NCBI GenBank assembly: GCA_017446045.1
Contig: JAFSRP010000003.1
Span: forward strand, 1-64,000
DNA length: 64,000 bases
Direction: 5' to 3'
DNA from: Lachnospiraceae bacterium
GTDB taxonomy: Bacteria; Bacillota; Clostridia; Lachnospirales; Lachnospiraceae
Each line of letters starts with the position of its first letter. Within the stretch, counting starts at the first letter, position 1. Position numbers and translations under genes: made by a program. Below are positions 1 to 64,000 of the stretch, piece after piece. The notes beneath the pieces are model-generated. The model saw only the letters and a program-made list of their open reading frames with translations, searched no databases and had not been told where the DNA came from.

Positions 1-72
1 ATGATGTGATTGCCCGTAAACAGGAGCATGGTCTTGTTCGAGCCTCCTCTTATGCCGCCGGTAGTCACCCAG

Positions 73-720
73 TTAATCATCACTTCGGCGCTTCCTAATA
101 CGGAAAGGGTCTGTGCCTGCGTCAGCCGCCAAGACAGTGTAATAAGAATAATAATATGGGAAATTATTTGCAGTATTGTTTCCGCTATCTGTACCAAAAC
201 ACCATTCGTGACGGGCATTTATAGAGTTCGCTTTTTGTGCAGTTGCGCTAGGCAATCTCTGAATACTCCCAGCTGCCCATATACCCAGTTCATATGCTAG
301 TTCATCAACATCATAGTTATTACCATTCGGGTAAAATTTACGAACTTGCCCCGAATTCTGATATTTATCCAATATGTCATCTGCGACAAGACCTCTCAAA
401 GCTTGTGCGGATGATATGGCGCCATCTGCTGATGCGGAACTGTTCCTGATTCCATAATTCTGCACCCACGCCCCACTCGCATCTACATAGTAGCCGTCCG
501 GTGTCGTAGTATCCGCCAGCATCCAACCATCAGCATCGAAGTAATAATATACATTGTCTATAACTTCCCAGCCGTTATGCGGATATGTTCCATCTGTGCA
601 CTGGAACCACCATCTCCCATCTGCTGCCTGAACCCAGCTTCCTGACTTTGCGGCAAAGGCTGTAATGCTAAATAGCAGAATGAAAAGAACAAGCATAAAC
701 ATTGAAGTAATCTTTTTCAT
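73..720 (-). CDS. Secreted protein with cell-wall-binding aromatic repeats; C-terminus probably frameshifted
   Basis: A signal peptide (MKK..., hydrophobic core to about residue 24) is followed at residues 27-90 by Trp/Tyr/Gly-rich repeats (DGRWWFQ, NGW, YYYFDADGWM, PDGYYVDASGAW) of the choline/cell-wall-binding type. The first half is nearly identical to that of the protein at 1525-2103, so the two are paralogues. Residues 100-200 are an unrecognised domain. The tail (PFRIRKRRSDD) is abruptly basic. The neighbouring reading frame stays open from about 105 to the window edge and encodes a sensible continuation (LGSAEVMINWVTTGG, then a hydrophobic stretch), so a frameshift near 98-105 probably truncates the gene. 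Probable role: exported protein held on the cell wall. No enzymatic motif was seen. Confidence 0.7.
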   Translation of the reverse strand: MKKITSMFMLVLFILLFSITAFAAKSGSWVQAADGRWWFQCTDGTYPHNGWEVIDNVYYYFDADGWMLADTTTPDGYYVDASGAWVQNYGIRNSSASADGAISSAQALRGLVADDILDKYQNSGQVRKFYPNGNNYDVDELAYELGIWAAGSIQRLPSATAQKANSINARHEWCFGTDSGNNTANNFPYYYSYYTVLAADAGTDPFRIRKRRSDD

Positions 721-777
721 AAATTGAAACCTCCTTGATTGTGAAAAAATGATAATTTACGTATCTAGGTTTTGCAA

Positions 778-1434
778 TTACAGTAGCTTCGCCCCACACT
801 TACCACAAAAAACACTTTCCTCAGGATTATTATAATTACAATTGGGACAGGCTATGCCCTTATCATCGGCGCTTCCTATAATGGTTGATCCTTCTTTTTC
901 CTCCTCAGCCAACTTCTTCATCAGTGGTGTTGTTTCTAAAGAAATATTACTCTGTTCGCTTGAATTCTCTAATTTTGGTGTATCAAGTATATCTGCCATA
1001 TTATTGGAATTATTTTCTTGTGCGCTCTGTTTTTCAGCATTTAAATAATTGCTGATATTCATTACATTTTGAGCTAGATTGATAAACATAAAAAAGGTTT
1101 CAAATATCAATCTACAAAGAATGGGAGCAATAAATATTTCAATATAAGGCAAAAATTTATCATACTGCTTATAAAAAAAGATCGAAGAAAGGCCATTTAC
1201 GATAAACATGACCGTAATCATCACAAATAAAAACCGTAATACTCCCAAAATCCAAAGTTTTCTTGGATAGAAAAAATCTATAATTATCCGAGAAAAGCCA
1301 TCTACGCTGTCCCTTTCTTTTGACCGGCGAAGTATGCCACCATACAACACCAAAACAATCAATAGGGTCACCATAATGTTTTCTGTGAATCGTACTAAGT
1401 AATATGCAAGACTTTCAAATCCATAATATCCCAT
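778..1434 (-). CDS. Membrane protein, DUF4282-like, with C-terminal zinc ribbon
   Basis: This 218-residue protein has about three hydrophobic segments (near residues 15-35, 60-85 and 92-120). They are followed by a Ser/Asn-rich linker and a C-terminal zinc ribbon, CPNC...CGKCG, at about residues 195-216. The arrangement of membrane helices with RLIFE and a following Asn-rich helix resembles DUF4282 proteins, but this is pattern recognition only. The gene lies between two paralogous wall-binding proteins on the same strand. Function unknown. Confidence 0.7.
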   Translation of the reverse strand: MGYYGFESLAYYLVRFTENIMVTLLIVLVLYGGILRRSKERDSVDGFSRIIIDFFYPRKLWILGVLRFLFVMITVMFIVNGLSSIFFYKQYDKFLPYIEIFIAPILCRLIFETFFMFINLAQNVMNISNYLNAEKQSAQENNSNNMADILDTPKLENSSEQSNISLETTPLMKKLAEEEKEGSTIIGSADDKGIACPNCNYNNPEESVFCGKCGAKLL

Positions 1435-1524
1435 CTTAACTCACTCCCTCATGATGCTGGCAATAGATATAGCTTCTATGTAAATCAACACCAATTTCCG
1501 ATTACTATAAAACCCGTTATGGAA

Positions 1525-2103
1525 TTAATCCTGCCCAGAATATCGCCATATATAAAACTCATCTTCAGTCATTCTTCCTGCGCCTTGATTCCAAACACCA
1601 TTCTCATCTACTACATATCCATCCGGTGTCAGACAGTCCAAATGCATCCAGCCGTTTTCATCAAAGTAATGGTAATCTCCATCAATTAAAGTCCACCCAA
1701 TAGCTTCTGAACCGTCTGGCTTTGTGTATGTCCAGCCTTTGGTTCTACTCCAAACTCCGCCTTCCTGGCTATAGTGATCCTGATCAAAATTCAGAAAACG
1801 ATATTTTGAAGATCTGGTCGGATCACCAGTTATTCCTTTTGTATTCACCCAGGCTCCACTCGCATCGACATAGTAACCATCTGGCGTGATAGTATTTGCC
1901 AACATCCAACCATCGGAATCAAAATAGTAATATATATCGTCAATCATACTCCATCCATTGGATGGATATGTGCCATCTGTACACTGGAACCACCATCTAC
2001 CATCCGCTGCTTGTCTCCAACTACCCGGTTTTCCAGCAAAAGCTGATATGGTAAATATCAAAAGAAAAATGAATGTACTCAATATCAATAATCTCTTTTT
2101 CAT
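1525..2103 (-). CDS. Secreted protein with cell-wall-binding aromatic repeats
   Basis: I chose the ATG at 2103 because an AAGGA box precedes it and a clean signal peptide (MKKRLLIL..., cut near AFA-GKPGSW) follows; an in-frame upstream ATG at 2169 gives a Cys-rich non-signal leader. The 192-residue product has two blocks of wall-binding repeats: residues 25-90 (DGRWWFQ, NGW, YYYFDSDGWM, PDGYYVDASGAW) and 118-175 (TKGWTYTKPDG, IGWTLIDGDYHYFDENGWM). The first block is almost the same as in the paralogue at 73-720. Probably a non-covalently bound wall protein, expressed with the envelope genes around it. Confidence 0.8.
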   Translation of the reverse strand: MKKRLLILSTFIFLLIFTISAFAGKPGSWRQAADGRWWFQCTDGTYPSNGWSMIDDIYYYFDSDGWMLANTITPDGYYVDASGAWVNTKGITGDPTRSSKYRFLNFDQDHYSQEGGVWSRTKGWTYTKPDGSEAIGWTLIDGDYHYFDENGWMHLDCLTPDGYVVDENGVWNQGAGRMTEDEFYIWRYSGQD

Positions 2104-2174
2104 AATCAATTCCTTCTTTTCTGAACAATGTCTCTTACATAACCACATCGATATCAACTTGCCTGACATAAACC

Positions 2175-3290
2175 TTAGTTCTCAATGCATGACAAGATTG
2201 TTTCCTCCCAAACATACCTGTTTTGAGCTAATATTTTTGAAAACTGTTCAGATGGAACCGGACTGGTTCCTGTTCCTGTTTCAATGGTCAGGCTTGGAAT
2301 CCCCATTTCGCTGATCGCCCAGTCTTTGTATCCAGCAGGATCCAGTGCTTCCATGTTATCATCCAACTTGTATCCCGTTGAACGTCCGATTCTCTCTGCA
2401 AAACTTTTTGTGCGTTCAAATAAATCTCCGGTTTGTCCAAAATACCAGTAGATGACCTCTCCCTGTGTATGGTAGCTGATTGTCCTGTCAAAATGGATTT
2501 TCTTAGTTAGTTCAATCAAAGCTTGGCTCTCCACACTGCATCCTGGATATCGTCCCTTATAGTGATCTGAGGATGGGTGGCCTAAATGATCATCATACCG
2601 CTCCCAAAGAGCATTAAAATTACGATTCAAGTCTATGCCTTCTGCATTTGATTTCCACTTAATAAGATATGGGGCGATTTCAACAGCATCATCTAGTTCA
2701 AAAATATGATAGACAGACTGCTTTGCCTCTTCTGTACGCAAGCCATCAGTACCAAATTGGCTGATTGATACCCCATCTGGATTTACCATCGGTATAACAT
2801 AAATTGCTGTGTCATTAATTAATTCACGGTATGTGTTTCCATGATACGTATTAGAATCATCCTTAAGCGCCAGAAGAAATGCTTTTGTCTGTTCCATTAC
2901 CAATTGAGTTGTTATATATTCCCTCGCATGAATGGAGGCTGTTATAAGAATACTATGGGAAGCATTCTCGGACCCTATTCGTAAACACCAAAGGTCTCGG
3001 CCATCCAAAGTCTGTCCTAGACTTGCAAGAGCACAATTTTCATCATATTTAGAGGCTATCTCTTGTAATTCTGTTTGCATTATTTCAAATGTATACAGTT
3101 CATTTGATTGGGTTTGTGCAAAAGATAATCGTGAAATAATGGCCACGAATATCGCAGCCATTGTAATTAGTAAAGCAGCCTTATAGTGTATGTTTTTACC
3201 AAACACTCCTACGTGGAATATATCAATACTGTAAATATTTGGAGAGCGCATATCCAACATTCCCATAGTACTGAACCTGATAGAAACCAT
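2175..3290 (-). CDS. M14 family zinc carboxypeptidase, exported
   Basis: Peptidase M14 signatures are clear. The zinc motif HAREY lies in ASIHAREYITT, followed by NPDGVS, the substrate-binding GIDLNRNF, a third zinc ligand in ISYHTQGE, and the catalytic Glu in LTIETGTGT. The substrate could be peptidoglycan stem peptides or other peptides; the wall-protein neighbours favour the former. A membrane anchor or signal (KAALLITMAAIFVAIISRL) sits near residues 38-58. The start is uncertain: the ATG at 3290 lies inside the upstream gene (68-base overlap) with no good ribosome site, and the next useful ATG, at 3161, leaves a signal segment lacking basic residues. An AGGAG box sits at the end of the upstream gene but no standard start follows it. 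Confidence 0.8.
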   Translation of the reverse strand: MVSIRFSTMGMLDMRSPNIYSIDIFHVGVFGKNIHYKAALLITMAAIFVAIISRLSFAQTQSNELYTFEIMQTELQEIASKYDENCALASLGQTLDGRDLWCLRIGSENASHSILITASIHAREYITTQLVMEQTKAFLLALKDDSNTYHGNTYRELINDTAIYVIPMVNPDGVSISQFGTDGLRTEEAKQSVYHIFELDDAVEIAPYLIKWKSNAEGIDLNRNFNALWERYDDHLGHPSSDHYKGRYPGCSVESQALIELTKKIHFDRTISYHTQGEVIYWYFGQTGDLFERTKSFAERIGRSTGYKLDDNMEALDPAGYKDWAISEMGIPSLTIETGTGTSPVPSEQFSKILAQNRYVWEETILSCIEN

Positions 3291-4005
3291 TTGGTGCTGT
3301 TGCTATTACATAAACGCTTTCATTAAGAGGCATCTGGCATATTTCACTCGCACTTGTGGAAGGTGCCGTCCTCAGCGTAATACTTTGCTTACAATTCACC
3401 ACACGCATAAAAGCCCCTATATATCTTTGAGATTCCGTAGGTCTCAAATAGTCAGCAAGCGCATAACCGGCTACTCCAGCATATGAAATATAATAAAAAC
3501 CATTCTCAGCAACATCGTAGTATTTAACAATGGCATTCAAAGGAATCTGTAACAGTGCAGGTGCAGAGGTTGATGCGGATTCCCGAAGCGAAATACTCTC
3601 CTTGCAATTGACCACTTGCAATGAAGTTCCATATGGCAAACTTGAAGAAGTATAACCACCCGAGTAACCAGATGCATTTCCACTATTCGTATAACTGTTA
3701 TAAGCACTTTCATTCAAGTAAGAAGCCAGGGCATAACCAGTATCACCATTATAAATAACCTTATAAAACCCATTAGCAGCAGTCTCAACATAAGTTACCG
3801 GAGCTCCGAGCGGTATCTGTCTGATCTCAGCCGCCTTTGTTGATGGAGAAGTTCTCAAAGTAATGCTTTCTTTGCAATTGACAACATACATTGTCTTGTA
3901 GATAGTATTAGATGCTTGATTCCTTGCATTGATAGAGGCAAATGATGTGATACACTGCAATAGGGTAGTGAAAACAAGTAGAAAAACTAAAACCATCTTT
4001 TTCAT
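3223..4005 (-). CDS. Secreted protein with three bacterial SH3 domains
   Basis: After a signal peptide (residues 1-24) come three SH3b repeats of about 60 residues. Each starts VVNCK(E/Q)SI(T/S)LR and ends GYAL(A/S)xYL; they lie near residues 40-100, 130-190 and 200-260. SH3b domains bind cell-wall peptides, so this is probably a wall-targeted protein, but it has no catalytic domain of its own. TTAGGAG precedes the ATG with a proper spacer. The gene is first in the minus-strand run that continues into the carboxypeptidase, and its promoter overlaps a likely operator at 4062-4100. Confidence 0.85.
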   Translation of the reverse strand: MKKMVLVFLLVFTTLLQCITSFASINARNQASNTIYKTMYVVNCKESITLRTSPSTKAAEIRQIPLGAPVTYVETAANGFYKVIYNGDTGYALASYLNESAYNSYTNSGNASGYSGGYTSSSLPYGTSLQVVNCKESISLRESASTSAPALLQIPLNAIVKYYDVAENGFYYISYAGVAGYALADYLRPTESQRYIGAFMRVVNCKQSITLRTAPSTSASEICQMPLNESVYVIATAPNGFYQVQYYGNVGYALSKYLQY

Positions 4006-4061
4006 AAACGAATTCTCCTAATATAAAACCAAATTCAACAATTCATCCGAATAACAATTAC

Positions 4062-4110
4062 AGGAACTATAGTACTTATAATACTACACCTATAGTTCCT
4101 ATTGGTCAAT
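4062..4110. promoter_or_regulatory. Divergent promoter region with 11-bp inverted-repeat operator
   Basis: AGGAACTATAG (4062-4072) and its exact inverse CTATAGTTCCT (4090-4100) flank a 17-base centre. A minus-strand promoter overlaps it: TTGACC (4104-4109 read in reverse), a 17-base spacer and TAGTAT (4081-4086). It would drive the SH3b/carboxypeptidase genes. TATAAT at 4077-4082 could serve the XRE gene on the plus strand. A protein bound at the repeat would cover both. Each arm carries a CTATAG palindromic core. Confidence 0.6.
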
Positions 4111-4159
4111 CAAAACAGGCAGTATGATTCCTATAAACAATGAGACAGGAGGCAGAAAG

Positions 4160-4492
4160 GTGCTTGTTTTTGATTTCAGGGTGATTGGTAATAAAATGCT
4201 CGCAATTAGGAAGAAAGCCGGTTTAACTCAAAACGAAGTAGCTGAGCTGGCAGGCCTATCAGATCGAACATATGCTGATATAGAACGCGGGACAGTTAAT
4301 ATGCGGATCGAAACAGTGCTTCGGATTTGCAAAGCTTTACAAATCACACCGGATTCGGTACTTACAGAAGAAAACGTGTTGTTAGATGAAAGACAAGCAG
4401 AATTATTGAATAAAATGGATACATGTACACAACATGAACGTGAAACTGCACTGAAACTACTTTCTGTCTATCTGGATTCACTCCATAGTTAA
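4160..4492 (+). CDS. XRE-family transcriptional regulator
   Basis: A Cro/C1-type helix-turn-helix occupies about residues 8-65 (MLAIRKKAGLTQNEVAELAG, then LSDRTYADIERGT, RICKALQITPDSVL). The short C-terminal helix carries no effector domain. I chose the GTG at 4160 because AGGAGG (4147-4152) lies seven bases upstream; an ATG at 4124 would put that ribosome site inside the gene. It is divergent from the envelope genes and probably binds the inverted repeat at 4062-4100, repressing itself and its neighbours (inference). Confidence 0.85.
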   Translation: MLVFDFRVIGNKMLAIRKKAGLTQNEVAELAGLSDRTYADIERGTVNMRIETVLRICKALQITPDSVLTEENVLLDERQAELLNKMDTCTQHERETALKLLSVYLDSLHS

Positions 4493-4710
4493 TCCATAAT
4501 TAAAGACGCATGTATTATTACCTGCGGCTTTTTTCGTTTAGATCCATTTTGTTTACAGTAGCAAGTTTCAAAAATTGATTTTCAAAACGCCCATTCCATG
4601 GGACTTTGAGCCACTTTTTGAGTGATTGTTGAGTGATTTTCAGAGAAAAAGTCCAGATGTTATTTCTCCTTTCTCTGCATATTCTATTAATCCAACTTTT
4701 TTGTAAATAA

Positions 4711-4755
4711 GCAAAAAGCCTTATGTACAGCCATTTCAAGCGTACATAAGGCTTT
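4711..4755 (-). terminator. Rho-independent terminator after tRNA-Val
   Basis: A 14-bp perfect stem (4716-4729 with 4742-4755) encloses a 12-base loop. On the minus strand it is followed by TTTTTGC, directly beyond the 3' end of the tRNA. Positions 4493-4710 show no convincing gene. Confidence 0.8.
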
Positions 4756-4764
4756 CAAATTTCA

Positions 4765-4838
4765 TAGGCCCAGAGGGGCTCGAACCCACGACCTCTCGCA
4801 CGTGAAGCGAGCGCTCATCCCAGCTGAGCTATGGACCC
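4765..4838 (-). tRNA. tRNA-Val (anticodon CAC)
   Basis: The minus strand folds as a full cloverleaf. The acceptor GGGTCCA pairs with TGGGCCT, and the D arm contains AGCTCAG. The anticodon stem CTCGC/GCGAG holds the loop TTCACGT (anticodon CAC, complement of 4802-4804), and the T loop is TTCGAGC. The T stem has one T-T mismatch. No CCA is encoded. The AT-rich island lies beyond the 3' end. Confidence 0.92.
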
Positions 4839-4932
4839 ATTAGTGCGGACTCTATTGTACTACAGCTTTTCGGAGGTAGCAAGCGTTTTTTCCAAAAATG
4901 TCTGTGCGGGACATCCCTTAGGGATACATCAA

Positions 4933-5047
4933 AAGATACTGCATAAAGACATCGCATAGAGACGCCGCATGGGAACGCTGCACAGAGACGCCGCAAAAGG
5001 ACGTTGCATAGGGACGCCGCATAGGAACACAGTATCGGGATGCTGCT
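4933..5047. repeat. Degenerate 13-bp tandem repeat, about eight to nine units
   Basis: Units of about 13 bases of the form GAGACGCCGCATA / GGACGTTGCATA / GGAACGCTGCACA follow one another between the tRNA and the stop of the leucine-rich-repeat gene. Because 13 is not a multiple of three, a coding role is unlikely. Confidence 0.7.
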
Positions 5048-5072
5048 TCTGCATGCGGAAAGCGGCATGGAT

Positions 5073-6785
5073 CTACAGCGAAAACAGCTCATCCACGATG
5101 TCTGAAGCGTCCGTCTGGCCGGCCAGGCGGTTCTTGCAGTTGATCAGCTCGGCCTCCACGCTGAGCTTTTTCTTTTCGATGGCATAGGCGATCATCGGGT
5201 CAATGTTGCCGGCATGGACGTATCCGAGCCGGATCAGCTCCATCACGGTATCCACATCATTCTGCTCCGTAAGGTACTGCACCAGTTCTACCGCATTGGC
5301 GGAAAGCCAGGCGTCGTACGCGGGATCCGTCCGGCGATAGTTGACCGCGATGGGGATCTTGTAGGCCGGATGCTGCAGGAGCGCAAACTGCGTGGGCGTG
5401 TCCTTGTCCTCTCCCAGAAGGAATTCCGCCAGCCGCTGCTCTTCTTCCTCGTCGCCCCATTCTCCCTGCAGGATAAGCTTCAGTGCCTGACCGTTCCTGT
5501 TGAATATCAGGGCGCGGTCACGGCTGACAGCGCCGATCCCGATCTCCCTGAGATGATCCGGAAGATAAACGGTCCTGAGGGCGGCACAGTCCCGGAACGC
5601 ATTGGATCCAAGGCTCTCCAGCGTAGCCGGCAGCGTGATCTCGCGAAGTCTCCGGCATCCGGAAAACGCGCGCTCGCCGATGCTTGTGACCGACTCCGGA
5701 AGCGTCACCGTGATCAGGTTCTCGCAGTTGTAAAAGGTCCAGTCCCCTACAAGGCGCACGCCCTCGGGAATAACGAGGTCCGTGATCGCCGAGCAGCCGT
5801 AAAAAGCACGGCTCGTGATCTCCTCAAGCTCCGCCGGCAGATGTACTGCTTCCAGGCTCCGGCAGTCGGAAAAGGACCATTCCGAGAATTTCCGTATATG
5901 AGCGGGAAACCGGATGCTCCGGACATTGCGGCAGCCGGAAAAGGCATTGATCCCGACTTCCTTTACGGTATCCGGAAGCTCCAGCTTTGTCAGCCCCGTG
6001 CAGTTATAAAACGCGCTGAAATCGATCCGCTCCACGCTTTCAGGGATCCGGATCTCCCTGAGCTTTCGGCAGTTTGAAAATGTGCTCACACCGATGGTCC
6101 TGACGCTTTCCGGGATACGGATCTCTTCCAGTTCACTGCACCAGTGGAATACACTTTCTTCCAGTTCGTTGAGGCCCTCCGGAAGGTTTATTTCTTTCAG
6201 CCCCCCGCACCAGTGGAATGCACCCGCCCCGATCCTTCTGACCGATTCCGGCAGCCTGATCGAATGGATCTTTTTGCATCCGTGGAAAAGGTCTGCGGCA
6301 ATCTCTGTGAGTCCCTGCGGAAGCACGACTTCTTCCAGACGGCTGCACCACTGGAACGCGCTCTCCCCTATGGACTCGACTCTTTCCGGGATCACGATGC
6401 GTTCAAGGCTCAGACAGCCGTGGAACGCATCCGCCCCGATCGTCCTGAGCCCCTCCGGGAGCGTCAGCTGTTCGATCTTCCGGCATTCGAAGAACGCGCT
6501 GTCCGCGATGGCGGTGATATCTTCCGGCAGCACGACGATACGCCCCTCGGGATCACCGTCCTCCACGAGAATGCTGTCCGGATCGATCTTCTCCTCGGCG
6601 TCACGCTTACGCATGCCCCAGGCAGTCGGGCCAGACTCCGTACCGAGATCCCAGGCGGAAGCCGCCGTATGCTTCACGTGCTTCTTCGCCTCGGCCTCTT
6701 CCTCGGCTCTTCGCATCTCCTCGCGCTCTTCGTCGGTGATCGGTGCATGATATTTGATTAGGACATGGTCTTTGATCTCAAACAA
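5073..6785 (-). CDS. BspA-type leucine-rich-repeat protein (LRR_5), cytoplasmic
   Basis: About 14 repeats of 23 residues fill residues 80-420; the pattern is IGxxAFxxCxxLxxIxLPExV (for example IGESAFQWCSRLEEVVLPQG). The N-terminus is charged (EEREEMRRAEEEAEAKKH). The C-terminal 130 residues are helical and faintly ankyrin-like (NAVELVQYL, DVDTVMELIRLGYVHAGN). There is no signal peptide or membrane segment, unlike surface BspA proteins, so it probably acts inside the cell as a scaffold. I chose a TTG start at 6785: AGGAG lies seven bases upstream, whereas the ATG at 6818 has no ribosome site and abuts a large inverted repeat. It lies downstream of a MoxR ATPase and a VWA protein on the same strand. 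Confidence 0.8.
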   Translation of the reverse strand: MFEIKDHVLIKYHAPITDEEREEMRRAEEEAEAKKHVKHTAASAWDLGTESGPTAWGMRKRDAEEKIDPDSILVEDGDPEGRIVVLPEDITAIADSAFFECRKIEQLTLPEGLRTIGADAFHGCLSLERIVIPERVESIGESAFQWCSRLEEVVLPQGLTEIAADLFHGCKKIHSIRLPESVRRIGAGAFHWCGGLKEINLPEGLNELEESVFHWCSELEEIRIPESVRTIGVSTFSNCRKLREIRIPESVERIDFSAFYNCTGLTKLELPDTVKEVGINAFSGCRNVRSIRFPAHIRKFSEWSFSDCRSLEAVHLPAELEEITSRAFYGCSAITDLVIPEGVRLVGDWTFYNCENLITVTLPESVTSIGERAFSGCRRLREITLPATLESLGSNAFRDCAALRTVYLPDHLREIGIGAVSRDRALIFNRNGQALKLILQGEWGDEEEEQRLAEFLLGEDKDTPTQFALLQHPAYKIPIAVNYRRTDPAYDAWLSANAVELVQYLTEQNDVDTVMELIRLGYVHAGNIDPMIAYAIEKKKLSVEAELINCKNRLAGQTDASDIVDELFSL

Positions 6786-6819
6786 GGGCAGACTCCTGAA
6801 ACAGGATTTGTCATACATA

Positions 6820-6939
6820 AGGCGTTTATGACCCCTTCTGCGGTTCCCCTCCCGCTCCGGATTTCACATACCGGGATCCAAGGAAGTGAAATCCGTCGCT
6901 GCGGGCCGACGACGTCCGCAGAAGGGCTCATAAACGCCT
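6820..6939. repeat. Long nested inverted repeat (24-bp outer arms)
   Basis: Arms at 6820-6843 and 6916-6939 match over 24 bases with one mismatch. Inside lies a second 9-bp pair, GGATTTCAC (6859-6867) with GTGAAATCC (6886-6894). No T-tract follows, so a plain terminator is doubtful. It sits between the ATPase stop and the leucine-rich-repeat start and could be an mRNA processing structure or a small palindromic mobile repeat. Confidence 0.8.
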
Positions 6940-6954
6940 GTTACATCTATGTTT

Positions 6955-8514
6955 TTACAGATTGCCGTCGAGTTCCAGTGTCTCCATCTCGCGGATGATC
7001 TCTTTCTGGCGCTCGTAGAACAGCAGTTCCTTGTTGTGCGCGAAATACTCCTGGCAGCCGTAGCGGCTGATGAAGCGGGCGCTGTACTCGTTGATCGTCA
7101 GCTCCGTAACCAGGATCAGAATCTCCTGCCCCTCATCAAAGACCTCCTCACAGAAGCGGAAAACATTGGAAAGACGCCGTCCTGCTTCGCGTGCCTTCTC
7201 TTTCAGTTCCGTGGTCCGGCGGTCAAAATCCTCCTTCAAAAGGGCGAAGGCTGCCGCATCGTCCGCAGGCCGTTCGCGCAGCATCATCTCCGACTCTTCC
7301 CGAAGCGCGGCGGCGGAAGCATTGAGCGCATACTGCTGGTCAAGAGAGATCGAGCCGGCACGCCGTCCGATATGGAGCTCCTCCATCTTTGATGCTGCTT
7401 CCTCCTCCAGGATCCTGCGGGCGTACGCATGACCGCTCTCGTCGGCATTCTCCGCGGCTTCTGTATTCTCTCCGGTCAGGGCAGTCTTGGCGTTGCGCAG
7501 AGACTTCATCAGCTCTGTCAGCGCCAGCTCTGTGTTGCAGACTGCCTTCAGGTCCTCGCCGATGGCATCCAGCATCAGGCCGAGCAGGGAAAGCCGCTCG
7601 TCAAAGCCCGCGGAAGACGCGCGCTCACGGATCAGCCGCACATCCTGTCCCTCCAGGATACGGCTGACCTGGTAGTCGGAGCGGTACTTGCGGAACAGGT
7701 CGTAGTAGACTGAGAATTCCTTGGCGATCTTCCGGTCCTGCAGATACTGCACCACCAGGTCCTCATCCACGGGAAGGTCATGCTCCTCGTAGAGGCGGAT
7801 CATATCGCTCAAATCGGACCAGCCGCGGGCCGTCACGAAGGTCTTGCCGTCCACGGTCGTCTCGATCTTGTAAAAATCGGACTTCTTGATATCGAGATAG
7901 GTCAGGACCGCCGCATGGGTCCCTGCCCGGTAGGCGTATTCCTTCCAGGCGTCATAGTCCGGATCCACATCGATGCGCTTCAGGCGGTCCCAGGTAACGA
8001 TGTCGAACTCATGCACCGAGTTGTTGTACTCGGGCGGGTTGCCGGCGGTCACAACGATCCATCCGTCGGGCACGCGGTGCCGTCCGAAGATCTTGTACTG
8101 CAGGAACTGCAGCATGGAAGGCTCCAGGGTCTCGGAGACGCAGTTGATCTCGTCGAGGAAAAGGATGCCTTCCCGGATGCCGGTCTCTTCCATCATGTCA
8201 TAGACGGACGCGATGATCTCGCTCATGGTATACTCGGAGACATGATACTCCCTGCCGCCGTAGTTCTTCTTCTCGATGAAGGGAAGGCCCAGGGCCGACT
8301 GGCGGGTATGGTGGGTCATGGAATACGAGATCAGGCCCACACCGAGCTCCGCGGCGATCTGCTCCATGATCGCGGTCTTGCCAATGCCGGGAGGGCCCAT
8401 GAGGAAAATGGGACGCTGCCGCGCGATCGGGATCTTGTACTCGCCGAATTCATTCTTGGAAAAATACGCCCGCATGGCGTTTTCGATTTGTTCTTTTGCC
8501 TTTTTGATATTCAT
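6955..8514 (-). CDS. MoxR-like AAA+ ATPase
   Basis: Walker A GPPGIGKT is at residues 40-47 and Walker B ILFLDEIN at about 117-124. A sensor-like VVTAGNPPEYN and an arginine-rich WDRLKRIDV follow, as in MoxR/CbbQ-type AAA+ proteins. Residues 300-519 are helical and charged (EEEAASKMEELH...). MoxR ATPases work as chaperones with VWA-domain partners, and the gene directly upstream on the same strand encodes a VWA protein, so the two probably form one complex. The leucine-rich-repeat gene downstream may be a third component (inference). At 519 residues it is longer than a typical MoxR, because of the C-terminal helical region. Confidence 0.85.
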   Translation of the reverse strand: MNIKKAKEQIENAMRAYFSKNEFGEYKIPIARQRPIFLMGPPGIGKTAIMEQIAAELGVGLISYSMTHHTRQSALGLPFIEKKNYGGREYHVSEYTMSEIIASVYDMMEETGIREGILFLDEINCVSETLEPSMLQFLQYKIFGRHRVPDGWIVVTAGNPPEYNNSVHEFDIVTWDRLKRIDVDPDYDAWKEYAYRAGTHAAVLTYLDIKKSDFYKIETTVDGKTFVTARGWSDLSDMIRLYEEHDLPVDEDLVVQYLQDRKIAKEFSVYYDLFRKYRSDYQVSRILEGQDVRLIRERASSAGFDERLSLLGLMLDAIGEDLKAVCNTELALTELMKSLRNAKTALTGENTEAAENADESGHAYARRILEEEAASKMEELHIGRRAGSISLDQQYALNASAAALREESEMMLRERPADDAAAFALLKEDFDRRTTELKEKAREAGRRLSNVFRFCEEVFDEGQEILILVTELTINEYSARFISRYGCQEYFAHNKELLFYERQKEIIREMETLELDGNL

Positions 8515-8542
8515 GCTCTGTTCCTGTCTGTAATGTATGATC

Positions 8543-10018
8543 TCAGTCAGCCGCGCTGACGGTGTCTTCCAGTTCTTCCTTCGTCAGTACCAGGCGGATC
8601 GCCCATGGCGGCACTGAAGGGCTGTTGTCCTCATCCTCCACAAAGACGAACGCCGTGCTGTAGTCGGGCTTTCTGGCGGGAAATGTCCCGTGTCCGTCCG
8701 TGAAATAGATCAGCCCCTTGAGGTTCTCAAACTCCTTTGCCTGTACCAGGCGGTCTACATACTGGAAGACCGGCCGGTAGTCCGTCCCGCCGAGGCCCCG
8801 GATCTCCATGGTCTCCATATACCGGTCGAACTCCTCCTGGCTGGTGATCCTGGTATCCTCCTGAATATCCGCGTCACACTGGATGATGTGCAGGTTGATC
8901 TTACGGAAGTAGCTCTCGGTACTCTTGAGAATGTTGTAGGTCTTCTGCACGAAAGCCTGCACCAGGGCGCCCGAGACCGAAGCCGAGGTGTCGATGGCGA
9001 TCACGAAATCCTTGATGCGCCGTACTTCCTTATACTCGAGCGGCTCCACGAGCGGCAGGTTCTGATACAGACGAAGTCCATATGTATAGAAGATATAGTC
9101 GAACTCATCGTCATTTATCTTCATAATTTCGCCCATGACCGCAAACTTTTTAAGGAATCGTGTGTAGTCATAACGCTCACGATTGACGTTGTACAGGTTC
9201 TGGATCAGGCCGCCTGCCTTATCCCCCTGCTGCCTGGAAAAGGTCTCGAGATCGGTCTGCATCCGTTCGGAGATCCGCTTCCATACCTGTTCCTGCGCGC
9301 TCCTCTCCGCCTGCCGGTCTTCCCCGGCATTCTGCTGCATCGCGGGATCACTGTTCTTTCGCTTCTGCGACCGGTTGTCCTCATCCTCGTCCTGCTCGTC
9401 GGAGACCTTTTTGGGATCCTCGTTATAGTACCAGAGGAAATGGTCGTCTGCAAAGAACAGGTCCCGGATCTCCTGCATCGCATAGGGCGGCAGTTCCTTC
9501 GCCGCGTAATACCGGTAGATGCGCTCTGCCGTCAGCGAACCGGTCTGCGCCCGGATCCCGTCCAGGACCAGCTGCTGCCGGGCAGTCTTGCGCACATCGG
9601 TGCCGGCAAGGCCCAGGTCGTTGATGGTGCTCTCGACCGCCATATCGCAGGCCAGGTCCCAGCAGTCCTTATTGACCTCATTGTGCACATACATGTGACG
9701 GAACACACAGTGAAGGACGACATGCAGGTAATCCCGCACCGGCGCCTGCTGCTCGTCCCGGTAGCTGTACAGGACATGCTCCGCGCTGTATAAAAGGCGC
9801 TGCCCGTCGGTGGCGTAGGTCCCGTCATACGGCTCCTGGCGGAACTGGCTCAGTGCCGCGTCCAGAAAACGCAGATTTACGAGCAGGGTGCTGCGTGCCA
9901 GCTGCAGGATCTCCCGCGCCAGCTTGTCCGCCTTTTCCAGTTGTGCTTTGGACATGGTAAGTCCGCCGCAGTCCTCCTGCGACAGATCCGTTCCCAGGTT
10001 GTCGATGAATTTAGCCAT
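8543..10018 (-). CDS. VWA-domain protein of the DUF2201 / putative metallopeptidase family
   Basis: The N-terminal part contains HVVLHCVFRHMYVH (about residues 99-112), which fits the histidine-rich motif of the DUF2201 N-terminal domain. A charged, low-complexity linker (EDEDNRSQKRKN) lies near 208-225. The C-terminal VWA-like domain has the MIDAS motif DTSAS at 341-345, then GLGGTDYRPVF and YFTDGHG. These proteins pair with MoxR ATPases, and here the ATPase gene starts 28 bases after this stop. It is first of the three-gene run; AGGAAACATAGT precedes the ATG and a promoter lies at 10052-10080. Substrate unknown. Confidence 0.85.
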   Translation of the reverse strand: MAKFIDNLGTDLSQEDCGGLTMSKAQLEKADKLAREILQLARSTLLVNLRFLDAALSQFRQEPYDGTYATDGQRLLYSAEHVLYSYRDEQQAPVRDYLHVVLHCVFRHMYVHNEVNKDCWDLACDMAVESTINDLGLAGTDVRKTARQQLVLDGIRAQTGSLTAERIYRYYAAKELPPYAMQEIRDLFFADDHFLWYYNEDPKKVSDEQDEDEDNRSQKRKNSDPAMQQNAGEDRQAERSAQEQVWKRISERMQTDLETFSRQQGDKAGGLIQNLYNVNRERYDYTRFLKKFAVMGEIMKINDDEFDYIFYTYGLRLYQNLPLVEPLEYKEVRRIKDFVIAIDTSASVSGALVQAFVQKTYNILKSTESYFRKINLHIIQCDADIQEDTRITSQEEFDRYMETMEIRGLGGTDYRPVFQYVDRLVQAKEFENLKGLIYFTDGHGTFPARKPDYSTAFVFVEDEDNSPSVPPWAIRLVLTKEELEDTVSAAD

Positions 10019-10051
10019 ACTATGTTTCCTGCTCCGCAGATATGCAATGTC

Positions 10052-10080
10052 ATTTTAACAGGTTTTCCCCGGTTCTCCAA
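10052..10080 (-). promoter_or_regulatory. Promoter of the VWA/MoxR/LRR run
   Basis: On the minus strand: TTGGAG (10075-10080), a 17-base spacer and TAAAAT (10052-10057), 34 bases before the VWA gene. Confidence 0.6.
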
Positions 10081-10200
10081 TCAGATTCGGGCACTTCCGC
10101 GGCATGTCCGGAAAAAAGATATGATCTGCCATGCTTTGCGTGCCAGGACTCGTCACGTCACATTATATAAGTTTTTCTGATAATCAATCAAAAGTTTTTC

Positions 10201-10229
10201 TTGACAAATGGTTTTTGCGGGATTATACT
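10201..10229 (+). promoter_or_regulatory. Sigma-A promoter of the T-box/trpB transcript
   Basis: TTGACA (10201-10206), exactly 17 bases, then TATACT (10224-10229). It precedes the T-box leader. Confidence 0.85.
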
Positions 10230-10235
10230 ACGGAA

Positions 10236-10518
10236 AACCGTTGAGGAAGAGTAAGTAGGTGGCTTCCCTGTCACATGAGAGAGCTGCGGGCGGTGAGATC
10301 GCAGCGTGAGATATTCCACCGAATGGACTTCCGAGGGCGAACAGAAATGCTTCAGGCAGAGTATGGGAGACGGAGCAGGCCCTCCGTGATCAAAGGCCGG
10401 CATATGATGGTATGCTATGAGTGGGCGTATTATAATGGTACGCCAAGCCGGGTGGCACCGCAGGAATATTTGTTTATCCTGTCCCAGCAAAGTGTTGAGC
10501 TTTGCCGGGATTTTTTTT
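10236..10518 (+). ncRNA. T-box leader, tryptophan specific
   Basis: Stem I is legible. The lower stem GGAAG/CTTCC and upper stem GGTGG/CCACC border an internal loop with AGTA on the left and GAATGGA on the right. UGG at 10324-10326 is therefore the specifier, followed by A as is usual. The conserved T-box sequence GGGTGGCACCGCA lies at 10450-10462 and is followed by a terminator at 10483-10518. Uncharged tRNA-Trp should favour the antiterminator and switch on the tryptophan synthase gene at 10705. Confidence 0.93.
10483..10518 (+). terminator. T-box terminator hairpin
   Basis: CCCAGCAAAG (10483-10492) pairs with CTTTGCCGGG (10500-10509) with one mismatch, followed by eight T residues (10511-10518). 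Confidence 0.88.
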
Positions 10519-10704
10519 ATTCGATGAGATCCGGTGAAGCGAGTGAAACCCGCCCCGGAAAGTGAGGTATTCCATGTTTATCATTTCCCGTTACTGGCGC
10601 ACGCGCGCCTGAATGATCTTTCACACGAAGCAGCACCGCGATCACTTGCATTTATATCATGCGGAATGCCCGGGAAGGCAGCCGTACACAGAAAGGAATA
10701 CATC

Positions 10705-12084
10705 ATGAGCAAAAATGTCGATAAGATCCCATATAAAATCTACCTTGAAGAATCCGAGATGCCGAAAGCATGGTACAATGTGCGTTCCGACATGAAGAAC
10801 AAGCCGGCGCCCCTTCTCAACCCGGGCACCCACGAACCCATGAAGGCAGAGGAACTGGCAGGTGTGTTCTGCGATGAGCTGATCAAGCAGGAACTGGACA
10901 ACGACACCCCCTACATCCCGATCCCGGACGATATCCTGAATTTCTACAAGATGTACCGTCCGTCGCCGCTGGTCCGCGCGTATTGCCTTGAGGAAAAGCT
11001 CGACACCCCGGCAAAGATCTACTACAAGTTCGAGGGAAACAACACCAGCGGATCCCACAAGCTGAATTCCGCGATCGCGCAGGCATACTACGCAAAGAAG
11101 CAGGGCCTCAAAGGCGTCACCACCGAGACCGGCGCCGGCCAGTGGGGTACCGCGCTTTCCATGGCATGCGCGTACCTGGGCCTGGACTGCAAGGTCTACA
11201 TGGTCAAGGTCTCCTATGAGCAGAAGCCTTTCCGCCGTGAGGTCATGCGCACCTACGGCGCATCCGTCACACCGTCTCCGTCCATGGAAACAGCGGTCGG
11301 CCGCAAGATACTCGCGGAACATCCCGGCACCACCGGTTCCCTGGGATGCGCGATCTCCGAGGCAGTGGAAGTTGCCACCTCTACCGAGGGCTACCGTTAT
11401 GTGCTCGGCAGCGTCCTGAACCAGGTCCTGCTGCATCAGAGCATCATCGGCCTGGAGACCAAAGCCGCTCTTGATAAGTATGGCATCAAGGCCGATATGA
11501 TCATCGGATGCGCCGGCGGCGGTTCCAACCTTGGCGGCCTGATCTCCCCGTTCATGGGTGAGAAGCTTCGCGGCGAAGCGGATTACCGCATCATCGCTGT
11601 CGAGCCCAGATCCTGCCCGAGCTTCACCAGAGGCCGCTATGCTTATGACTTCTGCGATACCGGCATGGTCTGCCCGCTCGCCAAGATGTACACGCTCGGC
11701 AGCAACTTCATCCCGGCACCCAACCACGCCGGAGGACTCCGTTACCACGGCATGAGCCCCGTCCTGTCCCAGCTCTATGCGGACGGCCTGATGGAGGCAG
11801 TCGCCGTGAAGCAGACCGACGTTTTCGAAGCGGCAGAGACATTTGCCCGCGTCGAAGGCATCCTGCCCGCTCCGGAAAGCTCCCATGCGATCAAGGTCGC
11901 CATCGATGAGGCCCTGAAGTGCAAGGAGACCGGCGAAGAGAAGACCATCGTCTTCGGTCTGACCGGTACCGGTTATTTCGATATGGTCGCCTATGAGAAG
12001 TTCCATGACGGCAAGATGGAGAACTACGTTCCCACCGACGAAGAACTCGAAAAGAGCTTCCAGCTGCTTCCCAAGATGGACTGA
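10705..12084 (+). CDS. trpB: Tryptophan synthase beta chain, class 2 (TrpB2-type)
   Basis: PLP-dependent enzyme that joins indole and serine to make tryptophan. The PLP lysine is K119 in NNTSGSHKLNSA, followed by the catalytic-loop motif TETGAGQWG and the phosphate-binding CAGGGSNLGG. The long N-terminus (about 80 residues before RPSPLVRA) and overall 459 residues are typical of the TrpB2 branch rather than the TrpA-partnered TrpB1. No trpA is adjacent, so it may salvage free indole. The Trp T-box upstream supports the assignment. The ATG at 10705 has AAAGGA upstream; the frame is open back to 10534 but that stretch is leader RNA. Confidence 0.93.
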   Translation: MSKNVDKIPYKIYLEESEMPKAWYNVRSDMKNKPAPLLNPGTHEPMKAEELAGVFCDELIKQELDNDTPYIPIPDDILNFYKMYRPSPLVRAYCLEEKLDTPAKIYYKFEGNNTSGSHKLNSAIAQAYYAKKQGLKGVTTETGAGQWGTALSMACAYLGLDCKVYMVKVSYEQKPFRREVMRTYGASVTPSPSMETAVGRKILAEHPGTTGSLGCAISEAVEVATSTEGYRYVLGSVLNQVLLHQSIIGLETKAALDKYGIKADMIIGCAGGGSNLGGLISPFMGEKLRGEADYRIIAVEPRSCPSFTRGRYAYDFCDTGMVCPLAKMYTLGSNFIPAPNHAGGLRYHGMSPVLSQLYADGLMEAVAVKQTDVFEAAETFARVEGILPAPESSHAIKVAIDEALKCKETGEEKTIVFGLTGTGYFDMVAYEKFHDGKMENYVPTDEELEKSFQLLPKMD

Positions 12085-12133
12085 ACCGACATTTCACCCG
12101 TACACACAGCCGTATAAATTGCATTCTCCCTTC

Positions 12134-12166
12134 CTCCGGCAGGCAAACGTCCTGCCGGAGTTTTCT
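12134..12166 (+). terminator. Terminator after trpB
   Basis: CTCCGGCAGG (12134-12143) pairs perfectly with CCTGCCGGAG (12151-12160), followed by TTTTCTT. Confidence 0.92.
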
Positions 12167-12184
12167 TATTGTCACAGGAGGCCG

Positions 12185-12264
12185 GATGAAAAGGTTCCGG
12201 ATGCCTATCCTGATGAAAAGACTCCGGACGCCTATCCTGATGAAAAGACTCCGGAAAGCTATAA
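12185..12264 (+). repeat. 27-bp tandem repeat, nearly three copies, overlapping a possible 52-residue ORF
   Basis: Units start at 12185, 12212 and 12239 with GATGAAAAG, and the first two end GCCTATCCT. An ATG at 12186 with AGGAGG four bases upstream opens a 52-codon frame ending at 12344. Its product would be repetitive and basic (MKRFRMPILMKRLRTPILM...). The spacer is short and the frame overlaps the next promoter, so expression is doubtful. Confidence 0.6.
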
Positions 12265-12321
12265 GGAAAGGATTTATTCAAAAACATGTACGTAGTATTC
12301 CTGATCGGAACCTCTCCCGGG

Positions 12322-12351
12322 TTGACAGCCGTCCCGCGAAATGATTACAAT
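12322..12351 (+). promoter_or_regulatory. Promoter for the gene at 12433
   Basis: TTGACA (12322-12327), an 18-base spacer, then TACAAT (12346-12351). Confidence 0.7.
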
Positions 12352-12432
12352 GCGTTTGCAGAGGAAACGATCGTCCGTCGAATGAATGAGTGAATGATTG
12401 ATTGATGTCATTTTGATCAAGGAGTATACATC

Positions 12433-12741
12433 ATGAATGAGCAGCTGATCTCCAGGGTCCGCACCCTTGCAAAAACAGAAAAATACAAGCAGGATTCCTT
12501 CTTTTTCTGCGGCTCCCCTTCCGACATGCCGAACGAAGCACTGCTGAGCGCCTGTGAGGCCTGGCTCGCCGCTGCGGAACGCGGGCAGCGGGACCCGGCT
12601 GTCTCAGAAAGGCTGATCAGCGAACTGGAGCGGATCGCTCCTGCACGCCCCACCGGCATCCTGCTGGAAAACGCAAACGCGGAAGGCGCGGGCAATGCCT
12701 TCGTGATCTGGAACCTTCTGGATCACCGTGCCGAACTGTAA
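12433..12741 (+). CDS. Small hypothetical protein
   Basis: A 102-residue soluble protein with no recognised domain. It has its own promoter (12322-12351), an AAGGAG ribosome site and a terminator (12778-12832), so it looks like a genuine single-gene transcript. The sequence is helical and charged (ACEAWLAAAERGQRD, SERLISELERIAP) with a C-terminal FVIWNLLDHRAEL. Function unknown. Confidence 0.7.
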   Translation: MNEQLISRVRTLAKTEKYKQDSFFFCGSPSDMPNEALLSACEAWLAAAERGQRDPAVSERLISELERIAPARPTGILLENANAEGAGNAFVIWNLLDHRAEL

Positions 12742-12777
12742 ACGCGGACAGCTCTGACTGAATTCTGTTCAGATACT

Positions 12778-12832
12778 AAAGATCTGCATCCTATACCTCT
12801 TCATAAAGGTATAAGATGCAGATCTTCTTTTC
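12778..12832. terminator. Bidirectional terminator
   Basis: AAGATCTGCATC-CTATACC pairs with GGTATAAGATGCAGATCTT with one bulged base, and CTTTTCTTT follows on the plus strand. It lies between convergent genes and can serve both. Confidence 0.85.
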
Positions 12833-12850
12833 TTTGATATAAAACCGTAT

Positions 12851-13675
12851 TCAGACTTCCTTGCTCCGGAACCAGTACGTGTAGAAATCCTTAAATCCGA
12901 GATCCTCGTACAGATCGTGCGCCGGCCGGTTGCCGCTCACGACCTGCAGATAAGCCCTGGACGCGCCCTGATGGCTTCCTTCCAGCAGCAGGGTGCTGCA
13001 GATGGCGCGGGCGTAATGCCGGCGCCGGCAGGCCGGAGATACATAGATCGCATAGACACCGATAAACTCGCGGTCGCAGATCCCGAGACCTGAAGCCACC
13101 ATGCGCCCGTCCACCTCGACGGAGCAGACGATGGTCTTCTTGGGGATCGCCTTATACATGGCGGGAACGATACGTCGCTGGATCGGATCGCAGGTCCCGT
13201 TGAGATGCAGTACTCCGGCGATCCACTCGTCCGTGATCAGCGGCCGGACCAGCACCACCAGGTCATCCGAATAGCGGACGCTCGAGGGCAAGCCCAGATG
13301 GTTGCCGAATTCAAACTCTTCTACAGCAGGGCTCATCAGCTTCACACTGCCAAGCTCCGCCGTCATGACGTCCGTCACATGCTGCTTCTCATACCCGCGC
13401 TCCGCCAGATACTGCTCGAAAGAAGGATCGAGAAGCGGATTGATCTTGAAGCTGGCAGGCGTTCCGTGATGCCGGTAGGCATTCTCACAGAACGCGACTT
13501 TCTGCGGGATCGGGATCGAAGAAGCCCCGACCTGCTCGACGCTGTTCGTACGATAGGTATAATTGTGCGAATATCGGATCAGCCAGCCGTCATAGAGTTC
13601 GGATTTATGAGACGGCCAGGCGTTGAGGGAGATCTCCTCCAGGTACTTGTATTCGCTTTGCAGCTGTGCGTCCAT
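12851..13675 (-). CDS. GNAT-family N-acetyltransferase
   Basis: The C-terminal half carries the acetyl-CoA-binding fold: GVYAIYVSPACRRRHYARAI (beta-4 and pyrophosphate loop, about residues 215-235) and then YLQVVSGNRPAHDLYEDLGF, the classic GNAT ending. The N-terminal half (AWPSHKSELYDGWLIRYSHN) matches a family of Gram-positive GNAT proteins with an extra N-terminal domain. Substrate unknown. AAAGGA precedes the ATG. It lies 18 bases downstream of the phosphate transporter gene on the same strand, so the two may be co-transcribed. Confidence 0.85.
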   Translation of the reverse strand: MDAQLQSEYKYLEEISLNAWPSHKSELYDGWLIRYSHNYTYRTNSVEQVGASSIPIPQKVAFCENAYRHHGTPASFKINPLLDPSFEQYLAERGYEKQHVTDVMTAELGSVKLMSPAVEEFEFGNHLGLPSSVRYSDDLVVLVRPLITDEWIAGVLHLNGTCDPIQRRIVPAMYKAIPKKTIVCSVEVDGRMVASGLGICDREFIGVYAIYVSPACRRRHYARAICSTLLLEGSHQGASRAYLQVVSGNRPAHDLYEDLGFKDFYTYWFRSKEV

Positions 13676-13693
13676 CCTGTGATCCTTTCCGAA

Positions 13694-15571
13694 TTATGCC
13701 CCGACTCTCAGAGTGCCGTCTGCCGCAGCGTCGAATGCGAGCTGCTCTCCTTCACTGTCCGTTGCTTCACCGTCCATTCCCGGATCATGCAGCAGAGAGA
13801 AATACCGATCATATGCCTCATGGAAGGCATCGTTATACTCGGCATCCTTGCCGGCGTGCAGTCCCTCAAAATACAGATGCTCATGATCTGCCAGCTCTGG
13901 CCGCACACGGACCAGCGTTGCTATGCCGACGTTGGAACAGACATCCGCGATGCTCTTGAACTCCACCATCAGGTTGGAGTAGATGGCATCTGCGTAAACG
14001 CTGCACTCGCCGGTTCCCATGCGCTTCAGGTGGTTCTTCTTCAGTTTGTTTGTGAATTCCTCTGCGACCTGCACCAGCGGCTCGATCTGATAGGCCGCGT
14101 CCACGTCCCTCTTGTGGAAAGACTGTTCCGTATACTTGAGGATATCATCGATGATACTCTCCAGTACGCGAAGCTCTCCGCAGGCCGTCGCCGAAAAACT
14201 CTGACCGTCCCTCGCCATGGATGCGCCGACCTCCGCGATGTTGAACGCATGGTCGCCGAGACGCTCAAACTCGGAAACGACCTTATAGTACTGGTCCAGG
14301 ATGGAGATGTGGAGATCCTGCTGCAGGTGCGGCAGCAGATCCACGAGGTAGCGGCTGGTCCGGTCTGTCATCAGGTCGATCTCGGTCTCCTCCCTGCCGA
14401 TCGCCTCATAAGCCTTTTCATCAAATTTCTCAAGCAGCACGAAAGACCTGTCGATATTGTCCCAGGCAGCATGCAGCATCGTCAAAAGGATGTCGTAGCA
14501 GCTTCTCAGGGCAAGCGCGGGCGTATCGAAGAAGACCGGGCTCAGGGCATCCAGCTTGTCCTGGTACTTATGGACCTTTGGCGGCTCGTCCATGATGATC
14601 TTTTTGCTCATCCTTTCATATACACGCAGCATCGGGAACAGGCAGAACGCGCAGACCAGGTTGAAAACGGTGTTGGTATTGGCAATGATGCCCGAATTGA
14701 CGGTCGTGTCCCAGAGAGGATCCAGAAGTCCGAGACGGTGCACGATATTGACAACGATCAGTACCAGCGCTGATTTGCTGAGATTGAAAAGAATATTGAC
14801 CGCGCCGACGCGCTTGGCATCCGCCTTCGCGCCGATGGAACAGACGATCGCCGTAGTAACGCAGTCGCCGAGATAAACGCCCACGATCAGGGCGTAGATC
14901 GCCTTGAACGTCAGCATGCCCGTCTGCGAGAAGGCCTGCAGGATACCGATCGTAGCCGAGGAGCTCTGGAGGACGAACGCAATGGCCGCACCGGTCAGAT
15001 AACCGAAGAACGGATTCTCGCCCAGCCCGGAGAACAGCTGTTCAATGATGCCCGACTCCGACAGGGTCCGCACCGCACCAGTCATGTTCAGCAGGCCGGA
15101 AAACAGAATACCGAATCCGATCGCGATGTTGCCGATGGATTTGGAATTATGGGTCGCATTGGTCATGATCAGCGCCATGCCCAGGATCAGGGCTACAGGC
15201 GCCAGGGTGGAAGGCTGCAGGAAGCGGAGCCAGGAGGTGCCTCCCGCGTTCAGGTCGAGAAGACGGATGATCTGGCCGGTCACGGTCGTACCGACGTTGG
15301 CACCTACGATAATGCCGAGCGACTGGCTCAGGGTCAGGATGCCGGCTCCTACGAGACCGGAAGTGATAACGATCGTCGCCGTGGACGACTGGATCAGGGC
15401 GGTTACGAGAAGGCCCAGGATAAATGCCTTGACAGGATTGTTGGTAACGTGCTCCATTGCGACTTTCAGCGTTCCGGAAGAATTCTCCTTGAGGGAATCT
15501 CCCATCAGCCGCATGCCGTAGAGGAACATCGCCAGTCCGCCGAACAGGGAAATAACGTCAAATATACTCAT
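13694..15571 (-). CDS. Na+/Pi cotransporter family protein with PhoU-like domain
   Basis: Residues 1-310 are a polytopic membrane domain with the duplicated QSSTAT / QSSSAT motifs (LIQSSTATIVITSGLVGAG and VLQSSSATIGILQAF) that mark the PNaS (NptA/SLC34) family. Residues about 340-560 form a PhoU-like helical domain (YDILLTMLHAAWDNIDR, EFERLGDHAFNIAE), and the last 60 residues are acidic. It probably imports phosphate with sodium, although several family members act on other ions. Its own promoter is at 15675-15704. Confidence 0.9.
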   Translation of the reverse strand: MSIFDVISLFGGLAMFLYGMRLMGDSLKENSSGTLKVAMEHVTNNPVKAFILGLLVTALIQSSTATIVITSGLVGAGILTLSQSLGIIVGANVGTTVTGQIIRLLDLNAGGTSWLRFLQPSTLAPVALILGMALIMTNATHNSKSIGNIAIGFGILFSGLLNMTGAVRTLSESGIIEQLFSGLGENPFFGYLTGAAIAFVLQSSSATIGILQAFSQTGMLTFKAIYALIVGVYLGDCVTTAIVCSIGAKADAKRVGAVNILFNLSKSALVLIVVNIVHRLGLLDPLWDTTVNSGIIANTNTVFNLVCAFCLFPMLRVYERMSKKIIMDEPPKVHKYQDKLDALSPVFFDTPALALRSCYDILLTMLHAAWDNIDRSFVLLEKFDEKAYEAIGREETEIDLMTDRTSRYLVDLLPHLQQDLHISILDQYYKVVSEFERLGDHAFNIAEVGASMARDGQSFSATACGELRVLESIIDDILKYTEQSFHKRDVDAAYQIEPLVQVAEEFTNKLKKNHLKRMGTGECSVYADAIYSNLMVEFKSIADVCSNVGIATLVRVRPELADHEHLYFEGLHAGKDAEYNDAFHEAYDRYFSLLHDPGMDGEATDSEGEQLAFDAAADGTLRVGA

Positions 15572-15674
15572 ATATGCCTCATATGTACTTTCTTAAACAA
15601 TATATCTGTAAAACGACCGCCGGAGGCTGCTTTGTCCCCCGCGAAGAACTGCCGTATTAAAAACCAGATTACAC

Positions 15675-15704
15675 ATTATACATATCTTACAGCATATATG
15701 TGAA
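15675..15704 (-). promoter_or_regulatory. Promoter of the Na+/Pi cotransporter gene
   Basis: Minus strand: TTCACA (15699-15704), an 18-base spacer, TATAAT (15675-15680). Confidence 0.7.
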
Positions 15705-15750
15705 CAGACTTTTACTTTGTTTCAAAAAAAATCAACAAAAATAAAGCGTG

Positions 15751-15966
15751 TCAGCCCGCCTTCAATCGTGAAAAACCCACACCGTACCGGTCCATACAGC
15801 CGCAGATTTCCTCCAGGTTGCGCCGCGTCAGCTGCGGGATCTCCATAATATCCCGCCTGGTCGCGCGCATCAGGCTGCCCAGAGTCCGGTACCCTGCCCG
15901 CTTGAGGCACAGAAACGCTGTCAGCGACAGCTCCATCTCATCGATCGTGATCCCATCCGTCTTCAT
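15751..15966 (-). CDS. Small RNA polymerase alpha C-terminal-domain-like protein
   Basis: This 71-residue protein is almost entirely a helix-hairpin-helix fold like the C-terminal domain of RpoA: LSLTAFLCLKRAGYRTLGSL, then MEIPQLTRRNLEEICGCMDR. That domain contacts UP-element DNA and activators, but here it stands alone without the polymerase N-terminal domain. GGAAAGGAG precedes the ATG at 15966. An open extension to 16065 passes through a direct repeat of about 21 bases (ATGTCCCTTCTG-containing, near 16000-16042) and is probably untranslated leader. Role unknown; it may bind DNA or be a fragment retained as a gene. Confidence 0.7.
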   Translation of the reverse strand: MKTDGITIDEMELSLTAFLCLKRAGYRTLGSLMRATRRDIMEIPQLTRRNLEEICGCMDRYGVGFSRLKAG

Positions 15967-16165
15967 AAACGCTCCTTTCCCGGCGACCCGTCCTGCAGTG
16001 ATGTCCCTTCTGAATAAGGTCATGTCCCTTCTGATAAGGTCATTATCCCGGAAATGGAGTATCAAAAAACGCCCTCGAAAGGCGTTTTCATTAGTACTTT
16101 TTCCTTGTATAAGCGTTTTTCATTAGCTTTTCATTAACCTGGTATTTCAATATTGGTCTTTTTGC

Positions 16166-16403
16166 GTGACGACGTTTCCCCGTTTTTTTTAATTTTACAA
16201 ATCCAGTATACATTTCACCGGTTTGGACCAATGAGATTTCACTTAAAAAACAAATTTTGAAAAACCAGTATATACAGATACCCAGGATTTTCATTTCAGC
16301 AAAAAATGAGTGACATTGGGCACTCATTATTCACGTAAAAATCAACTATTCCAAAATTACGTGAAAGGTCTTCCCTGGTTCTTCGATTTTGAAAAATCCA
16401 GTG
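16166..16403. repeat. Dispersed intergenic repeat element, copy A
   Basis: Positions 16166-16217 match 24231-24285 closely (GTGACG, TTCCCC, a T-run, ATTTTA, AAATCCAGTATA, ATTT in the same order). The likeness resumes with TTCACTTAAA and CCAGTATA, and near 16372 with TTCCCTGGTT..TCGATTTTG. The submotif TCCAGT(A/G)TA occurs at about 16202, 16265, 16397 and 16438. No gene is visible in 16066-16897 apart from this element, the decamer array and the promoter. Confidence 0.7.
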
Positions 16404-16450
16404 TATCATCATACCCGACTTTTTCAATTCTACAAAACCCAGTGTATCAT

Positions 16451-16630
16451 AATCACTCCCCATCATTCCTCACCACTCTCCACCACTTTCCATTGCTCTC
16501 CATCACTTTCCATTACTATCCATCACTTTCCATTACTCTCCATCACTCCCCATCACTCCCCACCACTCTCCGCCATTCTCCATTAATTCCCATCACCCTC
16601 CACTACTCCCCACCACTCTCCATCTCTTCA
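16451..16630. repeat. 10-bp pyrimidine-rich tandem repeat, about 18 units
   Basis: The sequence runs in strict register of ten bases (CATCACTTTC, CATTACTATC, CATCACTCCC, CACCACTCTC and similar) for about 180 bases. One strand is almost purine free. The period of ten is not a coding period but equals roughly one turn of the DNA helix. Confidence 0.9.
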
Positions 16631-16698
16631 CACACCTCTGTCCCCATCCTCGCGCCGCTCTGTCGGCAGCCTGACCGGATAGTCCTACATTTTCAGCC

Positions 16699-16748
16699 TG
16701 AGAATCAGACCGGATCCGTATTTTCCGGGATCCAGCCTGATTTTTTGA
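16699..16748 (+). terminator. Imperfect hairpin with T-run, candidate terminator
   Basis: AATCAG and CTGATT flank GGATCC-containing inner arms, followed by TTTTTTG. It lies after the decamer array and 11 bases before a promoter. There is no plus-strand gene upstream, so it may be an insulating terminator. Confidence 0.45.
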
Positions 16749-16758
16749 TGCGAACAAC

Positions 16759-16787
16759 TTAGCTTTTTCTGCTATAGAAGGTATAAT
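16759..16787 (+). promoter_or_regulatory. Candidate promoter of the AEC transporter gene
   Basis: TTAGCT (16759-16764), a 17-base spacer and a consensus TATAAT (16782-16787). The -35 is weak. Confidence 0.5.
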
Positions 16788-16897
16788 AGAGACAGTCCGG
16801 GGAAGCGCCCGGAAAGATCAGAAAGGATCATGAAACCAGGGTCGTGAGTGATCATGAGATGTGATTATAAACGGACCTGTTTGAAAGAGCAAAACTT

Positions 16898-17959
16898 ATG
16901 TCAACCTTTTTCTCTGCATTTAACACAACGCTTCTGCTGTTCACCTTCCTCCTCATCGGTTATGTGCTGAGGAAGAGAGAGCTGCTTCCGGCGTCGGCCG
17001 ATATGGTGCTGTCACGCCTCGAAAACATGATTTTTGTCCCGGCGGTCGTGATCAGCACCTTCATCACGCGCTTCACGGCCGAAAACATTCAGGCGAAGGG
17101 CTCGTATCTCCTGGTCAGCGCCCTGGTGGCGGCGATCCTGCTGCCGGTCTCGTACCTGGTCGGCAGACTGCTGGGCAGGAAAAAGACAAGAGATTCCAAT
17201 TATGTAAACCACAGCGGCAATGCGGGAAATACTGCCAGCGCGGTAAATACCACCAACACGGACAATGCCGGCAATGTGGGAAATGCCGCCAGCACGGACA
17301 ATGCCACCAGTGCTGACAACACCGAAGAACGGATCTTCCGTTACTCGGCTATGATCCCGAACTTCTCTTTTTTCGGCATTCCGCTGGTCCGGGGAACGCT
17401 CGGCGAGGAGGCGCTCTTTGATTACCTTATCTTCTGCCTGCCGATGTACCTGATCTGCTACAGCATCGGCGTGGTCTGGCTGATCCCGTCCAAAGAGGGA
17501 AACCGCGTCACGCTCAGAAGCTTCTGCAATCCGATCTGCATCAGCCTCCTGATCGGTATCATTCTGGGCCTCTGTAAGGTCCGGCTGCCGGGCTTTCTGG
17601 ACACGGCTCTTTCGCAGGCTTCGGGCTGCATGGGTCCTGTTGCCATGATCCTGACCGGCTTTGTGGTGGCTGGCTACGGCATCCGGAACCTGCTCGGGGA
17701 CCGGCGTGTCTATATCATGACGGCGCTGCGGCTGCTGGTGATCCCGTTTGTGATCACAATGCTCCTGCGCACTTTCCTCAAGGACTCCCCGGTCCTGCTG
17801 TACGTGCTCTGTTTCCTGGCAATGCCGCTCGGCCTCAATACCATCGTTATTCCGGCGGCTTACGGCGGCGATACCAGGATCGGCGCAAGCTGCGCTCTGA
17901 TCTCGAGCGTGCTCGCGGTGATCACGATCCCGGTCCTGTTCCTGGTCTTCGGATTCTGA
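16898..17959 (+). CDS. AEC-family (auxin efflux carrier type) permease
   Basis: The 353-residue membrane protein has about ten hydrophobic helices in two sets of five. Family features include FLLIGYVLRKRELLP at the start, FSFFGIPLVRGTLG after the central loop, and AMPLGLNTIVIPAAYGG near the end. AEC proteins export or import small organic acids such as malate or lactate; the substrate here is unknown. The central cytoplasmic loop (residues 100-142) carries an odd Asn/Ala/Thr-rich insert (SGNAGNTASAV..., GNVGNAASTDNATSADN) encoded by imperfect DNA repeats at about 17199-17325. This looks like a recent slippage expansion. Confidence 0.85.
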   Translation: MSTFFSAFNTTLLLFTFLLIGYVLRKRELLPASADMVLSRLENMIFVPAVVISTFITRFTAENIQAKGSYLLVSALVAAILLPVSYLVGRLLGRKKTRDSNYVNHSGNAGNTASAVNTTNTDNAGNVGNAASTDNATSADNTEERIFRYSAMIPNFSFFGIPLVRGTLGEEALFDYLIFCLPMYLICYSIGVVWLIPSKEGNRVTLRSFCNPICISLLIGIILGLCKVRLPGFLDTALSQASGCMGPVAMILTGFVVAGYGIRNLLGDRRVYIMTALRLLVIPFVITMLLRTFLKDSPVLLYVLCFLAMPLGLNTIVIPAAYGGDTRIGASCALISSVLAVITIPVLFLVFGF

Positions 17960-18050
17960 GGCTGCCGGGATATGAGGCGACGGGGTGCTGAGGCTGTCGG
18001 GTAATGAAGCGGTCCGGTGCTGAGACTTCCGCGATCTGAGGCTGTCAAGG
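17957..18050 (+). repeat. 32-bp tandem repeat beginning at the stop codon of the AEC gene
   Basis: Units start at 17957, 17989 and 18021, each with TGAG; the first two share TGAGGCTG(C/T)CGGG. The first unit supplies the TGA stop. A separate 15-base duplication (CCGGACA...) follows near 18168-18197. Nothing else is seen up to 18233. Confidence 0.65.
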
Positions 18051-18233
18051 GGGGGATTGGCAAAGATATGAAACGGCAAGGTTATAGAACCGGCGGGTAC
18101 CGGGTCGACCGGTTGCCGGATTACTGCGTTCAGAAAAGGGACATTTGAAGGACAAGATACTTTATGAACCGGACACTTTAAGACCGGACATTTTCAGAAC
18201 AACACAGATAGATTATTTTTGGGATGACAGATC

Positions 18234-18671
18234 ATGATCAGAGATGAGCAGTTTTACGAAAACCTGAAACGCCTGCGCGATTCCGAGGGCTTCGGCGCCC
18301 TTCTGGGGATGCGCCATACCCACCTTTCCGAGGGATATGCAGAGGCTGAGATCCCCATCCGTCCGGAGTTTATCAATCTCCAGGGCACGGTACACGGCGG
18401 GGTCCTGCTGACGCTGGCGGATGTGACCGGCGGCACGGCGGCCTGTTCCTTCGGATCCCTCGTCGGGACCGTAGACAACAACTATCATTTCCTCAGGGCC
18501 GGCAGGGATGTGACGAAGATCATCGCCAAAGCCCGGGCAATCAAGGCCGGCAGGAAGATCATGGTCTTTGACGTCACGGTGGAGGACCAGAACGGGAAGC
18601 TGCTCGGCGAGGGCTTGTTTTCCTACATGCCGCTGGGCATCGACATCAGTTTCGAAAAGGCTTCGCAGTGA
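18234..18671 (+). CDS. PaaI-type hotdog thioesterase
   Basis: Hotdog-fold signature NLQGTVHGGVLLTLADVTGG (about residues 48-67) contains the HGG motif and the acidic residue of PaaI/4-hydroxybenzoyl-CoA thioesterases. NYHFLRAG and the final VTVEDQNGKLLGEGLF strand also fit. It probably hydrolyses an acyl-CoA in the cytoplasm; substrate unknown. At 145 residues it is the usual family length. It is followed closely by a small membrane protein gene. Confidence 0.88.
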   Translation: MIRDEQFYENLKRLRDSEGFGALLGMRHTHLSEGYAEAEIPIRPEFINLQGTVHGGVLLTLADVTGGTAACSFGSLVGTVDNNYHFLRAGRDVTKIIAKARAIKAGRKIMVFDVTVEDQNGKLLGEGLFSYMPLGIDISFEKASQ

Positions 18672-18706
18672 CCGGCCAAAGCAGCGATACGAAAGGGCAG
18701 ATCCTT

Positions 18707-18943
18707 ATGAAGAACACTAATCACAGTAAAAAGATGATCGCGCCGATCGTGATCACGTTCCTGTTCCTGGCATATCTTATAGTTTACATAACATTAGTCG
18801 GCAGGGAGACGCACTGGCACCCCGTCATGGTCGTGCTCTTGTTCGTGCCGCTCGCCGGCCTGGGGCTCGGCATGGTATATGTCCTCCGTGAAAGGATCCG
18901 TGAGATACAAAGCGGCGAGGAGGACGATCTCGACAAGTATTGA
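18707..18943 (+). CDS. Small two-helix membrane protein
   Basis: Two hydrophobic segments (IAPIVITFLFLAYLIVYITL and VMVVLLFVPLAGLGLGMVYV) are followed by a charged tail RERIREIQSGEEDDLDKY. I chose the ATG at 18707 because AAAGGG lies upstream. A GTG at 18668 overlapping the thioesterase stop would add 13 residues. Probably cotranscribed with the thioesterase. Function unknown. Confidence 0.7.
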   Translation: MKNTNHSKKMIAPIVITFLFLAYLIVYITLVGRETHWHPVMVVLLFVPLAGLGLGMVYVLRERIREIQSGEEDDLDKY

Positions 18944-18949
18944 AATGCC

Positions 18950-19423
18950 TCAGTCCGCGTCCTGCAGGCGCTTCTCCAGCCACAGCTGCAGGGTGTTGGA
19001 AGCGATGGACATTTTCCTGAGCGCCCCGCAGATCCTGGAGAAGTCCGCATTTTCGTCCGCGGTGATCCCCCCGTCTACTGTTATGTCAACCAAGCGCTCC
19101 CTGTCCGTATTGAGCTCGTTGAGGGAGGCCAGGATGTCGAGCGTGATTTGTGAAAGCTCCTTTTCCGTCAGCTGCGGCACGTATTTCTGGCCGATCGGGC
19201 ATTGCGTGGCGCAGTAGGTATTGGCCAGCAGGGGGTCCTGGTAGACGCGCGCCATTTCCAGCACGTCCTCGGGCTGCGGGAGGCTGCGGCCGCTTTCAAT
19301 GTTTTCGATCTTGTCGTCAGAGATAAAGGGCATGCGCTCCCCGGCGGCTTCTCTCGTGAGCCCGGCCTTCTCGCGGCTCAGCTGGTAGATCGTTTTGTTC
19401 TTCCTGGTCGATTTTCTGGGCAT
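18950..19423 (-). CDS. XRE-type helix-turn-helix protein with cysteine motif
   Basis: The N-terminal helix-turn-helix (TIYQLSREKAGLTREAAGER, then ISDDKIENIESGRSLPQPEDVLEMA) lies at about residues 12-60. A short CATQCPIG motif follows at about 71-78, possibly a metal- or redox-binding site, and then a helical C-terminus. GGAGG lies eight bases before the ATG at 19423. It is convergent with the membrane-protein gene. The palindromes at 19493-19539 in its upstream region may be its operators. Confidence 0.8.
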   Translation of the reverse strand: MPRKSTRKNKTIYQLSREKAGLTREAAGERMPFISDDKIENIESGRSLPQPEDVLEMARVYQDPLLANTYCATQCPIGQKYVPQLTEKELSQITLDILASLNELNTDRERLVDITVDGGITADENADFSRICGALRKMSIASNTLQLWLEKRLQDAD

Positions 19424-19443
19424 GATCACTGCCTCCCCTGTAC

Positions 19444-19490
19444 TTTGGCGGGATGTTTCTCCATGCTTTGGCGGGATGATCCCTGCATTT
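19444..19490. repeat. Short direct duplication upstream of the XRE gene
   Basis: CTTTGGCGGGATG occurs twice, 24 bases apart. Confidence 0.6.
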
Positions 19491-19492
19491 TA

Positions 19493-19539
19493 CGGAATAC
19501 ACGTGCGTATTCCGCAAAACTTACTGTATATCGATATAC
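19493..19539. promoter_or_regulatory. Two palindromes, candidate operators of the XRE gene
   Basis: CGGAATAC-ACGTGC-GTATTCCG (19493-19514) and the perfect 14-base palindrome GTATATCGATATAC (19526-19539). TAAAAT-like sequence for a minus-strand -10 lies beside the first. The rest of 19540-19740 holds no gene. Confidence 0.45.
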
Positions 19540-19740
19540 GCTCTCATTCTACAATATTGCCAACAGGAAACACAATACGGACTTTTGCGGTGCCCCTCCT
19601 ACCCCTCCCGGGCGCGGACCGAAAGCATCTCCGACAGCTGTCCTGTCAGCAGCAACGCAACCCGGCCGGGGCGCATGCCCGGCCTTGAGAGTCAGAAATA
19701 GGCCCCGACAACTGCCGGCGGCCGGAAAGGAAGGTAGCTT

Positions 19741-19962
19741 ATGGGAATCATTATGACGATCTTAATGCTGGTTTTGTTTTTCAAGATCACCGGGTTCATC
19801 CTCAGGGTGCTCGGTGCGATCGTGGGAGCGGTGCTCAGCCTGCTGGGCTACCTGTTCATCGGCGTGATCGGCGTTGTCCTGTTCGGACTGGCGATATTCA
19901 TTATCCCGGTCTGCCTGGCGGTCGGGCTGGTCGCGATCGTGTCCCGGCTGGCGCTGATCTGA
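19741..19962 (+). CDS. Small hydrophobic membrane protein
   Basis: A 73-residue product that is almost entirely two hydrophobic helices separated by Gly turns (ILRVLGAIVGAVLSLLGYLF, GVVLFGLAIFIIPVCLAVGL). A good AAAGGAAGG ribosome site precedes the ATG. Similar small membrane proteins occur near YbjQ-type genes, as here, but no function is known to me. Confidence 0.65.
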   Translation: MGIIMTILMLVLFFKITGFILRVLGAIVGAVLSLLGYLFIGVIGVVLFGLAIFIIPVCLAVGLVAIVSRLALI

Positions 19963-20077
19963 AGAAAACACACGAACTGATGCTGCGCGGTCCTGCCGGC
20001 ATTGTCCGGCGCCGCGCGGCGTATCCGTCACATTTGCAGGAATCTATAGTTTTGGAAAGAGAGGAGACAAGAGCATT

Positions 20078-20389
20078 ATGATCATTACAACGACAGAGAC
20101 GATCACAGGCAGGGAGCTGGAAATGCTGGGCCTGGTCAAGGGCAGCACGATCCAGACGGTCAACATGGTCAGGGATCTCGGCGCCGGTCTTAAGACCCTC
20201 GTAGGCGGCGAGCTGACGAAGTACAACGAAATGATGAACAACGCCCGGGCTCTCGCCACCAAGCGGATGACTGAGGAAGCCACAGCTATGGGCGCCGACG
20301 CAATCGTGGGCGTACGCTACAGCTCGGCAGCCGTGATGCAGGGCGCCGCGGAGATCATGGCGTACGGGACAGCGGTTAAATTCAAATAA
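20078..20389 (+). CDS. YbjQ / UPF0145 family protein
   Basis: The 103-residue protein matches the UPF0145 (DUF74, once annotated heavy-metal-binding) family from end to end: TTTETITGRELEMLGLVKG, then LVGGELTKYNEMMNNARALA, ATAMGADAIVGVRYSSA, and a C-terminal YGTAVKF. It probably forms a pentameric ring as other family members do. Its cellular role is unclear. A strong terminator follows at 20506-20542. Confidence 0.9.
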   Translation: MIITTTETITGRELEMLGLVKGSTIQTVNMVRDLGAGLKTLVGGELTKYNEMMNNARALATKRMTEEATAMGADAIVGVRYSSAAVMQGAAEIMAYGTAVKFK

Positions 20390-20505
20390 ATGTATCCGGA
20401 TTTTTCATTTTCCTCCAGTCCGGTGACAGCACTTCATGGAGATAGTGAAAACCGAAAAATCTGGGAATCAGTTTGTGAAACAAATATCCGGGAATCTATG
20501 GAAAG

Positions 20506-20542
20506 AAAAAATTCCGTGTATCAGCCATACACGGAATTTTTT
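20506..20542. terminator. Bidirectional terminator
   Basis: AAAATTCCGTGTA pairs with TACACGGAATTTT around the loop TCAGCCA, with A and T runs on the two sides. It lies between convergent genes. Confidence 0.88.
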
Positions 20543-20568
20543 GAATTCATGATCACAGTATTCCCTGA

Positions 20569-21684
20569 TTATTCAGCCTTGGGAAGATTGTGGTCCTTGC
20601 CGAGTTTGATGAAGTTCCAGATCACACGGACGACCATGATGATCGTAACGCCCAGACCGACCCAGCCGGAGATGACCCATACATAGTTCATGATGACTTC
20701 GTACGGTACCAGCATTGCGACGATGAAACCGATCAGGGTGCCGATGACAACGAGCATCTTGTACTTGGGGGTGCCGTCCTTCGCGAACGGTGTGATCGAG
20801 GACCAGAGCAGCGGGCAGGTCGTGGTGTACAGTGCCGCGAAGATCATGACCGCGTAGATCGAACCGAAACCGGAGAAGGTCTTGCTGGCGACATAGAGGA
20901 AGGGAACGTCCAGTTTTGCTACTTCGGTGATGTTTGCGATCATTGCAAGGCCCATCATGACTTCTGCCGCGCCGACCAGTGTGTTGCCGATGGACTGACC
21001 GATCATCAGGTTCTTCATGCTGTGCTCCTGCTTGAGCTCGACCGCAAAGTTCGGGTACCACAGGATCGTGCTGGTTGCCAGGATGATGCCGGCGATGAGC
21101 CAGCTGTTGGAGGCTTTCATGTGCGAGATCTCACCGCTTGCCACCAGTTTCGCGCCTTCGCTTAAGGAGCCGCTGGCTACGCCCTTGACGACCGCGATCA
21201 GGGAGATCACAAGCGCGATGCCGATCAGGACGGGGCCGATCTTGCTGATGATGTTGACGATGTTCTTCAGACCGAACAGGCTGGTGATGCAGCAGAGGCC
21301 CGCGATGATCGCCGCGCCGACCCAGAGCGGAGCGCCGTACTGCTCGTTGAGAGAGGAAGCAGCGCCGGTGTACATGACGATGACGCACATATAGAGATAG
21401 AAAATGTAGAAGTAGTTGATGACCGTTCCGAGACCATTGCCCAGATAGAACTTAAGGACCTGCTCACCGGTCGTAAGGTTGAATCTTTCGGAAGCATAGG
21501 CAAAGCAGTAAATGCCGACTGCCATGGTGACGGCAAACGCGATGCCGGCGCCGATGGACCACCAGCCGAAGACGGAAAAGTACTGCATGACTTCCTGTCC
21601 GGTGGCAAAGCCTGTACCGATGTTGAAGGCAAGTATCGCGCCCATCACGGTGAAGACCGATTTCCAGTTGATCTTGTTGTTCAT
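20569..21684 (-). CDS. YkvI-like membrane permease (APC-type fold)
   Basis: About ten membrane helices with an N-terminal MGAILAFNIGTGFATGQEVM that fits the unwound first helix of sodium/amino-acid symporters of the YkvI kind. I chose the ATG at 21684, which has AGGAG upstream; the frame is open to 21750 inside the gap after the lyase gene. It starts 46 bases after the stop of the Cys/Met PLP lyase, so the pair is probably one operon. A sulfur amino acid or a related product would be a reasonable substrate (inference only). Confidence 0.8.
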   Translation of the reverse strand: MNNKINWKSVFTVMGAILAFNIGTGFATGQEVMQYFSVFGWWSIGAGIAFAVTMAVGIYCFAYASERFNLTTGEQVLKFYLGNGLGTVINYFYIFYLYMCVIVMYTGAASSLNEQYGAPLWVGAAIIAGLCCITSLFGLKNIVNIISKIGPVLIGIALVISLIAVVKGVASGSLSEGAKLVASGEISHMKASNSWLIAGIILATSTILWYPNFAVELKQEHSMKNLMIGQSIGNTLVGAAEVMMGLAMIANITEVAKLDVPFLYVASKTFSGFGSIYAVMIFAALYTTTCPLLWSSITPFAKDGTPKYKMLVVIGTLIGFIVAMLVPYEVIMNYVWVISGWVGLGVTIIMVVRVIWNFIKLGKDHNLPKAE

Positions 21685-21730
21685 TTCTTTCTCCTTTTGT
21701 TTATGAATAGTAAATAATACGGTTTTGTTT

Positions 21731-22915
21731 TCAGTCGTCCATTGCCGCAAGTGCCTGCAGAAGATCTTCGATCAGGTCGCGGCTGTCTTCCGCACCGACA
21801 GAGATCCGGACGAGTCCCTTTGCCAGGCCCATACGGTCAAGATCTTCGTCGGAGAAGTTGTTGGCGAAGGCACATCTGGGATGCGTGAAGGTGGTGCGGA
21901 TCCCGCCCAGGGTCCCCAGATAGCAGATCAGCTTCAGGTTCTTCATGAATTTAGCTACCTTGTCAAGGTCGTCTTCCAGGCGGAAGCTCAGCATCGCGCC
22001 GTATCCGTAGTCCAGATCGAACATCCTGGAGGCAAGCTCATGATGGGGATGTGTCGGAAGGCTCGGGTGGTAGACTTCCTTTACATGCGGATCATCTGCC
22101 AGAGCGCGGGCGATCCTGATGGCATTCTGGTTCTGTGTACGGACGCGCATGCTCATGGTCTTGACGGAGCGAAGAGTCATCCAGGAACTGACGGGATCCA
22201 GGCAGCAGCCAAGAAGCAGATATTTGGGATAGATCCGGTCGATCAGTTCCGCAGAGGCTGTCACGCAGCCGCCGGTGATGTCGCTGTGTCCGCCGAAATA
22301 CTTGGTCATGCTGTGCAGAACGATATCGGCTCCGTTCTCGAGCGGCCGGTAGACGAAAGGAGTGGTGAAGGTGCTGTCAACTACCGTAAGAAGGTTGTTT
22401 TCACGGCCGATTGAAGTGATCGCTTCAAGGTCTGTGACCAGGGTCAGCGGATTGGCAATGATCTCGGTGTAGAGCATTTTCGTATTCTTCCGGATGGCCT
22501 TTTTCACTTCTCCGGGATCGGTGAAATCCACAAAGCTGACTTCGATCCCGAATCCGGGCAGCATCCATTCGGCGATCTCAATGGTCTCGCCGTAGATGTT
22601 TTTGCTCATCACGACATGATCCCCGCCCTTCAGCAGAGAGAGCAGAACTGTGGAAATGGCTGCCATGCCGGAGGAGCAGATCAGGGTCTTCTCACCTTTC
22701 TCCAGAAATGAGATCGCTGCTCCGAGTTCGTCACGGTTCGGGTTCGCCGATCTGTTGTAGTAGTACCTGCCGCCCTTGTCCGCAAACAGATAATCTTCCA
22801 TATCGTCAAGGATATACGCGCTTGCCGGATAGATCGCGGGCGTTTCAGGATTTCTGATGATCCCCTGCGGAGTGGTTCCCTGGTAGAGCACTTCGGTATC
22901 GAGTCTGTAGCTCAT
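21731..22915 (-). CDS. Cys/Met-metabolism PLP enzyme (methionine gamma-lyase / cystathionine lyase type)
   Basis: Fold-type I PLP enzyme of the trans-sulfuration family. Visible are YYYNRSANPN, the cofactor loop SSGMAAIST (residues 81-89), VVDSTFTTPF, the PLP lysine K205 in LHSMTKYFGGHSD, and the C-terminal LVRISVGAED. The family includes methionine gamma-lyase, cystathionine gamma-synthase and the beta/gamma lyases, and I cannot separate them from sequence alone. The partner permease downstream and MerR regulator upstream suggest catabolism of an imported substrate. The promoter at 22965-22995 has a 19-base spacer. Confidence 0.88.
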   Translation of the reverse strand: MSYRLDTEVLYQGTTPQGIIRNPETPAIYPASAYILDDMEDYLFADKGGRYYYNRSANPNRDELGAAISFLEKGEKTLICSSGMAAISTVLLSLLKGGDHVVMSKNIYGETIEIAEWMLPGFGIEVSFVDFTDPGEVKKAIRKNTKMLYTEIIANPLTLVTDLEAITSIGRENNLLTVVDSTFTTPFVYRPLENGADIVLHSMTKYFGGHSDITGGCVTASAELIDRIYPKYLLLGCCLDPVSSWMTLRSVKTMSMRVRTQNQNAIRIARALADDPHVKEVYHPSLPTHPHHELASRMFDLDYGYGAMLSFRLEDDLDKVAKFMKNLKLICYLGTLGGIRTTFTHPRCAFANNFSDEDLDRMGLAKGLVRISVGAEDSRDLIEDLLQALAAMDD

Positions 22916-22964
22916 GTTTTTCCCCTTTCTTTCTTATGGCTTTCGCCGGTTCTTTCTGATTTTT

Positions 22965-22995
22965 ATCGTAAAAGCTGTTTTTGGAATAAGGTCAA
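22965..22995 (-). promoter_or_regulatory. Promoter with 19-base spacer, MerR-type, before the PLP lyase
   Basis: Minus strand: TTGACC (22990-22995), 19 bases, TACGAT (22965-22970). Over-long 19-base spacers are typical of promoters that MerR activators untwist, and a MerR gene lies just upstream. Confidence 0.5.
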
Positions 22996-23066
22996 GAAAT
23001 ATCTCTATAGTAAATTTTCATAAATATTTCATTTAACATTTAGATATTTCCACGAAGAAAAAAATA

Positions 23067-23106
23067 CCGCCCGGGGCAAATGCCCGCGAGCGGCGTTGTT
23101 TTTATG
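23067..23106. terminator. GC-rich hairpin, second terminator after the MerR gene
   Basis: CCGCCCGGGGC and GCCCGCGAGCGG pair imperfectly around AAAT. On the minus strand TATTTTTTTC follows; on the plus strand TTGTTTTT follows. Confidence 0.6.
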
Positions 23107-23152
23107 GGGAGACAGGTGTTTCGGACGGGATTTTATATCAAAGGGACAGTTT

Positions 23153-23190
23153 CGGGGAAAAAGGAAAACCTTATACCCGGGATAAGGTTT
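23153..23190 (-). terminator. Terminator after the MerR gene
   Basis: AAACCTTAT (23166-23174) pairs with ATAAGGTTT (23182-23190), and TCCTTTTT follows on the minus strand. Confidence 0.75.
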
Positions 23191-23197
23191 GCGGCTG

Positions 23198-23995
23198 TCA
23201 GATCATGATCTGTACTTCATACATGGCATCTGACCAGTCAACCAGGTTGTCCTCGAATTCCAGCGCGAGGATGTTATCCTTGTGCGGCACGCCGGTGATA
23301 AAGGATCTGAGACTGTCCGTATCCCAGCATTCCTTCAGGATGGGGGTGCGGAAGCAGACAAAGTCACTTTCCAGGATCACCTGGATATCCCGGCAGATAT
23401 GGTCGGGCCGGGATTTTGTAAAAATAAAATACGTGTCCGGACGAAATTGTTTGCGGAGAAGGTCGTCCATATGGATGCGGTAGCCGTACTGGCGGCGGAA
23501 AGGCAGTTCGCTGTAGGGAGACCTTCCCTTTTTCTCGGCGAGACGGATCTCCATATCACTGAGCGGTTCGTCCGGGTCGACGGGCACTTCCAGCACGTAG
23601 CGTTCCGGCAAGTGGATCCGGTAAAACCCGGAGGCATCATTTCCCAGACCGGTGTAGGTAAAATAGTTGATATACCAGTCGATATCCTTGATCTGTTCGA
23701 CCGTCTGGTTGATCTGATCCAGCAGTGCTTCTTTCCTGGCGGCGAGCCTTGGCAGCAGATGCTCCACGGTCCCTTCCCGGATGATCGGCGCGATCTCTTC
23801 GAGGGAAAGCCCCAGTGCCTGCATGTACTTGATGCGGTCAATGGTGTGGAACTGGGTATAGGAATAGTAGCGGTAGCCTGTCTGGTCGTTGGTCAGGACA
23901 GGCTTCAGGATGTTTTCCCTGTCATAATAACGCAGCGTCTGGGCTGATACGCCCAGCAGCTTTGCGGTCTCGCCGATGGTGTAATACTCTTTCAT
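23198..23995 (-). CDS. MerR-family transcriptional regulator with effector-binding domain
   Basis: Residues 1-70 are a MerR winged helix (YYTIGETAKLLGVSAQTLRY, YDRENILKP, GYRYYSYTQFHTIDRI). A coiled dimerisation helix (about 85-110, ARKEALLDQINQTVEQIKD) is followed by a C-terminal domain of about 150 residues like the drug-binding domain of BmrR-type regulators. AGGA lies eight bases before the ATG at 23995. It probably activates the lyase/permease pair downstream through the long-spacer promoter, in response to a small organic ligand. Ligand unknown. Confidence 0.88.
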   Translation of the reverse strand: MKEYYTIGETAKLLGVSAQTLRYYDRENILKPVLTNDQTGYRYYSYTQFHTIDRIKYMQALGLSLEEIAPIIREGTVEHLLPRLAARKEALLDQINQTVEQIKDIDWYINYFTYTGLGNDASGFYRIHLPERYVLEVPVDPDEPLSDMEIRLAEKKGRSPYSELPFRRQYGYRIHMDDLLRKQFRPDTYFIFTKSRPDHICRDIQVILESDFVCFRTPILKECWDTDSLRSFITGVPHKDNILALEFEDNLVDWSDAMYEVQIMI

Positions 23996-24030
23996 AATCA
24001 TAGTCCTGCGCTTGTCGTCATCTTCGGTTA

Positions 24031-24060
24031 ATTATATCAGTGCCGGACAGGCAATGTAAA
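24031..24060 (-). promoter_or_regulatory. Promoter of the MerR gene
   Basis: Minus strand: TTTACA (24055-24060), 18 bases, TATAAT (24031-24036). Confidence 0.65.
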
Positions 24061-24230
24061 GAAATCCAAGAAAAAAGAGGACAAAAGGAACAAACATGGA
24101 AAAGGTCCAAAACCCGACAATATGCCGGACAATACCTGGTTCACGATCAAATTCTATGTTCATTCTGAAATCAATACCCGCACGCCATCATTTTAGAATC
24201 TTCCACTATTTTTTAGTTTTCTCCATTTTA

Positions 24231-24440
24231 AGTGACGTGACTTCCCCTGTTTTTTGATTTTAGTAAATCCAGTATATATTTTCATAGTCAGTCTGGTGTG
24301 AAGTTCACTTAAATACATGGAAAAATCAAACCCAGTATACACATATATACTGGGTTCGCGGATTCTTTTGAATCAGGAGAATAATGCTGAAGAAATCTCC
24401 CCTGGTTTATCGATTTGTTCCGTTCTGAGTGAAAGGCCGT
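24231..24440. repeat. Dispersed intergenic repeat element, copy B, with hairpin
   Basis: Homologous to 16166-16403 (see that entry). It contains an 11-bp perfect hairpin, AACCCAGTATA (24329-24339) with TATACTGGGTT (24346-24356), built from the element's own CCAGTATA submotif. No gene was seen in 24061-24547. Confidence 0.7.
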
Positions 24441-24547
24441 CTCTTAAATCGTAAAAAATAGTAAATCAAGGGGATGAACCAACACTTCAGGATGTGTCAG
24501 CACATTGATCTGGCCTGCTGCCTGAGTGTCCTGCCATGCTTTTCCCG

Positions 24548-25657
24548 TCAGGGGCGCAGGCTTCCGCAGTTAATGCAGAATTTGCCGGTATTGCTGGTTC
24601 CGCACATGGGGCACACCCAGGGTTTATCAGGCTGGCCTGCTGCCTGTGCGTTCTGGACAGCCGCCTGGGCATCATTACCCGCGGCCTTTGCATCATTGCC
24701 TGCTCCCTGTGGGTCCTTCCCTGCTGCGTATTGCTTTGCCGCCTCGGAGTTCATCTGGAACATCATGCTCATGCTGCCCGGCCAGCCCTGTACACCCGGA
24801 GCACAGTCGCTTGTGCTCCGATAGCCGATGCGGCCCGGAAGCGGCTGGGCGCCTTCGTTGCTTTCCATGCACTTTGCGGCCAGCTTTTCGAACAGCTTCA
24901 GCACGCCCTCCGGCTCCACGATAAACTGTTCCACGCGGCCCCTGACCGTGATCCACGCCTCCGGTTCCCAGTGCACGTGATAACCGTCCGCGGGATGGGC
25001 GATCAGCTGTGCCGCGGCAGCATTGACCTCCGGAAGGAGCGGCCCCGGCAGGTCATACGTATAATACTTGCCGCTGCAGTACAGCTTCAGCACGGGCTTT
25101 CCGCCCTCAAAGTACAGCGAGCTGCGGCAGTTGTCGGGCGGCGGGACCGGCAGTGCAGGCGGCTGGGGCGGAACGACCGCCTGCTCCACGATCGTTTCCA
25201 CGATGACATCACCCTTCATCGGTTCGGGCACCGGGTTCGTATAATGGTAGAAGTCGCGTGGATCCATGGGACCGGTGCATTTGGGCCTCAGCTCATCCAT
25301 CCACTTCTTCAGAAGCCCGGGATCGTCAAAGGGATAATGCCTGGCGCTGATCGTGACGCTCGCAACAGCCCCCGGACCGTCTGCATTGGGAATGACGAAC
25401 TGGTCTATCCCATCGATTCCATTATCCGGCCCGCAATGCTGCAGCACTTGCTTTAAAAAAGCTTCCGCGTCCGCATCACTGACAGCATAATGCTGTTCGC
25501 GGCCTTCCTCAAAAAACGTCAGGACGAACGAAGAGCCGTTGGTGTTCCAGAAACGGGTGTCCGAATTGATGGGGAATCCGCCCATTAAAGCGCTGTACGT
25601 CATGAATATGGCCCTGCTGCGCCATGCAATGTAGTTGTACTTTTTCCTGTCGATCAT
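24548..25657 (-). CDS. Hypothetical protein with C-terminal zinc ribbon
   Basis: The first 330 residues match no family I recognise. They include a proline-rich linker (VPPQPPALPVPPP, about 185-197) and an Ala/Asn/Gln-rich stretch (GAGNDAKAAGNDAQAAVQN) that looks like a repeat expansion. The C-terminus is a zinc ribbon, CPMC...CINCG. There is no signal peptide or membrane segment. The ribbon may mediate protein or nucleic-acid contacts. Confidence 0.7.
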   Translation of the reverse strand: MIDRKKYNYIAWRSRAIFMTYSALMGGFPINSDTRFWNTNGSSFVLTFFEEGREQHYAVSDADAEAFLKQVLQHCGPDNGIDGIDQFVIPNADGPGAVASVTISARHYPFDDPGLLKKWMDELRPKCTGPMDPRDFYHYTNPVPEPMKGDVIVETIVEQAVVPPQPPALPVPPPDNCRSSLYFEGGKPVLKLYCSGKYYTYDLPGPLLPEVNAAAAQLIAHPADGYHVHWEPEAWITVRGRVEQFIVEPEGVLKLFEKLAAKCMESNEGAQPLPGRIGYRSTSDCAPGVQGWPGSMSMMFQMNSEAAKQYAAGKDPQGAGNDAKAAGNDAQAAVQNAQAAGQPDKPWVCPMCGTSNTGKFCINCGSLRP

Positions 25658-25934
25658 AGCCTGCCTTCTCCGCTAATGCTCCTGCCCGTGCCATTCCTGA
25701 AACCGGCAGCTGTCATTCCGGCTGCCTTTAATGTGGGGCGATCATCCCTTACAAAGAGAATGCGCCATTATAAAGATCCTTACAAACCTGATTGCGCATC
25801 TCCCTTCCGTCTTTTGATATCCCCACCGGCCTCCATATCCGGATCCTGTACCTGCTGAGACTGATTATATCAGATTCTGCTCCCTGCCGGGAGCTTCTCT
25901 TAATAAATTCAGTTAAATCAGGCAATCAGAGGGT

Positions 25935-26258
25935 GTGGGATTTGATCCCGCATACGGAATTGACTCAAAAACAAGAATGTCGATCGGACTGGTCGTTGAG
26001 GAAGTGTCAACGAATATTTTTGAGCACAACCGTGATAGTAACGACCATTATGTGGATGTAAAAATCATCATCGCGAATTCCTCGGTTACCCTGAGGTTTC
26101 GCGATGATTGCCGTCCTTTTAATCCGAAAGAAAGAATTGCCATGCTGGATGACCGGGCGCCGGAGCATAACATTGGTCTGCGGATCATCAGCAAAAAGGC
26201 GAAGAGAATGCAGTACGTCAGCGTTTTCAATTTGAACAATTTCGTGATCACGCTATAG
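25935..26258 (+). pseudogene. C-terminal remnant of a GHKL-type ATPase (RsbW/anti-sigma-like)
   Basis: The frame encodes the N-box (LVVEEVSTNIFEHN), a G1-like DDCRPFNP and a G2-like APEHNIGLRIISK of the HATPase_c_2 fold. The helices and strand normally found before the N-box are missing, and no convincing ribosome site precedes the GTG or the internal ATG. A stop lies in frame 39 bases upstream. I read it as a decayed fragment of a serine-kinase or SpoIIE-associated ATPase. Positions 25658-25934 hold nothing recognisable. Confidence 0.6.
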
Positions 26259-26335
26259 CGTTGAAGAGGTCAAAAAGAAGGAGGAGATCTGCGAAAGAAT
26301 CAGAAAGGTCCTGTTTTCCCTTGCTGAGAGCGATT

Positions 26336-26370
26336 ATAAAAAAAGTGCCGGATACCGCCCGGTATCCGGC
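26336..26370 (-). terminator. Terminator after the small gene at 26379
   Basis: GCCGGATACC (26347-26356) pairs perfectly with GGTATCCGGC (26361-26370); seven T residues follow on the minus strand after CAC. Confidence 0.9.
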
Positions 26371-26378
26371 CCATCCCG

Positions 26379-26576
26379 TCATTTTCCGCAGTCGCGGATA
26401 TAAAACCTGGTCAGCCCGTCATGCGGGTTCTTCTTCAGGTATTCCACATAGGCTTCCGCGTCCTCGGGATACAGGAAGTCCGCGATCATGCGGTACTTCG
26501 GCTGCTCCGAGGTGCCTTCCGTATCCTTTGCGGCGTACACCTGGTACAAAAACAAAGCGTTGACTGACAGATCCAT
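26379..26576 (-). CDS. Small hypothetical protein
   Basis: This 65-residue soluble protein starts MDLSVNALFLYQVYAAKD and has an acidic/aromatic middle (FLYPEDAEAYVEYLKKNP). CAGGAGGG precedes the ATG at a good distance and a strong terminator follows, so it is likely expressed. No family recognised. Confidence 0.7.
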   Translation of the reverse strand: MDLSVNALFLYQVYAAKDTEGTSEQPKYRMIADFLYPEDAEAYVEYLKKNPHDGLTRFYIRDCGK

Positions 26577-26639
26577 AAATAAACCCTCCTGATGTTGATA
26601 TCTGTACGCGCGGCAGCCGGTCCGCTGCCGGCCTGCCGG

Positions 26640-27347
26640 CTACATGAACCGCTCTTTGGCCTTGAAAACGTTGCTGATGGCCTTGTAGTTTCCGAAAACG
26701 GTCAGCTTGTCCCCAGGTCTGAAAACAGTGTCGGCATTTGCGGCTTCGACATCCACGCCTTCCCGTTCCACCAGCATGACCATGATGTTGTGGTGCGTTT
26801 TGAGCCCGCTCTGCGCCAGGGTCTTTCCCTCCAGCTCGGGCGGCACTTCCTTCAGTGACACCTGCGCGATGGACTGCTTGCCTATGTAGTCCATCAGCAG
26901 GATCGTGTTGACGGAGTTGGGATGCATGATGCGCCCTGCCAGGTTCTCCAGAACGCGGTCGATCCGCTTGCGGATATACCTGGTCCGCAGCAGGAAAATG
27001 ATCACCGCCGCGATCCCGAGAGGAATCAGGAGACCGTAAAAATAGTTGTCGATCTGGGAGGCCTTCAGGGAGAGGAAGACGTTGACGAGCGCGGAAATGA
27101 TCGTCACGTTGAACGCATAACCGAACAGCATGGTGACCTGCGCGAGCTTTCTCCTGGCCTTGGAAGCGACCAGCATCTCGCTTTCACGGGTCGTAAAACC
27201 TGCCGCAGTCAGCAGGGAAAGGACCTGGAATCTTGCCTTGTCATCCGGCAGGCCCATGACCCGGAACATCATGGTAAATAATTCCATCATGATCCAGTAG
27301 ATCAGTATGGTGATTCCGAACAGTGAAATTGCGACGACCAGATGCAT
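26640..27347 (-). CDS. Membrane protein with C-terminal TrkA-C (RCK_C) domain
   Basis: Three membrane segments (near residues 4-22, 80-100, 103-122) are followed by a cytosolic TrkA-C domain at about 155-235 (AQVSLKEVPPELEGKTLAQSG, ADTVFRPGDKLTVFG). TrkA-C domains bind ligands such as cyclic di-nucleotides or nucleotides and gate ion transporters. No potassium-channel pore motif is seen, so the partner is unclear. GGAG precedes the ATG. It lies just upstream of the small gene at 26379. Confidence 0.8.
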   Translation of the reverse strand: MHLVVAISLFGITILIYWIMMELFTMMFRVMGLPDDKARFQVLSLLTAAGFTTRESEMLVASKARRKLAQVTMLFGYAFNVTIISALVNVFLSLKASQIDNYFYGLLIPLGIAAVIIFLLRTRYIRKRIDRVLENLAGRIMHPNSVNTILLMDYIGKQSIAQVSLKEVPPELEGKTLAQSGLKTHHNIMVMLVEREGVDVEAANADTVFRPGDKLTVFGNYKAISNVFKAKERFM

Positions 27348-27477
27348 ACGTCTTCTCCAGTAACAAACTGCTTCATGACCGGGCCGGAACCGGTCAACGA
27401 TTCGTTAAGTCCGGCTTTTTCCTATTATACATTCTTTGCGAAGGCCCTTCAAGCCTAACCGTCCGATTCGGAGGACG

Positions 27478-27512
27478 GAAAAGGCGGCACCGGGGCCGCC
27501 TTCTTCTTTTAC
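27478..27512. terminator. Bidirectional terminator
   Basis: AAGGCGGC (27481-27488) pairs with GCCGCCTT (27495-27502) around ACCGGG. TTCTTTT follows on one side and TTTTCC on the other. Confidence 0.75.
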
Positions 27513-27527
27513 GCTTCTTTATATGAT

Positions 27528-29360
27528 TCACGTAATGTTCCTGGTATTCCGGGCTTTCGACATCACGCCGATGCCTGCCAGCAGGATACACAGGGAAAAT
27601 GCCGAGATCAGCAGCGCTGTCTTAACGTCTGCCTCACTCATACCGGTCTGTTCCGTACCATTTTGGTCCCATCCGTTCATGAAGCCATCCGGAGGACCGC
27701 CTTGCATCATGTCTCCGTTGAAGGCGGGAGGAAACTGCATCTCTCCGTCTGCCGGAGGAAACTGCATTTCTCCGTCTGCCGGGGGATTGCCCGGAAATTC
27801 TCCGTCGAACTCTGGCATCTCCGGAATGCCGCCTTCAAAAGCCGGCATTTCTCCTTCAGACATCGGTGCGTCCGCATTTTCAGCCTCGTCTGCATTTTCC
27901 GCCATCGCTGCATCAGCTCCGGTTTCGTTCCGGTTGCCCTTGCCCCTGCCCGGGCGGAATCCGCCGGGTTCGAAACCTCCCATGGCCCCGAAACCGCCCA
28001 TGCCGCCGGAAACTGTACCAAGGTTGAGGGCAGTCTCGGTCATTTCGATCTCCACCGTCTCCTCCCCGGCGATAAGGACATAGCTTCCGCCCATTTCCAG
28101 CGCCGGATCGCTCAGGATCAGGGAAGAATAACTGCAGGGGATCTCTGCTTCCAGGATCACGTTTCCTTCCGTGTCTTCCAGCCGGACCGTCCCGCCGGCG
28201 GCATTCGTGGATGAGAAGCCGTACATCACTGAACACTGCGCGGACTCTGCGCTCATGGCCTCGGCCATGCCGCCGCTGCCTGCCGCGATCACGGTGCCGC
28301 CGTTGATATAACACTGGCTGCCGAATTCGCTGGCAAAATCGATCGCATTGTTTATGCCGTTGGCACTCACACTGACCAGCAACAGGCCGCCGTTGATCAC
28401 GATATCCCCGTTGGAATCCATGCCGTCCACATCCCGTCCGTTCTCACAGATCAGTGTGACTGTGCCGCCATTGATCGTGAGCAGCGGTTCCGCGCCTCCG
28501 GCATTGATACCGTCGTCCGTAAACCAAATCTCTATATTGCCTCCGTCGATGGTCACCTTCTCGGACTCCATGCCTTCGGCACAGCTTTCGATCAGGATCG
28601 TGCCGGATCCGACGGTCAGCTCGCCCTTATTCTCGTCATCGGATACCGTAATGCCATCGTCCCCGGCATTGATCGTAAGCTCCATCCCCGTGAAGCGCGC
28701 GCTCTCATTGACATGAATACCGTCTTCTTTTGCGCTGACCGTGATCGTTCCGCCGGTGATCCTGAAGTCATCGTTGCAGACGATGCCGTGCCTGTATCCG
28801 GCCGTGACCGACAGGGATCCGCTTCCGTTGATCGTAAGGTCATCCCTGGAAAACAGCGTACCGCGGATATTTGCCGCCTCCGCATCTTCCGAGTATTCTT
28901 CGCCGCTTTCGAGAACATTTTCCGTGCCCTCCGCAAGCGTCAGGATCACCTTTGTGGCTTCTTCGACATCCAGGGCAGCACTGTCTTCACAGCGGATCGT
29001 GACCCCGTTCAGCAGGATGCGGACCGTACCTTTCGTCTTGGATGTCTCATTGACGATCACACTCCCGTTTTCCAGCGTGCCTTCCAGGATATAATCGCCG
29101 CCCGCGTAGATGATGACATTACCGTCCTGCAGATAGGCGCCGGCCCCGTCGATCTCCGCCCCGTCGCCTGTCAGCGTGATCCTGGCGGCGCCGCCGGTGT
29201 CCCAGCTGTCATCAAGGTCTGCCTGCGTAAACATCGCGTTGCCGTCCGATACATACCTCTGCAGGCCGAAGGCTTCTCCATTCATAAAAAGAAGGGTGAT
29301 GACCAGGGCAGCGATCGCCGCGCATATGGCTATGAAATTGAAATGTTTGCTGGTTGACAT
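27528..29360 (-). CDS. Exported carbohydrate-binding-domain protein (DUF4353-like beta-helix)
   Basis: After a signal or anchor segment (FNFIAICAAIAALVITLLF) the protein has a repetitive beta-solenoid at about residues 60-450. Recurring elements are INGG(T/L)VxL, GDDGITV and EDGIHVNE, as in carbohydrate-binding DUF4353 proteins. A Gly/Glu/Pro-rich low-complexity tail contains two adjacent GEMQFPPA repeats, and a C-terminal membrane helix (ALLISAFSLCILLAGIGVM) closes it. I chose the ATG at 29360 because the signal follows directly. The DUF4956 and VTC genes upstream on the same strand make a recurrent neighbourhood. Likely a surface protein of that system. Confidence 0.82.
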   Translation of the reverse strand: MSTSKHFNFIAICAAIAALVITLLFMNGEAFGLQRYVSDGNAMFTQADLDDSWDTGGAARITLTGDGAEIDGAGAYLQDGNVIIYAGGDYILEGTLENGSVIVNETSKTKGTVRILLNGVTIRCEDSAALDVEEATKVILTLAEGTENVLESGEEYSEDAEAANIRGTLFSRDDLTINGSGSLSVTAGYRHGIVCNDDFRITGGTITVSAKEDGIHVNESARFTGMELTINAGDDGITVSDDENKGELTVGSGTILIESCAEGMESEKVTIDGGNIEIWFTDDGINAGGAEPLLTINGGTVTLICENGRDVDGMDSNGDIVINGGLLLVSVSANGINNAIDFASEFGSQCYINGGTVIAAGSGGMAEAMSAESAQCSVMYGFSSTNAAGGTVRLEDTEGNVILEAEIPCSYSSLILSDPALEMGGSYVLIAGEETVEIEMTETALNLGTVSGGMGGFGAMGGFEPGGFRPGRGKGNRNETGADAAMAENADEAENADAPMSEGEMPAFEGGIPEMPEFDGEFPGNPPADGEMQFPPADGEMQFPPAFNGDMMQGGPPDGFMNGWDQNGTEQTGMSEADVKTALLISAFSLCILLAGIGVMSKARNTRNIT

Positions 29361-29379
29361 AATGATCTTCTTTCTTAAT

Positions 29380-29531
29380 GGGATATGCGTCTCGTTTGCG
29401 CCTTGGCTTTGTGCAGCATGCGGCACCCATTCGCAATCCATTCTTGCTTGACACTGGGATACGCGTCTCGTACGCACTCCGTGCTCCCGATCCGCTCCAG
29501 CCATTCGGAATCCGCTCATTTTTCTGTGAAA
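29380..29531. repeat. Diverged tandem duplication, about 76-bp period
   Basis: GGGATATGCGTCTCGT (29380) recurs as GGGATACGCGTCTCGT (29456), and CCATTCGCAATCC recurs as CCATTCGGAATCC in register. Lies between the DUF4956 gene and the solenoid protein. Confidence 0.6.
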
Positions 29532-29611
29532 AATGGCTTCTTCCTCATGTCTGGCGGGCTTCATAAACATCCATCCGCATGTAAACATGCGCTTGACTGT
29601 TTATTCTGCCC

Positions 29612-30283
29612 TTATCCCATGTAGTCCCCGTTATAAGACACCAGCACCGCATCGGCGACGCCCGGCAGTTCGGTCAGTTCGTTGATGAAGTCCGTGTTGT
29701 CTTCCTTCAGGCGGATCGCCAGATTGAGTTCGACGGAGCCTCTGCGGGCTGTCTTGCTCTTGGTGACCGCCTTTTCAGTGTACTTTCCGACCATTTCCAC
29801 CGCGCGCTTTTCGCTTTCCGCGTCATCACAGTGAATGACCAGGATATAAGGATTGCGGTAAGCGCGGCGGTTCGAGAAGACCAGCAGCATGATGCCGATC
29901 ACGACGGAACCGATCACCGCGAGCGGGATCATGCCTGCTGCCAGTACGATGCCTGCCGCGATCGACCAGAACAGGAACGCAATGTCCAGCGGCTCCTTGA
30001 TCGCCGTACGGAAACGTACGATGGACAGGGCGCCGACCATACCGAGTGAAAGCACGACATTGCTGGAGATCGCAAGGATGACCAGGGCGGTGATCATGGT
30101 CATAGCGATCAGCGTCACCCCGAATCCGGAGGAGAACATGACCCCCGCATAGGTCTTTTTATAAACGTAAAAAATGTACAGTCCCAGGCAGAAGGACAGC
30201 ACCAGCGTCAGGACCATGTCGGTCACACCGACGGCTGTCACATTGTTTAAAAAGCTGGATTTGAATATGTCGTTGAATGTCAT
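29612..30283 (-). CDS. DUF4956 membrane protein
   Basis: Four membrane segments in the first 130 residues include the characteristic SLGMVGALSIVRFRTAIKEP. A cytosolic alpha/beta domain follows (PYILVIHCDDAESEKRAVEM, ending GVADAVLVSYNGDYMG). This is the DUF4956 arrangement. Family members are found beside VTC-domain polymerases, as here, but the biochemical role is not established to my knowledge. GAGGAGAG precedes the ATG. Confidence 0.88.
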   Translation of the reverse strand: MTFNDIFKSSFLNNVTAVGVTDMVLTLVLSFCLGLYIFYVYKKTYAGVMFSSGFGVTLIAMTMITALVILAISSNVVLSLGMVGALSIVRFRTAIKEPLDIAFLFWSIAAGIVLAAGMIPLAVIGSVVIGIMLLVFSNRRAYRNPYILVIHCDDAESEKRAVEMVGKYTEKAVTKSKTARRGSVELNLAIRLKEDNTDFINELTELPGVADAVLVSYNGDYMG

Positions 30284-30386
30284 GATGTATCTCTCCTCTT
30301 GATCTTCTGATCTGTCTTGTTTTCACTGCCGGGTACGTATTACCTTTGCCGGCATTGAAGGCTTCTACCTTTCTTTTGCTCCCGTA

Positions 30387-31112
30387 TCAGTCAAATGTAC
30401 GGCATGCCGCGTATTTGGAAAATGCTCCCTCGCGCCGGCCGTGGATCTGGACCACTTCCCGGATAATGTCCGGCAGAAAAGCATCCCACTTCACTTCCAG
30501 GATAATGCCGGTCCCGCCGGACATTTCCCGCTCCGTTCTCGGCCGCACTGCCGGGATCATGGGGCAGTCCGGATCCAGGAAATCCGTGCACCTGAGGCCT
30601 GTCCGTATGTCGTAATCAAAGGTCACGCGCACATTGCCCGGACCATAGATATACGGCTCCCTGGTGTAATCCACGATCGTCTGGGGCCTGAGTCCCTGGT
30701 CCCGCATTTTGATATACAGCTCACAGAGCAGGCTGCGCCGGTCTTCCTTAAGCATCTCATCCGCGATCCAGGCGATATCTCCGTCCGCGATCTTCTGTGC
30801 CTCCTGAGCGGTCAGGGGACAGCTGTATTTGGTCCCCAGTCCGTTGACCTTGCTTTTTTTCTCCAGGTGGATGAGCGAAGGATCCAGATTGTAGTAGCGG
30901 ATCCGGAATTTCTCACGCATATTGACGCCGTCGACCTTTTCGCGAAGCGCCTTGTCATAAAGATTATCGAAGTAAAGGCTCCGGATCAGGTAACGGCCTT
31001 TTTTCACGTGCGGATCCTGCTGTGCAACGGCCTGCAGGCCCTGCCGGATCGCGATCAGGTCGGACCGGGTGATCTCATGCTTCACTTCATGGCGGTAGTG
31101 TATGTCTCCCAT
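30387..31112 (-). CDS. VTC-domain polyphosphate polymerase
   Basis: VTC catalytic-domain motifs are complete: RHEVKHEI at the start, RYLIRSLYFDN, REKFRIRYYN, LEKKSKVNGLGTKYS, VDYTREPYI, VRVTFDYDI and ILEVKWDAFLP. The basic residues line the tunnel that in yeast Vtc4 makes polyphosphate from ATP. At 241 residues it is the stand-alone bacterial form without SPX or membrane domains, so DUF4956 may supply the membrane part (inference). It is first of a three-gene run to 27528. A hairpin (ACGCCTG / CAGGCGT, about 31150-31184) in its leader may affect expression. Confidence 0.88.
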   Translation of the reverse strand: MGDIHYRHEVKHEITRSDLIAIRQGLQAVAQQDPHVKKGRYLIRSLYFDNLYDKALREKVDGVNMREKFRIRYYNLDPSLIHLEKKSKVNGLGTKYSCPLTAQEAQKIADGDIAWIADEMLKEDRRSLLCELYIKMRDQGLRPQTIVDYTREPYIYGPGNVRVTFDYDIRTGLRCTDFLDPDCPMIPAVRPRTEREMSGGTGIILEVKWDAFLPDIIREVVQIHGRREGAFSKYAACRTFD

Positions 31113-31298
31113 GGATCTATACTCTTTCTTTGCAATAATAAGACGCCTGCCTTCCTTCTAATGGTAGGACAGGCGTTCTTTGTGAACGTCGATATTATCC
31201 TGTGAAAATGTGAACAATCTGTGATGGATCAGAGAAAATTGTGTGATTCTGTCTGCAGCAGGCTCTCTGACAGCTTTGTGTGCATTTTCAAAGCCCGA

Positions 31299-31327
31299 TT
31301 GACACCTCGTAATGTTTACTATATAAT
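31299..31327 (+). promoter_or_regulatory. Consensus sigma-A promoter of cysK
   Basis: TTGACA (31299-31304), 17 bases, TATAAT (31322-31327): a perfect consensus. The transcript should start near 31334, about 285 bases before cysK. Confidence 0.88.
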
Positions 31328-31358
31328 AGCATATACAATATCCGAGTAGGAGCAGCAT

Positions 31359-31457
31359 TTGAGCAGAAATTATGCAGCAAACTGTATCTGTTGTTGTCTG
31401 TGTGAGGATCACTTCACACTTATTTCTGCTGCGCTTTCTCTGCATCGGTACGAATAG
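31359..31457 (+). CDS. Cysteine-rich leader peptide of the cysK attenuator
   Basis: A TTG start at 31359 lies six bases after AGGAG (31348-31352). The 32-residue product is MSRNYAAN-CICCCLC-EDHF..., with Cys codons (all TGT) at positions 9, 11, 12, 13 and 15. The frame stops at 31457, 29 bases before the terminator. A 9-bp helix (31362-31370 with 31422-31430) spans the Cys codons. Stalling there would free GCTTTCT (31433-31439), which can pair with the terminator's 5' arm GGGAAGC. This is the design of an amino-acid-sensing attenuator. A competing ATG frame at 31371 lacks a ribosome site. Confidence 0.72.
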   Translation: MSRNYAANCICCCLCEDHFTLISAALSLHRYE

Positions 31458-31485
31458 TATTTCGAGTATTATTGCAGATTTCCGA

Positions 31486-31510
31486 GGGAAGCCGGCAGGC
31501 TTCCCTTTTT
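31486..31510 (+). terminator. Attenuator terminator in the cysK leader
   Basis: GGGAAGCC (31486-31493) pairs perfectly with GGCTTCCC (31498-31505) around GGCA, then TTTTT. It lies inside the leader, before cysK, so it must be conditional. Confidence 0.9.
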
Positions 31511-31618
31511 GATTGTATAAGCTCTGCGCAGATCGATGAGGGAAGCGGACACGGGAAACCGGTCCCGCCTGCTTTCTGAAGGACATTTTAGATGGGTCGA
31601 TACCACCCGGGAGGAAAC

Positions 31619-32548
31619 ATGAGAGGCTTATATCATTCCGTAGACCAGCTGATCGGCAATACACCGGTCATGATGCTGGACCGCATCGTACAGAAACTTG
31701 GACTGAAGGCAAATATTGCCGCAAAGCTGGAGTATCTCAATCCGGCAGGCTCCGCAAAGGACCGCATCGCGAAAGCGATGATCGACCGCGCGGAAGCCAA
31801 TGGAAGCCTGCTTCCCGGTGGTACGATCATTGAGCCCACCTCGGGCAACACCGGCATCGGCCTCTGCGCCGTCGGTGTCCCGCGGGGCTACCGTGTGATC
31901 ATCGTCATGCCGGAAGACATGTCCCTCGAACGGCGCAAGCTCATCAGAGCCTACGGCGGGGAGCTGGTCCTGACCAGCGCGCAGGGAAGCCTGCCCGAGG
32001 CGATCGCAAAGTCCGAAGAGCTCCACAGATCCATTCCCGGAAGCATCCTTGCCGGCCAGTTCATCAATCCCGGCAATCCCGATGTACACTACCGTACAAC
32101 AGGCAGGGAGCTCTGGGAGGATATGGATGGAAAGATCGATTACTTCGTAGCCGGCATGGGCACCGGCGGCACGGTCACCGGGATCGCGCGGTATCTCAAG
32201 GAGCAGGATCCCACGATAAAGGTCGCCGTCATGGAACCGGAACATGCCGCTGTCCTTGCAGGTGAGGAAAGCCTGCCGCATAAGATCCAGGGAGTCGGTG
32301 ACGGCTTCGTTCCGGACGTCATGGATCCTTCCCTGGTGGACGAACTGCTCAAAGTCAGCGATGATGAAGCGCTTCACTATGCCCGCCTTATTTCCTCTGC
32401 AGAAGGCCTCCTGGTCGGCATCTCATCGGGCGCATGCCTGGCAGCTGCCGTACAGCTCGCGAAGCGTCCCGAAAACGAAGGAAAGACCATCGCCACCGTC
32501 TTCATGGACAGCGGCATGCGGTATTTCTCCACCGAGCTTTTCGATTAG
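31619..32548 (+). CDS. cysK: Cysteine synthase (O-acetylserine sulfhydrylase)
   Basis: It makes cysteine from O-acetylserine and sulfide using PLP. The PLP lysine is K47 in NPAGSAKDRIAKAM. PTSGNTGIGL binds the substrate carboxylate, GTGGTVTG the cofactor phosphate, and KIQGVGDGFVPDV completes the family pattern. At 309 residues it has the standard length. GGGAGG precedes the ATG at 31619. It is the only gene of its transcript before a terminator, and its leader carries the Cys-codon attenuator, so it should be induced when charged tRNA-Cys is scarce. Confidence 0.95.
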   Translation: MRGLYHSVDQLIGNTPVMMLDRIVQKLGLKANIAAKLEYLNPAGSAKDRIAKAMIDRAEANGSLLPGGTIIEPTSGNTGIGLCAVGVPRGYRVIIVMPEDMSLERRKLIRAYGGELVLTSAQGSLPEAIAKSEELHRSIPGSILAGQFINPGNPDVHYRTTGRELWEDMDGKIDYFVAGMGTGGTVTGIARYLKEQDPTIKVAVMEPEHAAVLAGEESLPHKIQGVGDGFVPDVMDPSLVDELLKVSDDEALHYARLISSAEGLLVGISSGACLAAAVQLAKRPENEGKTIATVFMDSGMRYFSTELFD

Positions 32549-32619
32549 ACCCGATTTTTAAAATACCCTCCTTTCACCCGGACTCTGCCCGCCGCAGCCC
32601 GTCCGCGGTATATAACGCA

Positions 32620-32680
32620 GCAGCTGCCGCGGTCCCACAGGTGATGATCACTTCGGGACAGCGGCAGCTGCACTTTCTTT
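32620..32680 (+). terminator. Terminator after cysK
   Basis: GCAGCTGCCGC (32620-32630) pairs with GCGGCAGCTGC (32661-32671); TTTCTTT follows. The loop is long (30 bases) with a small inner stem. Confidence 0.7.
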
Positions 32681-32727
32681 ATTCACGTTATTTATTATGA
32701 GCTTCCCCCGTCGTGTGCTCTTTTCCA

Positions 32728-35421
32728 TTACTCTATCTGCAGGGAGTTGCCGATATAGAAGATCGCATCACGCAGTTCCTCATCCGGATCCCCGTCACAC
32801 CAGACCTCCATCCCAAAGCCGTAGATCCCGCCGCGCATACGGCTGCTGCCGGCGAGCTGTCCGCAGAACCACCGCCCGTCATCTTCATGATACAGATAAC
32901 GCTGCCCGGTCATCCCGTTTGCCAGCGTGTAGTTTTCAAGGCTGTATTCATGAAAACCCGCAAAATTGAACTCCTTTTCCTCCTCCGATTCATAATCATT
33001 CGGAAAGGTAAAAAGTTTCAGGAAGATCTGCGTCCTGCCGTCACGGCTGACAAGATCTGGATCGCCTAATTTCCAGTCCTCTTTTTCTTCAAAAATATCA
33101 GACGGATATGCCAGTGTACTATCATGATACATAGTAAATCTGTACCTTTCTGTCGGTCCGTTCCAGGAATCGGGACCGGGCCCGAGACCGGGACTGTTTA
33201 CCTCGGACCGGAGCGACTGTTCCCGCCACACATAGGAGATCTCGGTCCCTTCGCAAAGATAGGTGTTGTTGAATACATCCCGCAGGGCGATCTGCTGGTA
33301 CATGGAAGAAAAGCGGCCTCCGGAAAACGTCTCCACTTCCTGTTTATCTGCATACAGTTTTACTTTATTGTCGTATATGATGGGATCATCATAAATATAT
33401 GCCTTGCTCCCGTCCTCACGGTAGGCATAGAGACGGATCTCATCGCCTTCCGTGAACTGGTGGACGCCCTTGTCCGGCGGCGTCAGTCCTGCCGAAATAT
33501 CGATCACTGAGCTCCGTCTGCTGAAGGACATGACCGGCTCCCGGCGGTACCCGATCACCTCGGGAGTATATGCGCCTTCTTCTCCTCTGACATCATAGCA
33601 GACTACGATGCTGATGTCCCTGCCGTTAAGCTCCGCGGGAATAAATCCGTAGCTGTATGAATCCTCCTCTTCATTCAAAGTATAATAAGCTTCATAATAC
33701 GGTACGATCCGGCTGTTCAGGGCGATCCACGTTCCGTCAAAATCATAGTAGGGATCATTGGTCATGTGGATAAAATGTTCAAGATTCCTGCACCCGAGCT
33801 CCAGCCTTCCGTGCTCCTCCGTGTCCACATAGATGACATTTTCCAGCTGTTCGATCAGTTTCCACTGCTCGCCTTTCAGATCGATATACTTCAGCTCCCC
33901 TTCAAAAAACGAACCTTCCTTCAGCACCAGGGTAGCCGGATCGATATAGGTCTCCTCCTTCAGTTCCACATCCTCCGGCTTGTACCAGGACGCGGTCCGG
34001 ATATCCGCCGCCACCGGCTGCACGTCCGCGCGCTCCTGCTCCGCCACGACATAGTTCAGGAATCCTTCGAAAAACCGGAAATACTCATCATCGTATCCGA
34101 TCCCCCGCATCGATTCCGCCACGCTTTCATAACGGTCCGGAAGAAGATAGGGGAAATACACCGCCAGCCCGCTGCTGCGGGCATCCATGCTGCGGGTATA
34201 GACGGTCATCTCCCTGAGCGCTTTGCGGACCGCATCCGCGGCTGACTCGATCCCGGCCAGGTCAGATGACGCGCTTTCGCGGATAACGGGATCGGACAGA
34301 TATACCGGAAGCTGCTCCATAAGGTCGAGAAGGTCGACCTGCTCATACAGTCCGCCGCCGTAGCTTCGCGTCCTGCTGCGGCTGAGGGACAGGATGTCAT
34401 AGCATTCTGCCAGGTGCTCCCGGATCGATTCGAGGTAGGCGCTTACAGCACTTTGCACTGCCGGGAGCTTCGAAAGATCCAGGACCGCCAGGGTATTGTT
34501 GTCATATTTGGTAGAGGTCGGGTCATTGACGAAATCATCCACGATGCGCGGCGCGATCTCCCGCATGTCGATGCCCGGCCCGGCGCTGAGCTGTGACAGG
34601 AACGGCGTGTAAGACCACCCGCCGGAAGGCTCCGTCTCCTCGGACGCGATCAGATAGTCCGCATGCTCCTCCAGCGCGGCGGCGACCTCCACGGTGCTCA
34701 TCAGGCACGCGTCAAAACCGATAAAATAAAAATGGATCCCGCTGTCCGCAACTCCCTTTCGCAGGTCTCCGATCTCCAGCATGATATCTTCATAGTTCTC
34801 ATCCATGCCGTACCCCATCAGGGTGCCTGCGCCGTGATCCCAGAGGATCAGTCCGTACCGGTCCGCCGGATATTTTTCAGAGGCAAAACGGATGAAATCC
34901 GAAAGGGCTTCGGGCTCGGACATATTGACCACGCCAAGCTCCTCCTTAAGTTCAAGCTCGTCTTCCAGCAGGAAACGGCGGCAGGCATTGTCCCGGCCTG
35001 TCAGGTCACTGGTCCACGCGGACGCGCCGCCGGTCTGCACCGCGATGCGCAGCCTGTCAGAGTGCTGCGCCGCCAGCATCTCCCGCAGGTCGTCCGTCGC
35101 GGATCCGCCCAGAGACTCAAGGTCAGAACCGATCATATAGACCATCAGGGTGAAGGTGGAAGTGTCTTCCGGATCCGCCGCAAAGGTCTCGGGCTCTGTT
35201 ACGGCAGCCACGCTTCCGCCCGGGGAGCCTCCCGCAGAGCTTCCGCCTGCAGCGCCCCCTGTCGTGCCGGTACCGCCGCCCGTTCCGGTACCGCCGCCCG
35301 TTCCGGAGGGCTTTCCGGTGCAGGCACAAAGCAGGCTGGCAGACAGCAAAAGCACCGGCAGTAATACGGCTGCCAGCCATCTGATACCGTAGATGGATCT
35401 CTTTTGTTCGCTTTGCATCAT
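32728..35421 (-). CDS. Clostripain-family (C11) cysteine protease, lipoprotein
   Basis: After a lipoprotein signal (WLAAVLLPVLLLSASLLCAC) and a Gly/Thr/Ala-rich linker comes the C11 peptidase core: TLMVYMIGSDLES, the catalytic His in ILWDHGAGTLMGYG, and the catalytic Cys in FIGFDACLMSTVEVA, followed by IASEETEPSGGWSY. About 450 further residues form beta-rich domains of unknown role. The family cleaves after Arg or Lys. I chose the ATG at 35421, nine bases after GGAG; the open frame continues to 35469. Anchored on the outer face of the membrane, it probably degrades extracellular protein. Confidence 0.9.
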   Translation of the reverse strand: MMQSEQKRSIYGIRWLAAVLLPVLLLSASLLCACTGKPSGTGGGTGTGGGTGTTGGAAGGSSAGGSPGGSVAAVTEPETFAADPEDTSTFTLMVYMIGSDLESLGGSATDDLREMLAAQHSDRLRIAVQTGGASAWTSDLTGRDNACRRFLLEDELELKEELGVVNMSEPEALSDFIRFASEKYPADRYGLILWDHGAGTLMGYGMDENYEDIMLEIGDLRKGVADSGIHFYFIGFDACLMSTVEVAAALEEHADYLIASEETEPSGGWSYTPFLSQLSAGPGIDMREIAPRIVDDFVNDPTSTKYDNNTLAVLDLSKLPAVQSAVSAYLESIREHLAECYDILSLSRSRTRSYGGGLYEQVDLLDLMEQLPVYLSDPVIRESASSDLAGIESAADAVRKALREMTVYTRSMDARSSGLAVYFPYLLPDRYESVAESMRGIGYDDEYFRFFEGFLNYVVAEQERADVQPVAADIRTASWYKPEDVELKEETYIDPATLVLKEGSFFEGELKYIDLKGEQWKLIEQLENVIYVDTEEHGRLELGCRNLEHFIHMTNDPYYDFDGTWIALNSRIVPYYEAYYTLNEEEDSYSYGFIPAELNGRDISIVVCYDVRGEEGAYTPEVIGYRREPVMSFSRRSSVIDISAGLTPPDKGVHQFTEGDEIRLYAYREDGSKAYIYDDPIIYDNKVKLYADKQEVETFSGGRFSSMYQQIALRDVFNNTYLCEGTEISYVWREQSLRSEVNSPGLGPGPDSWNGPTERYRFTMYHDSTLAYPSDIFEEKEDWKLGDPDLVSRDGRTQIFLKLFTFPNDYESEEEKEFNFAGFHEYSLENYTLANGMTGQRYLYHEDDGRWFCGQLAGSSRMRGGIYGFGMEVWCDGDPDEELRDAIFYIGNSLQIE

Positions 35422-35597
35422 TATCCGGATCTCCGTCATAAAACAAACAGCCCTGCCGGCATACGGCACACAGGCACCGGTCTTTATTTCCGATTCACAT
35501 TATATCGTACCGGCGGAAAAACGAAAACATCGGGAAGGAGGATATTGCGCCATCCATGAAGACCAATGTAAAATAGCGGCATAAGGAGGAAGGAAAA

Positions 35598-36101
35598 ATG
35601 TTCAGAGAGATGAGAAGAAGCAAGCAGGCATTGACGCCGGAAGAATGCGTCGCCATCCTGGAGAGGAATACCGCCGGCGTGCTCGGTGTGAGCGGTGATG
35701 ACGGGTATCCTTATACCGTGCCGCTGAGCTATGCATATAAGGACGGCAGGATCTTTTTCCACGGCGCGAAGACCGGACATAAGATCGATTCCATCCTGCG
35801 CTCCGACAAGGTATCCTTCTGTGTGATCGATCAGGACCGGGTCGTCCCAGAGGAACTGACGACCTATTTCCGGAGCGTGATCTGCTTCGGACGCGCGCGC
35901 CTTCTGGAGGATGAAGAAGAGATCCTCGCCTGCGGCCGCCTGATCGGCTCCAAGTATTCGAAAGGCTATGAGGAAAAAACAGAGAGATCCCTGGCGCGTC
36001 AGCTGAAAGTCGTCGGATGCGTGGAGATCCTGATAGAACACATGACCGGCAAACAGGCCATTGAGCTTGTCCCGACAAAAACAGAGGCCGACCTGCACTG
36101 A
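35598..36101 (+). CDS. Pyridoxamine 5'-phosphate oxidase family protein
   Basis: The 167-residue split-barrel flavin-binding fold is shown by MRRSKQALTPEECVAIL, GVLGVSGDDGYPYTVPLSYAY, IFFHGAKTGHKIDSI, VSFCVIDQD and YFRSVICFGRARLL. This is the PPOX-related group often annotated as nitroimidazole-resistance (NimA-like) or flavin-binding proteins. The substrate is unknown. AAGGAGGAAGG precedes the ATG, and the stop codon lies within the terminator hairpin. Confidence 0.88.
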   Translation: MFREMRRSKQALTPEECVAILERNTAGVLGVSGDDGYPYTVPLSYAYKDGRIFFHGAKTGHKIDSILRSDKVSFCVIDQDRVVPEELTTYFRSVICFGRARLLEDEEEILACGRLIGSKYSKGYEEKTERSLARQLKVVGCVEILIEHMTGKQAIELVPTKTEADLH

Positions 36102-36120
36102 CAGGGTCGGCCTTTATTTA
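36085..36120. terminator. Bidirectional terminator overlapping two gene ends
   Basis: AGGCCGACC (36085-36093) pairs with GGTCGGCCT (36105-36113), followed by TTATTTA. It overlaps the PPOX stop and lies next to the stop of the convergent permease gene. Confidence 0.85.
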
Positions 36121-37485
36121 TTCATTCCGGATCGCCGCCAGCGGACTCAGGCGCATGGCGCGCTTTGCCGGAATGTAGCCGGCGACCGTTCCGATCCCGA
36201 TCGCGAAGAGCACAGAAAATGCGCCGAGCCAGGGCGGAATATAGGAAATGCCTCCGCCCGAGGATATCACCGGTCCAAGGCCCTGTTCGATACTGCCTGC
36301 CAGACGGTTGATCAGGGCGGACACCCCGCAGCTTGCAAGCAGACCCGTGACGCCCCCGAGAAAGCCGATCGCTCCGGATTCTGTGAGAAACAGGTTGCGG
36401 ATATCATTCATATCACATCCCAGGACCTTCATGATGCCGATCTCCCGCGTGCGTTCATAGATAGACATCATCATGGTATTCACGATGCCGATCGCCGCGA
36501 CCAGCAGGGAAACGGCACCGATCCCGCCCAGCACCGCCTCGACCATCTTCATGGTCTGCTGGGACTGTTCCAGCCACTGCATGTTGGAATTTGCCTGGTA
36601 GCCCATGTCGCTGACCTGCTGCTGCACGAGGCTGACATTTTCCATTTTGTCGACAAAGATATATGCCTGGTTATAGACATAGTAATTGACCGGCTTTCCT
36701 TTTTTATTCGTCCGGGGATACGGCACCAGGTTCTTCTTATAGATCTTCTTCAGAAATGTCTTCAGGGTATCGATATCGCAGTATACATCCCAGGAAAACT
36801 CATTGTAATCTTCCGGCCCGCCTTTGACCATGCCCACAGCGGGAAGCATGTATTTCTTCCGGGATGGGGCGCTGCTTCCGGCAGAGGAAGCCTGCGAAGA
36901 CGCGCCGGAACCGCCCCGTGCCTGTGCGGCGCTTCCCTCCGGGAAAACGTAAAAGATCGTATCTTTCATGGGATCCACCAGGATCTCACCATCCCCGTAA
37001 TTCCGCTCACCTGATCTTGAAGACTTATAAAACATACGGGGTGCCATGTTGCCGTAGACCAGTTCCAGTTCAGCCTGGTCAGGCGCGGGAAGACGCCCGG
37101 AGCCGAGTTCGATCTGCTGCAGGTACTCCTGGGAAACGCCGTACAGCGTGATATATCCTTCCGCGGAGCCGGACCTCGCCTCCACGTCCACCTGGAGAAG
37201 CGGCGAGGAGGCTTCCACATGCGGAAGACGGGCAAAGCTGCGAACCGTCTCGTCCGTGATCTCTTTGGTATTGTCATCCGTACCGTAGGAATATACACTG
37301 ATCGTGGTCAGCGAACCGAAGCTCTGGTAGAGTTCCACCATAGAACGGCTCATCCCCAGTCCCAGGCTCATCATCACAACGATCGACGCCGTGCCAATGA
37401 CCACGCCAAGCACCGTAAGGACCGTACGGGTCTTACGGCGCAGCAGGTTTCGTATGGCGAGGATGATCAGGTCTGAAGCTCTCAT
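36118..37485 (-). CDS. MacB/FtsX-type ABC transporter permease
   Basis: An N-terminal helix (RKTRTVLTVLGVVIGTASIVVM, residues 15-37) is followed by a large extracellular domain of about 240 residues and three C-terminal helices with the FtsX motif (VSLLVAAIGIVNTMMMSIYERTREIGIMKVLG split across the first two). The extracellular part has a Ser/Ala/Gly-rich insert (GGSGASSQASSAGSSAPS). The start may be ATG at 37485 or GTG at 37500; neither has a strong ribosome site. It is third in an operon with an ABC ATPase and a CARDB surface protein, so the three probably form one mechanotransmission-type exporter or envelope complex. Confidence 0.88.
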   Translation of the reverse strand: MRASDLIILAIRNLLRRKTRTVLTVLGVVIGTASIVVMMSLGLGMSRSMVELYQSFGSLTTISVYSYGTDDNTKEITDETVRSFARLPHVEASSPLLQVDVEARSGSAEGYITLYGVSQEYLQQIELGSGRLPAPDQAELELVYGNMAPRMFYKSSRSGERNYGDGEILVDPMKDTIFYVFPEGSAAQARGGSGASSQASSAGSSAPSRKKYMLPAVGMVKGGPEDYNEFSWDVYCDIDTLKTFLKKIYKKNLVPYPRTNKKGKPVNYYVYNQAYIFVDKMENVSLVQQQVSDMGYQANSNMQWLEQSQQTMKMVEAVLGGIGAVSLLVAAIGIVNTMMMSIYERTREIGIMKVLGCDMNDIRNLFLTESGAIGFLGGVTGLLASCGVSALINRLAGSIEQGLGPVISSGGGISYIPPWLGAFSVLFAIGIGTVAGYIPAKRAMRLSPLAAIRNE

Positions 37486-37554
37486 ATATCGCTGCGGCAC
37501 TTGTCTCGATCTGTCTTAGCAGTGTTTTCCGGCTCAAATGATCCGTACAGGACT

Positions 37555-39603
37555 TTACTGCTCATCTTCCAGTTCCTTCTGACGCTTTTTCCTGCGGTGG
37601 TGGCGGAGTACCGCGGAGACCGCGAGGATCACGGCCATACCGCCGATCCCGGCAGCAGGACCCCATTTCCGGAGCGGAGACGCTTCCGGCGCCGGCTCTT
37701 CCGGCATGTCAAGGCCGTCCATAAAGTCATCCGGCACCGGCTCGCTGACGTACAGCGTGCATTCCTGATCGTGAAACGACTCGTTGCCGTTGACGTCTTC
37801 ATACCGGATGCGGATCGGGATCGTTCCGTCATCAGCGGTCGGCGCAACACCTGTCAGCATCACGTCGACATTGCCGGTCTCGCCGGGCTTCAGGTTGCCG
37901 ACATAGGAAGAGGTCTTCCGGATGGATTCCGCTTCAAAGATCGCCTCCACGTTATAGAGCGTGACCTTGCCCGTATTATTGATCCCGAACATGACATTGG
38001 CTTCGCGGCCGACCTCGATAGCCTCGGGCGTCAGTTCAAAGTTGGAAACGCTCATGCGCGCCACCTGGTATACCGGGATGTCGACGGTGACCTTTTCTTC
38101 GGCATTCTTGAAGTCCGGAGAGTCATACTTCTCATGGATGGTCACAGCATAGGAGCGCGGGTCCACGCCGGGCGCGGCTTCCATAGGGATCCTCAGTTCG
38201 GCGGACTCTCCGGCCCGCAGGCTGTTGACCACGAAGGAATTGGCGCCGGACTCTGTGGAAAAGACAGTGGAATTGTCGGCCTTTTCAGATTCCAGGGAGA
38301 ACAGGATATTGCTTGCCGCGATGTTGTCGGAGGCGTTTTTCATCGTCAAGACCAGAAGGAAGCGCTGTCCGGCGAACACCTGCGCAGGCTCGGTATGAAA
38401 GCCATCCACGATCAGCCGTGCTTTTGTACGGTCGTTGACATTGAACTCGCCCAGGTTGGAGGAGTTGTCCTCCATCGACGGATTGCTGATCCGGATGAAG
38501 CTGACGTAATCCTCCTTGTAGGAAGCGGAAGCCTCCGGGGACAGCTTATAGCTCACGGTATAGCTTAAAGGATAGAAACCGCTGGCAATGTTGGACATGA
38601 TCGCCATGGAATAAGGTGCCGTGATCACTTCCTCCGGCTGTACCGCTGCAAACACGCGGTCATAGTTGGATTCATTGATATGGAACGGGAATCCGTCCAC
38701 AGCTTCCGGCTTGGCACGGTGCGTCAGCTGTGCCTTCATCCCCTCCCCAAGGGCAGGATTGATATGCACGATCACGTCATACAGGGCCTTTCCACTCTGG
38801 TTGCGGAAGTTGACGCCGTACTCCATGATCCCCGGAGCCGCGCCGGCAGGCGTCATCTGGCCCTCGCCGATGGCAAACGCCAGGTCACCGGTCAGTTCGC
38901 CGGGCATGACCACATCCTCGGATTTACTGATATAGACATTGACATATTCCACCTTCATCTGCCCCTGATAATCGGGATAGAAATTCGGCGGAACATTGTA
39001 ATAGACGGAGATGGGGATCCCGTAATATCCTTCCTCCACGTCGGCACGGACCTGTACCCGGAAGGTGACCTCTTCGTACTGGTCCTTGTAAAGCTCGGCG
39101 AAGCGGTGCTCCTGGGCGGCCTGTCCGGAGCTGATCTCAAAAGGATACGTTCCGGAGTCGATCGGATAGGTCATGCTTCCCCCGAACATCCGGGCAATGC
39201 CGTTGCGCCGGCCTTCCTTCCAGGCATTGTACAGCTCGACCTCATCCTCGTCATCGGGATCATACGGGTTTTTTGAATCCGAAATGTCCTCCCCCTTGGT
39301 CGTGCCGGTCACCCGGTTGATGTAGTTGGGGTCGTTGGACATGCGGACGATCACATCGGTGATCCGCTCGGTCCCGGGACCATACAGTCCGTTGACGCCG
39401 TTATACCCGACGCGTACACGGAACTGCATCTCCTGTCCGATATATCCGATCTGGATATCCTCCACATCGTGCACGAAGGTATTGTGGTTGGTGTTGATAT
39501 AGGATGCATGGGAAGGGAAACTCCCGGAAAATGAAAGCGCTGCCGCCAGTACGGCTGCCAGCAGCTTTCCGATATGCTTTTTTACCTTGCCTTTTGTTTT
39601 CAT
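37555..39603 (-). CDS. Exported COG1361/CARDB-like protein with C-terminal anchor
   Basis: A signal peptide (KLLAAVLAAALSFSGSFPSHA) is followed by several immunoglobulin-like CARDB-type domains. Typical motifs are GQRFLLVLTMKNASDNIAAS, SLRAGESAELRIPM, EVGREANVMFGINNTGKVTL and NLKPGETGNVDVML. A C-terminal helix (GIGGMAVILAVSAVLRHHRRKK) anchors it. The start overlaps the stop of the upstream ABC ATPase by four bases (ATGA), so the two are translationally coupled. It probably serves as the extracellular partner of the permease downstream. Confidence 0.85.
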   Translation of the reverse strand: MKTKGKVKKHIGKLLAAVLAAALSFSGSFPSHASYINTNHNTFVHDVEDIQIGYIGQEMQFRVRVGYNGVNGLYGPGTERITDVIVRMSNDPNYINRVTGTTKGEDISDSKNPYDPDDEDEVELYNAWKEGRRNGIARMFGGSMTYPIDSGTYPFEISSGQAAQEHRFAELYKDQYEEVTFRVQVRADVEEGYYGIPISVYYNVPPNFYPDYQGQMKVEYVNVYISKSEDVVMPGELTGDLAFAIGEGQMTPAGAAPGIMEYGVNFRNQSGKALYDVIVHINPALGEGMKAQLTHRAKPEAVDGFPFHINESNYDRVFAAVQPEEVITAPYSMAIMSNIASGFYPLSYTVSYKLSPEASASYKEDYVSFIRISNPSMEDNSSNLGEFNVNDRTKARLIVDGFHTEPAQVFAGQRFLLVLTMKNASDNIAASNILFSLESEKADNSTVFSTESGANSFVVNSLRAGESAELRIPMEAAPGVDPRSYAVTIHEKYDSPDFKNAEEKVTVDIPVYQVARMSVSNFELTPEAIEVGREANVMFGINNTGKVTLYNVEAIFEAESIRKTSSYVGNLKPGETGNVDVMLTGVAPTADDGTIPIRIRYEDVNGNESFHDQECTLYVSEPVPDDFMDGLDMPEEPAPEASPLRKWGPAAGIGGMAVILAVSAVLRHHRRKKRQKELEDEQ

Positions 39604-40376
39604 ACGCTTTCCCCGGCTGCTCCGATGCAGCCTTCCGTATCGTCTGTCGCTTCCGTGTCGTCTGCCGCTTCCGTCCGGCTTTCGATGATCTCGGTGATCC
39701 TCCCGTCCATGAAGCGGATCTGGCGGTCTGCCGCTGAAGCGATCCCGGCATCATGTGTGACCATGATCAGGGTCTTTCCCTGTTCTCTCACGATCCGCCG
39801 GAGCAGATCCAGCACTTCGGAAGTCGTTGCGGAATCCAGATTGCCGGTCGGCTCGTCCGCAAACATGATGTCCGGATCGATGACCAGCGCCCGGGCAATG
39901 CCGACCCGCTGCTGCTGTCCGCCGGACATCTGTGCCGGCATGTGTCCGGCCTGGTCCAGGATCCCGATCAGCTTCATGTACTTATGGGCGGCAGCCCTGC
40001 GTTCCTCCCGCGGAACGCCGCGGAATACCAGCGGCATAGCGACATTTTCCTCGGCATTCATTGAGGCGATCAGGTTGTAGCTCTGGAAAATAAAGCCGAC
40101 GTGTTCACGGCGGAAGGCGACCAGCTCATGTTCATTCATCCGGTCGATCCGTTTTCCCAGGATCGTGATCTGCCCAGAGCTCGGCTGTTCCAGTCCTGCC
40201 AGCATGTTAAGGCAGGTCGATTTGCCCGAACCGGATGTGCCGGTGATCGCCAGGAACTCTCCGCGCCGGACGTCGAATGAAATGCCATCCAGCGCATGGA
40301 TCCGGTTGGTGCCGATCTTATAGATTTTCTTCAGGTCCCGGACACTGATCACGGGCTTTGTCTTATCAGAAGACAT
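39600..40376 (-). CDS. ABC transporter ATP-binding protein (LolD/MacB type)
   Basis: Walker A GTSGSGKS, Q-loop FIFQSYNLI, signature MSGGQQQRVGIARAL, Walker B IMFADEPTGNLD and the H-loop MVTHD are all present. EPTGNLD is typical of the MacB/LolD/FtsE branch. I chose the ATG at 40376, which has GGAG upstream; a TTG at 40397 is possible. The tail has a small acidic repeat (EAADDTEATDDTEG). First gene of the operon with the CARDB protein and the permease. Confidence 0.93.
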   Translation of the reverse strand: MSSDKTKPVISVRDLKKIYKIGTNRIHALDGISFDVRRGEFLAITGTSGSGKSTCLNMLAGLEQPSSGQITILGKRIDRMNEHELVAFRREHVGFIFQSYNLIASMNAEENVAMPLVFRGVPREERRAAAHKYMKLIGILDQAGHMPAQMSGGQQQRVGIARALVIDPDIMFADEPTGNLDSATTSEVLDLLRRIVREQGKTLIMVTHDAGIASAADRQIRFMDGRITEIIESRTEAADDTEATDDTEGCIGAAGESV

Positions 40377-40406
40377 GCTTATTTCGCTCCGATCCAAAAG
40401 ACTTGC

Positions 40407-41522
40407 CTATTGATTGCCGAGGGACCCGGTCCTGATATACGACTTCAGCTCCCGGTAGATCTTTTCTTCGTCGGGCGGGCACCCTTTGATGCAGTGTTCA
40501 AATCCGGCCGTGCACCTGCCGACCCCGAGCCTGCCGCTCCTGCCCTGCATTCCCTGGCCGATCCCGATCGGGTCCTGCAGAAGGTCCAGCAGGCCTTCCT
40601 CCTTCAGCCTCCAGAGCGCCCCCGAAAGATTGGCGTAGCAGGCACTGCAGGAATCCATATCATCGACCGCATACGAAATATCCAGCAGTTTACGGGTCCT
40701 TGGAAGTTCCTCATCCCTCTCCCCGCCTCCGACGGTCAGGATGCGCGCAGAGGCAAGGTCGGTGGTCCCGATCCCGAGTTCTTCCGCCAGCCTGACGTAG
40801 GGCACGTCGTCCGGCGTATAATGCAGCAGCTGCAGGGCATAGCTGTCCGTGAGCACCGGGTCCAGCGCCGCCATAACGCAGTTGCGAACGACCGGGTTGC
40901 CCCCTTCTTCAAAATCCAGGTCGCCGCAGATATGGTCCACGACGATAAAATCCTGCCGGATCCCTTTCTGGAGATAGGCGATGGGCTTATGCAGCCCCAG
41001 CCGGTGAAAACGGGACTTTTCATGGTTGGGAAGGAGCCCCTTGAGGTTCTTCAGGGCACAGGTCATCTTCGTCTGGCAATGTCCCTTCAGCACGGGTACA
41101 TTGATCAGGAAGCCGATCCGGTCTGCGACGTCCGTGACATCCAGCTTCATGCCGCCGCAGTCCACACTGTGCCAGCGTTCCAGCTGCGTGTCCACGAAGG
41201 GCACGCCGTAGCGCTCGCTCAGCGCCCCGTATCCGCAGTACTCTATGGCCTCCGCCGTCTTATCCCCGACCCACGAGCCTTCCGCCATGATGATGTTTCG
41301 GAATCCGTTCCCCTGCAGGTATTCGATGATGCCTGCCACCACCTCGGTGTGGGTCGTCCCGCCGTACTCCGCCGGGGACGGCACCGCGAGGTTGGGCTTG
41401 ATGCCGATCACGGTCTGACGGTCACCGGCAAGCACGGCCAGCTCCGTCTGTTCCAGGAGCCGCACAGTCATCTCCTTATAGTCGGTGCCGTATATTTTCC
41501 AGATCTCGTTTCTTTGAATCAT
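40407..41522 (-). CDS. DUF362 domain protein
   Basis: DUF362 features: IGIKPNLAVPSPAEYGGTTH, then IIEYLQGNGFRNIIMAEGSW, then VPVLKGHCQTKMTCALKNLKG with the conserved Cys and Lys. Two C-terminal Cys groups (CSACYANL and CTAGFEHCIKGCPP) could bind an iron-sulfur cluster, but this is not a standard ferredoxin pattern. Function of the family is not settled. A duplication of about 20 bases at the start creates a tiny upstream ORF whose stop overlaps this ATG. Confidence 0.85.
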   Translation of the reverse strand: MIQRNEIWKIYGTDYKEMTVRLLEQTELAVLAGDRQTVIGIKPNLAVPSPAEYGGTTHTEVVAGIIEYLQGNGFRNIIMAEGSWVGDKTAEAIEYCGYGALSERYGVPFVDTQLERWHSVDCGGMKLDVTDVADRIGFLINVPVLKGHCQTKMTCALKNLKGLLPNHEKSRFHRLGLHKPIAYLQKGIRQDFIVVDHICGDLDFEEGGNPVVRNCVMAALDPVLTDSYALQLLHYTPDDVPYVRLAEELGIGTTDLASARILTVGGGERDEELPRTRKLLDISYAVDDMDSCSACYANLSGALWRLKEEGLLDLLQDPIGIGQGMQGRSGRLGVGRCTAGFEHCIKGCPPDEEKIYRELKSYIRTGSLGNQ

Positions 41523-41550
41523 AATTGCTGTATTTGAATCATAATTGCCG
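41513..41550 (-). repeat. 20-bp tandem duplication of the DUF362 start region, with mini-ORF
   Basis: TTGAATCATAATTGC occurs twice. On the minus strand the upstream copy supplies an ATG (41542-41540) that reads MIQIQQL and stops at TGA (41521-41519), overlapping the gene's own ATG (41522-41520). Confidence 0.65.
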
Positions 41551-41601
41551 TCTCTGTACGGTTCCGCCCGTATCGTCTCCGGCTTTGTCCGGCGTCTTTC
41601 C

Positions 41602-43626
41602 TCAATCCCAGTAACCGATCGATTCCAGGACAGCGATATGCCCGTCCTTTCCGACCAGCAGTGTCATGATGTCTCCCGGGGCAAAGCCGCTGATGCTGTA
41701 AGGATCATCCGTAAATTCGCCGTACGCGGGGTGATCCAGATACCGCTTCAGCCAGGTCATCGCGTCACACCCGTCATCATAGCAGGGGATCCCTTCGATC
41801 AGTACGGTATTGTCATCAAAACGGTACTTCATGCCGTCTGCATTGTCCGTGATCTCATAGTACCCATCCTTCAGAGAGAAATTATCCTGCGTCTGCGGAT
41901 TGATATTGACCCTGGTCAGGCCGTCCTGACGGTGCTCCGTATCTGGGATCTCAAAGAGATTCTCGTAATACTCGGCACCTGCCATGCTGTAAACGCGGCA
42001 GACAAAGCCCAGGCCGCGGTCCGCTGTGATATAGACCGGAAGGGACGCATTGATGTTGTCCTTCGACAGCGTTTTCTCCCTGATGCGCTGCATTTCTTCA
42101 CTCACACTCTTGTCGAACCATTCCGGGTCAAAGTCGGTGACCGGTTCCACCGTGTCATGAGCTGCTTTCGCGAAGCTTTCCGGCGTCAGGCCAAACAGTG
42201 CGGTCACATCGGCATTGTCCGCCTCTGTACCATCCTGCCGGAGGTTCCAGCAGCGGTAGAGCGTATAATCACCTTCCATATAGATCCGGACCATGACCGA
42301 GGTGATCCCGTTCCAGGTCACGCAGGAATACCCGGCTTCGAATACGCTGAGGCTGGTCCCTTCTTTGATCCCCTCCAGCTCGCCGTCGATATAGTCTTTC
42401 TTCAGCTCTCCGATCTCGGCATTGATCTTCCGGATATCTTCGGTATCGGGTCCCATGATCTCCGGCAGACGATAGCTGTAAAAATAGGAATTGCCGACGC
42501 TGTCCTCGTAGCTGCCCTGTTCCGAGAGCAGGTCTTCCGCATAGACAGCCTTTTTGGTATGCTTATCTTCCGCCTCCGGGATCTCCCCGGCGAAAAGCTC
42601 CGCCCTGATCAGTTCCCCGTACTTTTCCACCGGAAACTCCAGGTATACGGGACCCGCGGCGTACGGCGCGATCTCATACTGGTTGAACCAGACGCTGATC
42701 CCGTCCCGTGTCAGGACCCAGTTGACCTGCTGCGAGGGATCGTCGTAGAACTCCGCCTTCAGGGTGTCTTTCCAATCCTCAAAAAAGTAATCGCTGTTTT
42801 CATGCTCTTCCAGTGCCCGGATGACTTCCTCATAGAAAGCGTCGTAATCCGTAAGGACGTCTTCAAGCTCCAGTACCTTTCCGGAGGTGCTGTCAATGCT
42901 GAAGCCCACCTGGTAGGCAAAGGGATGCGCGCCGCCATACCAGCTGTCGGTCGTTTTATAAAAACTGAAGCAGGCCGCGTCCGCACGGGCTACCGTGACG
43001 AACTGATGGGAGGAGAACGGAAGCAGTCCCTGCAGGTACTCGTTTACCTCACCCGACGCAAACTCTTTCGCCTGGGTGGCAAACGCGTAATCTGCCTGAT
43101 CCTTCCAGGATCCGTTCAGCTCATCCAGCGTATCCTGCAGGTTCCCGTATCTGTCGGATGTGATCTTCAGCAGCTCGGCATCGGCCACGAATTTGCGTTC
43201 CATGCCGTCCATGCCCGGATACTCCCGGATATACTCCGTGATCTCATAGGGAAGCGCCGCCAGCTGCGCTTTTTTCTCTGTGTCAGTCCCGGACGCAGGC
43301 TCTGCGGAATCGGGCGCTTCGGCCTTTTCCTGTTCCGCTGCTTCGGAAGCAGCCGCGTCAGATGCCGCCTCCGGTGCTGCTTGCGCTTCAGCCGCTTTGT
43401 CTTCGGACGCTGTTGCCTCAGACGCGGCTTCAGCGGCTTTTGTCTCCGCTGCATCCTCGGGTGCGGAACCGGCCTGGGCTTCCGCTGCGGATCCGGCTGC
43501 CTCGACAGACGATTCCGCCTGCACGCTCTCCTGCGCGCCGGCAGCATTTCCCGACCCGGCGCTCCCGCAGGAAGCGCTCAGAAGGACTACAGCCGTCAGT
43601 AAAAGAACCCATATCCTGTTTTTCAT
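41602..43626 (-). CDS. RsiV/DUF3298-like exported lipoprotein
   Basis: A lipobox (VVLLSASC) ends the signal peptide. A long Ala/Glu-rich, low-complexity linker follows (about residues 22-100). Residues about 110-330 contain the DUF3298/RsiV pattern (ADAACFSFYKTTDSWYGGAH, then GFSIDSTSGKVLELEDVL), and a further domain of similar length follows. RsiV itself is an anti-sigma factor that binds lysozyme. This protein is a lipoprotein with no cytoplasmic domain, so that role is not implied. I chose the ATG at 43626 with GGGAGG upstream; the frame remains open to 43800. Confidence 0.82.
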   Translation of the reverse strand: MKNRIWVLLLTAVVLLSASCGSAGSGNAAGAQESVQAESSVEAAGSAAEAQAGSAPEDAAETKAAEAASEATASEDKAAEAQAAPEAASDAAASEAAEQEKAEAPDSAEPASGTDTEKKAQLAALPYEITEYIREYPGMDGMERKFVADAELLKITSDRYGNLQDTLDELNGSWKDQADYAFATQAKEFASGEVNEYLQGLLPFSSHQFVTVARADAACFSFYKTTDSWYGGAHPFAYQVGFSIDSTSGKVLELEDVLTDYDAFYEEVIRALEEHENSDYFFEDWKDTLKAEFYDDPSQQVNWVLTRDGISVWFNQYEIAPYAAGPVYLEFPVEKYGELIRAELFAGEIPEAEDKHTKKAVYAEDLLSEQGSYEDSVGNSYFYSYRLPEIMGPDTEDIRKINAEIGELKKDYIDGELEGIKEGTSLSVFEAGYSCVTWNGITSVMVRIYMEGDYTLYRCWNLRQDGTEADNADVTALFGLTPESFAKAAHDTVEPVTDFDPEWFDKSVSEEMQRIREKTLSKDNINASLPVYITADRGLGFVCRVYSMAGAEYYENLFEIPDTEHRQDGLTRVNINPQTQDNFSLKDGYYEITDNADGMKYRFDDNTVLIEGIPCYDDGCDAMTWLKRYLDHPAYGEFTDDPYSISGFAPGDIMTLLVGKDGHIAVLESIGYWD

Positions 43627-43982
43627 CTGTCTGTACCTCCCATAAACTATAGTAGCAGTATACCCCCGAAGAATGGTCATTACAAGAGTTTTGCCCGCTT
43701 GAAAGCCTCCGTGTCCCGCAAGGCACCCTGGTGAATGCCCCGGTGAAAGCCCGGATCCGCGGAATATCCGGCATTTTTCCGAAATGGCATAAAACCGCAA
43801 AATATACCCCCTTCCGTGTCCGAAAAAAGCTTACCGCTTCATGCCGCTTCATACCGCTTCAACGCTGTATGGGCACACTGTTCCAAATAAGCACATTCTG
43901 TAATTTTGACACCATTGGAGAGGTCGCAAACCTGTGAAAATAGTTTACATAAGTTAAGCCTTTTAAATATAAAAGAAAACCA

Positions 43983-44023
43983 GAAAAATGACACCATGGA
44001 AAATGCTGATTTCCATGGTGTCA
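43983..44023 (-). terminator. Hairpin terminator downstream of ald, in a 600-base gap
   Basis: TGACACCATGGAAA (43989-44002) pairs perfectly with TTTCCATGGTGTCA (44010-44023), and on the minus strand TTTTTC follows. The GACACCAT sequence recurs alone at 43908 and, inverted, near 44098. The gap 43627-44244 shows no gene. Confidence 0.7.
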
Positions 44024-44244
44024 GAATTGAAGAAACTCCGTATATTGATAATTGGCGGGATCATGTGCAATTATGTAAACCAAATTGGCCGGTTTTATGG
44101 TGTCAGATCCTGCGTTTCCCGAAATATTGAAAACGCTTCAGATTATGTCAACCTGAGCCGGCCTGTTGCCGGGGGCCGAGATTTAATATTACTATGATCT
44201 GGAACAAGTCCTCATGTTATGTTAACGAATCCGGGCGACTTCTC

Positions 44245-45359
44245 TCACAGCAATGTTGCCGGATCGACGTACTCGAGATCCAGTGCTTCCGCAACGGCTG
44301 CAAATGTGCACTTTCCGTCGTAGGTATTGAGGCCGAGCATCAGGCCCGGATCGTCCTTGCAGGCAGCCGCGAGGCCCTTCTTCGTAAGGGTGATGCCGTA
44401 GGAAAGCGTGGAGTTCACCAGCGCTTCCGTAGAGGTACGCGGCACAGCGCCCGGAATGTTGGCCACGCAGTAATGCATGACACCGTCCACCTCGTAGACC
44501 GGATCCGCGTGTGTCGTCGGATGGGTCGTCTCAAAGCAGCCGCCCTGGTCAACGACGATATCCACGACCACGGCGCCCTTCTTCATGATCTTCAGGTCTT
44601 CGCGCTTCACGAGCTTCGGTGCCTCGCGCCCCGGTGCGAGCAGGACACAGCCGATGACAAGGTCAGCCTTCGCAAGAGACTTGAGGAGGTTGTCGCGGCT
44701 CGAATACAGTGTCGTGACCTGGCTCCCGAAAACGTCATCCAGATACGCCAGCCGGTAGTGGTTGATATCCAGGATGGTTACCCTTGCTCCGAGGCCTGCG
44801 GCCATCCGCGCCGCATTCGTACCGGCATTTCCGCCGCCGAGAATGACGACTTCCGCCTTCTCGCATCCGGGAACCGCGCCCAGCATCACGCCGCGCCCGC
44901 CGTAGGTCTTCTCCAGATACTTCGCGCCCTCGATGATGGCTGTGCGTCCCGCGATCTCACTCATGCAGTAAAGGCAGGGCAGGCTCTTCTTCTTGTCCTG
45001 ATGGTCTCGTAGGCCATCGCCGTCACTTTCTTTTCAAGCAGCGCCTTCGTAAGCTCCGCATCCGCCGCCAGATGGAAATAGGTAAAGATCAGAAGGCCCG
45101 GACGGAAGTACTGGTACTCACTCTCCAATGGTTCCTTGACCTTCACGATCATCTCCGACGCATCCCAGACTTCCTTCGCCGTATCCAGGATCTTCGCGCC
45201 GTTCGCGACGAATTCGGCATCTTCGAACCCGGAACCAAGGCCCGCACCCTTTTCCACATAAACCGTATTACCCGCCTGCACATAAGCGCCCACAGCACCG
45301 GGGGTCAGTCCCACACGAAATTCATTGTTTTTGATCTCTTTTGGCAGACCAACGATCAT
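44245..45359 (-). pseudogene. ald: Alanine dehydrogenase, split by a frameshift
   Basis: Two overlapping frames together make a full-length alanine dehydrogenase (L-alanine to pyruvate and ammonia, NAD-dependent). The first (45359-44961, 132 residues) has [20 protein letters not shown] and FTYFHLAAD but ends in an aberrant basic tail ([11 protein letters not shown]). The second (44964-44245, 239 residues) starts at the conserved MSEIAGR and carries the NAD-binding GGGNAGTNAARMA and the C-terminal region. Between them the other frame reads [18 protein letters not shown], as expected of an intact protein, so one base is missing near 45005. The stop and restart overlap as ATGA, so the second part could be translated by coupling. 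A sequencing error is possible. Confidence 0.85.
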
Positions 45360-45415
45360 TGCAGTTTCCTCCTTGTCTGGTTATTTATATATCTCTGACT
45401 TAATAAACTGTTTTA

Positions 45416-46603
45416 TTAACTGAATTCTTTCGCGGCCTCTCCGAAGCGCCGGCAGCCTTCCGTGATCTGCTCCACAGTGTTGGGCGTAAAGGCCATGCGG
45501 TACCCGCCGTGCGCCAGTCCGTCCGCGGAAAATGAAGATGACGGCGAGAATGCCACCTTATGCTTATAGCAGCACTGCTGGAACGCATCCTCATCGACTC
45601 CTTCGGGCGAACGCACGTAGCAGAACAGGCCGCCTTTGGCATCGTAGAGTTTCCATCCTTCCGGCAGATACTTATCGAAGCCGTCCCTTGCCGCGCGCCA
45701 CTTGGCCTTGTTGATGCGGACGATATTGCGGACATTTTCCTCAAAATCATAGTCGCGCATGAAGTTGCGGCAGATCAGCTGGTTGAGGCAGGGCGTGTTG
45801 GAGTCGATAGCCGCCTTGTTGTTGGTGGCAATGCGGATGATCTCCGGCTCTGCCATGATAAAGCCGACCCGCAGGCCTGCGGCGATCGTCTTGGAGAACG
45901 TGCCGAGGTAGACCACGCGGTGCTCCGTATCCATGCTCTTGATCGTGGGAACATCCTCGCCTTCATAGCGGAGATCGCTGTAAGGATCGTCTTCCACGAT
46001 GATCTTGTCATAGCGGCAGGCCAGTTCGTAGATCGCCTTGCGCTTTTCCACCGAGGTCGTGATGCCGGTCGGGTTGCTGAAGGTGGGGATCAGGTAAATG
46101 AAACTCACCCGGTCCGTCGTCTTCAGCAGATGCTCCAGATGATCGGGATCCGGTCCGTCCTCCTCCAGCCGGATACCGACCGTTTCCCCGCGGAAGCCGC
46201 GGATCGTGTCGATCATGCCGGCATAGGTGATTTCTTCCGTGATGACCCGGTCACCGTCGTTCGTAAAGATCCTGGGCAGGAGATACAGTCCCTGCTGGCC
46301 GCCGGTGATGATCAGCATATCATTGCCGGCCGTATCGATCCCGCGGACCTCGCGGAGACGCTTCATGATCACGTCCTTGAACTCCGCATCTCCGCCGTTA
46401 TTGGTATAAAGCAGGATCTCATCAGGATAGTTTCTCGTGATCTCCTCCGCAATGTCATGGATCGCCTTCTGAGGAAGCGCCTCTAATGCAGGATTGCCCT
46501 CTCCGAAAGCAAGAAAGTCGGGATCGCTCCTCGAAAGTGCATCAATGACTCTGATGATGGGCTGCTTGCTGTCTTTTGCGCGTTCTGCAAACTGTACGTT
46601 CAT
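45416..46603 (-). CDS. PLP-dependent class I/II aminotransferase
   Basis: Fold-type I aminotransferase of the 2-aminoadipate/MocR-like branch without a DNA-binding domain. Motifs are IITGGQQGLYLLPRIF, YLIPTFSNPTGITTS, VEDDPYSDLRYEG and the PLP lysine in YLGTFSKTIAAGLRVGF. I chose the ATG at 46603 with AGGAG upstream; the open frame reaches 46642. It sits between ald and a divergent PucR regulator, which suggests a role in amino-acid catabolism, probably transamination linked to alanine or glutamate. Exact substrate unknown. Confidence 0.88.
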   Translation of the reverse strand: MNVQFAERAKDSKQPIIRVIDALSRSDPDFLAFGEGNPALEALPQKAIHDIAEEITRNYPDEILLYTNNGGDAEFKDVIMKRLREVRGIDTAGNDMLIITGGQQGLYLLPRIFTNDGDRVITEEITYAGMIDTIRGFRGETVGIRLEEDGPDPDHLEHLLKTTDRVSFIYLIPTFSNPTGITTSVEKRKAIYELACRYDKIIVEDDPYSDLRYEGEDVPTIKSMDTEHRVVYLGTFSKTIAAGLRVGFIMAEPEIIRIATNNKAAIDSNTPCLNQLICRNFMRDYDFEENVRNIVRINKAKWRAARDGFDKYLPEGWKLYDAKGGLFCYVRSPEGVDEDAFQQCCYKHKVAFSPSSSFSADGLAHGGYRMAFTPNTVEQITEGCRRFGEAAKEFS

Positions 46604-46677
46604 CTGATTCTCCTGTCCCCGGGACCGGCTGTGTCCCGGCATCTCCTGCTGCCATATATGGATTATTATCTGCTTTC

Positions 46678-46706
46678 ATCATAGTCTCTGCAGGCATTTT
46701 CCGCAA
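46678..46706 (-). promoter_or_regulatory. Promoter of the aminotransferase gene
   Basis: Minus strand: TTGCGG (46701-46706), 17 bases, TATGAT (46678-46683). It lies in the gap shared with the divergent PucR gene. Confidence 0.55.
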
Positions 46707-46830
46707 CCGCCATGATGTCCGATGAAACCCTTGATTATTTCAACAAACTGTGGCATAAAATGAATAACCGGCATTCCCCGCCGGCACATAAGCTGCCAAT
46801 GAAATGTTCCGAAACCGGAGGCATAGTCCC

Positions 46831-48426
46831 ATGTATACACTGGAAGACTTTCTCAATGACTTTTCCCCGCACGGCGTAAGGCCGTTCACCAAAAAGGACC
46901 TGCTGAAGAGCACCGGCATCGAGTCCATCTCCGTCCAGGAATATCCCCTGGAAGGCTACAAGACCGAAAACGAATTCGTCCTGAGCACGATCCTCGGATG
47001 CGAAAGGGACGAAGAACAGCTCCTGAAATTCATCCGTACGATCCGTGCGGGCGGAGCCTCGGCGCTCGGGATCTCCGTCCTGGGCGACTGGTTCACCCCC
47101 TCCCGGCGGGTCCTGGAGTACTGCAATGACAACGGCTTCGCGCTGTTTTTCCTCCCCTGGGACCTTCGCTTCGCCTTCATCACAAAGACCGTCCTTTCCA
47201 GGGTCAGCGAATCCAGGCTGAGCATCTACAAGGAACTGCAGGAGACGCTCCTCCACAATTTCCTTACCCAGGAAGGGCTGGATGCGGCGGCAAGCACCCT
47301 ATACTATTTCTTTTCCGCGCCGGTCTGTATCTACGATGTCAACCATGTGCTGAAGCAGCGCTGCCCGGACGCGGCGGAAGGTTCCGGCCCGGTCCCGGAA
47401 GCGGCCCCCGGGGGATCGGCTAAGGCGGCTTCCGGTTCCGGAGACTGTATCTCTATCCCGCTTGAGATCAGCGGCACTGCCTACGGACAGGTCGTCGTTT
47501 CCGGGGAGAGCGATGTGATCCGTACGGACGACGACATCGCCCTGGTGCAGAAATACATCTCCCTTCCGCTCTTCCTCTGGTTCAACCGGGAAAGGATCGA
47601 GGATCTCACGGTCAACCGCCTGCGCAGCGACTTTGTCTGGAACCTGGTCAACCGGTCGTACGACACCTATGAGGAAATGCTGGAGGAAGGCATGCGCCTC
47701 GGCCACGATCTGACGCACCCCTATGCCGGGATCGCTGTCAGGATCCTCGAGGAAAATACCGACACGCCCAAACTGAACGAGTATTCCGAGGAGACCAGGC
47801 GACTTTCGGAATCCCTGGAAAGCCTGCTTCTGCAAAGCCGGAAGGACAAGCGCCCGGACGTCTTTTTCGCGAGCCGCGGACTCAAATGCCTGGTATTCCT
47901 GGACTGCAGGAGAAACTTCGGCCACGACAGGATCCGGCAGTACGTGGAGAAGGTCTACCAGAGCTTCCGCGAGGCCAATCCGTCCTATACACTGCGTTTC
48001 GGCATCAGCGAGATCTCGCGGGATGCCCGTCCCGACTTTCCGGCGCTCTCCGCGGACGCCGAGCTCGCGCTGCAGTACTGTCAGGAATCCGGCGGCCCGA
48101 GCTATTACTTTACCAGCAAGGATTCACAGTTTTACAGGCTCGTCGTCGAGCTCGCCCGCGATCCCGTGATCTATGCGGCGGCGAAAGAAATGATGGAAAA
48201 GCTCCAGGGCCCCGAGACGAGGGCCGGCATGGATCTCCAGCATACCCTGATCACCTATATACAGTGCAACTACAACCAGAGCCTCACGGCGCGGGCGCTG
48301 TACCTGAACCGCCATTCCCTTCTGTACCGGATCAGAAAAATCGAAGAGATCACCGGTATGTCCCTGACGGACCACCGGGATCTCTTCACACTTGAAGTTT
48401 ATACCAGGATCATGAAAAACTACTGA
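46831..48426 (+). CDS. PucR-family transcriptional regulator
   Basis: The N-terminal PucR domain (residues 1-120, with LSTILGCERDEEQLLKFIRT and NGFALFFLPWDLRFA) is followed by a middle GGDEF-like/CdaR region (FFASRGLKCLVFLDCRRNFG, SYTLRFGISEISRDA). The C-terminal helix-turn-helix (HTH_30) reads YIQCNYNQSLTARALYLNRH then SLLYRIRKIEEITGMSLTD. Family members regulate purine, amino-acid or sugar-acid use. The divergent aminotransferase/ald and convergent alanine symporter genes are the likely targets. I chose the ATG at 46831, which follows GGAGG. Confidence 0.9.
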   Translation: MYTLEDFLNDFSPHGVRPFTKKDLLKSTGIESISVQEYPLEGYKTENEFVLSTILGCERDEEQLLKFIRTIRAGGASALGISVLGDWFTPSRRVLEYCNDNGFALFFLPWDLRFAFITKTVLSRVSESRLSIYKELQETLLHNFLTQEGLDAAASTLYYFFSAPVCIYDVNHVLKQRCPDAAEGSGPVPEAAPGGSAKAASGSGDCISIPLEISGTAYGQVVVSGESDVIRTDDDIALVQKYISLPLFLWFNRERIEDLTVNRLRSDFVWNLVNRSYDTYEEMLEEGMRLGHDLTHPYAGIAVRILEENTDTPKLNEYSEETRRLSESLESLLLQSRKDKRPDVFFASRGLKCLVFLDCRRNFGHDRIRQYVEKVYQSFREANPSYTLRFGISEISRDARPDFPALSADAELALQYCQESGGPSYYFTSKDSQFYRLVVELARDPVIYAAAKEMMEKLQGPETRAGMDLQHTLITYIQCNYNQSLTARALYLNRHSLLYRIRKIEEITGMSLTDHRDLFTLEVYTRIMKNY

Positions 48427-48471
48427 TGATGCGGTGCTGCCGATCGTTCGCCGCTGCTGTAATTAAAGCGC

Positions 48472-48492
48472 CGCCGATCGTTCGGCGTTTCA
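48472..48492. terminator. Small hairpin between convergent genes
   Basis: CGCCGA-TCGT-TCGGCG followed by TTT. The sequence GCCGATCGTTCG occurs twice in the gap. Confidence 0.4.
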
Positions 48493-48510
48493 AATAATCC
48501 GCGAAAGCGC

Positions 48511-49890
48511 TTATTTCGCGCGCTTTTCCGCCTCGTATTTCGGAAGCTCCGCCGCATAGAACTCTTCCTTCATCTTTACGACTTCCTTGCCGAGCAGGAT
48601 GACACCGATCGCGTTCGGAATGATCATCAGGCCGTTTGCGGTATCCGCAAGGTCCCAGGCAAGGCCGAGGGTCGTATAGGAACCGACGATGATGAAGACG
48701 AGCCACAGCACCTTGAGCGCGTTCTTTGCCTTGGTTCCCCAGAGATAATCTCCGGCTTTTTCCACGTAGTTGTACCAGCTGATCAGGCAGGAGAAGCCGA
48801 ACAGGATCTCTGCCCCGAGGACGACGAAGGAACCGAAGTGACCGGGCAGAAGCGTATCAAACGCGCGCATGGTCAGGGCTGCTCCGTCCAGTCCCGTATC
48901 CCACAGGCCGGACATGATGACTGCCAGGCCGGAGATCGTACAGACGATGAACGTATCCACGAAGACCTCCAGCGGGCCCCAGATCGCCTGCTCGGCGGGT
49001 GAGGAGACCCTTGCGGAAGCATGGGTGATCGCCGCGGTACCGATACCGGCTTCATTGGAGAAGATACCTCTCGCGAATCCGTACCGCATCACCATCAGGA
49101 CAGTAGCACCGGCGAGTCCGCCGCCTGCAGCCTTCGGATTGAACGCCAGGGAAATGATCTGGACGATCGCCATGGGAAGCTTCGTGATATTAAGGATGAT
49201 GACCAGAAGGCCGCAGAGCAGGTAAGCGCCTGCCATAAACGGCGAAAGCAGTCCGCAGACCTCACCGATCCTGGTGATGCCGCCGATGATGACGATGCCG
49301 GTCAGGATCATGAAGACGACGCCGGCGATCATCGGGTTGATGCCGAACTGTTCATTGAGGGCTGCTGCCATGGTGTTGGTATCGACCACGGCGGAGATCA
49401 TGAATCCCGCGAAGATCATGAAGATCGCGAACAGGGTGCCGAGCCACTTCTGGTGAAGCCCTTCGGAAAGATAATACATGGGGCCGCCCGCCCAGCTGCC
49501 GTCTGCCATCTTTTTCCGGTATCTGATACCCAGGGCGATCTCGGCAAACTTGGTCGCGCAGCCGACCAGCGCCGCCACGAGCATCCAGAACAAAGCACCG
49601 GGGCCGCCCAGCACGATCGCGGTCGCGACACCCGCGATATTGCCCGATCCGACGACAGCGGATACGGAGACCATGGCTGCCTGGAAGGAAGAAATATCGC
49701 CGTCGCCGCCCTCATCCTTTTTGGTAAAGGCTTTGACATAGGTCTGTTTCACCATAAAGCCCCAGTTGCGGAACTGGATGCCTTTCAGGCGGACCGTCGT
49801 GATAATGCCGACCGCCATGATGAGGATGATACACGGAACACCCCATACGAAATCATTAATATAGCCGTTTATACTCTCTATCCACTCCAT
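48511..49890 (-). CDS. Sodium:alanine symporter (AGCS family)
   Basis: About ten to eleven membrane helices with AGCS signatures: GVPCIILIMAVGIITTVRLK at the start, VSAVVGSGNIAGVATAI, WMLVAALVGCATKFAEI, and GIFSNEAGIGTAAITHA. It imports alanine (or glycine) with sodium. I chose the ATG at 49890, preceded by AAAGGA; the frame is open to 49977 in the leader. A promoter at 50026-50055 and a GC-rich leader hairpin (CGGGAGC with GCTCCCG) precede it. It lies beside PucR, aminotransferase and ald genes, so it probably belongs to an alanine-use locus. Confidence 0.93.
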   Translation of the reverse strand: MEWIESINGYINDFVWGVPCIILIMAVGIITTVRLKGIQFRNWGFMVKQTYVKAFTKKDEGGDGDISSFQAAMVSVSAVVGSGNIAGVATAIVLGGPGALFWMLVAALVGCATKFAEIALGIRYRKKMADGSWAGGPMYYLSEGLHQKWLGTLFAIFMIFAGFMISAVVDTNTMAAALNEQFGINPMIAGVVFMILTGIVIIGGITRIGEVCGLLSPFMAGAYLLCGLLVIILNITKLPMAIVQIISLAFNPKAAGGGLAGATVLMVMRYGFARGIFSNEAGIGTAAITHASARVSSPAEQAIWGPLEVFVDTFIVCTISGLAVIMSGLWDTGLDGAALTMRAFDTLLPGHFGSFVVLGAEILFGFSCLISWYNYVEKAGDYLWGTKAKNALKVLWLVFIIVGSYTTLGLAWDLADTANGLMIIPNAIGVILLGKEVVKMKEEFYAAELPKYEAEKRAK

Positions 49891-50025
49891 ATCCGCATCC
49901 TTTCCGGCTCTCGGGAGCCTGATCTCAAATAACAGAAACCCCAAATGATACGGCGCTCCCGGCCGAAAGCCACTCAACGCAGCTTATCAGGCCTTAAGTC
50001 GTCGTATGTCATTCTTCTGCTGTTT

Positions 50026-50055
50026 ATTATAGGCTTTTGTTCAGAGCCATGACAA
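50026..50055 (-). promoter_or_regulatory. Promoter of the alanine symporter gene
   Basis: Minus strand: TTGTCA (50050-50055), 18 bases, TATAAT (50026-50031). Confidence 0.7.
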
Positions 50056-50153
50056 CCAACATTCTGTGGTATAAAAATACAGGGTTTTCATCCATTCTGG
50101 TGCATACAGCTTCCTGTTCCCGCACACATCCCGCCGCATACGCCATCCTGCTC

Positions 50154-51560
50154 CTACATATTCGAATACCCTTCCAGGTATTCGTCGACGGCCCTGGCGC
50201 AGGCGCGTCCGTCCGCGATCGCTTTCACCACCAGGGAAGGACCGCGGCGCATGTCTCCGCAGGTAAAGATCTGAGGGTCATCTGTCCGGTACGCCTTATC
50301 CACAGCACACTGCCGCCGGCCGAGGCAGCCCCCGCTGTTCAGGGTCAGCCCGAACGCTTCCGCAATGGCAGGGTCCGTCCCGCTGAATCCTGCAGCTGTG
50401 ATCAGCAGCTCGGCCTCTATCTCTTTCTCTTTTCCCGCCGTAACGATCGTCAGGCCTTTTAAGTCCCCGTGTTCATCCTGATGCAGTTTCTTAAGCGTCG
50501 TCTCATAGAGCCTCGGATCCTGCCCGTAGAGCGCGGCAGCTTCCTCCTGTCCGTATTCTGTCCGGCTGTTCTCACGATCATATGGCCATCTTGCGCCCGA
50601 AGCCGCTGCCCGGGGCTTCCGGACGAGCTGCAGCACCGACGCCGCCCCCTGCCGCACTGCCGTCGCGACGCAGTCCGTAGCCGTATCTCCGTTGCCCACG
50701 ATGACGACATTCTTTCCGGAAGCGTCATACCGGCTCTTTTCTCCCGCGAGCAGCGCCCTGGTGGACTCCGTAAGGTAGTCCAGTGCCGTCAGCACGCCGG
50801 AGCCGGCGTTTAGCTCCGGTCCGATCACCCGGGCTTTCCTTGCCCCGCAGCTCAGGACCACCGCGTCATAGGCGCTCTTCAGGGAGGATGCAGGTATATC
50901 TTTTCCGATCTCCGCCGACAGGATGAGCTCGATCCCTTCCGCCTTCATCTTTTCGATCCTGCGCAGGACCACGCCTTTATCCAGCTTCATATTGGGGATC
51001 CCGTACATCAGCAGCCCGCCCGGCCGGTCGTCTTTCTCGTAGACCGTCACGCTGTGTCCCCGCTGGTTCAGCTGGTCGGCGACTGCCAGTCCCGCCGGAC
51101 CGGAACCGATGACAGCCACTTTCTTCCCGGTACGGACCGCAGGGAGCTGCGGCCGCATCCAACCCTTCTCCCAGGCCAGCTCGATGACCGCCAGTTCGTT
51201 GCTGCGTATGGTCACGGGTTCATCCCAGATCCCGCAGGTGCAGGCATTTTCACACAGGGCGGGACAGACCCGTCCGGTGAATTCCGGAAAATTGTTCGTT
51301 TTCATCAGCCGGGCCCAGGCATGGTACCAGTTCCCGGCATATACTTCGTCATTCCATTCGGGGACCAGGTTGTGCAGGGGGCATCCATACTCGGACTGAC
51401 AAAAAGGGACCCCGCAGTTCATGCAGCGCGCAGCCTGTATCTCCCTGGTCTTCCTGTCAGGCATACCGTGAAACTCATAATAGTCTCGGATGCGCTCGAA
51501 AACATCCTCACACGGCAGGTCTTTTCTTGTGTAATCTAAAAATCCTGTTGGTTTTCCCAT
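50154..51560 (-). CDS. gltD: Glutamate synthase, small (beta) subunit
   Basis: The flavoprotein passes electrons from NAD(P)H to the large subunit. The N-terminal cysteine pattern (CMNCGVPFC, CPLHNLVPEWN, CPALCENACTCG) holds iron-sulfur clusters. It is followed by FAD-binding GSGPAGLAVADQL and a second nucleotide site, VIVGNGDTATDCVA. TCGDMRRGPSLVVKAIADGR near the end is the family's FAD motif. At 468 residues it has normal length. It starts six bases after the gltB stop, last in the seven-gene block. Confidence 0.95.
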   Translation of the reverse strand: MGKPTGFLDYTRKDLPCEDVFERIRDYYEFHGMPDRKTREIQAARCMNCGVPFCQSEYGCPLHNLVPEWNDEVYAGNWYHAWARLMKTNNFPEFTGRVCPALCENACTCGIWDEPVTIRSNELAVIELAWEKGWMRPQLPAVRTGKKVAVIGSGPAGLAVADQLNQRGHSVTVYEKDDRPGGLLMYGIPNMKLDKGVVLRRIEKMKAEGIELILSAEIGKDIPASSLKSAYDAVVLSCGARKARVIGPELNAGSGVLTALDYLTESTRALLAGEKSRYDASGKNVVIVGNGDTATDCVATAVRQGAASVLQLVRKPRAAASGARWPYDRENSRTEYGQEEAAALYGQDPRLYETTLKKLHQDEHGDLKGLTIVTAGKEKEIEAELLITAAGFSGTDPAIAEAFGLTLNSGGCLGRRQCAVDKAYRTDDPQIFTCGDMRRGPSLVVKAIADGRACARAVDEYLEGYSNM

Positions 51561-51566
51561 GACAGC

Positions 51567-54500
51567 TCACACATTTCCCTTCTGTACAGTATAGAATGCT
51601 TCCAGTTCCGCCTGGTCTCTCGATATCCCACGTTTCTCCAGCAAACGGATCGCTGTGCGCATATTCGCGTAGTCTGTGGGGATCACCTTTTTGAACAGGG
51701 GCAGCATGGTCTCCCAGTGTTCAAGGATATCCTTTCCGCAGGGAGAGCCGGTCTCGCTGACATGCTTTTCGATCAGCGATTTCAGCTTCCCGGTATCCTC
51801 CTCATCCCGGACTGGTCCCATCGTCACCAGCTCCTTGTTGAGCTTTCTGTAAAGATCATGGTGCCGGTCCAGGACATACGCCGTGCCTCCGGACATACCC
51901 GCGGCAAAATTCCTGCCGGTCTCTCCGAGGATCACCACGCACCCTCCGGTCATGTATTCACAGCCGTGGTCTCCCACGCCTTCCACGACAGCCTCCGCGC
52001 CGGAGTTCCGCACGCAGAACCGCTCTCCCGCGACGCCGCCGATATAGGCCTCTCCGGAAGTCGCCCCGTAGAGGGCCACATTTCCGACGATGATATTCTT
52101 TCCGGGATCCAGCCTGCTTCCGCGCGGCTGATGCAGGACCAGTTTGCCTCCGGACAGGCCTTTGCCGAAGTAGTCATTGCAGTCGCCCGCCAGGCGGATC
52201 GTCATGCCCTTTGGGATAAAGGCGCCGAAGGACTGGCCTCCCCCGCCTTCCGCCTGGACAAGCACCGTATCTTCCGCAAGACTGTTTCCGCACTCTTTCG
52301 TGATCCTGGACCCGAGCAGCGTGCCGAAAGTGCGGTCCGTACTGGATACCCGGACCTTTGCCTTCATCGGTTTATGCTCCGACATCGCTTTTTCGAAAGC
52401 CGGGATCAGATGTCTGCTGTCTGCTGTCCGCTCCAGATGGAAATCATAGATGGCTGCCGGGTCAAAATGATCCGTACAGTCCGTCAGGTCTCCCAGGATC
52501 TCCTGAAGGGAAATGCGGACCTGTCTTCGCGCGGAACCTGCATTTTCCCGCATCTTCAGAAGGGAACGCCGTCCGATCAGTTCGTCTACCGTCCGGACGC
52601 CCAGACGGGCCATGATCCCGCGCAGTTCTTCCGCCACAAAGGTCATGAAGCAGATCACATCCTCCGGGGTGCCGCGGAACCGGCACCGCAGTACCGGGTT
52701 CTGTGTCGCGATCCCGGCTGGACAGGTGTCCAGGTTGCAGACGCGCATCATGACGCAGCCCATCGCGATCAGGGGCGCGGTAGCAAATCCGTATTCTTCC
52801 GCTCCCAGGATAGCCGCGATCGCGACATCACGCCCTGTGAGGAGCTTTCCGTCCGTTTCAAGGATGACCCGTTTCCGCAGGCCGCTGCCGATCAGTGTCC
52901 GGTGCGCTTCCGAAAGCCCCAGCTCCCAGGGAAGACCGGCATTCTGGATGGAACTGCGCGGCGCAGCGCCGGTCCCGCCGTCATATCCGGAGATCAGGAC
53001 CACCTGTGCGCCTGCTTTTGCCACACCGCAGGCAATCGTTCCGACGCCCGCCTCAGAGACCAGCTTGACGGAGATGCGCGCTCCGCTGTTCGCATTTTTC
53101 AGGTCATAGATCAGCTGCGCCAGGTCTTCGATAGAGTAGATATCATGGTGCGGCGGGGGACTGATCAGGCTGACGCCCGGTGTCGAATGCCTGGTCTTTG
53201 CGATCCAGGGATAGACCTTCCGGCCTGGCAGGTGTCCGCCCTCTCCCGGCTTCGCTCCCTGCGCCATTTTGATCTGGATCTCTGCCGCCGAGCACAGGTA
53301 CTCGCTGGTGACCCCGAAACGTCCGGACGCCACCTGCTTGATCGCGGAGTTTTTCCCGGTCCCGAGCCTCTCCGGGGACTCTCCGCCCTCACCGCTGTTG
53401 GATTTGCCCTTCAGCCGGTTCATTGCCTCCGCCAGGCATTCATGGGCTTCCTGCGAGATCGACCCGTAGGACATGGCGCCCGTCTTGAAGCGCTTTACGA
53501 TCTCTTCAACGCTCTCGACCTCCTGGAGCGGAACCCCGCCGTCCTCCGGCCAGACGAAGTCCAGGAGGCCCCGCAGCGTCTGCGGGTCGCGCTCTTTGTG
53601 GATGCGGTCCGAATACTGGAGGAAACGCTCATAGCTTCGCTCACGCACCGCCTCCTGCAGAGCCACGATGGTCCCCGCATCGAACAGGTGCTGTTCCCCG
53701 TGCTCTCCTTCCCTCTGCCGGAAGGTACCGACGCTGTCGATCCGCGTATCGACCCCATAGCCCAGCGGGTCAAAGGCCCGGCTGTGGTGGTACTCCACCG
53801 CCTCGCCGATCTCCTTCAGGCCGATCCCGGCGGCATGGTTGATCGTATGGGTAAAATATTTATCAACGACCTCCTGCGTGAATCCGATCGATTCGAAGAT
53901 CTGGGCAGACTGGTAAGCCTGCAGGGTGGAAATGCCCATCTTGGAAGCGATCTTGACCATCCCGTGCAGGATCGCGCTGTTATAATCATCGATCGCCGTA
54001 TGCGCGTCTTTATCCAGAAGCTTCCGCTCTATGCATTCTTCGATACATTCATGCACCAGGTACGGACAGATCGCCCTGGCACCGTAGCCCAAAAGGACCG
54101 CGAAATGATGGACTTCCCGCGGCTCCGCACTCTCCAGGATAATGGAAACGGCGGTCCGCTTCTTCGTCCGGATCAGGTACTGCTCCATGGCAGAGACTGC
54201 CAGGAGGGAAGGGATCGCCACGTGGTTCTCATCCACGCCCCGGTCCGAGAGGATGATGATGTTGGCGCCATCCCTGTACGCCTTGTCGCAGGCGATAAAC
54301 AGGTTTTCGACCGCCCATTCGAGCGGGCTGTTTTTGTAATACAGGAGAGATACGGTCTTCACGCAGAATCCCTCATGCTTCATTGCCCGGATCTTCATCA
54401 GGTCCACCCGGGTCAGGACCGGGTTGTTCACCTGGAGGACGCGGCAGTTCTCCGGGAGGTCCTTCAGCAGGTTTCCGTCCCGGCCGATATACACGGTCGT

Positions 54501-56096
54501 ATCTGTTACGATCTCTTCCCGGATCGCATCGATCGGAGGATTCGTGACCTGGGCAAACTGCTGCTTGAAATAATCGAAGAGCGGCGGGTACTGCCGGCTC
54601 AGCACGGCCAGCGGGATATCGGTCCCCATCGCGCCGGTGGCTTCCACTCCGGTTTTTGCCATGGGGAGGATGGAATCCTTGACCTGCTCATGCGTATAGC
54701 CGAACGCCCGGTACAGGCTGTCCCGCCTTTCCTGGGAATGCCCGGGCACCTGCCCGTTCGGGATGGGGAGATCCTGCAGGCGGACCAGGTTCTGGTCCAG
54801 CCACTCACCGTAAGGCTCCCGGGAAGCATAACGCGCTTTGATCTCCCGGTCTCCGAGAAGCTTTCCTTCCTTCGTATCGACGATCAGCATTTTTCCCGGA
54901 TGGATGCGCTCTTTCTGTACGACCTTTTTTTCATCGATCTCCAGGACCCCGACCTCCGAAGACAGGATCAGCCGTTCCTCATCGGTAACATAATACCGCA
55001 GGGGACGCAGGCCGTTGCGGTCCAGTATGGCGCCTACAGTCTCGCCGTCCGAAAAGAGGATCGCCGCAGGCCCGTCCCAGGGTTCCATCATGGTGGCGTA
55101 GTACCGGTAAAGATCCTTGAGCATGGGATCGATATCCCGGTCGTTTTTCCACGGTTCCGGAATCAGGACCATCATGGCGAGCGGCAGCTCCATCCCGTTC
55201 ATCATCAGGAATTCGACCGTATTATCGATCATTGCGGAATCGGAGCCCGCCGAATTGACCACGGGATAGATCCGGTCCATGTCACCGCCCAGGGCCGTCG
55301 AATACATGGTCTCTTCCCGTCCCATCATACGGTCGACATTGCCCCGGATCGTATTGATCTCTCCGTTGTGCAGGATCATGCGGTTCGGATGCGCCCGTTC
55401 CCAGCTTGGCGTCGTGTTGGTGGAAAAACGGGAATGCACCATGGCGATGGCAGAGGTGTACTTTTCCGACTGCAGATCGGGATAGAACGCCCGTAGCTGC
55501 TTCACGAGGAACATGCCCTTGTATACGACGGAACGGCTTGAAAAGCTTGCCACGTACGTGTTGTCGTTGGACTTTTCAAACTCTCTTCTCGCCATATATA
55601 AAAGGCGGTCGAAGGGAAGCCCTTTCTGGGTGCCGGCCGGTCGTCCCACAAAACACTGCATGATGCAGGGCATGCAGGAACGGGCCCTGTCGCCCAGGAT
55701 CTCCGGACATACCGGCACTTCCCGCCACCCCAGGAAAGGCAGGCCGTCCTTTTCAAGGATCACCTGCAGCATCTTCTGCGCCTGCCTGCGCCGGAACGAG
55801 TCCTGCGGGAAAAAGAACATGCCCACGCCGTAATCCCCGCTGTCAGAAAGCTCGATCCCGCTTTCGGCAGCAGCATCCTTAAAGAATGCATGGCTGACCT
55901 GCAGCAGGATGCCGACGCCGTCTCCGGTCTTCCCGTCCGCATCCTTTCCTGCGCGGTGCTCCAGCTTCTCCACGATCTTCAGGGCATCCGTCACGACGCT
56001 GCGGCTCTTTCTTCCGCGGATATCCACGACCGCGCCGATCCCGCAGGCATCATGCTCTGCTGCTGTTCCGTATTTTTGCCATTCCTGTTCTCTCAT
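51567..56096 (-). CDS. gltB: Glutamate synthase, large (alpha) subunit
   Basis: It makes two glutamates from glutamine and 2-oxoglutarate. The N-terminal class II amidotransferase has its nucleophile in HDACGIGAVVDIRG (Cys18), after a short propeptide. The central domain and the FMN-binding synthase domain follow (GEGGESPERLGTGKNSAIKQ, GVSLISPPPHHDIYSIEDLA, VLISGYDGGTGAAPRSS), then CNLDTCPAGIATQ and a C-terminal GXGXG domain (VGNVALYGATSGEAYIGG). The ATG at 56096 follows GGCGGAAAG; the frame extends to 56129, past the carB stop. At 1509 residues it is full length. It lies 22 bases after carB. Confidence 0.96.
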   Translation of the reverse strand: MREQEWQKYGTAAEHDACGIGAVVDIRGRKSRSVVTDALKIVEKLEHRAGKDADGKTGDGVGILLQVSHAFFKDAAAESGIELSDSGDYGVGMFFFPQDSFRRRQAQKMLQVILEKDGLPFLGWREVPVCPEILGDRARSCMPCIMQCFVGRPAGTQKGLPFDRLLYMARREFEKSNDNTYVASFSSRSVVYKGMFLVKQLRAFYPDLQSEKYTSAIAMVHSRFSTNTTPSWERAHPNRMILHNGEINTIRGNVDRMMGREETMYSTALGGDMDRIYPVVNSAGSDSAMIDNTVEFLMMNGMELPLAMMVLIPEPWKNDRDIDPMLKDLYRYYATMMEPWDGPAAILFSDGETVGAILDRNGLRPLRYYVTDEERLILSSEVGVLEIDEKKVVQKERIHPGKMLIVDTKEGKLLGDREIKARYASREPYGEWLDQNLVRLQDLPIPNGQVPGHSQERRDSLYRAFGYTHEQVKDSILPMAKTGVEATGAMGTDIPLAVLSRQYPPLFDYFKQQFAQVTNPPIDAIREEIVTDTTVYIGRDGNLLKDLPENCRVLQVNNPVLTRVDLMKIRAMKHEGFCVKTVSLLYYKNSPLEWAVENLFIACDKAYRDGANIIILSDRGVDENHVAIPSLLAVSAMEQYLIRTKKRTAVSIILESAEPREVHHFAVLLGYGARAICPYLVHECIEECIERKLLDKDAHTAIDDYNSAILHGMVKIASKMGISTLQAYQSAQIFESIGFTQEVVDKYFTHTINHAAGIGLKEIGEAVEYHHSRAFDPLGYGVDTRIDSVGTFRQREGEHGEQHLFDAGTIVALQEAVRERSYERFLQYSDRIHKERDPQTLRGLLDFVWPEDGGVPLQEVESVEEIVKRFKTGAMSYGSISQEAHECLAEAMNRLKGKSNSGEGGESPERLGTGKNSAIKQVASGRFGVTSEYLCSAAEIQIKMAQGAKPGEGGHLPGRKVYPWIAKTRHSTPGVSLISPPPHHDIYSIEDLAQLIYDLKNANSGARISVKLVSEAGVGTIACGVAKAGAQVVLISGYDGGTGAAPRSSIQNAGLPWELGLSEAHRTLIGSGLRKRVILETDGKLLTGRDVAIAAILGAEEYGFATAPLIAMGCVMMRVCNLDTCPAGIATQNPVLRCRFRGTPEDVICFMTFVAEELRGIMARLGVRTVDELIGRRSLLKMRENAGSARRQVRISLQEILGDLTDCTDHFDPAAIYDFHLERTADSRHLIPAFEKAMSEHKPMKAKVRVSSTDRTFGTLLGSRITKECGNSLAEDTVLVQAEGGGGQSFGAFIPKGMTIRLAGDCNDYFGKGLSGGKLVLHQPRGSRLDPGKNIIVGNVALYGATSGEAYIGGVAGERFCVRNSGAEAVVEGVGDHGCEYMTGGCVVILGETGRNFAAGMSGGTAYVLDRHHDLYRKLNKELVTMGPVRDEEDTGKLKSLIEKHVSETGSPCGKDILEHWETMLPLFKKVIPTDYANMRTAIRLLEKRGISRDQAELEAFYTVQKGNV

Positions 56097-56118
56097 AATC
56101 TTTCCGCCTGTTCTTCGA

Positions 56119-59100
56119 TCATTCTGCATCGATCGTTGAAACGCCCATGGTGACCTCTTCGAGTACGTCCAGCACCATCCGGACAGTATCCAGGGAGGTC
56201 AGCATGGTGATATTGTTCTGTGCCGCCGCGCGGCGTATCGCCACGCCGTCACCGTAATGGATCCCGGAAAGGATCGCTCTTGTATTGATCACGTAGCTGA
56301 CATATCCCGCGCGGATGGAGTCCAGTACCTCCTGGCTCCCTTCGCTGGGTTTCCCGAGTATCCTTGTCTTTATCCCGTTCGCCCGCAGGACTTCGCCCGT
56401 AAGCGAGGTCGCCTCTATGTTGAACCCCATCCTGTAAAAGCGCCGGACCAGCGGGACCGTCTCCTCCTTGTCCTCATCCGCGACGCTGACCAGCACGGTC
56501 CCGTAGTTGCGCAGTGAGAGGCCGGAGGCGATCAGTGCCTTGTAGGCAGCCCGGTGGAGCTTTCTGTCATATCCGATCGCCTCCCCTGTGGACTTCATCT
56601 CGGGAGAAAGATATGCGTCCATCCCTCTCAGCTTGAAAAAGGAAAATGCAGGCACTTTTACATAATAGCGCTGTTTCTCCGCAGGGTACCGGACTGTGAT
56701 GCCCTGCTCTTCCAGCGAAACGCCCAGCATGACCAGGGTCCCGATATCCGCCAGGCTCCAGCCCGTGGCCTTGGATAAGAACGGCACGGTACGCGAGGAC
56801 CGCGGGTTCACTTCGATGATATAGACCTTTTCGGACGCGTCCACGATGAACTGGATGTTGAAAAGCCCGCGGATGCCGATGCCCAGGCCCAGTTTTTCCG
56901 TATACTCCAGGATCGTTTGTTTGACCCTGTCCGAAAGGCTGTAGGAGGGGTAGACGCTGACCGAGTCACCGGAGTGTACGCCGGTCCTCTCGACCAGTTC
57001 CATGATGCCCGGGACGAAGACGCGTTTGCCGTCGCAGACCGCATCCACCTCGACTTCCTTTCCCCGGATATATTTGTCGACGAGGACCGGTTTGTCCTTA
57101 TCGATCGCGACCGCTGCATGGAGATACTGCCACATGGACTTCTCCTTGGCGACGATCTGCATGGCCCGTCCGCCGAGGACGAAGCTCGGCCTGACGAGCA
57201 CCGGGTACCCGATCTCATGCGCTGCCCGGATCCCCTCTTCAATGCCTGTGACTGCCCTGCCCTCCGGCTGCGGGATATTCAGGGACAAAAGGAGCTTTTC
57301 AAAGGAATCCCGGTTTTCCGCGCGGTCGATGGCGTCGCAGTCCGTCCCGATCAGCCACACGCCCCTGTCCCTGAGGGAATCCGCCAGGTTGATCGCAGTC
57401 TGTCCTCCCAGTGTCGCGATCACACCTTCCGGCTGTTCCAGCAGGATGATATTCATGACGTCTTCCGTGCACAGCGGCTCAAAATACAGCTTATCGGAAC
57501 AGGTATAGTCCGTGGACACGGTCTCCGGGTTATTGTTGATGATGATCGCTTCGTACCCTGCCCTGCGCAGCGTCTGCACCGCATGGACCGTGGAATAGTC
57601 GAACTCCACGCCCTGCCCGATCCGGATCGGCCCTGAACCGAGCACGATGATCTTGCGCCTTCCGGATACGACGGATTCATTTTCTTCCTCGTAGGTAGAA
57701 TAAAAATACGGAATATAGCTCTCGAACTCCGAGGCGCAGGTGTCGATCATCTTATATACCGGAAGGATCCCCTGTTCCTTCCGGAGCCGGAAGATCTCCT
57801 CTTCCGTTCTTCCCCAGATGAGCGCGATCTCCCGGTCGGAAAAGCCGGATCTCTTGGCGGCGGCAAGCACCGCAGTCTCTCCGGGGTGCGCAGCGAGCAC
57901 CTTCTCCATTTCGACGATGCTGCGGATCTTCCGCAGGAAGAACCGGTCGATCGAGGTCACATCCGCGATCTCATCCACCCCGCAGCCAAGGCGCAGCAAA
58001 GCCGCGATCGCAAAGAGGCGGTCATCCGTACCGTTCGCGACATAACGAAGGAGAGCATCCCGGTCCATCCCGTCAAACTTGGGGAGATGAAGGTGGAACG
58101 CGCCTGCCTCGAGGGACCGGATCCCCTTCAGGAGACTCTCCTCAAAGGTCCTTCCGACGCTCATCACCTCGCCCGTGGCCTTCATCTGTGTGGACAGCGT
58201 ATTATCCGCATCCGTGAATTTATCAAAGGGGAAGCGGGGCAGCTTGGTGACGATGTAATCCAGCGCGGGCTCGAAAGAAGCGGGCGTATTGGCGATCCGG
58301 ATCTCATCCAGCGTCATGCCGATCCCGATCTTCGCGGAGACCCGCGCGATCGGATATCCGCTTGCCTTCGACGCAAGGGCGGAGGAACGCGATACCCTGG
58401 GATTGACCTCGATCAGGTAGTACTGAAAGGAGTTCGGGTCAAGGGCAAACTGCACGTTGCAGCCGCCTTCGATCCCGAGCGCCCGGATGACCTTCAGGGC
58501 GCTGTCGCGAAGCATGTGATATTCCTTATTCGTCAGCGTCTGCGACGGACAGACGACAACGGAATCTCCCGTATGGATCCCGACAGGGTCTACATTTTCC
58601 ATGTTGCAGACCGTGATCGCCGTATCGTTCCGGTCCCGGATGACTTCATATTCTATTTCCTTGAATCCCCGGACGCTCTTTTCCACGAGGACCTGCTTGA
58701 CCGGGGAACACTCCAGCGCGTTTTGTATCAGGGGAACGAACTGTTCCGGATCGTCCGCAAAGCCGCCCCCGGTCCCTCCCAGGGTAAATGCAGGACGGAG
58801 CACCACGGGATATCCGATGGCGGCAGCGGCGTCCAGGCCTTCACTGACAGACGAGGCTGTCCGGGACGGAAGGACGGGTTCCCCCAGTTCCTCGCAGAGC
58901 TCCCTGAATTTTTCCCTGTCTTCCGCCTGTTCGATCGACCTGCTGTCCGTACCGAGAAGCTCGACATGACACTCGGCCAGAATACCTTTTTTCTCCAGCT
59001 GCATGGCCAGATTCAGCCCGGTCTGCCCGCCGATCCCGGGGAGGATGGCATCCGGGCGCTCATAGCGGATGATCTTCGCGGTATACTCCAGTGTCAGCGG

Positions 59101-59301
59101 CTCCATGTAGACCTTGTCCGCAATAGAGGTATCCGTCATGATCGTCGCCGGATTGGAATTGCAGAGGATCACTTCACAGCCTTCCTCTTTGAGAGCAAGG
59201 CAGGCCTGCGTTCCCGCATAATCAAACTCCGCCGCCTGTCCGATCACGATGGGGCCGGAGCCGATCACAAGAATTCTTTTCAGGTCCGTTCTTTTTGGCA
59301 T
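56119..59301 (-). CDS. carB: Carbamoyl-phosphate synthase, large subunit
   Basis: It makes carbamoyl phosphate from bicarbonate, two ATP and ammonia delivered by CarA. Two homologous ATP-grasp halves are visible: [20 protein letters not shown]...[16 protein letters not shown] in the first, [20 protein letters not shown]...[14 protein letters not shown] in the second. A C-terminal MGS-like allosteric domain (about residues 940-1060) ends it; there UMP and ornithine act on other CarB proteins. At 1060 residues it is full length. The start overlaps the carA stop by 22 bases, so the pair is translationally coupled. Confidence 0.97.
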
Positions 59302-60389
59302 GATCTTCCGGACTCCTCCATCAAATGAATAAACCGGTCAAACAGATGCGCGCTGTCCTGGGGTCCCGGCGCGCTCTCGGGATGATACTGGACGCTGAAG
59401 ACCCGGTCCGCCTCACACCGGATCCCTTCGACAGTCCCGTCCAGGAGGTTTCGGTGGGTCACGACGAGCGGTGTGCCCGCAAGGCTCTCCTCATCCACGG
59501 CATACGAGTGGTTCTGGGAGGTGATCTCGATCCTGCCGGTCTCCAGGTCTTTCACCGGGTGGTTGCCCCCGCGGTGACCGAATTTCAGCTTATACGTCTT
59601 CGCCCCGTATGCCAGGGAAATGATCTGGTGACCCAGGCAGATGCCGAAGACCGGCAGCTCCCCGAGCAGCTCCCTGACAGTATGGATCGTTTCCGGCACG
59701 TCAGTGGGGTCGCCCGGTCCGTTGGAAAGAAAGATCCCGTCCGGCCGGAGCGCCAGGATCTCATTTGCCGGGGTATTCCACGGAACGACCGTCACGCGGC
59801 AGCCACGCTTCAGAAGGGACCGGACGATATTTCGCTTCATCCCGCAGTCGATGGCGGCCACGTGGGGGCCGTCATTCTCCTGACCGGCTTCCCATGGCGC
59901 GCGGCAGCTGACTCTGGACACGGCATCCCCGGGCATCCTGTAACCCTTTAGTTTTCGCAGGCCTTCCTCCAGGGGAGTCTTGGCGCCTGTCAGGAGGGCT
60001 TTCCGGCTTCCGAAATCGCGGATCGAGCGGTTTAATTTCCTGGTATCGACGCCGCTGATCCCGGTGATCCTGTACTGCTTCATCACGTCTCCCAGCGTTC
60101 TCTCAGAACGGAAATTGGAAGGCTCATCGTTATATTCCCGCACGATGAGGGCACCGATGGACGGCGTTTCCGTCTCATAATCGTCCGCGGCCATGCCGTA
60201 GTTCCCGATCAAAGGCCAGGTCATCACCACCGCCTGATCGGTGTAGGACGGATCGGACAGGATCTCCTGATAGCCCACCATCGAGGTATTGAATACGATC
60301 TCCAGTATTTTTTCCTGCCCGGAGCCGAAGGAGAAACCGTAATACTCCTGCCCGTCCTCCAGGATGATCTTTTTGTCCGCCTCTCTCAT
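59280..60389 (-). CDS. carA: Carbamoyl-phosphate synthase, small (glutaminase) subunit
   Basis: The N-terminal CarA-specific domain ([49 protein letters not shown]) is followed by a class I glutamine amidotransferase. The nucleophile is Cys251 in FGICLGHQ, with the catalytic His and Glu in [13 protein letters not shown]. The usual [11 protein letters not shown] loop is present. At 369 residues it has normal length. It lies 21 bases after pyrG and feeds ammonia to CarB. Confidence 0.96.
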
Positions 60390-60410
60390 CGCGGTATCCT
60401 TCCTCTGTCC

Positions 60411-63582
<3,172 letters not shown>

Positions 63583-63600
63583 ATCGCTTCCTCCCCGGCT

Positions 63601-64000
63601 TCAGCGGAAAATGATGCTGTCACGCTCCGGTCCGACAGAGATATACCGGATCGGACAGCCGACCGCATCCTCGATCATACAGACATACTCCCGTGCCGCT
63701 TTCGGAAGATCCTCCCAGCGGCGGACGCCGGAGATATCGCAGTTCCATCCTTCGCAGTAACTGATCACCGGCTTGGCCCGGGAAAGCTCCAGGGGGAACG
63801 GAAAACGGTCCGTTTCGCGCCATCCGTCCCCATCGGGCAGCAGGTAACGGGTGCACACCGGGATCTTTTCCATGTAGCTTAAGACGTCGAGCTTGGTCAG
63901 GGCGATCCTTGTCGCTGCCTGTACTTCCACACCGTAACGGGTCGCGACCAGGTCGATCGGTCCGACGCGCCGCGGCCGTCCCGTTTTGGCTCCGTATTCG
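63601..64000 (-). CDS. purA: Adenylosuccinate synthetase, C-terminal part (runs off the window)
   Basis: The last 132 codons of PurA are present: EYGAKTGRPRRVGPIDLVAT with the GRPRR(V/C)G motif, RIALTKLDVL, and the conserved end W-EDLPKAAREYVCMIED...ISVGPERDSIIFR. The enzyme joins IMP and aspartate with GTP. The 5' end and any promoter lie beyond position 64000. It is the first visible gene of the block that runs to gltD. Confidence 0.95.
   Translation of the reverse strand, partial: EYGAKTGRPRRVGPIDLVATRYGVEVQAATRIALTKLDVLSYMEKIPVCTRYLLPDGDGWRETDRFPFPLELSRAKPVISYCEGWNCDISGVRRWEDLPKAAREYVCMIEDAVGCPIRYISVGPERDSIIFR

Follow-up and report, generated by a model that had tools for sequence, protein, structure and literature searches.

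A probable cysteine leader-peptide attenuator before cysK in a Lachnospiraceae genome, and a wider set of cysteine leaders in Clostridia

In a T-box the specifier codon is read by a tRNA, and translation is not needed. In Firmicutes, cysteine genes are described as being controlled by CymR-type repressors, CysR or T-boxes; cysK-cysE of C. perfringens carries a Cys T-box, and for the cysK genes of other clostridia that lack a T-box the cited passages suggest other mechanisms (PMC2940859). The clostridial cysteine T-box, as presented there, resembles the locus described here in being a terminator that controls cysK in response to cysteine supply (PMC2940859), but no T-box was found at our leader. 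In Actinobacteria, short ORFs with a run of Cys codons precede cysteine genes, as at our locus, the examples being the cys operon of Mycobacterium and Propionibacterium and cbs of Bifidobacterium (PMC1262725). In the passages of that source cited here, the Cys run lies near the stop codon, the elements of an attenuator are missing, Rho is suggested and the Mycobacterium leader has no conserved terminator hairpin (PMC1262725); a later text cites the mycobacterial Cys leaders as leaderless and translational (PMC13236596, citing Canestrari 2020, in the part cited). Unlike these, our leader has a Shine-Dalgarno sequence, an intrinsic terminator and a Cys run internal to the ORF. Ribosome-mediated attenuation has also been proposed for uORFC-8-2, before cysS in Rhodobacterales, where Cys codons are likewise followed by an intrinsic terminator; according to the cited part of that work it differs from our leader in belonging to Alphaproteobacteria, in having two tandem Cys codons and in preceding a cysteinyl-tRNA synthetase gene and not cysK (PMC8632094). 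Within the Firmicutes, the histidine leader peptide of hisS/hisZ in Bacilli is, in the passages cited, a case of regular leader-peptide attenuation replacing a T-box (PMC2965389), although for histidine and not cysteine. A search of titles and abstracts in the open-licence PMC literature found no report of a cysteine leader in Firmicutes, which is no proof of absence. The element described here belongs to a known kind of regulator, in a lineage where we found none reported for cysteine.

The window, a stretch of 64,000 nucleotides, comes from a Lachnospiraceae genome of 2.26 Mb in 63 contigs (G000). As listed in Table 1, the region before cysK contains, in order, a promoter, a short ORF rich in Cys codons and an intrinsic terminator. 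The initial annotation had described the promoter as perfect, had read an AGGAG-TTG leader ORF with CICCCLC at codons 9-15 and a terminator with a T-run before cysK, and had seen no T-box; all of this was borne out. The cysK start conserved in both relatives (see below) is the ATG at 31619 (MRGLY) and not 31592. The helix that it drew across the Cys codons exists as a hairpin, but this runs from the last base of codon 14 to codon 21 and covers only the last Cys codon. The leader frame begins LSRNYAANCICCCLC and its predicted product is LSRNYAANCICCCLCEDHFTLISAALSLHRYE, with 17 codons separating the last Cys from the stop codon. The GCTTTC core of the proposed antiterminator starts 50 nt after Cys9, and the terminator stem, with arms GAGGGAAGCC/GGCTTCCCTT, occupies 31484-31507 ahead of the T-run. 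Three features by which leader-peptide attenuators are recognized, an ORF with a ribosome binding site (its translation predicted), a run of codons for the end product and an intrinsic terminator before the gene, are present, and the fold of the leader RNA beats 200 of 200 shuffles (z -4.36).

Table 1. Positions of the features of the cysK leader in the window and of the wider-family leader elsewhere in the same genome
Feature	Position	Strand	Evidence or remark
Sigma-70 promoter TTGACA-17-TATAAT	31299..31327	+	12/12 consensus matches
Shine-Dalgarno AGGAG of the leader ORF	31348..31352	+	Sequence; GGAG kept in both relatives (G001, G013)
Leader ORF, TTG start, 32 codons, TAG stop	31359..31457	+	TTG start kept in 3/3 genomes
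Region 1, GCAGCA, just 5' of the Cys codons, pairable with 31427-31432	31374..31379	+	
Regulatory codons 9-15, Cys-Ile-Cys-Cys-Cys-Leu-Cys (CICCCLC)	31383..31403	+	Five Cys invariant in 3/3
Hairpin GTGTGAGG-ATCA-CTTCACAC, codons 14-21, possible RNA polymerase pause hairpin	31400..31419	+	
Partner of region 1, TGCTGC	31427..31432	+	Pairing comparison in three genomes
Proposed antiterminator 5' strand, GCTTTCT	31433..31439	+	6-pair core with GGAAGC possible in 3/3
Intrinsic terminator, 10-bp stem, 4-nt loop, T-run	31484..31510	+	Sequence scan
Antiterminator 3' strand = terminator 5' arm, GGGAAGC	31486..31492	+	
Shine-Dalgarno GGGAGG of cysK	31609..31614	+	Sequence
cysK, cysteine synthase A	31619..32548	+	TIGR01139, 378.3 bits (cut-off 350.95)
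Wider-family leader of the genome's own paralogue cysK	L002 1180-1412 (G000:C58)		Further members among L332-L395

That a random Cys-rich ORF happened to fall before an ordinary terminator would be easier to accept in a genome where TGY runs are common, and TGYTGYTGY does occur 306 times here against 128 for the reversed pattern. Nevertheless, the window has 73 short ORFs that follow a Shine-Dalgarno sequence, and of these only the leader has five Cys in seven codons, the next best having three; in 40 first-order Markov sequences of window length five Cys were never reached and four appeared at 0.025 per sequence. The retention of the leader amid drift in all three genomes with this cysK, described below, is strong evidence against chance, which we regard as exceedingly improbable.

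A metabolite-binding riboswitch or a T-box could instead control the terminator, with the ORF incidental to it, as Cys T-boxes do control cysK in Clostridium perfringens in the account cited (PMC2940859). No Rfam family, T-box or other, matched the window leader at gathering score, and searches of the loci of both relatives and of the genome's own paralogue cysK returned no family at E up to 1, making such a reading improbable. The leader is also shorter than what we take a T-box to need.

The leader was found in three of 25 genomes of the genus, the window genome and two relatives (G001 and G013), and these are exactly the genomes with this cysK (protein identity to that of the window 80% in G001 and 76%, over a partial sequence, in G013); the remaining genus genomes have cysK-like genes at most 58% identical, or none. 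The gene upstream is a common one in G001 and G013 and a different one, a VTC-domain gene on the minus strand, in the window, showing that the leader travels with cysK. Beside this VTC-domain gene, flanked by a DUF4956 gene and a Cthe_2159 gene, the window also has a Clostridiales-1 RNA (RF01699) at 29455-29619 on the minus strand (86.1 bits, gathering 48). In the three sequences on which the conservation of the window leader is based, the five Cys codons are invariant, and pairwise identity is 27-29/30 bases from Ala6 to Cys15, 7-8/8 in GCGCTTTC and 16-19/20 in the terminator. It falls to 18-22 of 49-50 from GCTTTC to the terminator, 4-8/17 in the promoter spacer and 4-9/22 from the -10 box to the Shine-Dalgarno sequence, and intermediate in codons 1-5 (8-12/15) and 16-24 (16-23/27). 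Both relatives keep TTGACA and TATAAT despite the drift of the spacer, and the end of GCTTTC lies 16, 13 and 16 nt from the stop codon in the three genomes, though the sequence between them differs. The alignment proposed in the initial annotation thus came out mostly in its favour, with Cys codons and terminator persisting while the rest drifts.

Conservation in the peptide also goes beyond the Cys codons. Seventeen of 32 alignment columns are invariant in the three sequences, five of them Cys, and FTL and A.LS are kept outside the Cys run, as might be expected if nascent-chain arrest or slow translation in general were sensed, and not Cys-tRNA, with NYAANCICCCxC..FTL acting as an arrest peptide that switches the same hairpins. 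However, over codons 1-27 non-synonymous changes outnumber synonymous ones in every pair (8 vs 5, 7 vs 3 and 7 vs 1), so that the peptide as a whole does not appear strongly constrained; several of the kept residues coincide with paired RNA, and the downstream gene, cysK, is cognate for the Cys codons. On balance, we find arrest or general slowing of translation a rather unlikely basis for the switch.

The CxCCCxC motif of the peptide presumably resembles metal-binding runs, and this would fit a small peptide that serves by itself to bind metals or thiols, with the terminator ending its transcript and cysK expressed by leak-through. The position of cysK argues against it: in both relatives only about 20-25 nt, which include the Shine-Dalgarno sequence of cysK, separate the end of the terminator stem from the start of cysK, and a promoter scan of the window detected no further plus-strand promoter in the interval from the terminator to cysK. 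The genome's own paralogue cysK, moreover, has an unrelated Cys run at the same place, and we judge the peptide explanation quite improbable. In the window itself the terminator-to-cysK spacing is about 110 bases; the roughly 100 bases at 31511-31608 are absent from both relatives, repeat GGGAAGC and GCTTTCT in a foldable arrangement (hairpin 31552-31567), and are a possible remnant of a duplication.

Pairing was compared across the same three genomes. In all of them the region 1 helix can form its six pairs, one of which shows a double change from A-U to G-C; in the hairpin of codons 14-21 there is one G-C to A-U double change, and one pair is broken in G013. The terminator stem is kept in all three, its pair 31486/31505 being G-C in the window and A-T in both relatives. 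The alternative pairing of GCTTTCT with GGGAAGC, claimed in the initial annotation, amounts to 6-7 bp: a core of six pairs (one U-G) is possible in all three genomes, and the seventh is broken in both relatives. That this pairing depends on stalling was less well supported by folding, in which it was poorly predicted in the stalled states of all three genomes. With terminator arm 4 unmade, GCUUUC:GGAAGC had a probability of 0.93 in the window without a ribosome and of 0.36-0.39 with a stalled one, so that stalling does not raise the predicted antiterminator pairing there. The corresponding values were 0.82 and 0.03-0.21 in G013, and 0.14 and 0.00-0.15 for the conserved pairing in G001, which favours an upstream copy of GCUUUC, absent from the window (0.00 without a ribosome, 0.70 and 1.00 stalled). 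Once both terminator arms were made, the terminator had a probability of 0.99-1.00 at equilibrium in the stalled and stop-codon states that were folded. Folding of both states thus left the alternative pairing possible, but outcompeted by the terminator at equilibrium, and antitermination must then act kinetically. In the classical trp case antitermination is likewise kinetic. The region 1 helix had a probability of 1.00 in both relatives and of 0.00 in the window; there, GCAGAAAU has AUUUCUGC as its partner instead. Where it forms, this helix leaves GCUUUC exposed; control is therefore more likely exerted by a ribosome at the stop codon that hinders GCUUUC, and an untranslated leader should read through.

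We think it likely, judging from the sequence and its comparison, that the window leader is a ribosome-mediated transcription attenuator through which the supply of charged Cys-tRNA sets how strongly cysK is expressed. The order of the invariant pieces fits such a mechanism, with region 1 immediately 5' of the Cys codons, GCUUUC a short way ahead of the stop codon and GGAAGC within the terminator. Under cysteine scarcity, the ribosome would stall in the CICCC run (codons 9-13), leaving GCUUUC free to pair with GGGAAGC as RNA polymerase makes it; this pairing would block the terminator, and cysK would be transcribed. When cysteine is plentiful, the ribosome would reach the stop codon, 16 nt beyond GCUUUC, and could hinder the pairing of GCUUUC, so that the GGGAAGCC/GGCTTCCC terminator would form and transcription would end. 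The footprint of a ribosome at the stop codon would, we presume, cover GCUUUC only in part. RNA polymerase may pause at the hairpin of codons 14-21 and so stay in step with the ribosome, and an absent ribosome, like a stalled one, would leave GCUUUC free. If true, leader-peptide attenuation of cysK would add another means of controlling cysteine genes in Firmicutes to CymR-type repressors, CysR and T-boxes.

A search with the window leader peptides matched 164 of 397 genomes of the family at E up to 1, with a best E of 4.7e-4 once the window genome was excluded; of the next seven matches five were read (two of them cut by contig ends), and none of the five was a Cys leader with a terminator. 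A scan of named genomes with a DNA pattern returned at least 117 stretches, and among the 80 screened by script one was judged a true leader (L156, Lachnospiraceae bacterium RGIG3678).

Other cysK genes are preceded by Cys leaders with terminators that are unrelated to that of the window. The other cysK of the window genome, 54% identical to the first, follows the leader MFGNIDGRKNTAMCCCCMRSRACSMAG... and a terminator; a relative of this leader stands before cysK in G337, and a third kind, MFALCCCCHKKPFCAHSRYGQL, with its own terminator, precedes cysK in G281 (L269 1300-1430, G281:C31). In G281 the 5' arm of the terminator, GCGGAATGG, and the CCATTC of the leader are complementary. With an unrelated Cys leader at the paralogue and its relatives before sulfur genes, cysteine sensing becomes the natural reading of the window leader as well. 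These leaders were collected by scanning 140 stretches upstream of cysK-like genes, distant paralogues included, and flagging any ORF with at least three Cys in eight codons. Twenty stretches were flagged (5/31, 4/40, 4/29 and 7/40), and six held a convincing Cys leader (L001, L002, L007, L036, L269 and L318), in a scan that in most stretches was blind to leaders more than about 500 bases away, for instance before a first gene metY, and was in some cut by contig ends. Inspection by eye removed the remaining 14, which had no Shine-Dalgarno sequence or following terminator or lay inside other genes, seven of them after reading the upstream sequence (L020, L058, L272, L289, L295, L308 and L330) and seven from the scan line only.

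The leader of the paralogue proved to belong to a wider family, unrelated in sequence to the window leader, with the ORF core MCCRMxxSRAxxMAGA and the RNA core UGUCGAAUGC..CUCCCGGGC..AUGGCYGGGGCG..GCCAU..GCCCGGGAG, usually followed by a terminator. A search of the 397 family genomes with this second leader gave matches in 63 at E up to 0.05. Thirty loci were read and 21 judged homologous leaders, among them L344 and L349, which have no clear T-run (L344, from G128, is also poorly aligned in alignment A7); the nine dropped were L350, L351, L353, L354 and L356-L360. With the 21-row alignment, matches were obtained in 13 of 295 genomes of the order (E up to 0.001), 5 of 25 of the genus (E up to 0.01) and 12 of 371 of the class (E up to 5e-4), where the matches came from families outside the order; these genome draws overlap, and the window genome is in each. 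Four fetched matches, L377, L379, L380 and L383, did not have their membership confirmed. A motif count over the fetched loci, which is no census, gave 44 distinct sequences, a 45th regex match (L235) being dropped as chance. For the antiterminator helix CUCCCGGGCA/UGCCCGGGAG, 95.9% of cells are paired in the 44 sequences. In the 21-sequence alignment the antiterminator covaries: taking three helices together, 11 of the 21 pairs have changed on both sides, where shuffles give a mean of 4.4. Paired cells make up 89.1%, compared with 85.6% in shuffles and 34-48% with the partner slid, a slide control biased in favour of the structure because this was derived from the same sequences. In 14 loci of this family, an Rfam search gave no match covering the leader. 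This second family looks new as an RNA family, and looks to be the more novel part compared with the window leader.

The genes behind the wider-family leaders point to sulfur metabolism. NCBIfam models above their cut-offs identified cysK (L332), O-acetylhomoserine/O-acetylserine sulfhydrylase (L334, L361) and a PepT-like peptidase (L348); below cut-off were cystathionine gamma-lyase/synthase-like proteins (L339, L349), a MetQ/NlpA-like lipoprotein (L342), a substrate-binding protein (L337) and a partial sulfopropanediol-dehydratase-like glycyl radical enzyme (L355). The leader before this last enzyme is in G281, the genome that carries the third kind of Cys leader before cysK. By eye, a sulfhydrylase followed 12 of 20, 7 of 22 and 2 of 11 leaders in three locus sets, and MetQ-like lipoproteins followed six of the 11 in the third. 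Among five gene starts tested, L371 matched MetQ, L376 was PepT-like and L386 gave a weak match to glutamate-cysteine ligase (E 7.2e-4), with no match behind L385 and L388. Taken together, the predicted genes (cysK, metY-cysK, cystathionine enzymes, MetQ-like transporters, a peptidase and a sulfonate lyase-like enzyme) have the look of a regulon for sulfur and cysteine. The existence of the wider family suggests that ribosome stalling governs some of the cysteine regulon of Clostridia in gut and rumen. The outcome is a defined group of leaders open to testing, together with a candidate for annotation as a new RNA family.

We consider it probable that cysteine-leader attenuators have arisen separately several times in Lachnospiraceae-type Clostridia, the window leader being one of them and the largest an undescribed RNA/leader-peptide family that would run the cysteine regulon in several families of the class, and that the near-invariant Cys-Arg(CGA)-Met codons of this family hint at more than codon counting, such as nascent-peptide arrest. 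Most variants of the wider family strictly keep only one Cys codon (WCRM, YCRM and MCMRM occur), and UGU CGA AUG C is near invariant. In L389 the ORF ends right after ICCRMR while the RNA beyond is kept with compensatory change, and the SRAxxMAG part is therefore seemingly conserved as RNA. In L384 (G008:C40:5709-5801), read by eye, the Cys codons before CGA AUG are lost and the RNA core is kept. The invariance of UGU CGA AUG C and the loss in L384 may reflect a nascent-peptide effect or RNA pairing. One such pairing, the helix CGAAUGC/GCGUUCG, was tried as the cause of the invariant CGA AUG and set aside; the share of cells in which it pairs is 72.2%, compared with 28-42% on sliding, and its 5' strand hardly varies. 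Over the -35 box of several cysK genes (for example at L002 1095-1115, L318 200-216 and L009) lies a palindrome like CCTATTGACATAGTAGG, which presumably resembles an Rrf2/CymR-type operator and which inspection by eye did not reveal at the cysK promoter of the window.
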